From: Panorpa germanica
Lineage: Eukaryota > Arthropoda > Insecta > Mecoptera > Panorpidae
Direction: 5' to 3'
NCBI GenBank assembly: GCA_963678705.1
Contig: OY783206.1
Span: 9,497,807-9,561,806 of the forward strand
Length of the DNA stretch: 64,000 nucleotides
A model generated the notes under the pieces. That model searched no databases. It was not told where the DNA came from and was given only the letters and a program-made list of their open reading frames with translations. Each line of letters opens with the position of its first letter. Positions within the stretch are counted from its first letter, which is position 1. Position numbers and translations under genes: made by a program. Shown here in pieces: positions 1 through 64,000 of the stretch.

Positions 1-399
1 TATCATCTTTCATTGTTTATTTTTTTCTTTTTCTTTTTTTTAAATCATATTCCTGCGATTTCAACTGGTAGGTTAGTTATACATCGCAATAATTGTAAAT
101 TAATTGTGTACATTTTGCAGATTTGTTTACTTATTTTAGTAGCAGATATTACATTGCTAGTCATAACATACATTTATTCCATTTCAGAGAATCGAACTTA
201 GGCCTAAAAATAACTGAGTGTTAGAGGATACGACCTAACGATCTCAGGAGAAGCAGATCTTGAGGAGAACGATTCCGTTTATTGTTCTAATCAGATCACC
301 GAGCTCCTAGTGCCAAATATTTTGAATTAAATAAAGACAAAGATACAAGAAATATATATAGCTTGACTGACGAGGCTCCCAGCTGATTAAAGCCCATCG
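1..399. other. AT-rich stretch, no gene seen
   Basis: Pyrimidine-rich start followed by unremarkable AT-rich sequence. I see no splice-flanked frame or repeat end that I can support. Confidence 0.5.
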
Positions 400-407
400 T
401 CTACAGG

Positions 408-588
408 CAGGCCCAGATTTGAAGTAGGATAGGCGGGGCTACTTCCCTGGGGCCTCCACAATAGAGATCAAAGCACTAAATTTTTGAAAAATGTGACGGA
501 AAAGAATTGTTCCTTTTATTCGGAAAATAATTAGGGGCCTCCGCTAATTCGTTGCCACAGGGCCTCCACACCTCTTAATACGGCCCTG
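408..588. mobile_element. hAT-like non-autonomous element
   Basis: A 181-bp element with terminal inverted repeats of hAT type: the left end begins CAGGCCCAGATTTGAAG and the right end, read inward, begins CAGGGCCGTATTAAGAGG. It is flanked by an 8-bp target duplication with one mismatch (TCTACAGG at 400-407, TCTACAGA at 589-596); 8 bp is the size hAT transposases make. The interior is rich in GGGGCCTCC-like motifs and has no coding capacity, so it would need a transposase supplied elsewhere. The family call rests on end sequence and duplication length, not on any protein. Confidence 0.6.
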
Positions 589-678
589 TCTACAGATCAT
601 GTAGATTTCAGTGTTAATCCGAAAATGTATGCAATCATTATTAACATCATCTGTACATATAACAATGTAAAGCAGTAT

Positions 679-868
679 CAGTGGCGGATTAAAGTCGCTA
701 GAGGTCTGAGACGGTTTAAAAAGCTACGGGTAAAAAGCTACACATATTCTTTGTTGTCTTTCCCGCCAGAAAATTAATCGTATCCAGTCATCATTGCTTT
801 CCGAAGAAGGCCCTCACAAATTGACTTTTCGGGGCCACTTAGAAACCAGAGCATTAGGCGTGCCCCTG
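679..868. mobile_element. possible second hAT-like short element
   Basis: The left end reads CAGTGGCGGATTAAAG and the right end, read inward, CAGGGGCACGCCTAATG; both resemble hAT termini (CAG then GGCG-like). Length is 190 bp with no frame. I could not see an 8-bp duplication in the flanks, so the boundaries, or the assumption that both ends belong to one insertion, may be wrong. Confidence 0.35.
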
Positions 869-3334
869 TTGTTAAATTCGATACTGTGGAGAATGAAGAT
901 ATATAACAATACATTGAGTTCAAGTTATATGTTTTTCACATCATTTCTTCGGTAATAAATGAACGAAATGTTTGAACCAGTCCTAACATATTGTCTTCGC
1001 AGTTTTAGTTTCACAATGTCAAATCTTTACAGTATTCTTATATCATATATCTGTACAAGTATAAAAGGCAGTGACTTTCATATAATATGACTTGAATTTT
1101 CTTTTATTTTTTACCTTTTTTCTATGTACGAGTACGAGTACATGCAAGTAGTGTTGTAACATACAGACACAAGTTCAAGTAAAACAGAACTTATCGTCAG
1201 TGTTTAAGAACTTGTAAGTGTATTTCAGACAAGAAAAATAAAATGAAAAGTCTAAGAAAAGTCACTAGAGAAAAAATAATGTTATAACTATAATATTAAA
1301 AAGTTTTTCATATACTATTTTGTGATAAGAACGATGTCTCTATGTTATCAAGTTCTTCATTCACAGAAGCGTACGTGTTGGAAAAAGGTATGCGTATATT
1401 CTTTGACGCTCATCATCTTTATCGGTCTGGCCACTGGCCATTGGCCATTGACCATACTCGTACATCGTCTTATACGATAGACACATTGTGCAAGAAAGTT
1501 CTCTTTCGTTTAATCTTTCCATTGCACCAAAATTATTTGAGAAATAGTAAGATATAATTCTATATAATATAATAAGATCTTTTTATAGATCAGAAAACTA
1601 GTTCTTTATGTATTTTAAGAACAAATAATTACGTTAAAACTATAAACCTCATTGCTAGAATGTTATAAATTTTGATTGGCAGTTTCGAGTTCAAGATAAA
1701 GTTAATGAAAGTTCGAATTATTTGTAATGGAAGCAATGAGAGTGAAAGAGAGGCAAATACGTTTTATGTGTAGTTGATACCAGTTCTTTATATATAATAG
1801 AAAATTGTCCTAATAAAATTAACAGAGTATAAAAGAATATTTTTTGCGTGTATTAAAAAAAAATTATTGGCCATTACTTTATTTTGTATAATGCTCTTTT
1901 TTTGATCCCTATAAAGTCATGCGATACTGTTAAGCTTTCATTAACCAATAAGAAAGGTATCTCAATTTTTTGAAATTTTGTCATAACGTTGCATTCGAAT
2001 GTGTCGAATGTTCGTTGCAAACGTACGTATTTTCGAAAATCGAATTAATTTCTTTCGTTTCTTTCCAGTTAATCGTCATCTATGTTTGTGTGTGTGTTTT
2101 TATGTTCTTTCATTTTCATTTCTATCAGGCTCAGCCATAGAGGAGCGCGGCCGGCTTTAGCTAATTTTCTATAAAATCAGTTATATATATATATAATTTT
2201 TCTTTTTTAACATCGTTTTTAAACAGATGAATATTTAAAAAAATTCAACATTGTTTATTACACACCTGAAAAATTTCTCATCTCGTTCCTTTAATTTATT
2301 AATATAAATCAAGAAAAAAATAATGTAGAAAAGGTAAATACGTTGTTTGTAACGAATAACATATGTAACGTACATATACACACGTTTATAATGTTTATAC
2401 ATAAAACAAATAATTTGTTATAATATTTAGTAAATATTAAAAATTGTCTGTTTATTCAATGAACGTAAAAATAAAACATAAAATTTAACTATGCATTTTA
2501 TGTGCTGGTCAAATATTGTGGGGATACTGTGTTTAATTTTTAATACTCCAGAGAACAATATTACGGCTATTTTTAATTAAATATGGGCACACCAAATACA
2601 CACACAGATCCACACACACACACATATATATATATATAATATTCAGCATGTATCCGGACCATGTTTCAATAGAATTCTTTCAATAGGTTATCCTATATTT
2701 TCCAGAATAAATATATTTTTTATGTTTACAACAATGAATAAAATAGGTTGAAAGGCGTGCGACCCCACAATTCTTAAATCTTTTCAATATTATCTTCCAT
2801 GAAACACACCCCGCTATTTTGATAGCCAGTTTGGGGTGTTTTAAGATAACTGTTTACAACAAATCTGTACAGATTTTCTTTATATTCTTAGTTACATATT
2901 TATGAGATACAAGATATATTTATATATTGAGCAGAGTAAGATAGAAATAGGACTAAAATGTTTCTATATGTTTGATAAAAAAATTAAATTCTCTTATAAA
3001 AATTTCTCAAAAGATGTTGTTTATTTTAATATCTAGTTTGTGGTATGATGGTGTACAATCTCGAAAAAGTATTTGTAAATATGAAATAATAATCATACTG
3101 CGCAATAGCGATAAAATCTTGCCAGCCTAATTAAGTTTTCATTTCTATACGAGATAGATAACGACTGTAATGCAGTGTGGTGTTCTTTAGTTGCATAATT
3201 ATTTTCAACAACAAAAACACATTTAAAAATTTTGATTTTCAAAATTGTAACACACAGCAAAGTTAATTATACTATATTACTGATGATGACCAAAGTTTCG
3301 ATCGAAGCATCTTTAATAAAATATCTCTTTTTTT
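869..3334. other. AT-rich stretch, no gene seen
   Basis: About 2.4 kb without a supportable gene. It holds a short GAGTAC-type hexamer run near 1126-1141 and a CA/TA dinucleotide run near 2600-2638. The 71-codon frame at 1342-1557 has no recognisable domain and no splice context. Confidence 0.5.
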
Positions 3335-3520
3335 AATATTTATTTGAGTGCATCAACTTTCAACAGTTATTAGCACTTAAAACAGTATATACATTTATAA
3401 ACATTTGTAATACATATTATAAAAATTATAAACACGAGTATGGATATTTAAAATAAAGAGATTAAATTAATTTCATTGATAAAATCAATCAGGTTTTTTA
3501 AACTTTACAGTATTATCTGC
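3335..3520 (-). mobile_element. LINE 3' end (family J), antisense copy 1
   Basis: Read on the minus strand, this matches the 3' ends at 39411-39597 and 54960-55362. It carries the degraded end of the ORF2 frame (a stretch reading like LIDFINEINLISLYF), then a shared 3' untranslated segment ending in GATGCACTCAAATAAATATT. It is strongly 5'-truncated. The shared terminus among three copies marks it as one LINE family, probably in the I/R1/Jockey group, although the clade cannot be fixed from so short a piece. Confidence 0.6.
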
Positions 3521-3736
3521 GTAATGAGTACTTGAAGCATTGAAGAATAATATGTTTTACTGTTAGAGGGTTGTTACATTGTTTATATATTGGTTGTGGT
3601 TCTCTTTTGAATAAGTACGTATGAGTGAGATTTGTATGAGCTATCATTAGTCTACATATTACTACTTTTAAATAAATATCTTAATTAATTTCGCGTTTTT
3701 CTCAAAAAAAAAAAAACAAATGTATATATATATATA

Positions 3737-4901
3737 CAGTAGGGCCTCGTTAATCCGGAGAGGCAAAAACAAGACCCTTTATGGATTATCGAGGCGTCCG
3801 GATTATAGTATGCCATATTAAATGTTAATAAAACACATGTTTAACCTTAGTTTCTTTAATCAATTTTTAAATTATAGCATATAGACAAAATGTACATGTT
3901 CAAAATTACAACTATGTAAGGAAATCAGTAAGTTAAAATAAAACATTAGGTAATTCTTCTTGAAATAGTCTGTAATATTCTTCTGTTTATAATTTTCGCA
4001 CTTCATTTCGAAAGCCCGGTCTCTAAGTCGACGGAGAAACATAACTTCGTGGCTATCAAATTCGTTATCTTCAGCCCATTTTAAAGCAGTGTTTAAAGCT
4101 CCTACTGCCTCTGAATTACCAACTTTTGTGATTTTTAGAATTTCAACGCTATTGTCCTCATCTTCCTCATCGTCCTCACACATAGCCGCTCGCACAATCT
4201 CCTCATCAGTTAACACTTCATATCTTTGTAACTCGCTTTCGGCACCATCATTTACAGCGGCTTCATCATTTGACAGTTTTTCACCGGCCATTTTTAAACG
4301 TCTTATTCCGTGGCGTTTTTTAAATTTGTCTAACCATCCCCGGCTTGCATTAAATCCGATATTGGAGTTTGTAATCTGGCGATGAAAAATTCGAGCTTTC
4401 TCACAAATCATATCACCACTTACAGGAACATGCAAATCGCCTTTGTTGCAAAAACCACGTAAACAAAGCATCTTCTAAAACAGGATTTTCCGATTTCCTC
4501 AGTTTTCGTACACCGGGACCACGTTCTGTTAGGCTAACAAACTTCAAGAGTTTGTCTTTGTTTTTCTTTATGTCGCCTACAGTTGACCTGCCTATACCAA
4601 ACTTCCGAGCAATGACAGGGTAGCTGTCACCCTTATCTAACATTTCTATAATCCGTAATTTGTCTTTTATTGTTAATGTCGAATGTTTACGTGGCGGCGC
4701 CATGATGTTAGCGAGCACACTTAATTGACACTACGTATTACACGAAAGGCGATAAACAAAAGACTGACGGCGCATTGGCTCATGACAGCCCCCGCACCTA
4801 CACGCCGCCGGGCCTCCCCCGCTAATCCCATTGGATTACATCCCGGCCGGATTACAGCGATCACCGAACAAGCGAGAGTCCGGATTACCGAGGCCCTACT
4901 G
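3737..4901 (-). mobile_element. Tigger/pogo-type DNA transposon, internally deleted
   Basis: A 1165-bp element with inverted ends CAGTAGGGCCTCGTTAATCC (left) and the same, with one difference (TTACC for TTAAC read outward), at the right. TA lies directly outside each end (3735-3736 and 4902-4903), as expected for Tc1/mariner-superfamily insertion. Ends of this type (CAGTA, CCTCGTTA, CCGGA) are typical of Tigger elements. The coding strand is minus and encodes only the DNA-binding part and C-terminus of the transposase. Full Tiggers are about 2.4 kb, so about half is missing. Confidence 0.85.
3872..4718 (-). pseudogene. Tigger transposase remnant (CENP-B-like DNA-binding part)
   Basis: The likely start is the Met at 4703 (MAPPRKHSTLTIKDKLRII). 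Residues about 5-50 form a CENP-B/psq-type helix-turn-helix, with VIARKFGIGRSTVGDIKKN visible. The frame then changes within 4413-4471: the first frame ends just after FTWFLQQRR, and the second resumes with VPVSGDMICEKARIFHRQ and a Tc5-type helix containing GWLDKFKKRHGIRRLK. After GEKLSNDEAAV the whole DDE catalytic domain (about 200 residues in relatives) is absent. The frame passes straight to an acidic C-terminal segment (EDDEEDEDN) and LRRLRDRAFEMKC. It can bind DNA in principle but cannot catalyse transposition. Tigger relatives gave rise to host CENP-B/Jerky proteins, but the frameshift and intact ends argue that this is a transposon relic. Confidence 0.85.
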
Positions 4902-4984
4902 TATACATTTGTTTTTTTTTTTTTTTTGATAAAAACGCGAAATTAAATAAGATATTTATTTAAAAGTATATATATATATAATAT

Positions 4985-5345
4985 ATATCAACTATAATCA
5001 GAATCAAAAGTAATCATTGCAAAACCACAGTTCACATGTACAAAATTAATATTAAATCTGACGATAGATGTCAATGTGGTGAAGAAGGAACTTTGGATCA
5101 TATTATATTTGAAAGCATAAATTATAGTTTAGAAAGAACAAAATTCAATAGTGAAATATTAGATGTGATTAAAACTTTTTCTGTTAATACTAAATTTTTG
5201 TTAAGTGATTCAAAATTAATTAATGAATTATTTAAATATTTAGAAATTTATAAAATTGAATTGTAAATTGTAAAATATGTATAAAAAAAGTTTGATGGTG
5301 GCTATGACGAACAAAAGTCCAGGCAAATAAATAAATAAATAAAAA
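4985..5345 (+). mobile_element. LINE 3' end (ORF2 C-terminus and tail)
   Basis: The frame from about 4988 to 5266 reads as the C-terminal end of a LINE ORF2: KSNHCKTTVHMYKINIKSD, then the Cys/His motif RCQCGEEGTLDHIIFE. That CxC...H pattern follows the RNase H region in many I/R1/Jockey-group elements. After the stop comes a short 3' untranslated region and a tail of ATAA repeats and poly(A) near 5323-5350. Everything upstream is lost, as in typical 5' truncation during reverse transcription. It abuts a (TA)n run and the hairpin element, so its target duplication cannot be seen. The sequence differs from LINE families J and L in this window. Confidence 0.7.
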
Positions 5346-7375
5346 AAAAGAATATATATACATATATATATATACATAAACCATTGGTAAAAAGTTTTTC
5401 CAAAAAAGACATAAAACAGGCACAATGTTTTAATCAAATAGAATTATTGCTTACGTGCGGCTGTTAATGTCCTTGAACAACATTTAAGTGATTCATAGAT
5501 TTCCGTCCGCAAACAAAATCCTCCAGTACTTGTAGCCCCAGGTCTCAGGTCCACTATTCTTATACTCAGTTTCCCCTAGGTGGGGTTAATTTATCGTAAA
5601 ACGTAAAAGATTTCTTGCAGCTTTATTGCAGAACAATTTACAAAAGGTCAACAAATCGTTTGTTCGTTCGTTTATAAATTTCATATAAAATTTTAAATTA
5701 TGCTTAAAATGGTGTCGTTATTATTATTAAGTCTAATTTAATATAAAGGGGGAGTCATTGTTTTAATATCAAATTAGCAGCGAATGAACACTATACTGCG
5801 TTATTTGCAGTTATAATATCTATGGGGTCGTATAATCAGTAGATCACGGGCCTGCATAAAATTTAATCGGTTTCAAAACACGAAAACAATGAGACCCTCT
5901 CTTCAAATAAGGCCTTGCTTGGAGACTTCTTACTGACGAAATATATCTTTGTATGTAAAATGTAATTTCTGCGCTTTAAAGAAACTTTCCGCTAAACATA
6001 AACAGTAAATGTTACCTTGTGACATTTTACTTAAACGAATGTTAGGTTTTGCCGAACAGACTTTTCTTAATTTCAGAATTTTCTTGAAGTTTGATATGTC
6101 ATTTAGAGCTTGTCAGTTATTTTAGTTTTTTATATTGAAGGATAATAAAACAAATATTATTAATACACTTTAACTTTATTGATATATAAATAGTTCTACA
6201 AATTAGTGATTCACATTAAGTAATTTAACCAACAATTAGTCTATCGATTATTCAGTGTTAATAGTTTGAAGGATAGACTGTGAATGATCTTCAGTACAAG
6301 ATTTTCTTATAGGTAACTTTAGTGCGTGAGACAAAACATATCCTGACTTGTTACATCTAGCTTTTGTTATCTAAAGTTCCAAGGGTTGATCTATAAGAGA
6401 CAGGCCCACACAATTGGCTGGAAATGTTTACGTAAGTCAGCTCTCACATATGAAAATATTATACTGACTTGAACTCTTGACTTATCAGTAGATAAATGCC
6501 TTGGGAACTTAAAACTAGACATAGTACTTAAACATTGCAGGTTTATTAGTACACTCATGTGAAAATCATAGACTTCTAGCTTTAGATATATCCAGGATAT
6601 AACACGAAATTTAGTAATCTAAAAGGATCTAGACAAAGAATCTTTATTATCGCTGAATCTCTAAAAAGAACCACTTAAGTTTGTACTGTGTAAGCCCATC
6701 GTCCAGTTCAATAGTGAAATAATATTCAAGTCTCAAGCATTTCATTTTTTATTTGTTTGTCATATTTTTAAAAAAAAATTGTTTGTTAACTCAAAGATAC
6801 CTGCTTTTTGTGCCTAATTCCATATGTTTTATGATGATACAAAAGTTAAGGCTAGTTTTAGAATTTTGTTCTAAAGTAGAAACGTGTTAGTAACATTATT
6901 GTCGTAGTGCTGTTGCAAACAACCCTTAGACGACGAACTAACCCCCTGTTGAGAGAGAAAATCATCCCCTTAAGTCCTTTATGGGTGTCATAGAAGTACG
7001 TTTATATTTTCATGAGATGTGCACCTTATGTAATATGTCCAAAAGTTTTCAAGGGTAATATATTAGTTGCCCTTATACACACACACACACACCCGTACAC
7101 CATGCATACTGTTATGACTATCATCCCCTAAGGAAGAGTAGAGGACGAGGGGGGTGTTATTCTTGAAAGGTAACGATAAGTAATACAAATACATACTGTC
7201 ACTGCTGACTTTGTTAAACATGTATTAAGTAAATTTCATCAAATTTATTTTGCTTTTCTTACTTTCTTGTGTTTCTATTGCTTTATTAATGAACCTGAAA
7301 AGTAAAGTGTCGCACCTGACATTTTGAAAATTGTTCAAGTTGTTCTTTTTTAAATGTTTGTAAAGGTGGAAACAT
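5346..7375. other. AT-rich stretch, no gene seen
   Basis: Short (TA)n near 5350-5377 and a CA tract near 7077-7092. No supportable coding or RNA gene. Confidence 0.5.
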
Positions 7376-8094
7376 TTAAGGAGGTACAGGACGTACCGTC
7401 AATGCAAAAAGTTTATCTCTCGGTAATACGAAATGCAAAATACGAAGTACATGAGGGACGAGCAAATATTGGGACTGTACCTTTGAAAATGAATTTTTCA
7501 ATTCCTTATTAAACTGCTTTTTGCAGTTTAATAACTGAAAAATTACCTATAATTAATATCAAATTTATATTAATTCAATTTAAATATAAATTAAATATTT
7601 TGAAAAAGGAATAATAAATTTAGCAACGCTGTAAATTTACGTGTGTTGACGCATGCGTGATTTGGTTCTTTGACCAATAAATTGTTATATTTTATATAAC
7701 ATTTATTCCGATTTTGAATTTCCCGCTCAAATTGGCATTCGCAACGTTGCCGCCTTATAACCTACATTTACTGTTTTTGAAAGGTTTTATTTAAATATTT
7801 TCGTATATAGGTATCCTTTTGATAATTTTGCAATATTTACAGAAAAGATTATTTTATATACACTTGGTTTTTGAAAGCCGTGTCACCATTTTTTTATAGT
7901 TAAAAGTTATATTATGTGGTAAAATTGAGCTAAAAATTATGATTTGTTTAGAAAATGACTATTTTTAATCATGTATAAAAAGAAAACTATAAACCCTAGC
8001 TCTCTAAACTTTTGAGACAGCATGTATTTTAACTATTTGTATCGACCCTCCACAACGTTTTCATCATTTACGTTAACGTCCTGTACCTCTTTAA
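7376..8094. mobile_element. TTAA-flanked (piggyBac-like) non-autonomous element
   Basis: The two ends read GGAGGTACAGGACGT and, inward from the right, AGAGGTACAGGACGT. Each is flanked directly by TTAA (7376-7379 and 8091-8094). TTAA target duplications are the hallmark of piggyBac transposases. The enclosed 711 bp is AT-rich with no transposase frame. The 63-codon frame at 8022-8213 crosses the right end and is accidental. Only the outer 15 bp or so match well. Confidence 0.6.
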
Positions 8095-10254
8095 AGCGGA
8101 ATTTTAATACATCTTTGCTTAATTATTTTTTGTTTAAATACAAATCATATGAGTCTAATTATTTTAAAATTGACCACGACGTTTTTATAAAAAACGAAAT
8201 CAAAATTTTGTAACTTTAACACAGGCATTATTATGGAGAATACAAATTTTTATGATAATTTTTTTTGTTTAAATTCCAAACGTAATGCAGGAGCTTCATG
8301 AAAGTTTGATATCTCACAGACCTCATAAAAAAAATTATTGGCCACATCATTATCGAGATATTATTATTTAAAATGTGAATTTTTCAATTAACTCGAGAGC
8401 TGAATCTGTTTATATCTGCAATCTCAGGATAGTTTCATCATTTCTGTATTACTGTAGAAGTGTGTGCCCAAATACGCATTGATACTATTTGATCGTGTGT
8501 TAGAGCTGGATGTACTTCCACAAAAGTTTTCGACTATCATATATTCACTATTTGCAATAGGTTAAACATATCGAACATAACAAACCCTCATCGTAATATC
8601 GCTTATTAAATGCTATGTTTATTCATAAATGCCCCAGATTTTTTTTATTTATGTTCACTATTCACAAAAATACATAATTTCACAAATTATTTAATATGAG
8701 TATTTTTATTAAAAAATCGTAACATAAAAAAATACAATGTAAATAAAACATCACTGAAAAACGGAAAAAAAAATCTGGAAAAATATTTTTAATAGCCTTA
8801 CAGTATTTTATTGGATTTTTTTATAGCGAAGTATTATGTCCGCGTGATGTTGTATGAAAACAGGGTCCAGGGCGCGCTGAAGCACATGGTGGTCGGTTAG
8901 AGGGCAAAGGGATTGGGAGGGAAAGAGGAGAGGCGTTGAGAATCTGCCTGCGGTGTGGAATAAATGTTTTTTAAATATAATTATACATTTTACTGATCAT
9001 ATAATTTCATAGATTATTATGAAATGTGTACTATTTATTAGAATACATAACATGTATATATATAAACAGAGTTATCTTATATACAAGATCTTGTGACCTA
9101 TTTTACTGCTTTTTGAATAATAAATATAAAATTTTGAGCATATACATAATCCTAGAACTTCTTAGGAAGACTTTATTATCAATAATAATATATTAAGAAG
9201 TCCCTTTAAAATTAAACGATTAAGTAAAATATTACATGGACGTAAGGTAACATCAATATACAATGGCCGTACTCTAAGTGGATCCAATTAAAAATGTTGT
9301 GGTTTCGTCAATTATGAAGCTTTTACCTAAATCATTACATTTTATTAAAAACATGCCACAGTGTGATATGGTTATCTCTGGCGCAGATCATAGCGTAAAA
9401 TATTCCGAGATTTACTTTTCTGCCACTAATAATATTTTATGCTTATGTGAATGCACGGCTGCTCAAATATTATATGATTTTATGTAACATATAACCAAGT
9501 AGGGACTACAGCAATTAAACCTAGAAAAGATATCTTGACCCGGTTAAGCAGTCCTAATCCATCTGACACCAACAAGGTGTGTTAAAAAAGTAACTGAAAT
9601 TTGTAATTTAAAAAGGCCCGCGCTAATTTTTTTTTTCGTAAGTTAGTAGCACTGTGTTCAATTACTAAGCCAAATTTGAGCAAGATGAGTCAACCGGTCT
9701 GTTTGCAGCGATCAGTTTACTGAGTGTAATTTTTTAGTTGCAGTCATGTGTGGTCCTATTCTACATTTTTGTTTCTGTAGCACATGTGACACTAATAACA
9801 GAATAACTGTGCTACGGCGTAGAGTCAAACGTAGATGCAAGTAACAAAACAAAATGCTCTGTGATTCAGTAATAAATTGATATCTATGTATATTGTATAT
9901 GTAGGTATATAACTGAAGGATATACTACATAGTATAGTTATTGTTATTTACAGCAAATTGACATTTTACGAAGTCCGTGTAGATTAATCGAGATACGAAC
10001 ACACTGTGAATGACTAAACGCAATAACATTTTCACCAAATATCAAAAAAGCAAGGACGTATCTTTTCATAGAGTTTCAATATGTCCAATTAAAAAATTTA
10101 ACTTGTAAACAATTGAATTACTAATATTTTAGGTTTTGATTTTTTAATTCTCATATTGTTATCTCATTATTCTCATAATTGTTATCATTTATTTTATTAA
10201 ATTAACGGAGATGTATCTATTTAAAGTTTTACTTTACTCAATAGAATATAAGTA
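8095..10254. other. AT-rich stretch, possible mariner end, no gene
   Basis: An open frame of 69 codons at 9278-9484 (DPIKNVVVSSIMKLLPKSLH at its start) has no domain I recognise and no splice context. From about 9573 the sequence AAGGTGTGTTAAAAAAGTAA resembles a mariner terminal repeat, but no matching right end was found. Nothing else is supportable. Confidence 0.35.
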
Positions 10255-11006
10255 ATTTTATTTATTTATCGTTGCATTATATGGTTTGCTGCAACAGCTG
10301 TTAGCGTTGTGAAGTTTAATGCTGTATCTCTTTTGTACTTTCCTTTTGCACTTTAAAAACGTTGACATATGTAAGCAAATGGTAGTGGGGAAGAAGTAAA
10401 GAAGGAAGTGACATGAACTACTCAATCAATTTTTAATTCTTTAATTATTGAAGAAAGAAGATGACTGTTTTTTTCGGTAATAACTTTTAGGCCTAGATCC
10501 CACTACAGACTTTTGTACTGTTTTTCTTCACTGTTTTAATTCTGAATACTAAAACTTACCTTCCACACACTGCGGATAAATTCATCTCAGTTTATATGCA
10601 GTACTTGACTAGGCCAAGAACTACTTTAATACTGTTTTATTTATATATCTTGTCTTGTTAATGAATATTCAAAGAGATGCAACAACAATAGCATATGGCT
10701 TTTGAGGAAATAATTCCGTAGTGCGTGTGTTCACATACAACTATATGTTCTACAAAGGAAAGATAATGAAAAAACCTCTCCGTGCCGCGGTGATTTCTGT
10801 AGAAATCTACAGATTTTTTTAACCCACGAAATTAATACAAGTTCATATTATTCTATGTGTTACAAAATTCGCATTTTTTTCAGCGCGAATTTATTCCTCA
10901 ATGAGATCTAGGCAATATAAATTGCGAATTGGATAAAAGTAATTGGATATTTGAGGTTTTGATAGCCAACTTTATCAATACACAATGCAGTTTTATATAA
11001 ATTCAG
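10255..11006 (+). repeat. Unclassified repeat family R, copy A (interrupted)
   Basis: Matches copy B (16490-16805) and, inverted, copy C (21396-21660). Shared landmarks are the CAACAG-TTAGCG-TGTGA region near the start, GGTAGTGG-GAAGAAG-TAA-GA in the middle, ATTGCGAATTGGATAAAAGT and TGCAGTTTTATATAAATT near the end. No coding capacity is seen. This copy is about 430 bp longer than copy B because of a nested insertion at 10489-10914. The class is unknown; the ends have not been fixed. Confidence 0.55.
10489..10914. mobile_element. Short inverted-repeat element nested in repeat R
   Basis: Absent from sister copy B, where the sequence flows directly across this point. Its ends are inverted: GGCCTAGATCCCA at the left, and TGCCTAGATCTCA reading inward from the right. 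It is about 425 bp with no transposase frame. The target duplication is not clear in the AT-rich flanks, so the superfamily is not assigned. Confidence 0.5.
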
Positions 11007-11611
11007 TTATGGTTCCAACCCATTTATTGTTCAACCTCCTTCCACATTACTTCTATTTTATTTAGTGTAATTCTAGCATTACTTCTAGTTTTAACAGTGT
11101 AATTGATGGATTGTGAAATGAATAATTTTTATTTCATGCACCATTAGTGCATCTACTCTCTCGTAATTCGATTGTAATGGTTATGGCTACGTCTATCAAT
11201 ATAAAGCGCAGTACAGAAATATGTACAACCATTCATTCATATGTATTCAAATCATTATAAAAACCCATCATTATTATGTTACGACGAGTACGATACATAA
11301 TGATGCATTAATTCTGTTTGTGTTAGAAAACTTCCAGAATAAAGCAACAAATAAAATTGCTCGTTTGTAAAACTTTTTCATTAATGTTACATACAATTTG
11401 TATATTTAAAAGTTTCGAAATTTATTTTGAAAATAATGTTATAGCTTTTTCAAACAAAGGTTATTATTCTTTATTATATGAGTTTGAAAAATTATTGCAA
11501 ATATGTTATTACACTATCAGTAATTTAGCAGGAAATTAACAACAAATATCTATTATACTTTTGTAGTAGCCCTTCACTAACAATCTCTTGGGTATGTTGA
11601 GCTGTGCGTTT

Positions 11612-11789
11612 TATTCCGGGCAAACACGTAACGATTTGCCGGACGGTTCATCTTTACCGGTAAACCGGATCATGTATGCGATGAAACGGTGTTGTCTTAT
11701 AAATTCACGCTCCGGTTTACCAGTAAAAATGAACTGTTCCATCAACCATCAAAACTGTCCGGCAAGTTACTGCTCGTATGCCCAGAATG
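11612..11789. mobile_element. Foldback element with long inverted arms
   Basis: The left arm (about 11612-11678) and right arm (about 11708-11789) are inverted copies: both contain ATTC-GGGCA at the outer edge, TTGCCGGAC inside, and CCGGTTTACC-GTAAA near the loop. The right arm has a short extra segment (CCATCAACCATCAAAACT). The open frame spanning 11588-11935 is a by-product of this hairpin and is not a gene. It is more GC-rich than its surroundings. No superfamily is assigned. Confidence 0.6.
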
Positions 11790-12154
11790 GTCTAATGGTA
11801 ATTAATCAGTATCTTCTTGTTTTACACTGTATCTTGATTCTCAGTTACATCCAATTCATGACATTAGCGAATATTGCGCGTTTTATAGAAGTCGAATCAT
11901 TATATAAGATGGGCCACCCGTTGGTTTCTTTTTGAAGTGAGTGTTATTGTTACAATAGTAACACGATTGACGATATGTAATGCCACACCTCCACTGTTAG
12001 AAACGGATCAGTTTATCGCACAAATACGATTTGACACCATTTTACTGATATTGGCTTGTTTTTTTTTAATAAGGTGATAGAAATATTTCAACGATGAACT
12101 TTTAATAGCAATTTCAATAGCAATAGCTTGCCTGGTAACTTTATAAATGTTTAT

Positions 12155-12156
<2 letters not shown>
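11790..12156. other. Spacer with a small palindrome
   Basis: Contains a short perfect-looking palindrome near 11940-11964 (GTGTTATTGTTAC and its complement). Otherwise featureless. Confidence 0.4.

Positions 12157-12240
<84 letters not shown>
12157..12240. repeat. (TA)n microsatellite
   Basis: About 82 bp of uninterrupted TA dinucleotide, likely length-variable and prone to collapse in assemblies. Confidence 0.95.
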
Positions 12241-12242
<2 letters not shown>

Positions 12243-12373
12243 TTAAATGAATAAACAACCTAACCCATAATCAAACTAATCAAATCAGACATCCATAAGA
12301 AACTATAGTCGGCATAGTGTCAGATGGTTTACAAGATTGCGAAGTTTTCCTTTTTTTTATATTATATTACTAC

Positions 12374-12805
12374 AAAAAAGTAGCGAACGAAAGGAATATT
12401 GGCCAGCTATTAAAGGGAGGCAGTGAAGGAAAGAGGTAGATGGCGGAAATAGTAAGAAAGAAAGAAAAAACAGGAGAATAAATAAGCTGGTGGCTGGGTT
12501 GCACAAGGAACAGGAAGAGAAAGGAAGTACTAAAAGAGGCAGTGAAGGGAAGCAGGAGAAAGAAAGAAGTAGCGAGGAAAAAGTTAAACGTCAGCCCAGA
12601 AAAATAGACTAGGGAATAGACCAGTACAGAAGGAAGACTAGGGAAAATGAAGGAAGAGGGTCAAGAGAAGAAGAAGCAGAAAATACTTTTGGAAATAAAA
12701 AGGTCTAGAATAATGTAAATTTAATTGTAAATTGAAGTAAATGAAATGTATTAAGAATGTAAATTGTAAAGCCGAAAGGCGAACAATAAACAATTAATAA
12801 TAATA
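12374..12805 (+). mobile_element. 5'-truncated LINE (family L), with target duplication
   Basis: A purine-rich 432-bp insertion ending in GTAAAGCCGAAAGGCGAAC and a (TAA)n tail. It is bracketed by a perfect 15-bp duplication, ATATTATATTACTAC (12359-12373 and 12806-12820), which is what target-primed reverse transcription leaves. Its GGCAGTGAAGGAAAGAGG / AGATGGCGGAAATAG region matches 48355-48395, where the same family preserves recognisable ORF2 C-terminal sequence. No intact reading frame remains. The clade is probably R1-like, judged from the sister copy. Confidence 0.8.
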
Positions 12806-12820
12806 ATATTATATTACTAC

Positions 12821-15800
12821 GATTTCAACAGCTATCGACAACAGCATTTCAACAGCATTTCAATAGCTAATATTGATTGTAATACACTAACTATGTTTTG
12901 TAAATTTCTTTATTATGTGGTTGGTTTGTTTACTTATTTTGATTTGTTCATCATTTGATGAGTTTATTTCATTGCCAGTCATGGAATAAATTTAAGATTG
13001 TGGCCTGGTTAGTCGTTAGTAACGTACTCGTACTATATATCATTGTGAATGACCTGTACAGTGTACAGCTGTACGACTGTAACTGTATTCAATGATTTAC
13101 TTGTATTTAGCAGCTACACGTCGAGTTACATAATGAGTCGACTAGACGTAGGTAATACATAGTTGTACCTGTACGTATTAAGTTGTATCGTTACAGCTTA
13201 CACACACCTGTGTACAACTAAAATAGATTTGATAGGAATATGTCCCAAGGAGCCACTTTAGAATATTATCACTCCAATAGAGACTAGACTAGGCTAACGA
13301 TACATACCGTCCGTGAGCATTGTCTGCAATCCTACATGTTAATTCAGAATACCACAGATTATAATGTCTAAATACATCTTCTGGAGAGATACTGTGTATT
13401 AAGGAACCCTACGTATTTAGTATCTAAACCGATTTACAGCTGAGGCTTGCAGTTACTGCCGGTCTAAACATGTTTTGCATAGCGGACATTGTGATTTTTG
13501 GCACTGCCAACAACATTGGAAAACCAACATTATTTTTCTTGCTTTAATTTTCAGAGATTATTACAATATGTCCTGTTTAGACGACAATTAGTGATAAGTT
13601 TGTAAATTCTAAGTGTCTTACGCGGGGTGTGCCCATCGACTCATCCCTCAATTTCAATAGATCCTAGAATCTGATAAGATTGTTAATAGGTCCTGAGGTA
13701 ATTACGTTATTAGTCTGCGTACTACCGAATTATTGGATAATAAACTGCTGTCCAAATTGTTGGTATATCCCGATCCCGATGTACTATGGTATTAGGTACA
13801 GACCATGGTGCATTCGATACTTAGTATTTTAGACTGATATCTTTGGATTATTTCAATGTTAGAGGTAGATGCAGTACCCCATAGTTAAATACCATTTGAC
13901 CTTACCGATTAAGTGTAGATTTGTAAAACAGGAGTTTGTTTAAAGTCAGTTGTGAATTCGGTCTTATAAGCCAGCACATCTTCTGCAGTTGTGGGCCTAG
14001 CTGCTTTCTCTTTGTAAATATATGCTTCTTCCAAGTAAGCCTCCTGTCTGAGTGTATTCCCAGGTACGATACTTAGTCCATCTGTTTGTTGATATTTTGG
14101 GTAGTTTCTGTCTAGTTGTGCTTACTATAACTAAGAGTTCAGTTTTACGTTGAGTCACTGTTCTTTCTAATTACGAAGGTAATATGTAGCCTAGTTTTTA
14201 CTGTTTTACAATTTAAGCATAAATAAAGAATAGTTACTATATTTCAGAAACAAAGATAGGATGTAAAACTAAAAAATGAGTAAATTTTGGTTGCGAAATC
14301 TGCTTGGTTTTTAATTTTACACATCAACTAACATCAAGCATAATTACAGACTATAGTTCTTTTACTATATGCTTTATTAAGGTTCACAGTGTGCGATACT
14401 TGTGTACATAGTGGAAAGAGAGCGGAGATGATGGCCGATGTAATTAGTGCATCAGATTGTTTTGCACCTCCATCCTTGGTAAATTTACTGCCCAGTAAAT
14501 TTGAGTTCTTTTTCTTTGCAAATATAAGTGAATTGATAGCTCTATATTTTAACATGATTGATTAATGTTTTTAGATGTTTTTAACATAAAAGTATGCACA
14601 TATAATACAATTACAACAACAAATAATTAAAATCATGAATTCGGCGCTCCTGTAAAATTAATGCCATATTTAGTGGCATGGTTGGCCTACTTAGAAATAC
14701 CTAAAACTGTACTATTTGAACATTAAACATTAACCATTTTTTTATATAAATTTATGACGTGATATCTCATAATCATAACCTAACTTACTTTACTGTACAC
14801 TCAATGCACAATGCATATTTGTCACAGTGACTTTAAAATGAGTAAGTACACAACATACTTCAGTTAGACGGAAGGCAGCTTTACGCTACCTTCAAGCAGC
14901 TTATGAATTTATCATTGCGTATTCTGATTCACCGGCAGTCGGTAGTCCTTCAGCGCAAAAGCTCAGTGACTTGACACCCCATCAGTGTCAAGGAGCAAAG
15001 GTGAGGGAGAAGATAAAATATGCTGCAAGTGCATCGTAGCAGTACACTATCGCATAAAACAAAATCCTTTTTGTTTGTTTTAAACATGCTTGTAATGTTT
15101 TGAACGTTGCAATTTTATGTATAATAAATACGATCTAAATTACTAAATGAAAGTTTTTTTAAGAGCTTTCCTTAGTTTGCATTCACATGTTAGCGAAGAA
15201 TGGAATTAGGGGATTTGTTACCTAACGAAATTGTAGACTCCATCCAGTCTAGATGCCATCATCGAACCGACCGTAAACCCAGACCAGTATTAGGTAAAGT
15301 TTTCTTGGAAAACTTTCCTACTACTTCCAGCGAGCATCCGAGGAAACTCGAGATCTATTAAACGATGGCTTGTTTAGCACAAAATTAGGAAAGCAACAGG
15401 AGAATAAATTTTGTGATCGCAGCAATCACATCGATTTTAAAAATCTTATCAGGTCAGGTCTCTCGTATGTATGATCAAGGAAGGTGAAGGAAGGTAGAAT
15501 GGCTAATATTTGATAAATGTGCATTGGAACTCATTATTTGTCTGAGGTGTTTTAGTTATATTTTATTGCTTTGTCATTATTTACCCTCGCCATCACACAT
15601 GTTCTATTTTGAACTAATATCTCGTCTCGATAATTTCTCGTTTTTTATCTCTGTTTATTTTATTCAATGCTAGTGTTCACAAGAATTAAAGGGAGGATAG
15701 TGTAGCAACGGTTGGTACACATTACAATATCGAAGCCATCTGAGTGAGCCAATCCAAGATACTGATCAATAAACGCAGATGTATTACTAATAAAACAATT

Positions 15801-16489
15801 CTAGAATCCCTAGCAGTCACTGTATACTAATGACCATCCGCTTTCCTACTTTTGAACGCTTACCTATACGCAACAATATCTAATTTTTCTGTTTCATTTG
15901 ACTCTAGATAATCTTGGAGTGTACATAGTCACAGGTAGTTTCACTACTCTAATCTAGAGGTGGTGAGTGCAGATCAGGTCGAGTGGGTGTTTTATATCCA
16001 ACTGTGCTATATTTTCATATATCCGAGAAATTGCAGAACTTTTACTAAGATCACAGCAACTTGATATATTACACTATTTATGGTAATATTGTATACCGCT
16101 AAACAACAAACATGGACGCTACCTTAATCTTATATCCATGAAATATTTTACTTTGATGAAACCTAGTAATATTTAATCTAAAAAGATCTTCTGAAGAAGT
16201 TTTATGATTATTATTATTACGTAAAAATATACATTTATTACTCAAACAATTTTCAAACGTGGTATATTAGGTAAAGTTATATACAAAATAGCTTTTGTTA
16301 TGTATTTTAAGAGTTGTAGTGTTTTTCAGTCTTGCACAAATACACAAAACAAAAATCTAACATATGACATCGACTGACAATAACGACAATATGGTTAAAA
16401 GCAAAAGCTAGGCACCATAGCAATAAGAGATTAATACACAATCTGTAAATAATTAAATATAATAAACTTTTTAACTTTTACTTTATTAC
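12821..16489. other. AT-rich stretch, no gene seen
   Basis: About 3.7 kb. Holds a fragment shared with 57026-57043 (GCCAGTCATGGAATAAAT at 12974-12991). Open frames here, such as 14334-14555 on the minus strand, have no domain and no splice context. Confidence 0.45.
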
Positions 16490-16805
16490 TTTATGGGTTG
16501 CCACAACAGTAGCAAGCGCTGTGACGTTTGATTCTCCATCTCTTTTACACTTTTCTTGTTTACCAGCGATGGTAGTGGTGAAGAAGGTAAGGAGATAATG
16601 ACGTCACTAAACTACTATCTAAATTATTGTCATACTTTAAATCATTTTTTATAAATTTTTGCCCTTTTAATTATTAAAAAGACAAAAATGACTATTTCAC
16701 TCGTTATTAATTTCTATAATATTGCGAATTGAATAAAAATAATTAGGTATTTAAGGTTTTGATAGGCAACTTTATTAATATACAGTGCAGCTTTATATAA
16801 ATTGA
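16490..16805 (+). repeat. Unclassified repeat family R, copy B
   Basis: The uninterrupted member of the family seen at 10255-11006 and 21396-21660. It runs from GGGTTGCCACAACAGTAGC through GGTAGTGGTGAAGAAGGTAA to TGCAGCTTTATATAAATT. It serves as the empty site proving the nested insertion in copy A. No coding capacity. Confidence 0.55.
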
Positions 16806-19800
16806 CCTATGCTTAACAATCAAATTTAATTTTTGGAGGGAGTTATTATAAGATGTGTCTTAAAAATAGGCGAATATGGTAGTCTCCACTGAATTAAATT
16901 CTAAATTTAGTTTCAAAACTAAATAGAAATCTATTCAATATAATAGTAATATCAAAATTAATTAATTTTGTTTACAGAATTCTATCAAATTAATCAAATA
17001 TTACATTTTCTTCGCTGAATGATTTTCTTGCTTTAGTTATAACATAAACACTTAATTACATCTTATTTACAATCTCTGTGTACATTAAGAGCAATGGCAC
17101 CTTGGAATTCGCTGGAGACTACATACGAATACGAGTACGAATGCGAGAGTTAAATTAAGATTCATTTCCAAAATATACTACACCTGGATGCATCTGTATA
17201 AAGTACGATCCTGATGTTGGTATTGGTTGGGTGTTACTACGCGTTCTTGCAGATTGCGGTTTGGATTCAAGTGTACAAGCACTAGAGTGCTCACTGTAAC
17301 TTATCTAGTTTTAGGAAGGCTGTAAATCTACTCCCAGAGACAACACAAAAGTTACATGTAGTTTTAGTTATGTAGTATGAAAACCACATAGTTGGAGATC
17401 ATGTTTAAGCATGCGTACTTAATAGTTTGCTCTGATTTGGTCAGATTTATTCTTACACTGAAATGTATGAATGAATATGTAGTTGCTTATTTAACGGTAG
17501 AAATTATTACTACTCGTATTCAATAAGTAATAGAACTGATTTGAAACATTTAATCTCAATTATTAAGAATTTACCATTTCCGAATCGTTTATAGAATTTA
17601 TTTATAGAAATGTTTAATCAGTGCTTTCATTTAATAATTTTAAATAAACAAAGAAAGAACCTAACACTGTTTACTCGCCATACTTATATTAGCTTCTTTC
17701 TTTTTCTAGGTACCACGCAAAAACCAATTTTATTTACTCACGATTGTATTCCAGCTTATCTGAATTTTTAAATTATTGGCGCAATTTCTTTCCAAACTAC
17801 TACGCGAAAACCAAAATTAAAATTAATAATATGAATTTTAAAATTATGTCTATTCATAAATGCCTCACAACCTATTTGAATTTACATTTTGTTGATAAAT
17901 TACCAAAAAACCCAGAACATTTTGCTATACTCATGAAAAAAACCTATCAACTAAATCAAAAACAAATTGGCAATCAACCCCAGGATCTGGGTGGAAAAAC
18001 CCGGGAGAGGGAGCTCTGATATTATTGCTGTAACTGAAAGCAAAGGCAAGCATAAATTGTTCGGATATAACTACAGGAATGTATTTCGTATACTTATTTG
18101 TGATCATATTTGTTGTTGTGGCATACATTTTGGTACAATAATAAAAAAGCTCGGTTTTCTTTACTAGGGATCTGGTTGGGATCAACTTCATAACCAGATT
18201 GACTTACTTATTAGTGTTGTTAAAAGAATTAGTTTAAGCTAGAGAACACGTTACCACAGACTTACTTGTGCACAAAATAAATGTAAAGTAAATGATATTT
18301 GATATACGAGTTAATTATTATCAAAACCTTATCAATTCATATTAGTGGGGTACATATAATTTAACATGGGGTTAATATAATTTTAAGTAAATATAAGGAA
18401 TACTATATAGAAATATGTATATAATATCTAGTTATGTATAGTAGTATATATTGTAAAATAACATCACGCAAAACACTATTGCATCAACCACATTCGCAGC
18501 TACAATGCAATAAGTTAAACGTAGTTCTGAAATGCAGGGTCGCTAAACTATTAAATACGAACACTGTAAACGACGTTCTGTAGGTGAGCTATGGTAGGCA
18601 GTATCAAAATATTTATTTTAAAGAAATGGCATATTTCAAAGCAAAAAACAAATAATAGTAGTTACAAGTAACTAGATACACTACAACACTGATTATAATT
18701 AATGATAACAATATTCGTTACGCTCTTATGCACAGAGTCGTCTCTCTCTAACAAGGTCAACTCTTTTAATACAGGCATTCGCCTTTTCAATATTTTAAAG
18801 TGTTAATTATTTGTCTACATCTATTTAAAAGTTAATTCTTTTTAAGTTATATTTATTTATAAGTGAAAATACTTAAATCTAACTAATAAACTACATATTA
18901 GTGAAACGCAAGTCACGAGTTTTCATTCACAAAGATCATCTGCTTCGTCCTATTAAACAATCAAGTTACAACAGAACCTTCTTATAAACGCCAATAATAT
19001 ACATAGTATCACTCCTGAAAAATCTGGTACAGTCACACAACGATGCAGTGTTGAAAAGACGCACATTCCGCCAATAATTCTTTAATATTATTAGCCTTAT
19101 TTTGAACATATTAATATCTCTAGATGTTAGACTTAGACTGTATGCACCTCATGACAGAAATAACATTTATTGGACGATGGTGATTGTAACTTAGAATTTA
19201 AGAAAGATTTTACGAAAGGAACTAAACTTCGCATTTAAAATTAGGCGGTTTCTTTCGTGTTTAATTATATTAAGGTACTTTATAATTAAAGGAAAAAACT
19301 GTAGAGCCAGTAGGGATCATTTATTCAGTTACTATTCATTTAAATCTAACAATGAATTTGTTTATCCAATTTGTTTACCGAAACCTGTTATTTGTGTATA
19401 CAGAAAAACTACTCTTAAAATTCCTCCAAATTTGTCAGTGAGTTTCTTTTTGCTATACTTTATTGTGATTTATTAAAAAGCGATTTTAGCATTTCTTAGC
19501 ACTAACTGTTCATATTTCAGTTAGATATTATCTGTTTTGAATAAAGGTTAGCAAACCCTGATTCTAGTTGTTGTATGAAAGGCTCCATTGGTGTCTACTG
19601 GAGTGTGGTGGAGTGCAGTATCTCTAGGAGTATGTGGTAAATATAGAATATGTATAAATGTTCTTGAATGCTACAACTGATGCTGCTGTTACTACGAGTA
19701 TGAAAGCTCTGTAATCGTAGAGTTAGAAATGCGGTGAGCTTCATCCAAACAAGAACCATATATGGTACTATAGCTAGACTACAGAGAATGGATGCTAGCA

Positions 19801-21395
19801 TATTTGTTAATATCATTGGAAAATTGTATTTACTAAATATAGTGGTGCATGTTCTCGTATGTGTGGTACCACGTACCACTGAATGGACGAGACGGACTAT
19901 ATACAAGCATCACTCTATTTATATTAAGAGCACAATAGAGAAAAGTAGAGACCTTTGTAACAATGCAACGGCTAGACGGTTTATTTTCTAAAAGTACTTA
20001 AGACTTGAAGAGAGAGGTAACTGCGAATGCTTTACGAATAACGTCTGATTATGTTAGACACCAGTGGTGGTTGCAAACTATGTTCTGGTAGGGTTGCGGA
20101 CTTAATTATAGATATGATTCTCATACGCATACATACTTATTCTTTCAGAAACACAAACCGTTATTAAAATTTCCCATTGCAATGTCAATGGCAAATTTAT
20201 ATGTCAATATGTCAATGACTCAACGAAAAATACCGGAAACGACTACAAATTCATCCGAATTCACTGGCAATCAGTTTACCTGAAATCTAAAAAATGTAAC
20301 AGACTAAAGAGACGACTGCACATAGACTTATTCCCAGTACAAATACCGATAAAATAATATATAAAAATAACAATTTATTAATTACAATTTAAAGTAGGAG
20401 GAAGTGGATCCACTAATCACAAGCCAGTAGTTCAGTGTCACAAAATTTACTTAATAGCATTGGGTTTGATAGTGCATATAAATTCTATTAGCTATTAGAT
20501 TATTTAACTAGTTAAACAAAAAAATATATCAATATTTTCCATTGTAAACTTTAGTACACGTATCAACGTACAAAATTATTTTACCTTTTGATAAGAAATA
20601 AAATGTATGCTTTGTCATTTCAAACATCTTAATTTACACTAAATTGCGTGCGATCTATGTGCTATCTCTTAGAGTCAAAGACGAAATTATAAAGTATAGA
20701 AAAAGATACAGGATAAAAATCCAAACACTATTGCGATAAACTTGATGAAACAAGAAGAGAGCATTGCCCAAAAAGAAAACTACCAACCGATTAAGTCGAC
20801 AACGAAAAAATACTAAGTAAAACCCAGCAGTCCAAATATTGTAACGTGTACATTCTTATATTCACTCCGAAGGAATATTACCTTATAAGAATTTATCAAT
20901 TATGTTTCTTTCAGGCTATCTATGCTATTTAATTTACTAAATATCCTAAACGGATAGATTATAAAATTCTGGGATGCAAATAATTTTTTTTTTATCTCAG
21001 CTAAAGGAAAAAACCGTGTGCGGGTGCGGCACGACGTTACTTAAGTATGCTAGCAAGGTGTGAAAACACAATATGTTAAAGCTGTTTAATTATTCTACGT
21101 AAAAAATTATTATTTCCTACAGTTTTTCAGAAAACATATATTCATAATGTGAGGGTTGAAACAACACAAATGCTACGTTTATATTTTAGTTGAGGTAAAC
21201 TTGAATATTCTGATTTCCTTGTGTTTCGGATATAATAGTTTAAAAAGTATTTAAACAAAAAATTATCCAGATCTGTGTTTCAATATTATGTTACTACTAC
21301 ATGTAATCAAATCTCACAGTTTTAGTGGCCCACCTATCTATCTCAATATTTGCCACAAACATTGAGAAACCTTTGAATTGCATTGCGAACTATAA
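16806..21395. other. AT-rich stretch, no gene seen
   Basis: About 4.6 kb. Frames at 17744-18019 (91 codons) and 19595-19991 (both strands) are open by chance as far as I can tell: no domain, no splice sites, and each overlaps an equally long frame on the opposite strand. Confidence 0.4.
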
Positions 21396-21660
21396 TAGAA
21401 TTTATTTAAAACTGCACTATTATAATCTCAAACATTCAATTATTTTTAAATTCAATTCACAATATTATAGAAGTTATTACCGATTGAAATACTCACTTTA
21501 ACCATTTAAAAATTAAAGCGGTAAAAATTTACAAAATATGACGGAATGATAGACGTAATTTCATTCCTTACCTTCTTTGTCACTACCAGTTTCCTACCAT
21601 TGTCATCGCTGTGGTATAAACGATAAATAAATTTGATTATTATATTCTACCAACTTCATC
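21396..21660 (-). repeat. Unclassified repeat family R, copy C
   Basis: Minus-strand copy, recognised by TTTATTTATCGTTTATACC, then CAATGGTAGGAAAC, GGTAGTGACAAAGAAGGTAA, TTGTGAATTGAATTTAAAAA and TGCAGTTTTAAATAAATT, in the same order as copies A and B. It is more diverged than either. Confidence 0.45.
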
Positions 21661-22549
21661 TCCGCCAATTTTTGGATATTTAATAAAATAAAAACGCCAA
21701 TGTATTTGTACATTAATAACCCGATATTTCAATAAAGAATTGAACAATTGACCAGTAAGAAATCGCTCCAATTGTAACGGAAGTATGTTTTATTATTAAC
21801 AAAAAGTCAAACAATATGAATTCCTTTACTCAGTTCTTGAACCATCCTTTAATTGAATGGTTGTTGGCACAGGTACGGGTACATGGTACAGGGTATGGTT
21901 ACGGGGACAAGGGGTTACAGAGCTGAGCGAGTGTCACAGCACGGGTTTAGTGAGATTTTACTCTTTGTATTTTCTATATGCGCGTCGTTGTGGTAATGAA
22001 TTTAATTAATATTGTGACAATGCTTCTGTTTTACAGTGAAACACCTCGTGAGATTAATAAGGGACAAGCATGGTATTATCGCATGGCTGATGGCTGACTG
22101 GCTAATTCGGGGTGTAGGTGTAGGTAATGGGGGCATGAGTAGGAGAGCAAGAGGGGAGGTATATTCCCTGCTTTATTAACGTTGTTAATATAAACAGATA
22201 CATATATCTAAAAAGACATCCGACATGCTTTATGTTTATTCCGTTCTTGACAAGTTTTAGAAGTTTTATTTATTTTATATAATAATGATATTATTTATTA
22301 CTTCACATTAATACAAGGAAAGACATTTTTAATTATTTCACTTATAAAATTAAATTATTTCTATCTAACAAAAAATGTCAATAGAATGAATGTCAATTGA
22401 ATGAAACGTGGAAGAGAAGGCAAAGCGTAACTCGTTTAAGTACTCGTATAAATGTATTACTGCCAGCATCGTCCGCATTTTAAGGGTACATACTTCCAGA
22501 AGCAGCTAGACCTCAAGATAACCGATCGAAGCTGATTTCAGATTTCATG
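21661..22549. other. Spacer with G-rich tract
   Basis: Two G-rich patches (about 21870-21925 and 22110-22160) built of GGTAC/GGGGTGTAGG-like words. No gene seen. Confidence 0.4.
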
Positions 22550-22735
22550 GCACATTATTATCTGTGTTAGGTTTCAATCACATTTAATTGATTATGTGCA
22601 CACATAAGCGGTGTAGTTTACATATATAAGTCATCAACACCATAAAAGCTGCCAGCATAGTAAGAGGTCGTCCGTGATAAGAATTAGCATCGGAAATAGG
22701 ACGACATCTAATAAATTTAAAAAAATAATAATTCT
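22550..22735 (+). mobile_element. tRNA-derived SINE family, copy 1
   Basis: Shares TTTAATTGATTATGTG, GCGGTGTAGTTTACATATA, CATCGGAAATAGG and a following A-rich tail with the copies at 34918-35089, 45618-45835 and 51040-51215. The promoter-bearing head is not clear in this copy, so it appears 5'-truncated. Confidence 0.55.
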
Positions 22736-23947
22736 AAAACACATCAGGCTTAGAGCTATAGTTTCCATCATTTATTAGGTAGATTTTTCTTAAAGGGAAT
22801 TCGAATTCACTGACTGATAAAGTTATGGTTCATATTGTCTTGAGTAATATTCTTTGCGAAACGGAAAATGTTATACTGTTATAATGAAACAGACAAACTA
22901 TTGTTATATGCCAGTCTAGTTTTAAAATCCTTAAAACATTTTTGTTACTTGTAGACTCAAACAATGGAGCTAACAATATTTTATTAGAATGTTTCATATT
23001 TTTCTCTTTTGTTTAACTGACGTATTAAAACAACAAGTTCACGATTTCTCGTAAACTAACAAAAATTGTTAATACTATCTAATTTACGTTATTATGTTAC
23101 GTATTTCATACATAACATTTTTAATTTGAGATTTTATACTTCTGACAGATTTTATACTTTTATACAGAATGAGCAAAAAGTTTCTCTTACTTTTAAAATA
23201 ATTAAAAATTGTTTGTTTTCAAATAACTTTTCTGTTCTTTTTCTTTTGTAATTTAATTGAGGTAAAAATGTTATATAAATTAAAGTTGTGTTCTTCTGCT
23301 GTGGTCAAGGATTACATATAAAGATCAAATTGTTAACCATTTGAATATTAACTGACTTTTATTATATAATGTGTAGTATAAGTAACATGGTCGCCTGCAG
23401 AATTAATTTCACGGAGGTACTGGAGAACTCTGAATTCAAGGACAAGGTGTTGAACAAAAATGGGCAACAACCTACACGCCTTAAGTATTTTTTTCAAACA
23501 GTGACTTTAATAATAAATTTATTTTATTTCTTACAAGTGTACGTACTTACACTTTGCAAACGGCGATCATGATAAGCAAGTTCAGCTCAAGTATTTACAT
23601 TAAAATTTAATTGTTTTGTACCTATACTATACATATGACTAAATAAAAAAAATTATCATTAACCTTTCCAAATTACGTGATTATTTTATATTAGGAACAA
23701 AAAATTGCAATGTTTTAAAGACGTTATCGTTCTAAACTACCATGTCGTGATAAAAAGCACCTATCGCACTTACTGAGTTTTAGTGTTAAGTTAAGATTTT
23801 CACCATAAGTACATAGATTTCAGCATGTGAAAGATAAAAAATAGAATTAATTATATTAAATATAATCACTTATATTAAATAAAATATATTACTGACGAAT
23901 GACGCATGATTCCTTGACGCAAGCTGAAACTTAATTTTCGATCAGGG
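22736..23947. other. AT-rich stretch, no firm gene
   Basis: The frame at 23369-23572 has a coding-like central stretch (TEVLENSEFKDKVLNKNGQQ), but its upstream AG lacks a good pyrimidine tract. Not called as an exon. Confidence 0.35.
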
Positions 23948-24181
23948 GCCCTATTCCTGAGTCTTGCGAACAATGGTCGTGATCGAACAGATCTGATTTA
24001 TATGAGTAAAACATTTTACGAATTACTTTTAAAACAGTATTCCTGTACTATTCCTAAATTTTATTATTAATTATTATTATAGTTCAGAAATACTCTTTTA
24101 AAAGTGATTCGTCAAATGTTTCACTCATATAAATCATATCTGTCGATCACGACCATTGTTTGCAAGACTCAGAAATAGGGC
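23948..24181. mobile_element. 234-bp MITE with ~100-bp inverted repeats
   Basis: The two halves are inverted copies. The left begins GCCCTATTCCTGAGTCTTGC and the right, read inward, GCCCTATTTCTGAGTCTTGC, and both continue through AACAATGGTCGTGATCGA, ATTTATATGAGT and ACTTTTAAAA. The middle is an AT-rich loop. No coding capacity. The target duplication is ambiguous (CAG lies near both ends), so the superfamily is open. Confidence 0.75.
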
Positions 24182-24425
24182 ACAGGGACTAAAATCGGTG
24201 AGTGAAAGTGATACTTAAAGAGCTCTTAAATTAGAAGGAATTGAATTTGCTGATGAGATACTCGAAAAATGAAATTGTTTTTAAATTTTTTGTTTTTACA
24301 AAATATTTAAAAAGTAATTATCGCCCACCCTGTACAATATATTGTCTATTGTAAGCTCGTTGGTAAAACCTGCATTATAACTTGCCAGGTAATTCGGGGC
24401 AAGGTTTCCGTTAAGCCGTGCCAGA
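24182..24425. other. Spacer
   Basis: AT-rich. Contains the word ACAGGGTGGGCGA in antisense near 24323, which recurs at 40048 and may be a transposon end. No gene. Confidence 0.3.
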
Positions 24426-24476
24426 GCATCGACATCGGTATTGGCGTCGGCGTTGGCGTCGACGTCGACGTCGTTG
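24426..24476. repeat. CpG-rich hexamer tandem repeat
   Basis: Roughly eight degenerate copies of a six-base unit (CGTCGA/CGTCGG/TATTGG variants; perfect at CGTCGACGTCGACGTCG). The minus-strand frame over it reads as Thr-Ser/Thr-Pro dipeptides, which is a consequence of the repeat and is not evidence for a gene. Confidence 0.75.
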
Positions 24477-27112
24477 GTAACTGTGACGCTGACGATACTA
24501 CAAAGGAAAATGAGAATGTCAGACTATGAGAAAAAACCATATAACATAGATATGATTATGAATATGCTAGTACTACTACTACTGCCATAGGATAAAATTG
24601 TTATCATAAACAAAATTTTACTCTATGTATATAACTATATGTAATATGTATATAATACACACACATGCAGAACAATTTTATTGTACATACTTTATTATTG
24701 AATCGAGAGTTTAGACAAAGTTATTTTTTTATTACTTTTTTTTTATAGGCAATGATATCAAAAAATTGTACTTTATATATATTTTTGAAAGTATTCCACG
24801 CTTGCGGTTACTTCAAAGCTGATGCTAAAGCCAATAACACTGATCGTCATTCAATATTCACAGAGCCGTCCTCTGTACTTCGCTTAATACTGCGAGAATT
24901 CGCCTGAATGATTTATATATAGTTTTATAGTGTAATATTTGAATGACAATATTTTATAAAACCCTTGTGTTTAGAACGCTTGGACATCACTGGTACACAT
25001 ATGATACATTATGTCTATCACAGACACGACACGACATACATTCTGCTTTTTTTATCAATCTAAAAATATTTATTTATATACAATCAATTCAATTGATGTT
25101 CCTCCTATTCCTTCCGACATAAGGGATAATATGGATGTTTATTACTAATAAAAAATATTGTATAATTCTGCAATTGTTTAAGAAATAAAATAGAAATAGT
25201 AAAAATATTTATGAATTGCTTTTAAAATAAATACTAGTTATGTTAACCAAGATGTATGACAACCCGATCAGGCCCTTATCAGGATTTTCCCGACATAGTC
25301 AGGTTTTCGTAAGGTTAGTCCGAACGGATAACCATAATCAAATAGATGGAATAGTCTTGACATTATCCTAACCAGGACTAACTCGACAGGGTCCTTGTCA
25401 GGACAAATCCGAATGGCATTCTAGTCAGGTCCTTGTGGTCCTGGAGATGCTTTCGTATAATGATAGTTCAAGCTCAATTCAAGAGAACTCTTTCATCTAT
25501 TAATAAATGTTAAGCAAGTTGACCTGATTAGGCTCTCTTCAGGCAGACGCGGTCTTAAGGGGCGGCAAGCGGGGCCTCGCATTCTCGCGCAACAACCCAA
25601 GTAGAAAAATTAATTACTATATATGTATTTGAATATCGCGCCTCGTTTTTTACTAATTCCACTAGAATCACTGCGTATATCTTTTAAGACACTCATGTGC
25701 ATTAGTTTTCATCATTAATATGTGTCGTCTTTGTGCTTGTTAACTTTTATAACACTTCCAATATAAAATTTTATTTCTCGTCAATTATCATCAAAAATAC
25801 TTACTTACAATTTACATAAATTATACAAAGAACAAGTGTCTCGCAAAGATCTGCCGCCTCGGGGCTTTGTAAAGATTTGCTGCCCGGGGCCTCGCAATGG
25901 CTAAGGCTGCTCAGACAACTGCGTTATATTCTCTACTAGAACCTTATTAGGCAAAAGTAAGGCATGCCTGACTCGGTTTAAAGATTCTCATTGTTTGAGC
26001 ATCCTTTTAGGTTTTATGTAATAGATTTCTATTTTATAAACACATGGTGTGTAGAATTTATAATATGTCTTTTATGAAACACTGTTCAACTAATTTGCAA
26101 TTCCATTCAAATTTTCTTTATACAAGCGATGCTATTTATTATATCTTCCTTCTTATAAATAAGTTATATAATCAGCAAAGTTTCCATCTATCTTCTTATA
26201 ATGAATTATTATAAATTCTCACATATACATTCATATAAATCCAAATAATATACCATACATACCCATACAGTAAACCAAGTTGCGTACATGTATTATAAAT
26301 GACTAATTCAAATTACATACCCATATGGTGGGGGTAGGTGGGAGTCTATGTACTGGTTAGCAGTATGCCTTACGCGATGCGATCCACATGTGTGAATAGG
26401 GACGAAAATGATGATTATGAAACCCACCAGTCACCACCCAATCCACCAACCCGTTTTAACTCCTGTGGGGGTAGTTTAGGGTAGGATGAAGTTATTAATA
26501 CGTCAAAGACAAACAAGAGCTTTAAATTGAGTGCTTAATTTTATATACATATATGTTTAAACGATTCAAAATTCGGATAGATAACTAAGTTGGAATGTGA
26601 CTCTCGAATACCGCATTAACTAGACGTACGAGCCTTGGATAATGTGATCTGTATCATTAATGAGTGGGTGGGTGTTTATGTTTCAAATGACAAAATATGC
26701 TAACAAAAATATCAACGACTGACTATGGTATATAACATTCCCCTTCAAATTGTTCCGAATATTATTATTTTGTGTGTTGTGTTGCCTTTATTAACAAAAT
26801 GATATTTAATTATGTACCAAAACATACAAATTGAAATACTGGAGTATTTTCACTTGTACGAGAATATTTCAATTATTAAATTTTGTATTGCTGATAGAAT
26901 GTTGGCGGGTTGGTGGGCGAACATGGTAAAAGTATTCATAATATTTTTTTAATATTAGTTAGGTAAATTTACTAGAAAAAATAGTGAATAGGACTGCAGT
27001 AATAGTAACCGCTAATGTGCAAAGTGTCACAATTTTGGAACTATCGGCCATTGATCAATTAAATACACAACACATTAAGTACGGCAGGTTGCGCCTAGTT
27101 TTCTACAACATT
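24477..27112. other. AT-rich stretch, diffuse repeats, no gene
   Basis: At 25262-25325 and 25374-25420 there are two diverged direct copies of a CAGGA...CGACA...GTC...TCCGAA pattern. At 25556-25580 and 25880-25900 there are two direct copies of GGGGCCTCGCA. No coding frame is supported. Confidence 0.4.
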
Positions 27113-27168
27113 TTTGTTCCCGGAAACCGGAAATTTAAAACTAAATTTCCTGGTATTCCCGGGAAGCA
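27113..27168. repeat. Imperfect palindrome
   Basis: TTCCCGGAAACCGGAAATTT pairs with the inverted TAAATTTCC...TTCCCGGGAA a few bases downstream. It would form a hairpin with a stem of about 22 bp and a few mismatches. It may be a very short foldback element; no function is inferred. Confidence 0.6.
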
Positions 27169-27379
27169 ATGAAAATCAATGTAATATTTCGGGAAATCTC
27201 GCCCGGAACCTTCTAGTTGTGTCTATATTTTCTTTACAATCACTTTGAAGATTTTTTTACGATTTTTGTAAGCATTACTGACTGTAAAGTTTTGTTTCAA
27301 TAGTATACCAAACAGACGCATCATCCAATAGATAAGTAAGACAAATATCTAGGCTCAAAATTTTTCAAAGGGCCAGAAT

Positions 27380-27485
27380 TTGGGAAATTGTGACTAGATA
27401 CAATTAATGTTCGCGAAAGCCTATTGTGACTGGATATAATTAATTTCAATGGAGCAATTGATTAGATACAATAGATTTTTTTACC
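27380..27485. repeat. Degenerate ~35-bp tandem repeat (3 copies)
   Basis: Three successive units carry ATTGTGACTAGATACAATTA, ATTGTGACTGGATATAATTA and ATTGATTAGATACAATAG, spaced about 35 bp apart. Confidence 0.6.
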
Positions 27486-30400
27486 AGATTTGAAAATAAA
27501 TTATTTATAAAATTCTTAAAAATGTTAAACTTAAAATGTAAAAAGAAAAATTTAGTTTATATGTAGGGGGTAGAGCTGATATCAAATATTATTTATGATA
27601 TGAGTGCCCTTTACTATTTTACGTAAATTTTGACATTACATTTGACGACATTACACATTGCTGAAAATATATTATTTATGAAATGAAACGTGCATTACAT
27701 TTTTGCATGGTTCGAATATAACAACAAATAAATAGAAAAATAAAATAAATTATGCAAACGTATTCTAACTTTAAATCACGTAACAAACAACCGGTAATGT
27801 AAAATAATTAAAATGAATATTAATAAATAATTTTTAATTTTTAAAAAGCTACAAAACTATTGCAAAATTATTTATTAGTTTTATTCGAAAATTATTATTT
27901 TAGCCACTACGTCATCAGCAACCCTGTTCGCAACAGTGTCACATTCACCCCAGGGTTTAAAATTCAGAAATATTATTTTTTACTATGGTTGAGTTTTTTT
28001 TTCACAAACTTTGTATTTTGCAATTTTTGTTTAATAACGTTCAAATATTTTTTGCTGCTTTCAGTTTAATCAAAATTAAAATTGAACAAAAATGTGAGGT
28101 TTTCTATCAATGATTAATTTGAAAATATACGGGCATACCTTATGGACAAGTATATATATATGTATACACAATATTAAGTGATCTATATGAAACATTATTA
28201 TTAAATAATGAAATTAATTTTGTTTGGCATTAAGAAACTGAATTAAGGAATTAAGGGATAACATGTATCAAAGTCACATTACATAAAAAAAATATACTTT
28301 GTTATAAATTTGTGTTTTCTGACGTAATTTAAAAATTTTATACAAGATTATACGATGTTACTTATTAAACCAATATATTAGTAAAAGATTTTAATTTTTT
28401 TGCAATTACTTAATGAAAATTTAAGAAAATTATGTTAAACTTCATTAAATAATAAAACATAACGTTAGGTAAAAAGAATTACATCTCGCTTATATAAAAT
28501 TACATGTATTTAAGGTAATAGCCATGTTTTGTCGTTAGCGGGAACAAATTTAATTTAAGTTTTTTTATGTAGTAAAACCAATTATTTTTATGATATTTTT
28601 AAATTATTAAGAAACCCAGGTAGCACCTTTTGCAATAGCAACAACATATTAATATCATCAAATTGCATTTTTTTTTTCAAATATATTATTTCCAGTAATT
28701 GTTTCTGTTATTAATTATATAATATTAATTCATATAATATTTAATAGTATTACCTTTCTTTTCAATCAAATCAGGATCATCAATGATATCGTCCTTGTCA
28801 CGGCACAGACACTACACAATATTTTTACAAACGAGTGTTTCTTTCAATTATGTGGTGAGCATCTAAATAGTTATTTATTTTCCAAAACACATGCTATTAA
28901 TCATTTGTCAATAAAGATAACATTAAAAAACTTTTTCTCACAAGTTTGTCCATATAATTATAGCGGTAATGTTCAATATCAAAGTGCGTAAAGTATATCT
29001 ATCAACACTTGTAGTTAGCTTAAATGTATATTATTATATTTAATTATAATTAACCACTAGGTCACGATATCGTAAGCTAATTATATACTAATGTTGTAAG
29101 AGATTTTATTGATAACTCTTAATTTTAACAAGACGACACCACATAAAACACAGTACCATTAAAAGTATATTTTTATTAATAAATTTACACAGATATTTTT
29201 GTATGTTATTGACACAATTACATTCACTAAAATAATCTACGATTCATTAAACATTTTGATAATTTACTAACTACTCGTAAATCCTTCTTTGTAATTTGTT
29301 TTATTCATGAATTTCAATTCAATTAATACCAATATTTACGAAATACGTGCATTTAAATATATTCCCGGTTTTTCTCGCTCCTTCATCAAGCTCTTTCCGG
29401 TACAAAGCCCGAAGTGGAACTGAAGCGAACTTCGTAGCGGAGCAAGTTTATCCGGCAACGGGTTGCTTTTTAATGTGCTCGTCAGTCGTCGGTTCCAACT
29501 CCAGCTCCGGGGTGGGTAGAAACAGAAATGACTGAAATATTCTTCATGGAAGGGATGAAATAGGGATGAATAAAGTGGGAGGTATACAGACGCATGCTCA
29601 GTTTGATATTATTTTTGTTTTATAAAAACTATTATATTAAATCTTATAAACTGATAGTTTTGTTATTACAACTATATTTATATTAGAAGCGCATATATTT
29701 TCTAGTTCACAAATATTTAATAATTTAAAACCACTCCATTTTAATTTTAACTGATTATTCTAATATTTAAAAACGTTTCCTTTAGTTTCTTATAGTGAAT
29801 TTTTAGAATTATTTAGATAAAGAAACCACAAAGAAATCGACATGCGATGTTACAAACAAATCTCAAAATATTTTATACTGTAATTTTAAATACATGTCTA
29901 ACATGATTTTCTTGTCAAATTCTTTACGTAATATTTACATTTTGTGTTCAGCCGGTATCTTATGACCTTAGAAGATTCTCTCTCCTAATACTTTGACATT
30001 CTTAGTTCAATTTCATTTAGTTTTATAAGACCGCAACATTTAATAAAAACAATTCAAGAACTTAAAGATGTCTAAAGGTAAGTGTCTAAAAATCATCACG
30101 TATCTTATCGTACCTGTTTCCAAAAAGATGGCAAACTTAAAGTTTATCAATCTCAATGTCCAGTAAACTGTAAGAGTATTCAAACTGGAGGAAGATCGGT
30201 TAGGTCAGAAACTTTTGGCCTACCTTGTACCATCAGCAACACAGACAGTTGCTTGATAGCATGCCAAGAAAAATTCTAAGAAAAATAATAAATAGCTTGA
30301 AGTATTTTCAAATAATTCTTTGAATCGTATATTCAAATATCTTCTTCACGTTCTTTCTAAGTAAAAAATATTAAAGGTACAGAAATTTCTTTGAATAAAA

Positions 30401-32060
30401 TCAAATCTATTTCAATTACTACGTTATGTGCTTTGTCAACCTCCATCTACAGATGTTTTAATTACTACTTAAACATATTCTACGAAATTTGTTGCTTTAG
30501 CAACTTAATGATAAGAATTTCGTACGCAGTTAGTCCTTACCTACCTTCTCCTTTCCTCCTCTTACCTTTCCTTTGATTTACTGTCCAAAAAGTACTGTAG
30601 AACCAAACATTATTTCGCTACTAGGTATAACAGGTTTGGTCGCTTTGTAGCTTCAATGTAACGGTCAGTATGGTGCCGTTTTCATTTCAACACAGAGTCT
30701 GTTAAATATTTAGATAGCGTAATTTACTAAATATAACCAACATCCGACAACCAACAACAACAACAACACAGGTTTTAATCGGATTACATAGGACCATTTT
30801 AAATTATTTTAATTGATGGGATTTTTATCATCTACCTTCTGTAATTATAATGAATTAATACTTTTCAACGTTGATTGGATGTGATGCTAGCCTGTTTAAC
30901 ATTCCACATTAAAACATGATAAAAATCATTGGATATAATTTGATTAATTAATTACATTTGTGGTGTAGAATAAAATATAATTTATTAGGTTTTAATTCTA
31001 CAGTGATCCCATCACTATTGTTGTGTCTCTAAATTTATTTATTATCATGCGGTCTTATAATACCAAATGAAATTTAACTATGAATGTCAAGGTCTTAGGA
31101 GAGAGAATATCATATTCATGTTTTTATAGATAAAAAAACCTCGGTTGTAAGAAAAACCTTTTTTGAAAGGATAATTGAAAAATGCGCTCAAGAATATTAT
31201 TAACAAAACAGCTGCTATGGCGTATGTTCATTAGTGAAACATTTCCGAAAAATGAAAATGAGTTGAATATGCAGTTATATATAAAACTGTACGCTCTATC
31301 TAAGTCAATACTTAGATAACTAATAAATGCAACCAAATAAAATTATAATACTCGTACAGATAAACTTATCGAATACCGCTGGAATACTTACAACTATAAT
31401 ATTATTTTCTTTGATATCTTAAATCTCAATATTCGAAGATGTCTCACTAATGAACAGGATAATACATGTAAATATCTATCTAATTGTTAATTAGATATTA
31501 AATTACTTTTGCTATCCATAATAGCAAGGTTACGAAACAAACAAATCAGGTATACTCATACATATTTACTTTGGTTTACCATTTTAATTTTTGCTATATC
31601 GAGGGCCTGATGAAAAAGGCATCCTCCATGTGTGCAACTGGATTTTGGGCACAAAAAAAAGATAGCAGGCCGATTTGTCACCTTGACTAGTACATTATTG
31701 TATTTACTAGGAATCGCCCCTTTTAAGCATAGGCACGTGCGTAGGGACCCGCACCACTAAGAAACTGAAATGTTTGCGAAATTATTATACGCAAGTTAAG
31801 ACAATTGCCACCGACGATTACTGCACTGTGTGCCATATTAATATTTCAACTAATTTTGTTTATGTGTTGTTTCGTAGATCGTAGCAAAAAGGAGTTCTGA
31901 TTCGGTTCTGCAGTAGTCTTAATATACATTTTGATTTCCGTTGATGAAGAATGTTTTTAATAAATACATGATGTCTATTTAATCATGATTTATCATCAAC
32001 ATTATCGCCTTGCATACATATTTTTTTTTTTATTTTCTAATTTTTTAATTTTTTATCTTT
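27486..32060. other. Very AT-rich stretch with one GC-richer island
   Basis: Extremely AT-rich from 27486 to 29340. A GC-richer island lies at about 29380-29530. A cysteine-dense frame lies at 30082-30279, discussed under findings. No gene is firmly supported. Confidence 0.4.
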
Positions 32061-32115
32061 TTTTCTGGGTTTGGTTGTTATCAGTTAAATTGATTATGTA
32101 CTTTTCCTGAGAACC
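32061..32115 (+). mobile_element. SINE family, short fragment
   Basis: TTCTGGGTTTGGTTGTTATC and AGTTAAATTGATTATGTA match the central part of the SINE copy at 60395-60545. Both ends are missing. Confidence 0.45.
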
Positions 32116-34904
32116 ATCAGCCTCCAATTATTTAAAAATAGTTATTGTATAATATAGTCACTTTTTTGAAAATGCTTCGCTAGTGTTTTGTTTTAGGCAA
32201 GTAGAGCCATCTATTGACGTAATTATTCCTAATCAAAACAATAAAACAGTTTAAGCAAATTGCAAACAAAGAGAGCAAACGAAACCATCCAAGGTTTAGA
32301 ATTAAGAGACAATGCGCTTGAAAAATAACATGAAAGCATGGAAGCCTCGGTGACCGACACCATTGTGGATTGATTGGCTATTGTTTCGTTTAATGGTATA
32401 TTTGTAATAAATAATGTGTATTTAAGGTTTATTTTACATAACAAAGTGTCCTATCCTCAGTGGCATACCGAAACTAATGAGAGCCTGTTGCGGTACTACA
32501 ATTGCCCTTCAGCCTATCTGAAATTGCATTTTTACTTTAGCTCTCACGCAAAAACAATTGAATCTTATCATAATTAAAATTTGATAATTTAATTTTCTAG
32601 ACATCATTGAACATATTTGAGTTTTTGTTGGCCTATGACTTTGCGGAGTCTGTGGTGGACAGCGAGTCCATATACTACGTTTTGTGACCAATTTTATCAC
32701 CTTTCATCTTAAATAATTCAACCTTATAATACAACCAATTGTAAAATACTCTCTTTATATTTCACTTTCATTTTAAGAAATACCAATTTTAAATTTCTTC
32801 TCTTAAATAATTAACTAAAAAAGTTATTTTTTCTTCTATTTCATAAAATATTCTATACATTAATCAAACAATCGATTCGGATTAAATACATAATATTTTT
32901 AATTACTGTTCGTGATTTCCACGTTGTCTATGTTTTAGTTTATTAGTATAATTATTCCACCCACACAAACGTTAGCACTCTGCCTCCCATTTGACCTACC
33001 TCTCCTATCCCCCTTCCTATTTCCTAACCCAATTTATCTTCACGGATATACACGGGTTAGCTATACACACAAATAGGAATATACATTTTCTTTGTTTGTT
33101 TTTCATGAAACCTTTTTGGCTTAATTGTATTTGTGTTAGTAACGAATTACTCTTTGTAGCATTTCTGTATCGAAATCATTTTGAACAACGAATTTACAGC
33201 ATCCATAAAAATCGTCTGGTGAAATAGATTTAACAGGTGAAACACAAGGTGTGCAGCAGCCGTGAGACGAAAGAACCAACGCAACAAAACAAGATTATCG
33301 AGATTAAGGACGTTGTCGGGCTAAATTATAAGTGGTTATACAAAAGTGGAGGAATTAACATCTAAGTAAACAAAAGATTTGATTTTAAATATATTTGTAT
33401 AAAATTATTAAAATCTCCTGTTTTTCGATCCTTCATCCACAGATTGTGTTTTGACTAGTTCTCTTGCGGATTTTTCATATTTTCAAGTATATTTATAAAT
33501 ATTTTCCTGCCCATTTCCACGTATGCTTCTTTTTCCACCACATTATTGCATTGGGATTTGATTTGTAATGCTTGTTAAAAAACGTTGTTGTTTTATTTTT
33601 TTTATTTCTATTTTTTTATTCTACCTTCATAAGTCGATATATCTGGAGTGTTGGCAATTGACGATACAAGAATATGTGTATGTGTGGCGTAAAAAAGAAG
33701 TGGAAAGGGATAAAAATACTCACAATCCCCTCAAAACCATCCCTAATGTATAACCTCACTCCTAAAATGTCTGTGTATGTAGAAAATCGTGTTGGAGGGT
33801 TTTGTGAAATATTATAAAAAAATGTATATTGAAAATATTTTATGTTTAAATTGAGTTTTTTATAAAACAAATCTGAGAGCAAGAGCTTGGGGTTCAACAG
33901 ATAAGCAGTTGTTTTTTTTTAATTTCTTAAGAATCAAATTTAAGCTTTTTACAACTAATACAAAATAAAAATATTGAAAAAATTCCAAAAATAATATCTA
34001 AAATATAACTTGAATATTAATTATAAATAGTTTTATAAATTTTTACATATAAATTAGTTCTTTCAACGTTTAATTCAAAATTTGAATTTATAGCTTTTTG
34101 ATTTCAGGTTCAACTTTAAGAACATTTAATGTATTTACAGTCTTCCTCTGTTGGATTAAGTTAGAATATTAAGTTTGTCACCAGCCTACTCAAAGTTATA
34201 ACGTTTCAAGTGACATCTGTCAGAATATAAATATATTTTAAAATGGTTGATATTTCCGCTAAGTAATATTATAATATCAGAAGTGGGAAGGAGAATCCTT
34301 AAAAGAAATGAATGAAAATGACAAAAGTGATATTAGACAGGCACTTAGCAGATCACTTCATTATTCTCCTTCTTCTTCTTCTTTAAAATTAACGGTATTA
34401 TATAATTAGGTTTGTATAATAGACGTCTTAAATAAGTGGTCTCATTCTATTAAACTTTTTGTTTTAAAGAGAAGTTTATCAATTTCATCTCAACGTTGTT
34501 ATTACTATTGAGAAAACTACGAGTAAAGCGTTCTCTTAAGTTTGTTTAAGTAAAATAAAAGAATTTCGTATTCTAGATGTTTTAATGAATAGGAAAAACT
34601 ATTGTCTTACAATTTTATTGTTGGAAAATTAAATTTATTCGAAAAATCATTGGAACGGATTTTTGTCGCTGCTTGTTACTTTCCTGATATAACAAAATTA
34701 TATGCAACAATTTCGGATGGTTAATTTCTACCTTTACTGTTAAATACGAACGCTAGAACAATTCTAACATCCTACTAAACACAAAACATCGGTTTTCCTT
34801 ACCTTAAATTCATGTAACATTTTAGTTACACGTAACATAGTCATATATAATCTAATAAGGTCTTAACCACCATTTTTTAAATACTTTACAATCCTTTAAT
34901 CTTT
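32116..34904. other. AT-rich stretch, no gene seen
   Basis: No supportable frame or repeat. GC content rises briefly near 33240-33320 without splice signals I can defend. Confidence 0.4.
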
Positions 34905-34917
34905 AAAAGGGTCTTCC

Positions 34918-35089
34918 CTTATATTGATTATGGTCATACATAATCATACAGTTATTAGGCAGTGGTGTAGCCCACATATATGAGGCCACGACACCATAAA
35001 TACTGCCAACATTGAAGGAGGTCGTCGGTGATAGGACTCAGCATCGGAAATAGGCCGACGTTAAATAAATTAAATAAAAAAAAAAAAAT
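34918..35089 (+). mobile_element. SINE family, copy with 13-bp target duplication
   Basis: Bracketed by a perfect direct repeat AAAAGGGTCTTCC (34905-34917 and 35090-35102), which fixes the insertion boundaries. The insert starts inside the family's body (TTGATTATGG...) and so is 5'-truncated. It runs through GGCAGTGGTGTAGCCCACAT and CATCGGAAATAGGCCGACG and ends in a TAAATAAATTAAATAAA/poly(A) tail. This proves retrotransposition for the family and defines its 3' end. Confidence 0.85.
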
Positions 35090-35102
35090 AAAAGGGTCTT
35101 CC

Positions 35103-37430
35103 AATATTTTTTAATGCTTGGAAAGGTTTTGTTAAGAAGTTTTATTTTCCTAATGTGAAAACCGGTCATTTTACGATTGTAACAACAATAAAATAAATTA
35201 CAAAATGTTATGTGTATAGAATTTAAAAAAGGATTGAGAAAAACGAAATGAGTCCAATTGTAGTATATAAGTCGAAATCAAAAAACATTACCACAATGCT
35301 GTAATTACTAGGGATTGAAGCAAGTTACATAGTTAACACAAATTAGTAGTTCATCTAATAAAATCACATATGCAGTAGCTAACAAAACAACAGCTTCTTC
35401 TTATAACCACACTTACAAGACAAGACAAATTTACAAGAAATCATTTGATAACCATTGTATACGCGCTGTGCGCGGGTTAATTTTTAGTGCTGTCAATAAT
35501 AAATTAATTAGCACTTATTGCTGGTTTATTTTGTAATCTTGTTCTACGTTCTGTTGTTTACGGCATTTACGTATATCTAACGTCCATTTAGTGGTGCGCC
35601 CTGCTACACCATCCGCAACGGACAGAGATCAGTTCATCTCACGAATTCCTTTAATATGATACCAGATAGATATCCTATTTAAAATTAACAATAGTTCCAA
35701 AGACAAATAAAAATCTAACCCTAAAAAAATATTATATAAATCAAATAGTTATTTCTATTAGGATTCACATTTCTTTTAAATATTACTTGCAATCCTTAAT
35801 AAAAAATAGGTTTATATTTATCATTCAACTAAACAATAATTATGATAATATTAAAAAGTTATATATAATTAATTATTAATCAGTAATCCTTCCACATGTA
35901 TTAGGTAATATTTGTTATGTTAGATATACATAACTGAGTATACATTTTTATTGACTGTATTGGAACCTCTTGCTTCTTATTAATATAAGTTAAATCTACT
36001 GAAACATAAAGTTTGAAAACTTTGATGAACCGATTTAAATATTTATTTATAAATAATGGATGTTGTTAAAAGTAAATTCAAACTTTTGGTAAAATATAAT
36101 TTGATAGGTAAAAATATACCTTGAATTCTATAGTGTTATTGATGGTTCTTAGGACCGCTTAATGCCCTAAGGGTCCGTTTAATGATTTATTTTATTTACT
36201 ACTTGCTAAAAGTACTTAAATATTTTATAATTACCACAGAAATTTTTTAGAAACATTTAAAAACTGCAACCCAAATTATTCTTTCATATTTTTTCCATAA
36301 TTGATATTTGACTTATTGCGAATTCATCTCCAGAACACGTATAAAGGGATATAAATATTTCGATAAATATCGTTAGAACATTGTAATATTTTTCTTATTG
36401 GAAATATAGTAATACTTAGTCAAAAAGATTTAAATAGATAAACATTATTACTATTTAATTCAGAAAAGTCAGTTTAATGTTCTATATGTGGTATTATAAA
36501 TTTAAAAGAAATTGTTCGTTGAAAAATGATGTCATGAGTATTTAAGTAATGTAAATAGTTACAAACAAAAAGAATGCAAAAAGTAATAACGATATACCAC
36601 ACGAATACACAAGTAACCTACAAATACTTCTAGAAGTATACTCTTAAGCCTTCAATTACTCTTTCTCTTTTCAATTTCTGTTATACTTTAAGTTTGTATC
36701 TCTAAATATGTCTACAATTCTTTAAGTACTATATAATACAAATATGATGACTTTGGTATTTACTAGGCTCGGTTGCTTGCTTACGATGCATTTAATACAA
36801 TACAAGAGGGTGGACGGCCCTCTTTTTGATAGGGGCGCGGTTGTATACATTATGACATGGTACTAGCTACGAGCACAGCCTCCCTTTTATTACTTTGATT
36901 TCGTCTTGACTTTCATTCATTATTTACAAGTACTTGATGGTGATGGGAGACGATCGACGGGTGACGGCCGACGGCACGTGTCCCGACTTATTATATTGGT
37001 TTTATGTAATTCCTTAATAATTGATATACTCTTATAAACAGCATCGCTCAATATTTCTATGGACTCTTACATGTTTTATGAAAAATTCTTATTTAATACA
37101 GATTTGGGTTAATAATTGTTTTTAAAGTAAACTCAATATTTCTATAGTGTAACGAAGTCAACAGTCGTCGCCCTGTGGAATCTGGCACTGTTGTTATTAA
37201 CTGATTGTAAGTCAGTTAGGACCAGTTTTAAAAGAAACAAAAAACTTTATTTTAATTTAATATTTATTTTTAAAATTTATTTTTGTTGCAATTTAAATTG
37301 TTATCTGGGCAACCTGTGAATTCTGATTGAATTAAATGTGGTTTGTTCTTGATGGAGACAAAGCGTTTTAGAAAGAGCGAGATGATAATATAACACGCGA
37401 TTCTACTTAGAATAGCTATACGAGATACAA
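35103..37430. other. AT-rich stretch, no gene seen
   Basis: A GC-richer patch at 36945-36985 contains CACGTG. A G/C hairpin followed by T's near 36808-36832 looks like a bacterial terminator but has no meaning here. No gene. Confidence 0.4.
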
Positions 37431-37993
37431 TTAGGGCGTCCGCACACGACGCGACTGGTGGCAAACCTTAGCCCCGAATTTACCCGAAGCGAATGTGAGT
37501 ACAACTGTTGTTAGTGAGAGATCGAACGTGTATGCGACTGAGATAAAACACGAGGATAAAACACGAGGAGAGGCTGATTGTAAACTAAACACGAATCGAA
37601 GTTTTCAACGAAAACGAGCACGAGCCATGTCGAGCCGTGTATCGTGACTCTATAGAATTTTTAACAATAGCATAATAGTGGATTTTATTGTGTCGAATTT
37701 ATGTGTATGTGTATTTAAATACTTTTCAATAGTATTCGTACACATCTCTGTTGTTGATGTCATTATCAAAGGCATGCAACCAAGGATGCCCTGCGACCGA
37801 GAAATAGACTCGCTGCAAACGTCCTCAAAACCAGTTTGAAATCAGTTTAGTTACGTTCGTGCCGTGTGTTTTATCTCACTCGTATACACGTTCGTTCTCT
37901 TACTAACAACATAGTTGCATTCTCATTCGGTTCGGACAGATTCAGGGCTAAGGTTTGCAACCAGCCGCCCCGTCTGCGGAAACCGGCGCTAGT
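37431..37993. mobile_element. ~560-bp element with >100-bp inverted repeats
   Basis: The left arm contains GGTGGCAAACCTTAGCCC, CGAACGTGTATGCGA and GAGATAAAACACG. The right arm contains the same words inverted (GGTTGCAAACCTTAGCCC, CGAACGTGTATACGA, GAGATAAAACACA), for well over 100 bp. The outer edges are GC-rich (GGGCGTCCGCACACGACGCG on the left, GCCGGTTTCCGCAGACGGGG read inward from the right), and TA lies at each edge. No coding frame fills the interior, so this is a non-autonomous element of undetermined superfamily. Confidence 0.7.
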
Positions 37994-39410
37994 CGTAAAT
38001 GATTCGGAGAAAAGTTGCGGCTAAATTGCTCGAACGTTTACACTTGCATTATACATAGATAATTTATGTGCACAGTAATTAATATTATTTTTGTAGAGAA
38101 AAATTCATGTCTTCGGTAAAAACGTTGTCGTGATAGAAGCTGGTTTTTGACCACATGTTATTACTATTCATAACGTCCAAGGAAGAGGGATTACCTTACA
38201 ACAATATAAGGTGTTAGTTTCACTTCGCAGGAAAACATGAGTCCCGCATAAAAACAACGAAAGCAACATACCACTGATTACTACATTTACATAATTCCAA
38301 TGAAATACCTTGAGCACCATACAAAATTAATTGTATGTTATACACCCAGGATCTTTTGATTTCTTGTACACTAACTAGATCGCAGTATTGCGTTACACAA
38401 TGTTTATTTTTAGATTTCAAGTTTCACAATATGTACATATTTTGGTTTAGTTTCATATAAAACGAAATTGCCGTTCCTTTATTTGATTCCCATCATCAGA
38501 AATCATCCTCTCTTCTTCTCCAACCCCCTGCATACCCTCCTTCTTTTCCCTGCGTAAATATATAACAAAGCATAATGTTGTTCCACTAATATATACATTA
38601 TATTGTAACGTATAATGCAAACAAGACCTGTTCCGTTCTGACATTGATAAATCTGAAAATAATATGAGTGTTAGCCACCCTGTTTCCCGTTCCTGTCCTC
38701 CTCTATTTCTACCCTCACACCACCTTTACCACTTATTTTATTCCCTCCCTTATCCAGTAACATATTAGTGTAATTATGAAACAATGAAGTTTACGGGCTG
38801 CGAGTGTCTCAACGGAAAACGAAAAGGAGAAGAAGGACGAGTGGGAGTTGGGGTTGGGGTTGAATTCACCCAAATATTCAACCCTCACAGTTGAGTGGTT
38901 CAAAGGGGAGGATATATTGTCAAAATCCAAGCTCAAACTTTGTTATAATTGAATTAGATGTATGGATAAGTTTTAATATTTTCTAATAAAATATTTTGTA
39001 TAACAAAATAAATTTACGCGGTTTAAGGGTTTCAAAGTTTTCAATTTTCACTTTTCTCATAGTATTTAACTTTAGAAAATTAATTTAATTAATCCTTAAA
39101 AGATATTGTGAGATTTATTTGAAACTTTTTAATCTATTTTAAAAATAAGTTGAATTTATATTTCCATCTTAGATTGTCTTTATCTCAAGTAATTATACTT
39201 TTTGCAGAGACATAAAATATCAACCAAGATGTCAACATCTACGAATAGACAAATCACAGCCTGAGCAAACAATTTTATATAATTAAAATATTTCTTTCAC
39301 ATAAGCCATTATCTACTGCAGCAAACTAATTATGCGCCAATAAAACCAACCTATTAGCTAATTAATACGTAACGAAATCAAACCTGAAATGGGTTAATAT
39401 ACTGGGTTAC
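37994..39410. other. AT-rich stretch, no gene seen
   Basis: Minus-strand frames at 38220-38936 are short, undomained and lack splice support. A C/T-rich run lies at about 38685-38750. Confidence 0.4.
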
Positions 39411-39597
39411 AGATATTTGAAAGCAGGGAAAGTCTGAAAAACCTTATTGACTTTATCAATGACTATCTCTTTATTTTAAATATCTATACTTGTGTTAAAT
39501 AAGTTATAAATTACGTATTGTAAATGTTTAAAATATGTACATTATTTTAGGTGCTTATAACCAGAAAAAGTTGATGCACTCAAATAAATTTTAAAGA
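39411..39597 (+). mobile_element. LINE 3' end (family J), copy 2
   Basis: The frame reads QIFESRESLKNLIDFINDYL to a stop after ILNIYTCVK, the extreme C-terminus of a LINE ORF2. It is followed by the family's 3' untranslated region ending in GATGCACTCAAATAAATTTT. The same peptide (RHIFESRESLKNLIHFIN) is encoded at 55168-55221. All upstream coding sequence is missing through 5' truncation. Confidence 0.75.
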
Positions 39598-40181
39598 AAA
39601 TGTTATTCGTAATTTTAAAAGTTATAGCAAGTTGCAGAACATTACATTTTCCATAAATCGCAATCAAACATTAGAACATCGCATTCACTACACTTAATAG
39701 AAAACTACACTTTTTAAAATATAAATGTAACATTGATTTTAACATTTATTTAACAAATATTGCACATAGGAACACATACATTGCGAATTTACTTACATCA
39801 AAAGAATGCAGAAGTACTGGTATAAGGAGAAACAACGTGTCTTTTATTTTTACTATTATATTAAATCGTACGTCTGTTGTTCTTAAAGTTACTTCATTTT
39901 CTTTTTCTTTCTCATTATTTGCAAAAGAAACTACAAACAAAATCATGGAACCGTTAAATTGACTATGAAAGTTGTAGACAGAATTCAAATTTCGCGTGTT
40001 GTATACAGTGCCATTATTGTATCATTGATATTATATATTTAGATTGTACAGGGTGGGCGAAAAACATAACTATGTAAACCCACTTACAGACAAGCTTCAT
40101 CGTAATATAAATCAGCGTTCACACTAACGCAACATTCAATATTTTTGGGATCGTTTATTTTAATATACTTATATACATATA

Positions 40182-41062
40182 CGAGGTCTGTTCAAAAAAT
40201 AAGGTGAATTTTCAACTAAGGTCAAATTTCGTGGGCTACGTACATTCGATTATCGATTTTTTATTTTGTTATGTTGGTACACTCGTCTCGAACATATGTT
40301 CACAGTTTTAGCTATATAGCACATTTAGTTTGTTTGTGAGAGGCATAAAAGTTAGAAGTGTTTTGCGTGTTCGGCGATTTTCAGCTGTGTATACGGAGTT
40401 TCAGTGGCATACGGTGAGTCTACTTTAAGCCAAAAAAATGTTTACAAGTGATACAAGCTTTTCACAGAAGGTCGAGAAGATGTGAATGACGACGCTCGCC
40501 CTGGACGCCCCAGCACATCAACAACCGATGAAAATGTTGAGGAAGTGAAGAAAATTGTTATGGAGAATCGTCGAATCACTATTAGAGAAGTTGCTGAGAA
40601 TGTCGGCATATCGGTTGGCTCATGCCATGCAATTTTTTCGGAAATTTTGGGCATGAAGCGTGTGGCAGCGAAGTTTGTTCCAAAATTGCGATAATGCACC
40701 TGCTCACTCGTCATTGCTTGTTCGTAATTTTTTGGCCAAAAACAACACCGTAATCATGCCTCGGCCACCGTATTCATCAGATTTGGCCCCCTGCGACTTT
40801 TTCCTGTTCTCAAGATTGAAGAGACCCATGAAAGGACGGCGTTTTGAGACGATTGAGGAGATACAAACCGAATCGCTGAGAGAGCTCAAGAGCATACCAA
40901 AAAGTGCATATCAGAACTGCTTCGAGGATTGGAAAAAACGCTGGCACAAGTGTATTATATCTGAGGGGGACTACTTTGAAGGGGACAAAATAGAAATTGA
41001 TAAATAAATAAATATTTTTTTGAGAAAAATGAAAATTCACCTTATTTTTTGAACAGACCTCT
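40182..41062 (+). mobile_element. mariner element, internally deleted, ends intact
   Basis: An 881-bp element with 32-bp inverted ends, 31 of which match (GAGGTCTGTTCAAAAAATAA is common to both). TA duplications lie at 40180-40181 and 41063-41064. Complete insect mariners are near 1.3 kb. The near-identical ends suggest a fairly recent insertion and preserved mobility in trans if an active transposase exists. Two internal stretches of the transposase gene are gone. Confidence 0.92.
40455..41007 (+). pseudogene. mariner transposase remnant (D,D34D type)
   Basis: The first recognisable part starts at about 40455 with KLFTEGREDVNDDARPGRPS and includes the second helix-turn-helix (ITIREVAENVGISVGSCHAI) up to KRVAAKFVPK. 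The first helix-turn-helix and start codon are missing. At about 40685 the sequence jumps, in another frame, to CDNAPAHSS and YSSDLAPCDFFLF, which carry the second and third catalytic Asp. It continues to the normal C-terminus (CIISEGDYFEGDKIEIDK, stop at 41005-41007). The section with the first catalytic Asp (GDE in relatives) is deleted, so no active enzyme is possible. Similarity of the motifs to common insect mariners is high. Confidence 0.92.
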
Positions 41063-41469
41063 TATATGTATGTATATTAATGTTTCTATTTTTTTAAATA
41101 TCCAAATATTAACAAAGATAGAGCTATTTAAAATTCAGTTTTACCGTTTGTATTAGCACGAGATGTAAGCAATCGAGATTGTTTTTCTTTTTTCACAACA
41201 ATCATAATGTGAAACTTGATGGGATGTACAACCCAGCTGTTAGTAGTGGCTTTATAAATATATATAGTACAGTTTTTTAGAAATTAAATCATGGCTCACA
41301 AGCCTATTGTACTTTAATTTTACACTTAACACTACACTACTTAGAACATGGTTTTCTTTTCAAGAAAAGATTTTTCGTTTTCTTTTCTGGCATCCATCAC
41401 ATCTAATATACTGTATACGACAAACTGTATTTGCATTTATGTATTTATAACTTTATTTGTTGGTTTCAG

Positions 41470-41523
41470 ATCTATCTCTGCTTAGTGGCATCGATGCGCT
41501 GGAAGAAGATCTTAACAAATTAG
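41470..41523 (+). CDS. Candidate 54-nt internal exon of an unidentified host gene
   Basis: A pyrimidine-rich acceptor (ACTTTATTTGTTGGTTTCAG) with a possible branch site TATAAC upstream is followed 54 nt later by a consensus donor G|GTAAGT. Of three frames only one is open: after two bases completing a split codon it reads LSLLSGIDALEEDLNKL and ends one base into the next codon. Both introns are therefore phase 1 and the exon length is a multiple of three, so it could be skipped without frame loss, as in alternatively spliced cassette exons. The peptide is acidic, leucine-rich and amphipathic (leucines and isoleucine spaced 3-4 apart). GC content is clearly above the surroundings. I do not recognise the parent protein, and no partner exon was found within the window. 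If real, much of this window is intron of a plus-strand gene. Chance co-occurrence of splice motifs remains possible. Confidence 0.5.
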   Translation: MYLCLVASMRWKKILTN

Positions 41524-41524
41524 G

Positions 41525-43028
41525 TAAGTAACAGTTTTTGCAACTCCCTGTATAATCTCTTTCTGGCATAAGAAAGAATTAGATTAGTTAGTTAATTAGT
41601 GAAATACTAATCTCAGAAATTCGAACTCTGAGTATACTCTATACTATGTAGTCAATACTCATGTAACTTAGAAATGCAATCAAACAAAATTATAATGCAG
41701 TTAAACTTGTCAAATACCGGTGGAATGCATACTACTTGAATATTCTTTTCGTTGTTATATCAACGCTCAAAATTCGGAGGTATCTCACATCTTGATGGTT
41801 CCAAAAACAAATATTTGTAGTCAATCTTTAATATCTACTCGTTTTTCTTTTCTTACTCGTATGTATTTTAATTGCTTAAATAAATTCTTGTCAAATTGTC
41901 ACACAATCCTCTTCGGGATCAGTTTTTGGTTCTCAGATGAATTCGGTAGATTCGGTTTATTTTCAATCAAAACCCATTACTGAATAAGTTCGAAGGATGG
42001 CGTATAGATGTCACCACAATTGTAAAATTCATATGATTTTTAGATAGTACCAATCTAACGATATATGTAAAAATTTATGACATTCCGACCATTAGTTTAC
42101 AAATTACAGTGGTTTTAGTAACGCTACTTTTCTTATTTTTAAAACAATGAAAAATCTGAATTTCGTATGTTGATAAAGCATTGCTTCTCAATGGGAAGTA
42201 ATACAGCTTAACACTAGTCGAGTCAGCATAACACTAGTCAAGCCATTGCATTGCTTTGAAAGGCAATTTAAGTAATTTTTTTAAAACACAAAATATGAGA
42301 TAATTTGATACCGTGACGTCATTAAGACCTCGAATAAACTACGTTCCGTCATAAAAACATCATTTACATTAATTAAATTACAACATCTCATTAATTAAAT
42401 TTGCTTTGGTAATAAAAGCTAGGCTTTCAAAGCAATTCTAGCTAACAGACTTTTAAACCAATTATAGAATAATAATAATAATATATAAAGCTCCTATCAG
42501 ACTTCAGAGCTTTCTAAAACAAGCTTTATGTAGCCACGTACATCAAGTACTTATAATTAAAATTCAGAGGTCGGTAGACTAGTATACCTTTGATGTCATT
42601 TGAATATTTAATTTAATAAGCTTTTATTCTTGACCGTCTCCCACTGATACCACCCCCAAATCATAACCTCCACCCCACCCAAGTCCATAAAGTATGAAAA
42701 CCCTTGTGTGGTTTAAGTATTAAATTACATGCTTATCTTTGAATATCATCGCTTAACGGACTAGCCAAAAACCAAAAAGGTCTTTATAACCATTAAATGT
42801 TTATGTTTTCTTTTTTACATAAAAATCAATATTTATAAAAAGTCTAGACTTCAGACTCCTGCGACTGATGTGACATACGTCGATTATAGTTCAGTCATTT
42901 TTATACGAAATAACTTTATTTGCCTGACGTATAAATCATATAAATAAAGTTATCAAGAAGAGATACAATCTGACGGCTACTATTCTGATACACCCAAGTA
43001 CGTAGGTAATGTATAGTTTATTAAATAA

Positions 43029-43030
<2 letters not shown>
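41525..43030. other. AT-rich stretch, putative intron
   Basis: Follows the candidate exon. No second exon could be defended. The 87-codon frame at 41720-41983 has no splice or domain support. Confidence 0.35.

Positions 43031-43038
<8 letters not shown>

Positions 43039-43107
<69 letters not shown>
43039..43107. repeat. (AT)n microsatellite
   Basis: About 69 bp of AT dinucleotide directly abutting the next repeat. The Ile-Tyr-rich minus-strand frames over it are artefacts. Confidence 0.95.
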
Positions 43108-43108
<1 letters not shown>

Positions 43109-43462
43109 TAGCTGTCCCGGCCACGCTTTGCTGTGCCTAACGTTTTTGTCATATTACATTACATAGCGCCATCTATTGAATATTTACTCAATCTAGTCAA
43201 CAGATTTCGATTTACTCAACAGAATATTTACTCAATCTAGTCAACAGATGTCGCCATCATCGTCGCCCGATGTCATATGTCATATACAGATAATTAATAG
43301 ACAAATAATTAGCAATAAGATAAATAAATTGAGATGTAAGCTATCCTATCTTTCAAGTTGGGTCAAACTGCACACGGTGTACAAATTTCATTAAAATCGG
43401 TTAAGTAGTTTAGGAGTCCATAGCGGACAACACAGTGACACGTAATTTATATATATTAAGAT
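43108..43462 (+). repeat. Dispersed arthropod-type repeat (class uncertain)
   Basis: Begins ACTAGCTGTCCCGGCCACGC and ends AAAATCGGTTAAGTAGTTTA ... GCGGACAACACAGTGACACG, then TTATATATATTAAGAT. From general knowledge, repeats with this opening (CTAGCTGNCCCGG) and this ending are widespread in insect genomes. I am not sure whether they are LINE- or SINE-derived. Internally, ATATTTACTCAATCTAGTCA occurs twice as a direct duplication (near 43180 and 43224). No coding frame. Confidence 0.6.
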
Positions 43463-45617
43463 ATATATATATATATATATTCTTTTTAATGAGACATCCA
43501 GAATAGCGTATAAGAATATATTCCATAATAAGACTATCAAGAAAATAAATCGGGTATAAAAAATCTGTAGCAAAATCAACCCCAAAATTCATAGGATATG
43601 ATTTAAGGGATGGTTTATAAGGGAGTAAAGCCAATGAAGCGTTTGTCCATCCCTTAGATAAACTCCTTAGGGTAGGTTATACATTGACTATAATCAGTAG
43701 ACAGTCTCCTGATAGTTAGTTGGGCGGGTGGGCAACCAACTGGACACCGTAACTTCATTACAATTTAGCTAAGTTCTTGTAATTAATATTAAATTAATGT
43801 AATAATGTTACTTAACTCATTTATTTATTAGGTTGCAGTAAACTTGTGTTAATATAAGTTACCATGAGGTTAAATTTAATCTGTAAATCAAATAATTATT
43901 CGTTTCAAGTAAAATTATGGATTAAATATTAAATTAATTTCGATTTAACTATTTAAAAGTAAATTTCCAAGCTATGAAGCATAAATATGTTGTCAAATGC
44001 TTTCTAATGTTTAACCCTGCATATATTTGTATTGTAACTGCGTCTGAATATTTTAATTGTTATTTAAGCATCCAACAACTTCCAGCAAGAGTGAATCTTA
44101 CGCTCCAAGTCTATTTCTATATTAGAAGTAGTTCCAATCAATTGGAATTAGCTTGTAGCAAGGTAACACTGCACGACAATTTCCACATAAGAAATAGGAA
44201 ATCAATTATAGAATTAGCTTGTGGTAAGCCAGCAAATGTGAAACTTGCACTGTAAGACAATTTTCTACCTTGGTTAATTATTAAATGATAATTTATGTTT
44301 TTAATTTAGTTTGCCATGTTAATATATGTATTACCCGAAATAAATTATCTTCATTAAGAATTTTATAAAATTTATTTGAAGATCTTACCGTGGAAGGAAG
44401 AGTACAAAATCATATTAAAAAATGTCATTATTTTTAGGGAGCCCATGCCCGTAGCCGTACCTTATGTCAATTAAAATGAAAGGTGAGCGTTCAACTGTAA
44501 GACGTTCACGGTCTACAAAACAGGGACTTCATTAAATTTGTGTTAGAAAATAATTTTTTATTTTAATGAATGAATATAAGGACTACATTTTATTTCTGGA
44601 GTTTCTAATACTTATACATTTTTTATCTTTTACGTGAATATAGATATTACATCAAATAATGTTTCTAGTTTACGTTTATTTATATTTTGAGTGTTATTTA
44701 AGACTTCGAGGTTTAATTATTCATAAGTGATTGATAACAGGTTCTAATAAGATCATACATCACATAAGACCCTATTTAAGTGCTTGAAATGTTCCTAGAT
44801 GAACAATAAACCTTCGCACACCCTAATTTAGCGCCTTGTGGGTAATATATTATCAATAAAGAAATACATAAAAATAACCAATGAGTTTAAAATATATCAA
44901 AATCAATATATGATATATATAAGACAATATATCATTTTATATGTCCGTCCATTCTTTGATACGAAGTTCAGGCATTCCCTTCCATCCCAACCGCCATACC
45001 ATCCCCTGGTGGTTCATATTATGCCTATTGGGTTCACTTCATCCCTATCTTCTTCTATATATCTACAGCATGATATCTTTATATTGGTTGCTGTATATCT
45101 GTATTTCGATGTATCATCATTACTGCCTGTTACCCAGGTCTCCAGAGTCTGCAGGGGTCTCAACTAACCCTTAAAAAACTACCCTCATGAGGAACAAGAT
45201 GTAACAGGACTCTATTCTACTCTACTCTACGCAGAAAGTTTTAGTTCATTTGACTTGTTTTTGTATTAGATCTTCCTAGGATATTGTCTCTGAAGTTTTG
45301 AAATTATTAAGAAATATGAGGTCTGTTAAAAAGTTATGACTATTAGTGAATTAAGGGTAACGAAGGAGAAACTATTATGGAAGTAATTTCTAGCAGGTAG
45401 TGTTTTATTTTAGAAATGTAACAGCATCTTTGTACTTCTATGAAAACAGTGAGTCCCCTTTACTTTTTCTGATACATGTTCGACGCTTGCATTTAAGAAA
45501 TAAGTTTAATAGGCTCAGGAATAGGCTCGTCGAGCAGTTGAGGCCTATTCAGATCCAAGAAAACTTCCACTTTGTGGTGTGGGCTTTTTCTCAAACTTAT
45601 AATTTAATTATTCTTGT
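43463..45617. other. AT-rich stretch, no gene seen
   Basis: A pentanucleotide run (TCTAT/TCTAC, four units, about 45211-45231) follows a GC-richer stretch at 44940-45200. It could be the tail of an unrecognised retroelement. At 45320 GAGGTCTGTTAAAAAGTTAT resembles the mariner end at 40183 but has no partner. Confidence 0.35.
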
Positions 45618-45835
45618 TTCTTTTCTTTTTCATTTGATTAACATCAGCCTATTTCCGACCTATGACCAACAATCTCTTACTATATTGGCGGTATTTATGG
45701 TGTTGTCGCCTCATACGTGTAGTACATCGGTGCCTAATAAGTGTAGGATTAGGTAAACTAACTAAACCCCGGCGATCGAACCTAAAGCACTCAGCATCAA
45801 TCAGACTCAGCGCGAGAAACTCAATGTCAACCATG
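45618..45835 (-). mobile_element. tRNA-derived SINE family, near full-length antisense copy
   Basis: On the minus strand this runs from a tRNA-like head through a pol III B-box-like GGTTCGATCGCC (complement of 45771-45782). The body follows (GGCACCGATGTACTACACG, ACACCATAAATACCGCC), then GGTCGGAAATAGGCTGATG and an A-rich tail (complement of 45618-45635). It shows how the head and tail fragments elsewhere in the window join into one roughly 215-bp unit. An internal pol III promoter would drive transcription of an active copy. Overlapping open frames on both strands are by-products. Confidence 0.65.
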
Positions 45836-46717
45836 TGTGAGGAATATTTTAAAATGATATTGTAATTGAAGCTGTCATTATTTCTTGAAACTAATTAAAC
45901 AGTATTAGGTAATATTACTCGTACAAGCTCATGAATTAGGCAATTAGCATCAATAAGTCAATTAAGGGAAAATGAAAACATATGAGGAGAATACGCGCGT
46001 ATAGACCACGGCATCAAATGAAATTAATACGATCTATGATATAATGACAAAATAATCTGGTAATATAATAGTATTAGAAACAAAATTCCACCAGTCTATA
46101 CATAAGAGAATAATAAGATGAGGTGAATATAGGAATAAGGCAGGGGATAGTTACGAGGGGTGGTGGATAGGGGGATGGGGTGATACTGTCAGGCTAACTG
46201 CCCCGAAGAAATGTTGGTTTCGTTGCGACAATTCCCATTGGGGACATTATACCCGATGTGGGCTTTTCTCTTTGCTGCCACTAACACACACTATATCAAA
46301 GATTCTCAAAGTTTTTGTTATTCAGCAACGACTGTATAAACGTTGCAAAAATTAAATATAATTCTCAACCATAAAGTATGTCTAAAGTATATCTTGATTG
46401 ATTTCGGGTCTTTATCGTTTGTCAATCTTGAGATATATTTAAGTACATGAATTTTTGCATAACATAGAGTTCCTGATTATTAGCGGGAGTTATACAAATT
46501 CCGGCATTAAATTTAAGGAAAAGTAATAATTAATAAAAAATGTGAATTAATAAAGAAATTGTTATATAAAATAAGTGAACAAATTTCAATTAATGTAAAA
46601 TAACTAAAATTATTGGTGATAATTATTAAAATAGAAGCCAAGATTATTAAAAACAACTGCAAGTTTTAAATTTTCGACCAGCTAGTATTAGAAGTATTAC
46701 CATTCATTTAATGCTTA
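45836..46717. other. Spacer
   Basis: A G-rich patch lies at 46140-46180. No gene or repeat end supported. Confidence 0.4.
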
Positions 46718-47044
46718 AAGAAAACTAACATAGAAACTATACAACGTCTTCAAAATAAAGTACTGAGAGATATAGTAAACGCTCCTTGGTACATTCAAAA
46801 CAACGACCTCTACAGGGATCTCCAGATAGAGACCGTCGCCGAAGAAATAAAAAGATATGCTTCCAAGCATCATGGTAGACTGCACTGTTTTCCGATGACA
46901 GTAGTCCAACTATTGGACAGCCAAGCGAGATTAAAGAGATGTCAATGGACGAACCTTAATATCGTAGTAAATGAATGTATTCCCTTTAATGAATTGCCAT
47001 CTTTGTTACACAAGAAGTCAGGAAATAGTTCTATGTTGAATTAA
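46718..47044 (+). mobile_element. Jockey-type LINE, ORF2 C-terminus
   Basis: One uninterrupted plus-strand frame from about 46721 to the stop at 47042-47044 encodes the extreme C-terminus of a Jockey-clade ORF2: NIETIQRLQNKVLRDIVNAP, WYIQNNDLYRDLQIETVAEE, then HHGRLHCFPMTVVQLLD and a basic tail. The block of QR-QNK-LR-I-NAPWY followed by DL-I-TV is the typical terminal region after the reverse transcriptase and thumb in Jockey elements. Everything upstream is missing. Because the frame is free of stops over about 108 codons, the insertion may be relatively young. The 3' untranslated end is not delimited. Confidence 0.85.
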
Positions 47045-48009
47045 ATGAATTTATTTATAATCATTTCTTTTTTGATTGGCTTAAAGTTTATTTCTTTGTT
47101 TGAGAAAAATTGTTAAGAGAATTTTTGACTCGCGGTTTAAGAATCTTTATAAATATAACATACTATGAAACCAATAACAGTACCTATACCAAAGTAGAAG
47201 ACGTAGACTTAGCATTAAAGCTTTGTGGAAGGCCATAGGACATAGGTAACTGGGCGGGAATTGTATAAACTGTAGAAAGTACCATACTCTCGATACACAG
47301 GGTGTTAAAGAATCACACAATTTTTTTTTATTTAAAATGTTTGTTATAAAGATAAATGTTGATGAGCAGATACTTTTTAGTCATATTTTTGCATGAAAAG
47401 GAAGGGGTGGCGTTATCAGAAATATCATTAAGATCAATGACGCGGTTATTATTTGGTTCAAGGCATATCTACAAGTAGTGTTTGATTTGCAGTCCAGCGC
47501 TAAATACATAGTAGTGTATTTGAATATTTACGTAGTATCTATATCTGTATCTAAATGTTTGTTTAGATACAAAGTAATAAACCTGGTAAATTTATCCAGC
47601 TTTCTTGTCTACTTAGTGTACCCAGTTGTAAGCTGGACCAGTGATTTCGACTTAGCGAGAAAACTCAAGTGCTGAGACAAAGAAATTTAAACTATTTAAA
47701 GCGTGTGCTAATAGATAATGTGGATTACAGTTATAATAATTTAAAACATTTTAACATACTTGAACTGAATAGTTGTAATAGTAATTAGATGAGCCTAGTT
47801 GAATATTGGCTTGTGTAAAAGACGAAGTTGTAAGAGCTGACTAGGCCTGACTGCCCTTCTGAAAGCAGTGTAGCTGGTTATATATGCCAGCCAATTTACT
47901 AGAGTGGGGATTGTGACCAGCTGTAAATCTTGTTCGTTTAAAAAAGTCTCTAGTGCTGCAAATATAAATGAATTTGTAACGAAACATTATAAATAATTAA
48001 CAGGAGACT
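47045..48009. other. AT-rich stretch, no gene seen
   Basis: May include the 3' untranslated region of the preceding LINE. The word ACACAGGGTGTTAAAGAA near 47298 resembles a transposon end with no partner. Confidence 0.35.
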
Positions 48010-48590
48010 AAAAAGCAGGATGGAAGGGTAGGAACGAAACGGAGGTAAGGAGCAGAGACCGACAGATACAGCAGCAAGAAAGAATAAAAAGCATTAATAA
48101 TAGCAAATATAATGAAAGATACAAGAGGATTTGAAAGAGAGAGATACCAGAATACATACGAGAAAAAGAGACAAGGAACATAAAAACAATCGCAAAATTT
48201 AGATTAGGAAACGAAGAGAAAGGCACTTGGAAAATAGAGAGAAGGGAATGTAAAAGGTGTGCTGGAGAAGAATAGAAACTCTGAAACACATTCATGTAGT
48301 ACTCATGTGAGAAAAGAGTAAATAGTGAAAAGAAGATTGTGCAGTTATTACAGAGATGCAGTGAAGGGAAGAGGTGGATGGCGAAGATAGAGAGAATGAG
48401 CAGGGAAAGAGTAGATACATGAGAGAAAATAGCAGGAGAAGAGGAACAGTATCTGTTTAAATTTGTTTGTTTTTTTTTCTTTTTTGGAAGAAGTGAGAAT
48501 GGGTATGAAATATAATTAATCAGAATGATATGTAATTGCAAATGACCTAATGGCTAAAACATTAAAATAAAATAATAAACAAATTCTTGT
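48010..48590 (+). mobile_element. LINE (family L, R1-like) 3' portion, degraded
   Basis: A purine-rich insertion whose plus strand reads, near 48183-48272, TIAKFRLGNEEKGTWKIERR followed by ECKRCAGEE. This is the K-R-GNE...W...E-CRxC-GEE-ETLEH pattern at the C-terminus of R1-like LINE ORF2 proteins, with the zinc-knuckle CxxC. The frame is then broken by stops (two soon after GEE). The later part matches the truncated copy at 12374-12805 (CAGTGAAGGGAAGAGG, GATGGCGAAGATAG), and both end in related AATAA-rich tails. The 177-codon open frame on the minus strand is a shadow of the purine bias. Confidence 0.75.
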
Positions 48591-51039
48591 AAATTAGAAA
48601 TATATTACAAATTAAAAATGTGACCACATTTCACTGTAAAAGTAGTAAAATGTGTTCTCTAAACTTTAACAGTATCACTGCTCTAATTCGAGCCTATCAT
48701 AATACTTCGTAACACCTTTTGTTCAAATTCTTCCACCATATTCTTTTTACTATAAAATACGACCTTATACATTTTATATCTACTTTAGAGAATAATAAAA
48801 TAAATAGTGATTTATATAACACCTTGTTGATTTTAACATTGACAAGTTGGAAGTCAACACATTACCTGTGTGTGTTATAAGGGTTGAAATCGTTAAGGGT
48901 TCGTTATCTATCCCATACAAGTTATCATATACAGAACTGTATAACTCATGTTCTACTTCTAACAATCGAGTTACTCGAGTAGTTGATATACAGTTAACAG
49001 TAACACTTTTATAAGATCCTTTGTGTGGATTTATATTGTTATCTTTACTTGTGTTTTATGTCGTAATAAGTGAAGTATAAAAGAAAACGAATTAAACGCG
49101 AGTATTGTAAATTGGAAAAGTATTTTAATACTCGTATCCATCGTTAGTAGGTAGCTGATAGTAGGTACAGACAGAACCATTACGTTTTAATGGTGCTGTA
49201 GACAGACATTACTTAAAGTAGTTTGCAATTAATGGGTAGGTTCATTCAGGGCCGTATTTTCGCACAGACTATCTAGGCTGCACCATAAAGGGGGCCAAAT
49301 ATTATGTATCTGACTTCACTTAGTAAAAGTACCACCTACATGATTCACAGACAACATTCCCAGTAAACAATTTGGTGAAGTGTCCCGTTTTGTGACGTTT
49401 CTATCACTATTGCACTTTAATTATAGTTCGCATCAACTTTATCTTCATTTGTATTCCGACAAGTGGAGTGGTTTCGCCATTTGTACCCGATAAAATAGAC
49501 ATTACAGATGAACTGAACTGTAAATGAACTCTTTCATGACAAAAAAATCATACGCATCTTCAATATGATGGCAAAGTAACTCCAAAATGTTTACTGGGAA
49601 CTTATTTTGGGGCGTTTTTTATTTTTAGTTTTAGTTGTAAAAAACAACTTGTTCACTTCATAAGTTTTCTATTAGATTTCTACGAATTTTGAATTTCTAT
49701 ATGATTAAAAATATTTTTCGTTGGGTTAAAAATATTATCTTCAAAAATTTTGCTTAGATACAGACATCAATGGTGCCAACCTCGAGTAGAAATTCTATGT
49801 ACTACTCTGTGCTTTACAATAGCTATTAGTGTCGCAAATCAGCAGCATTTGATTTGGTGATGTCACTTCCATTCATTCACACGCAATAGAATGACGCAAA
49901 GTTGCCTGTATAGCCATACAAAGAATACTTAATGCGATGCTTGTAATGACTGCATAGCTTAATAAAAGTAAAAATTAATATATCTTTATTACAGATAGGT
50001 TGTACTAGTTTGGGCATTTACATTATAGTTTTGTAGCCGACTAGGGTCTTATATTGGCAATAGCACTGTTCTGCGTTATAGTAAAATTGATGCAGACTTT
50101 ATTATAGACCGTATACGAGTATACAAACTGTCCCAAATATGAATTTTGTTTCTCACCAACAATAATTTATTGAAATATAAACTGTCGTATAAAATAATAT
50201 AAATTATATATAAAAAATAATAAATCTAGATATACATAAATAAAAATAAATAAAAAAAAGTACCAAAAGAACATAATATTTGCTTTAGGCTCAAATGATA
50301 AATAGAAAAAAAGACAAACTTTTTTATTATTTCTGTATTTCTTTTTATCTGTTTTGCATACTCGTTGAAGGGTGGCTACATGGGTTGCTGAGTGCGTAGA
50401 CAGCAGTAGGATGCAGAGGGTAGTTGTGCAAGTCTATATTTGTATAAAAAAAGGATAGGAAAACTTTTGATGTGACTTTATGATAAAAAATACTTTGATA
50501 TGTATTTTTTTTTCTTGTATTTAAAGAGGTGTACTGAAATATAAGAGATGACGTCAAGGAATTACGTTATGCCACAAAGGAAAGGATGTCCAAATTTATA
50601 TCACAAGGATCAGTCAATACCAGGGAATTGTATTCATCATACTTCCGAATATATATGTTTCTTCAAACGATGATAACGTAAAGAAATATATTCATTGTAT
50701 TATCGAATTATTTCACCCTAAAATAATAAAATATGAAAGCATTCAAAAAAAAGAAATATTTTTCCAAATAGAAGAATTTACCATTTATATAATAAATGAA
50801 GTAGAATCATACCTTACTTGGATTATGGGAGTTGCCAATAGAGTGAGATGAATTATGTCAGTAATGTCACAAATTTTGTTTCATAATGTATATACTAAAT
50901 TTATAAACACAAAGTGTCAACTTATGTATTATTTAGCGTAATATTTTTTACCTAACATTATCAAAATTATACATAAATCGTTACATTGTCATTGATGTGA
51001 CAAAGCTTTTAATAATATATTATTGTATGATGTAACAAT
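48591..51039. other. AT-rich stretch, no gene seen
   Basis: At 49247 CAGGGCCGTATTTTCGC looks like one hAT end, but I found no partner. Other frames are unsupported. Confidence 0.4.
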
Positions 51040-51215
51040 CGTTGGCACAGTGGACGAAAGCATTGATGCTTAACGCCGGACTAAACTTATACTTTTTGGA
51101 TTTAATTGTTATTAATTTAAATGGATTATATACATACATACACTTATCAAGCAGCGGTGTAGTTTACATATACGATGCTGCGACCTCACAGTAACTGCCC
51201 ATTTAATTGAAGATT
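51040..51215 (+). mobile_element. tRNA-derived SINE family, head-containing copy
   Basis: Starts with GTTGGCACAGTGGACGAAAG, which includes an A-box-like TGGCACAGTGG, then CATTGATGCTTAACG, a shortened middle, and AGCAGCGGTGTAGTTTACAT. It stops before the family's 3' tail. Comparison with 60395-60545 shows that the B-box segment is deleted. Confidence 0.55.
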
Positions 51216-51418
51216 TTCGAAAGATAACTTTTATTATAAAACCTTACATTATATTAACCTAAAGAAAATTCTGTATAAGATAAACTTTGTTATGTTAAAT
51301 TAAGCTTAAATATTTGTTATTATCTTTGGCGGGGTTAAGACTAAAATATAATTAAATATAGTCCAAATCACGATAGTTCAGCGGTGACTTATATTTAAAA
51401 GAGGTTATAAGAGCGGTA

Positions 51419-52219
51419 TCATCCTATATTATAATGTTCCAACTGTATGTTTATTTTCTTATATTCTTATATTCTTATGATCTTATATGTTTGGTACTGA
51501 ATTTTGTATGGCAGCGCGAAAACGGCTCCAGGGAAGTTATTAAAAAATTCCTATTTCGTAGAGAAAAAAATTCTAAGACTTTTGGCGTCCTCGGATTTTT
51601 CCCTGAATTTCATGGAAACCCGTAATTTTGGAAAAACTGGAAAAAAAGTGAACCCTTTTTTGCTGTATTACTTTTAATTCGTAAAAGATAGAAAGTTGAA
51701 ATTTTGCATGTGTATTAAGGTATTCAATTCTGACATTTCTCAAAAATTAGAAATTCAAAAAGTGAAAATGGGGGGGTTGAAGAAATTCGGGGGCCCGGTA
51801 GGGAACTTTGGAGAAAGTTCATATTCTGGATTCTAGAATAATTATGTATATTATTAATAAAAAAAAATTCAAAATTCCAAAATTTTATTTGGGGGCACGG
51901 GGGCAGTATTTGTCGAGAGTAAAAATTGTGCCAGAAAGTTGAAATTTTGTATATAGGCTAATCTTGGTAACTTATTTACGAATCGAAAAAAAAAATCCCA
52001 AATTTTGAAAAAAAGTTGGTCAAATAACGCATAAATTGAAAATATTTTTTATTTTGATAAAAAAAATATATTTTTTAGTCAATTTATATGTGTGCCGAGT
52101 TTATTTATTATTTCAATTTAAAAATAGAATTAAATATCAAATGTAATTACGAATTATTTTATTGGATTCAAATCATACACGGCAAAAGGACGTCGCATTG
52201 CGACGGGGGTAAACTCTAG
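51419..52219 (+). repeat. Helitron unit 1 (type A)
   Basis: Has the full 5' end. The 3' region is type A: CAATTTATATGTGTGCCGAG ... ACGTCGCATTGCGACGGGGG ... CTAG at 52216-52219. Hairpin GTCGC-ATT-GCGAC. Confidence 0.8.
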
Positions 52220-52981
52220 GGATCTTATATTCTTATATGTTTGGTAGTAAATTTTGTATGGCAGCGCAAAAACGGCTTCGTCAATGTTTTTGAAAATTGC
52301 CTGTTTCGTAGAGAAAATTTTTGTAAGACTTTTTGCGTCCCCGGATTTTCCCTGAATTGCCTGGAAACCCGTAGTTTTGGAAAAACTGGAAAAAAAGTGA
52401 GCCTTTTTTGCTGTATTACTTTTAATTCGTAAAAGATAGAAAGTTGAAATTTTGCATGTGTATTAAGGTATTTTATGCTGACATTTCGCAAAAATTAGAA
52501 ATTCAAAAATTGAAAAAGGGGGGGGGTTGAAGAAATTCGGGGGCTGGTAGAAAACTTTGGAGAAAGTTAATATTCTAGATTCTAGAATAATTAAGTGTAT
52601 TATTAATAAAAGAAAATTCAAAATTTCAAAATTTTATTTGGGGGCACGGGGGGCAGTAATTTCCGAGTGTAAAAATTGTGCTAGAAAGTAGAAAATTTGT
52701 ATATAGGCTAACCGTGATAACTTATTTACTAATCGAAAAAAAATCCCAAATTTTGAAAAAAAGTAGGTCAAATAACGCATGAATTGAAAATATTTTTTAT
52801 TTTGATATAAAAAATATATTTCCTTAGTCAGTTTGTATGAAAAATTAATTGTTATAATATGTAAAATTAATATAGGACGAATTTATTTATTATTTTAGTT
52901 TAAAAATGGAATTAAATTTTGACACGAAATTCAAGCCAAACACAAAAAACAGACGTCGCTTGCGACGGGGGTAAAAGCTAG
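52220..52981 (+). repeat. Helitron unit 2 (type B, 5'-shortened)
   Basis: Lacks roughly the first 50 bp of the unit, starting at GGATCTTATATTCTTATATG. The 3' region is type B: CAGTTTGTATGAAAAATTAA ... ACGTCGCTTGCGACGGGGG ... CTAG at 52978-52981. Confidence 0.8.
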
Positions 52982-53765
52982 TATATTATAATGTCCCAGG
53001 TGTATATTTGTATTCTTATATGTTTGGTTCAAATTTTGTATGGCATCTCGAAAACGGCTCCAGGGAAGTTTTTAAAAATTTCCTATTTCGTAGAGAAAAA
53101 AATTCTAAGACTTTTGGCGTCCCTGGATTTTTCCCTGAATTTCCTGGAAACCCGTAATTTTGGAAAAACTGGAAAAAAAGTGATCCCTTTTTTGCTGTAT
53201 TACTTTTAAGTCGTTAAAGATAGAAAGTTGAAATTTTGCATGTGTATTAAGCTATTTAAGGCTAATATTTCTCAAAAATTAGAAATTCAAAAATTGAAAA
53301 AGGGGGAGTTAAAAAAATTCGGGGGCCCGGTAGGAAACTTTGTAGAAAGTTCATATTCTGAATTCTATAATAATTAAGTATATTTTAAATGAAAAAAAAA
53401 TCAAAATTTCAAAATTTTATTTGGGGGCACGGGGGCAGTATTTTTCGAAAGTAAAAATTGTGCTAGAAAGTTGAAATTTTATATATAGCCTAACCTTGGT
53501 AAGTTATTTACGAATCAAAAAAAAAAATTCCAAATTTTGAAAAAAAGTTGGTCAAATAACGCATAAATTGAAAATAATTTTTATTTTGATAAAAAAAATA
53601 TATTTTTTAGTCAATTTATATGTGTCAATGTATTTGTGCGAGTTTATTTATTATTTCAATTTAAAAATAGAACAGTCAAATATAAAATTTAATTACGAAT
53701 TATTTTATTGGATTCAAATGATACACGCCAAAAAGACGTCGCATTGCGACGGGGGTAAACTCAAG
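52982..53765 (+). repeat. Helitron unit 3 (type A)
   Basis: Begins TATATTATAATGTCCCAG directly after the CTAG of unit 2, so the TC dinucleotide is missing at this junction. The 3' region is type A, with the terminal CTAG changed to CAAG (53762-53765). Confidence 0.8.
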
Positions 53766-54559
53766 TATATTATAATGTCCCAGCTGTATATTTATATTCT
53801 CATATGTTTATGTCTTTATATGTTTGGTTCGAATTTTGTATGGCATCTCGAAAACGGCTCCAGGGAAGTTTTTAAAAATTTCCTATTTTGTAGAGAAAAA
53901 AATTCTAAGACTTTTGGCGTCCCCGAATTTTCCCTGAATTTCCTGGAAACCCGTAATTTTGGAAAAACTGGAAAAAAAGTGATCCCTTTTTTGCTGTATT
54001 ACTTCTAATTCGTATAAGAGAGAAAGTTGAAATTTTGCATGTGTATTAAGGTATTCAATGCTGACATTTCTCAAAAATTAGAAATTCAAAAATTAAAAAA
54101 GGGGGGGTTAAAGAAATTCGGATGCCCGGCAAGGAACTTTGGAGAAAATTCATTTTCTGGATTCTAGAATAATTAAGTATATTATTAATAAAAAAAAAAT
54201 TCAAAATTTTAAAATTTTATTGGGGGGCACGAGGGCAGTATTTGCCGAGAGTAAAAATTGTGCTAGAAAGTTGAAATTTTGTATATAGGCTAACCTTGGT
54301 AACTTATTTACGAATCGAAAAAAAAATCCCAAATTTTGAAAAAAAGTTGTTCAAATATCGCATAAATTCAAAATATTTTTTATTTTGATATAAAAAATGT
54401 ATTTTCTTAGTCAGTTTGTATGAAAAATTAATTGTTATTAAATGTTAAATCAATATAGGACGAGTTTATTATATCAATAGAAAAATGGAATTAAATTTAG
54501 ACTTGAAATTCAAGCCACTCACAAAAAAAAACGTCGCTTGCGACGGGGGTAAAAGCTAG
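53766..54559 (+). repeat. Helitron unit 4 (type B)
   Basis: Begins TATATTATAATGTCCCAG after unit 3. The 3' region is type B and carries the intact terminal CTAG that forms the outer end of the array. Confidence 0.8.
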
Positions 54560-54837
54560 TAAATCTATAATGCGATAAAGAATTTTATCTTATTCATTTC
54601 TATATACATTATAGAAAAATAAATGAGTCAGTGCTTTTTAGTTATATCGGCAGTTTATACCCCACAACTTGTTTTAAGTATGAGTTGCAGCCGAACTCTC
54701 GTAATTTGAACTATATTTTGTTTTTTCTCTGTTTCTCCCACTTACTGTACGTTATTACCAGTACTAGTACAACTATTAAAGAAACTATTCGATACCTTAT
54801 TGGTAATATAAAATTAAAGAATTATGATTATGAACGC

Positions 54838-54893
54838 ATAATCGAAATAATTCTGATAACAGCAAACCCAGGCAATATAACGCTAATAAGTTG
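54838..54893 (-). mobile_element. SINE family, short antisense fragment
   Basis: The minus strand reads TTAGCGTTATATTGCCTGGG TTTG and then TGTTATCAGAATT, matching the B-box-adjacent part of the copy at 60395-60545. Confidence 0.35.
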
Positions 54894-54959
54894 ATTAATT
54901 ATACAACAGAAGCAATTCATTCAGTTAAGACATAAATAACAGAATTTAAAATGTAATAA

Positions 54960-55362
54960 ATTGTTCATGGCAGAAAGAATCGACGAAAAAAACTGATAAC
55001 AAATGAAGGGAACAAGAGTTACCGGTCGGACTAAATAAAAGACTGGATTCTTACTCATACCTACTTATTCAAAAGACAACCCACTAACGGTAAAGCATAT
55101 TATTCTTCGATGCTCAAGGTAGTCGTCGCACGGACAAGGCTGTAACATGCCTGAAAAATATAGACATATATTTGAAAGCAGAGAAAGTCTGAAAAACCTT
55201 ATTCACTTTATCAATAAAACAATTTTAATCTCTTTATATTAAGTATCCATACTCGTGTCTATGAGTTGTAAATTATGTATTGTAAATGTTGGTAAATGTA
55301 TATATTGTTTTAAGTGCAAATAATATTTGAAATTAGACACACTCAAATAAATATTTAAAATT
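54960..55362 (+). mobile_element. LINE 3' end (family J), longest copy
   Basis: Two disconnected frame pieces are readable: VKHIILRCSR at about 55092-55121, the Cys/His end motif of ORF2, and RHIFESRESLKNLIHFIN at 55168-55221, ending with a stop after ISLY. The 3' untranslated region follows, to ACACTCAAATAAATATTTAA. Frame breaks separate the pieces. It shares its 3' terminus with 3335-3520 and 39411-39597. Confidence 0.7.
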
Positions 55363-55371
55363 AGTATATAT

Positions 55372-55445
55372 ATATATAGCGCTAATCTGGGGATAGAATC
55401 CGAAGACACAATTAAGTATAAATGCTTTGCTTTAATAAATATAGT
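55372..55445 (-). mobile_element. SINE family, antisense head fragment
   Basis: The minus strand carries TTGTGTCTTCGGATTCTATC CCC and AGATTAGCGCTATAT, matching the B-box region of the family. It lies 10 bp from the 3' end of the family J LINE, in opposite orientation. Confidence 0.4.
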
Positions 55446-55878
55446 TTTCCAATAGCAAATCATCAATTCCTAAATTTAATTTAACTTAAATTTTGTATAC
55501 ATCACTATTAAATTATCTTAATAAAATTATAATTACAGTCGAGTTTTTATCTTGGTATCTATGGTTCTCTTTACATTTACACTACCATAAGAGAATAAAC
55601 TCAAGCTTTGGAAAACGCTCCCTCTATAAACAACCCTAACTTATCACAGCGTTGCTTTAGTTGAAGTTAATACAATCTTCTATTCAAAATATGTTTACAT
55701 TAATCTCGATTTCATTCAAATTTTACTAATTAAATTAGTATCTAATTACATAACAACTATTCAAGATTGTTAGTTATTTCATATAAAGCATAAATTACAG
55801 TGTATGTTGAAAAAGTAACCCTTAAATGTATGCAAATAGAAACAGGGTTGAATTAGTACACCTGGGCAAAAGCAGATT

Positions 55879-55927
<49 letters not shown>

Positions 55928-57199
55928 TCGTATATAGGTGTATGTGACATTTCATTCCTTACATATACAGTTTTCACCCTAAAGAGACATAGGACGTCTT
56001 AAAGATAAAGGATCTAGGAATAGAATAGAATTGAAAACAAGAAACCTCCAGAACATTTAAAAGGGGTGGTCTTGGGTGACTATTCAAAGGTAAGGGAGTT
56101 AAAGACGCAGGTTAGTGAGAGTAAGGGGTACTAGGGAGAGGTAAAGCATACTGACAAGGGTGGTAGATGGTAGATGGCATTAGACTTATGTCTGAAACAC
56201 TCGTGTAACATACCCGCAAGGTATGATCTGTCAATGCGAAATGTACTAGTACATGGTGCCATACAAATTTGTTCAACTTGAGGTTATATAACTAAAGCTA
56301 TTTACGAAACTACAAAATATTCAGCTAGCTAACTAGTCCATTTATTTCAAATTAATTAGAGAACCGCCATAGAATCTGCACTGCTACCTTGCAAACAATT
56401 TGGATCCGAAGCGTATAAAATTTGAATACGATATTCTAGAACTCGACCTTGTATAGGAATCGACATTTGGGCAACAGAAGAAAGGAGTATCCGTTTTTAA
56501 GGCATTTTTAATCAAAAACGGAAGCGAAAGTTTCAGAAGCAAAAATGCATTACCTTCAACCCATAAACTTAAGCTTTAAAATACGAAATTTCTTTTCCTG
56601 AACATACCCAAATATATTTTCTACCTGTGGTTCTATATGTTCTAAACATGCTTCGAAAAATCTTGCACAAATTGTAATCAAGCTATTCGACATTAGTCCA
56701 ATACGAAAAAATGTTTTTAGGGCACTTACTCTACCATATACATATGTCATGACTACTACCAAACTCCTACTTGAATAATTTATTCTCCAGAGATTGTATT
56801 TCACATATTAGACCAAACCATTAGCCTGACATGTGCCAGATCCTATCAATGGCAAGTCATACGGACCAAATTGGGTTTATTATCAGAGCCTGCGCATTTG
56901 GTGCACTTTAAATCATAGCACTGTACAAATTCTTTCTACAAACAGTTTTATCTCGTATCATTAATTGTGATATAATAATTTTGTATTTGATAGATTTGTT
57001 TATCATATCATAAGATATTTCTTTGGCCAGTCATGGAATAAATGTATGTCATCTACGTGAACGGAACCCGGATCAAAGTATGGCTAAGTATTAGCCTAAC
57101 CTAGCTACCTCAACATTCAGAGGACGTTTCCTACTTTCATATACATCGTATGACACAAATGTTATAATGCATGTGTTTAAAAAAAAAGAAAATTAAAAA
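55446..57199. other. AT-rich stretch with (TA)n at 55885-55926
   Basis: A TA dinucleotide tract of about 42 bp. The 82-codon minus frame at 56556-56804 has no recognised domain. The fragment at 57026-57043 is shared with 12974-12991. Confidence 0.45.
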
Positions 57200-57201
57200 T
57201 A

Positions 57202-57415
57202 TAGTTCGAATTACAAGAGCTCGGCGGCGACTCATACTTAAAACAAGTTGTGAGGTATAAACTGTCGATATAACTAAAAAGCACTGACTCACTTATTTTT
57301 CTATAATGTATATAGAAACGAATAAGATAAAATTTATTATCGTATTATAAATTTATACCGCTCTTATAACCTCTTTTAAGTATAAGTCGCCGCCGAACTA
57401 TCGTGATTTGAACTA
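57202..57415. mobile_element. 214-bp MITE, uninterrupted sister copy
   Basis: Inverted repeats of about 60 bp: TAGTTCGAATTAC...GCTCGGCGGCGACTCATACT at the left, and, read inward from the right, TAGTTCAAATCACGATAGTT CGGCGGCGACTTATACTT. It is flanked by TA at 57200-57201 and 57416-57417. No coding capacity. It lies in opposite orientation to the copy at 51359-54713 and provides that copy's pre-insertion sequence. Confidence 0.85.
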
Positions 57416-57417
57416 TA

Positions 57418-58416
57418 TACTCAGCTACGTTTCTGGGAGAGACCTTGTACTTTACTATTTTTGAATTCGAATACGTCATTGCTTACAGTAGGTTTTACTT
57501 TATACGTTCCAGAAAGTTAGTTTTCAGATGTACAATTTGTAAAGCAAAATGTTTATTGTCATTTCTAAAGTTTATATTTTATGTGCGAGTAAGAATAATA
57601 ATAAAGTCTGGAAACTGCAATTGTTTTCCATAGATGTCACTAGTCTTCATTTTCCTAAAGTTTACAGTTATGTTAAATTTAGGTCCAGAAGCGTACTTTA
57701 CTGTAATTAGGGTAATAAGTATTTTCTTAATTTGGTTTTTAATTTGTTGTCGTTTTATTATTTCAGTATTCTGTGTTCTTTGTCTTTGCTACACACAATA
57801 ATATATGTAACTATATGAATGTGATCACTGATATCAGAAAACTAAACTTCAATTTTCCCACTCAAAGCTTTTCCAAATTTGAAAGCTCTCTTATGTATAT
57901 AATATAATCTTAAACCCAACACCAGTTGGTTAGTGTGCGCATGCTATTAATCACACCGTTGGGGGTTGGTGAGCTTTTAAGAACGGGAGCTTTAGATAGG
58001 GTATGATGTTATGTGCTATTTGGTGCACGAAGAGCTTTTTCAATGTTTGATATGAGGTAGGGTGATTTTTTTCTCGGAAGAGGTAGATTCGTAAAGGAGC
58101 AAGGTGTATTTAAGGGGAGTAGAAACAGTAGGGACACATAAATATTGCTAGATGTTGTCATTTTATTTTATATTAGGATTTCTCATTGTAATATTGTCAT
58201 AAGTATTTAGGGGAATGCTAAATAATATTTTTTTACTACGTATTTAATTTGGTGGGGTTTTTGGAGTATAATTTTATTCAATTTAATTATACTATAAACT
58301 TCTGAACACCACATATAAAAGCAGAACTTCTACATCACCATTAAAAATAATACAAGAAAAATTAAATTTCAAGAGATTCTTCAAAGAAATCTGTAATAAA
58401 ATAATCGAACAAAATA
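57418..58416. other. Spacer, no gene seen
   Basis: G-rich patch near 57968-58120. No supportable gene. Confidence 0.4.
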
Positions 58417-59029
58417 TTTTTTTAAACAAAATAAAAAATATTTTCAATTTATTTATTTTTTGACCAACTTTTTTTCAAAATTTGGAATTTTTTTTTCGAT
58501 TCGTTAATTAGGTACCCAAATTAGCCTATATAAAAAATTTCAACCTTCTAACACAATTTATACCATCGACAAAAACCATCCCCGTGCCCCCAAATGAAAT
58601 TTTTATTTATTTTTTTTTTTTAATATTATATTCAATTAAAACACAATCTAAAATTTGAGCTTTCTTTAAAGTTTCCTACCGGGCCCCCAAATTTCTCAGA
58701 ACCCTTTTTATAAAATTTTGAATTTCTAAATTTTGAAATATGTTTGCATTCAATAGCGTAATACATATGCAAAATTTCACCTTTCTATCTTTTACGAATA
58801 CAAAGTTATACAGCAAAGAAGGACCGACTTTTTTTCCAGTTTTTTCAAAATTACGGGTTTCCAGGAAATTCAGGATAAAATCCGGGGATGCCAAAAGTCT
58901 TAGAATTTTTTTCTCTACGAAATAGGAAATTTTCAAAAACTTCCCTGTAGCTGTTTTCGAGTTACCATACAAAATTCAGTACCAAACATATTAACATATA
59001 AGAATCACCTGGAACATAATATAGGATAA
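58417..59029 (-). mobile_element. Inverted, 3'-truncated Helitron copy
   Basis: On the minus strand this matches the array units from their 5' end (TTATCCTATATTAT, then GTTCCAGG) through AAGACTTTTGGCATCCCCGG and CCAAATTTTGAAAAAAAGTT to the A/T-rich region. It stops before the 3' hairpin and CTAG. It is more diverged than the array units are from one another. The open frames on both strands follow the repeat. Confidence 0.8.
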
Positions 59030-60394
59030 CTAGAAAGCAAAATTTGAAAAAATTAATCAAAAATAAAAAAATTAATATTTAGGTTTATCAAGTCTACCGC
59101 CGTAACTAGGTCTTTGACATACAACGTACAAAAGTACAAGGAGGTGGGTGGTAAGGGTGCTATAACACTTATTTTTTTTTTAGAAACCCTAACGTGTGAC
59201 TTAATATATAAGTAAAATAATACCTATATTATTCGAGGTTCATTAATCACATACATCGCGGCGCTACATTCAAGTAACATAACTACTTTGCATTTTGTAT
59301 AATTTTATGTTAAATTGCTTATGAGAGATTTATTCTGCATTGTAACGCTCGTTAACAAAAAAGAATTGAAGGAAAATCATTTTTGTTACTTTCTCTTGTT
59401 TTTGATGTCCTGGACGAAACATCCTTAATAGTGCAATGAAAATTAATAGACGTTGTTATTGGATTGATTGACAATAGTTATTAAGTATCAACGGTATCTA
59501 ATAATGTGATTATTATTAGACTAAATAATATATGACAAACCATCATGTACTTTCCCTTGGTGAATTTTGAATGAAATATTCACTTAATAAACTATTACCA
59601 TATATCAGTCTTGTGTTATGTACGAGTAACATAACATAACATTTTCAATGACTGCTCTGCATTTCGACTGACATTCTGCTGACAGAACTACCCCACTGTG
59701 AATTTTAATCCCCCGCAGGTCACGTCGCATTTTCATTCACTCGTCAAAAAGTTTTGGACAAACTGTTCTGCAATGTTTTGAGTAACACAGAAACTGTGGA
59801 AGAAGGGTAACAGAAGGGGTGGTTTAGTTTTACTCTAAAATGTCCCTTTCTAGATTTTAACAGTTATATACAACCCATTTTATCATTAACGGCTTACCTA
59901 CCCTTGCATTTAACCCCCAAGAGCACTGTTGGTTACTTTACTTTCTCTTTGAAACTTTAAGAGTTTATTTCTGATGCTTTTCGCAGAAACTTCTACGCGG
60001 AAATACTTCCAAATGTAATCATAACTAGGTGCGAAATATAATGGGACATGTTTAAAAATAACTGCTTTTTTAATTACTACGGAAACTTTTAAAGATTATA
60101 CCTACTTTTTTTAATCTTTGCTAATTTTTAATTGCATTTAATTATTATTAACAACTATATTTTCATTTAGGGTTCATGAACTTCTGTTTCTTAATTATAG
60201 AGAGTTGTAGAGGATAAAATAGAGAATGCTTGTAACGTTACAAACATTATACAAATTACAAAATAGAATTCTTATTCATTCGCGGCTCATCATATGAAAG
60301 TATTCAAATCTAACTTGTAATGACCTCTTTTTATATTATTTTTAACTTTTTGTTTAGTTTTTAAATGTTATCTATTAAGAAGATTCATAATGAA
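59030..60394. other. AT-rich stretch with a weak exon candidate
   Basis: A coding-like 88-nt segment at 59719-59806 is treated under findings. Otherwise no gene or repeat end seen. Confidence 0.35.
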
Positions 60395-60545
60395 ATTGCA
60401 CCGCTGCCAGATAGTTTATGATTATGTGTATACACTATCAATTTAACTTGATAACAACCAAACCCAGAAAATATAATTCTGATCCAGGTATCAAACCGGA
60501 AGACACATCAGACACGTAAAGCATCAATGCCTCTCGCTCACTGTG
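60395..60545 (-). mobile_element. tRNA-derived SINE family, antisense copy with A and B boxes
   Basis: The minus strand begins ACACAGTGAGCGAGAGGCAT (A-box region), TGATGCTTTACGTGTCTGAT, then TCCGGTTTGATACCTGG (a B-box-like GGTTTGATACC), then CAGAATTATATTTTCTGGG, and ends in GGCAGCGGTGCAATTTC. The tail is missing. The order of parts agrees with the copies at 45618-45835 and 51040-51215. Confidence 0.6.
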
Positions 60546-63500
60546 TCATCTTTTAACTAATTATAAGTCGAATTAATTTTTGCTCTCCAACATCCATACA
60601 TATTGCTTATTGTTTTAATTCAAGTCACACTCGAATTTGTCAAGTGTGTCATTGTTCATGGTTAATGTGTCATTTGCAATTTTATCACACGCAATAAAAC
60701 ATTCCTCACCTATTATTCCTTGCTCCCCCACATCTTACCTTTATGCTTTAGTATAAAATGATGTAAAATAAAATATTTACATTACTAAAACGTCTATATA
60801 TAGATGTTCCATTAAATAATTCGGTATAGATATAAACATAAAAAATGGAATTTAATAATAACCTAGTAGGTACATAAAGCCATTTACTGAAAAAACAATT
60901 CCAAAATTCCGCACAATTATATATATAATATTTTAATAAAAAAGAAATTATTACAGTAAAGATCACGTATTCGGGAAATCCATGAAGCACTGCAACAAAT
61001 CAACAAATGTGTAGAAAAACTTTATTTAATCAATTAAAGGTTTGTTTATTAAATTATAATATTCAGTAGCTACAAAAACATATCTTTATTTTACACCAGA
61101 CATGAAGATAATGATTCAACAATTGCTGAGCTTTTGCAGTATATTTTAAATAAATTTCACTTAAAATTAATCTATAATCCAAAGAACACATAACCCTTAT
61201 CATAAACAATTATCATTAATCAAAAAAATCAAATATTTATCCCACATAATTAAACAAGTCTGACCCAAATAATTAAACAAACAACGAATTGTAAGAATGG
61301 CATAGTTCACTAAATTTATAATATATAATTATAATAATATTAAAACCTATAACTGCTTAATTAATAATCATCATTACGCACATTTCTGTTTCTTTACACA
61401 GAACTCTCAGACGGAGTATGTTGATGTTCATTGTCACTTCAGGCACTTCATAACGACAAAAGTTATAAAATACAAACCAACGAATTTTTGTTTAAAGCAC
61501 AACTTATAGGTTTTATATTTCTAAGGATAGGTTTTATCTATCTTTCGAAGCATACCAAAAAGTATAAGGCTAAAAGTTACGCGAATGAGGATAGTTTACT
61601 ATAAATAGACTTTTACTGTATATAAAATATTAAAAATTAAATTTCTAGAACAAACGTAAAACGAGCATAAGCATCCATCCTGCCGTTGCCGCTAACGCTG
61701 CCAGTGAACGACAACATCAGACTAAAAATAATACAACAACCTTATTAAAACCGTACGTCATTTTATTATCTCTAAAGTTGTCAAACGTCACTCAAAAAAA
61801 GATGCTATTTTAATTTTATTTTTTTTAATAAAATAACTTAAGTTCAAATCCCTTGGTTGTCATATTGACAGGGTTCGTATAAAAACTTTAAAAGGTGGTG
61901 GCAGAAAATGGAATGGGGGTGGGGGATGTAGAATAGGAGTTAGTAAAGAAGGAGTATTACTTTATAGGGAGGAAGGAAGGGGAGATGATAATATTAGCAT
62001 AATTGTCTTATTATCTAGACCGTGAACAGGGAGATGGGAACACTGAGCACCGAATGACGACGACCTTATATAGGAGTACGAGTACGAGTATAAAGAAAAT
62101 ATACATAGTAAATATTATTTCTTGCTCGAAACTCGAAACTCGATACGAAACATACGATGAGTGACAGAGATAGATAGATGCTTTGTATAAATAGTATATT
62201 TAAATTTATAATTAACCGTGGATAATTACAATCTAGACGTCACTTAGGTTGTTGATTTAATAATTCGTTTAATTTAAAGATATAATTATTATATTACGAT
62301 AATACTTTTATCATTCTATTGTATTAGATGTGTATGTGAAAGGTTAAGATGTAGTGTTGCTTAATTCATTTAATTGGTCTACTGAATGGCATCAAAAGAA
62401 GATCTGTTAGGTCCTTTATGAATTTTAACGAGAGTCTAAATAAGATCTTATAACTTCTGAAAGTGAAAATAAGCATTCCTTAAAAGGTTCTAAATCGTAC
62501 ATTCATATGTATATAATGTTAATAGTTACTAAATAAATTCTTTTATGTGCTACAGAAATGCCGATCTTACCAGAACCTTACAGTCCCTAAATTTCGACTC
62601 GGGAAGGTACATGCAAAAAGAAGATCATATCGTTGAATTTAGAAAACAGGATCAGTTCGATTGAAGCCTCATCGACGGTATCCAGCCGGCCCTGAACTAA
62701 ATAATAGAAACAATCACTTAGCGCGTCTGCAGTAGCATCATAATCATAACCCAAGACAAATGCAAAATGAAATGACTTGACAAACTTGACGCTAATGTAA
62801 AAAGTGAAAACTTTTATTTCAAGATTTTATTTGTCTTTTACTTTGTTTTTTTTTTTCTTGCTTTATTTTTTCTTTGTTCAGTAGTCTACTCTGCAGGATT
62901 TGTCTGTCGTAGATACCTAAAAACAGAGATAACTAACTATTGAAGGAGATGGGGTGCTAACGGGGGGTTCTGTCACAACGGGGGATGCGACTGAGACTTA
63001 TTTCTTAGATGAAATGATGAAGTGCAACTTCGTAATAATAGTGTTGAAAACTCTCACGCGGATTCGGTTAATCTGTGTGAATTTCTAATCATTTGGAGTA
63101 TTACATGAGAATGAAACGTAAACTGTGTGCACGAGACCTAAATACACTTATATACATATATAAAACTTGTATTCCTTTATATGAGATGACTCAAAGATGA
63201 TTAATTAATTTTTGTTAATATTAGTTAGCTCTTGGTGTTTGTTTGCCTCTAGGGTCAAAACTTTGCAACCGATTTCTTAAACTATTTCCTGATTAGCTAT
63301 GGAGCATAAATTTGCACTTTGTAATTGACAATTCAATGTGATAAAATAATATCTTGTCAACATTTTAAATTAATGTCCTGATTTAGTTTAAGTTTCAGTA
63401 GTACTACTTTTTATAAAAAATTTTATTTATTTGTTTTCTTTTTTTGTTTATATTTAACTATATAATTTATATTTTTAATATTTAATTTATTTATAAGTAT

Positions 63501-63582
63501 TTATTTTTTAATTTCAGTTGATTTATTTTATCATTTTAAAATCAAATTCGGTTTGTTTTCGATGCTGAACTGCTGAGGATAC
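60546..63582. other. AT-rich stretch, no gene seen
   Basis: G-rich patch at 61900-61985. Short tandem words at 62070-62145: GAGTACGAGTACGAGTA, and CTCGAAA three times. No gene supported. Confidence 0.4.
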
Positions 63583-63740
63583 TCAGCTACCTCATAGATT
63601 TTATGATTAAGAGCACATAGTCAAATTAATTTTGGTATTACTTAAACCCACAAAATATAGCGCTAGTCCAAGAATCTATCACAAAGACACAGCAGTTTGG
63701 CATCTAGCATGGAAGGTTTCGACTACCGTGCTGACTAATT
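63583..63740 (-). mobile_element. SINE family, diverged antisense copy
   Basis: The minus strand has TTAGTCAGCACGGTAGTCGA, CTGCTGTGTCTTTGTGATAG, and ACTAGCGCTATATTTTGTGG GTTT, in the order of the family's head and middle. Divergence is high and the 3' end is unclear. Confidence 0.45.
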
Positions 63741-64000
63741 TTAGATACTTAGTTTGTAATACTTATCAAACGAGACACGTCATGAATTGGACTGAATTGC
63801 AGTGATATTCATAACGTTAATATTAGCAATAAAAGAAATTAAGCTTTTATTTGCCAATATTAACAAACAAATGAATATCACAGAAGAGAAAAGAAAAGTT
63901 TAATAGCAGCATTTTCAGATATAGTTGAATATTAGTAGTTTTAATAATATCAAAGCACATGACTCTGGTATGAAAGCACTGGTACGCCCTCTACCACTAT
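63741..64000. other. Spacer at window edge
   Basis: AT-rich, nothing supportable. Confidence 0.4.

Follow-up and report, generated by a model that had tools for sequence, protein, structure and literature searches.

A non-autonomous Helitron insertion, probably nested, with its filled and empty MITE sites in one window of the Panorpa germanica genome

The window analysed here, a stretch of 64,000 nucleotides (G000:C3:9497807-9561806) from a genome of 464 Mb that was searched as a whole, carries a 3141-bp insert of the non-autonomous Helitron type between an A and a T, and it is well supported that the exact ends of this insert can be read from an uninterrupted copy of the host MITE in the same window. 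The insert itself is likely a composite of two non-autonomous Helitrons, one nested three bases inside the other, within the MITE. The parts of the filled and the empty site are listed below; here and throughout, a caret marks an insertion point or a joint.

51359-51418, no strand assigned: left part of the interrupted 214-bp MITE, matching the intact copy at 197/214 together with the right part
51419-54559, forward strand: the entire 3141-bp composite, TCATCC...CTAG, flanked by A and T, with a 1-bp ambiguity (T)
54532-54545, forward strand: 3' terminal hairpin of the composite, from folding, 14 nt before the end
54560-54713, no strand assigned: right part of the interrupted MITE, from alignment to the intact copy and to 30 loci
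57202-57415, reverse strand: intact MITE, the empty site, in opposite orientation to the interrupted MITE

An earlier note, made from the letters of the window alone, had proposed that excising 51419-54559 leaves 214 bp, the length of the intact MITE, and that the joint falls exactly between A and T. Global alignment of the joined flanks (51359-51418 plus 54560-54713) with the reverse complement of 57202-57415, the check suggested in that note, agrees with both proposals: 197 of 214 positions are identical, 17 are mismatched and none is gapped, and the joint reads GCGGTA^TAAATC. Since the insert and the right flank both begin with T, a cut at 51420-54560 is equally possible. The host repeat has the properties of a MITE, i.e. 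a length of 214 bp, an imperfect inverted repeat over that whole length and many copies with fixed ends (40 copies scored among 1917 candidates). All 30 fetched MITE loci, a set that includes the window's own intact copy (L009), span the joint, 24 of them without gaps, and the consensus of these 24, GCGGTATAAATC, continues through the joint with no sign of the break that would have spoken against the excision. Among the aligned loci, agreement drops outside the TATA at both sides. The pairing of a filled and an empty site in the window is not a chance effect, because the 30 loci all align across the joint. That a single window supplies both sites is correct, but the accompanying remark that boundaries of non-autonomous Helitrons are usually obtained by aligning copies is overstated, as paralogous empty sites are in routine use.

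The excised piece has the termini ascribed to it, TC at the start and CTAG after a hairpin with a 5-bp stem. It reads TCATCC...GCTAG, and folding with RNA parameters places the stem (CGTCG/CGACG, loop CTTG) 14 nt before the 3' end of the composite. The 5' TC, the 3' CTAG (CTRR), the 3' hairpin and the insertion at A^T without target duplication are all found together. In canonical (Helitron1-like) Helitrons, a hairpin is expected shortly before the 3' end. Genome-wide, the base after the exact 3' end GCGACGGGGGTAAAAGCTAG is T at 2191 matches (1104 + 1087) and not T at 7 (3 + 4), a count that takes in internal joints. Within 38 array loci, motif searches that tolerate mismatches gave 111 3'-end matches, a few of which are not true 3' ends; 22 are free of unit sequence for 150 bp downstream, and at these terminal ends the next base is T in 21 and A in one. 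On the 5' side, a search for other copies with the same start yielded 306 exact matches to TCATCCTATATTA, against 31 for a reversed-pattern control, and A precedes 213 of the 306 (18 in the control). Not all of these are 5' ends: among eight places read, A stands in front of five (L004-L008, with L004 and L005 only 35 bp apart), the match in L003 sits within an array, and those in L001 and L002 lie on the reverse strand within a unit and represent no 5' ends. The family has the end sequences TC(A/C)TATATTATAATG at the 5' side and GCGACGGGG...CTAG at the 3' side, and the Helitron rule A^TC...hairpin...CTAG^T is well supported for it.

Because the units resemble a satellite in being tandem repeats of about 790 bp, a Helentron or some other non-Helitron insertion, e.g. 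a satellite captured by repair, might be imagined. Such an origin is extremely unlikely given the A^T rather than T^T target, the TC/CTAG ends with the 3' hairpin and several clean empty sites. The T^T insertion typical of Helentrons and DINE-1 was not seen at the empty sites read, where the target is A^T, and a Helentron was rejected on this ground.

The 3141 bp consist of four units of about 790 bp in the order X1 Y2 X3 Y4, whose 3' parts alternate. They are listed here with the two elements into which we group them.

51419-51421, forward strand: TCA, read as the first 3 bases of the outer element, which would follow from intact outer-type 5' ends being TCATATATTATAATGTCCC
51422-52981, forward strand: inner element X1-Y2, TCC...CTAG, 1560 bp, nearest fetched copy 99.4% identical (L052)
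52982-54559, forward strand: rest of the outer element (X3-Y4), TATATT...CTAG, with L065 as the nearest full-length copy fetched, 95.97% identical
51422-52219, forward strand: unit X1, 3' end ...AAACTCTAG with hairpin
52220-52981, forward strand: unit Y2, 3' end ...AAAAGCTAG with hairpin sequence
52982-53765, forward strand: unit X3, 3' end ...AAACTCAAG with hairpin sequence
53766-54559, forward strand: unit Y4, 3' end ...AAAAGCTAG with hairpin

The longest stop-free stretch in the excised 3141 bp is 155 codons, and there is no long reading frame. Tandem Repeats Finder reported no period of 790 bp or 1.57 kb, both of which exceed its longest period of 500. Elsewhere in the window, the reverse strand of 58408-59005 carries a single-unit relic. 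Its similarity to the units of the array is 79-84%; the 5' end (TTATCCTATATTATG...) is degraded, and inspection by eye showed no 3' end.

The interpretation in the earlier note was right as to a non-autonomous Helitron with TC and CTAG ends at A^T and a filled and an empty site in the window, but the arrival of the array as a single unit is not supported. In L064, and likewise in L059/L060/L062, close copies of X1-Y2 with the termini A^TCC and CTAG^T are found by themselves, and the remainder has the look of an older element broken at its own A^T. The outer element is made up of TCA and 52982-54559, 1581 bp in all (TCATATATT...CTAG), with the break at the A^T of its bases 3 and 4. With 51422-52981 left out, its 5' end becomes TCATATATTATAATGTCCC, and the same 19 bases are found at the uninterrupted ends of five of six loci compared (L046, L058, L065, L006 and L007), the sixth, L063, deviating at GTTCC. 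The outer element probably came first, because the nearest fetched copy is 99.4% identical for the inner element and 96% for the outer one, a ranking within the fetched loci (35 scored of 7996 candidates); the outer element is also 96.1% like L056 over 1366 columns. In the likely course of events, an older Helitron (TCATATATT...CTAG, 1581 bp, two units of about 790 bp) would have entered the MITE between A and T, and a younger one (TCC...CTAG, 1560 bp, two units) would then have entered the older at the A^T of bases 3 and 4. This would leave TCA to the left of the inner element and CTAG^TATATT at the internal joint, so that TCATCC would be TCA + TCC. Mobilization would have been by a RepHel transposase made elsewhere, presumably with rolling-circle transfer.

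Composites of the same layout lie at C2:2619386-2622513 (L040) and C7:1041415; they are 99.0% alike and have different flanks, and such composites thus seem to move whole. They match the window in layout, start and the first two joints, and the X3-Y4 joint differs. This brings in the idea that all four units (XYXY) entered the MITE as one Helitron, whose genuine 5' end would be TCATCC, after read-through of internal 3' ends. We regard this as unlikely, though with several points in its favour: the likeness of the C2 and C7 copies, the behaviour of the C2 copy at its own site and of L008 (both below), and the one known CTAG^TCATCC joint (L049/L067). On the other hand, X1 and Y2 in the window are 97.6-99.5% identical to the C2 and C7 copies (0.5-2.4% different), whereas X3 and Y4 are only 92.2-93.6% identical (6-8% different), and an array inherited whole should differ evenly unless converted; the deviating X3-Y4 joint also argues against it. 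Gene conversion could likewise account for the uneven divergence between the unit pairs. The confidence attached to the various readings is not divided among them as exclusive shares, and a single arrival could hold for the last step of a composite built by nesting.

For 15 elements, the flanking sequences were set against one another and against every fetched locus. The earlier note had named homology beyond TC or CTAG as evidence against the boundaries, and no element-specific homology was found over the outer ends. What the flanks do share is of other kinds. L059, L060 and L062 have host flanks in common on both sides, these flanks being mutual duplicates, L052 and L040 have about 50 bp in common, the left side of L068 is the end of a related family, and another unit follows 44 bp to the right of L041. 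In L006 and L007 (C1:2.02 Mb and 2.75 Mb) the 200 bp on the left are identical, contain (TCA)4TCC and are themselves part of array sequence; on the right, the flanks differ directly after CTAG.

A spanning empty site among the 15 elements was found within the fetched loci for the window element and for L066 only. L066, on contig C6, is 2463 bp long (A^TCATCC...CTAG^T), and its joined flanks match the window itself:

5175-5367, no strand assigned: empty site for L066, joint between 5255 and 5256, 193 bp at 89.6% identity, gap-free through the joint

The window thus holds a second empty site of the Helitron family, in the tail of another repeat. This dispersed-repeat tail (4984-5367) ends in an AAAT run and also occurs in L012 and in the flanks of L066. 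L012 is a more distant relative of the L066 site, which can be aligned across the joint only if gaps near it are allowed (167 identities, 32 mismatches, 24 gaps).

Genome-wide searches for empty sites were made for L008, L040 and L064. L008 (831 bp) has a clear empty site. Across the joint, 176 bp of its joined flanks are 100% identical to C1:5349435-5349610 and 99% identical to C1:3986283-3986458; a third place, C1:5975642-5975825, matches at 93% and contains a gap. L008 consists of one unit with a TCATCC start and has neither a CTAG^TATATT joint nor a remainder; its empty site assigns TCA to the insert, and TCATCC can thus move as a 5' end in its own right, which speaks against nesting and for a single arrival. 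L040, the C2 composite, has a partial empty site: 38 of the 40 matches listed cross the joint into repeat copies, with only 9-25 bp on the left side, and the other two are its own flanks. L064, which starts A^TCC, gave no empty site in the genome, its three matches being its own two flanks and a weak partial one.

A start of the form A^(TCA)nTCC or TCT occurs at nine loci. Six of them have a CTAG^TATATT joint downstream (L004, L039, L040, L041, L044 and L066), and L006, L007 and L008 do not. In L006 and L007 the TCATCC-type start lies within a copy that extends further and itself begins at CTAG^TCATATATT and A^TCATATATT; of the three, only L008 therefore stands alone.

The 5' ends and joints across the arrays fall into two main types, TCC-TATATTATAATG-TTCC and TCA-TATATTATAATG-TCCN, with C^T at bases 3 and 4 in the TCC type and A^T in the TCA type. 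Searches tolerating mismatches gave 112 raw 5' contexts, reduced to 85 distinct ones (the TCATCC start of L007, L005 and L045 were dropped as repeats). Among the 46 distinct contexts in which the joint is without the first three bases (CTAG^TATATT), 45 are of the TCCN type; these joints come from 20 loci, with overlap between L001 and L002 and between L049 and L067. A 5' end preceded by TCC or TCT is of the TTCC type in 25 of 29 contexts and one preceded by TCA is of the TCCN type in 6 of 7; three further contexts are of other kinds. The association between end type and joint type has a Fisher p of 1e-14, a value that is too small as the copies are related. For nesting, the important point is that the three-base loss is largely tied to the TCA type, the one with A^T at bases 3 and 4. 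CTAG^TC joints (CTAG^TCA, TCC or TCATCC) make up 9 of the 85 contexts, five of them after a related GCGAAGCGCTAG end; in L049/L067, CTAG^TCATCC is found within an array.

The direction of the units and the likeness of neighbours bear on another account, tandem growth without any landing, in which rolling-circle read-through, circle joining or unequal exchange would have multiplied the units and TCATCC would be a mere 5' variant. Unit sequence in the next 150 bp runs in the same direction at 87 of 89 3'-end matches, some of which are not immediate joints and a few not true 3' ends. An exact 19-base pattern for inverted insertion at TCA^TATATT had no match genome-wide. Independent landings at a symmetric target such as A^T should frequently produce inverted joints, and the absence of any match to this pattern counts against nesting. 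In L046 (1502-4594), two neighbouring dimers of 1.55 kb are 100% identical over 1545 aligned bases, joined by CTAG^TATATT and starting with a single TCA, whereas simple nesting of a TCA element predicts TCATCA; neighbours in L001 are 99.8% identical. The L046 dimers look like a very recent tandem duplication or conversion. All this favours growth in place, and yet a precise circle joint would be CTAG^TC, the form seen in just those 9 of 85 contexts, and nearly all cases of the three-base loss are in elements that have A^T at that position. On balance we lean against tandem growth without landing, while giving it real weight.

The joint bias suggests a mechanism with polarity, or a few old joints spread by recombination. 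One such mechanism, which we consider doubtful, is self-targeting: the A^T at bases 3 and 4 of TCA-type elements would be a transposase nick site at which copies, whether incoming or re-joining, are placed with fixed polarity, giving growth on the 5' side and CTAG^TATATT joints. If so, each round would add one head-to-tail unit at the 5' side. Our preferred reading of the window remains the nesting of two Helitrons.

A possible source of transposase was sought by profile search for PF14214 genes, with 150 matches scored of 893 candidates; autonomous Helitron genes are numerous in this genome. Of the 150, 25 lie in a 1119-codon open frame and 22 of these score equally, a pattern suggesting that an autonomous family was active in recent times. 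Its copies L069 and L070 start A^TCTTAATATATAAAAG and end GCCGGGTCAGCTAG^T, the same A^T rule. As these ends are unlike those of the array, the 1119-codon family was rejected as its partner, and no transposase with array-matching ends was found, the ends having been read in this one family among the PF14214 matches.

Related arrays occur elsewhere in the genome. The related 3' end GCGACGGGGCGAAGCGCTAG has 376 + 406 exact matches genome-wide and appears eight times on one strand at G000:C1:15743481-15769873, where five of seven spacings are 3853-3861 bp; this region appears to be a long Helitron-like tandem array. At G000:C1:4073365-4086497, the spacings of GCGACGGGGGTAAAAGCTAGT run two times through the series 2570, 1877 and 834 bp before 2570 comes again, which makes a higher-order repeat with a length of 5281 bp.

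The finding is sound and ordinary in kind, as both paralogous empty sites and head-to-tail Helitron arrays are already established. Paralogous empty sites are the standard boundary proof (PMC4067079) and vacant sites were used in maize (PMC2267711). Bypassed termination is the explanation offered for the tandem arrays of Myotis and Bombyx (PMC4067079, section 15), and insertion in or at a resident 5' end is proposed for maize (PMC2267711) and Metarhizium (PMC5148889). As far as its description allows comparison, Lepidoptera Hel-2 (PMC4344730) is likewise non-autonomous, with 5'-TC, 3'-CTAG, a 3' hairpin and flanking A and T, but has a 250-bp consensus against the repeated unit of about 790 bp here. 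Bat Helraiser/Helibat1 (PMC4778049 and PMC5876387) resembles our family in TC/CTAG ends, AT target, bypassable hairpin terminator and head-to-tail junctions; it differs in that the common joint here is CTAG^TATATT, not CTAG^TC, and that no transposase with matching ends was found here (the ends of one autonomous family were read). A published pair of two unlike Helitrons in a row is similar, one of its authors' two proposals being a landing at an AT composed of the host A and the T of the resident 5' end; in our case it is mostly the inner A^T, at bases 3 and 4 of the resident element, that serves as target. The tandems of Metarhizium (PMC5148889) and of Myotis and Bombyx (PMC4067079) raise the same rival readings of 5'-end insertion versus rolling-circle replication or bypassed termination, and here, unlike there, an association between 5' end type and joint type bears on the choice.

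For this abundant non-autonomous Helitron family, base-exact ends have been obtained. The association of end type with joint type also provides a handle, from sequence only, on the old question of how tandem Helitrons form, with repeated landing and rolling-circle concatenation as the alternatives.
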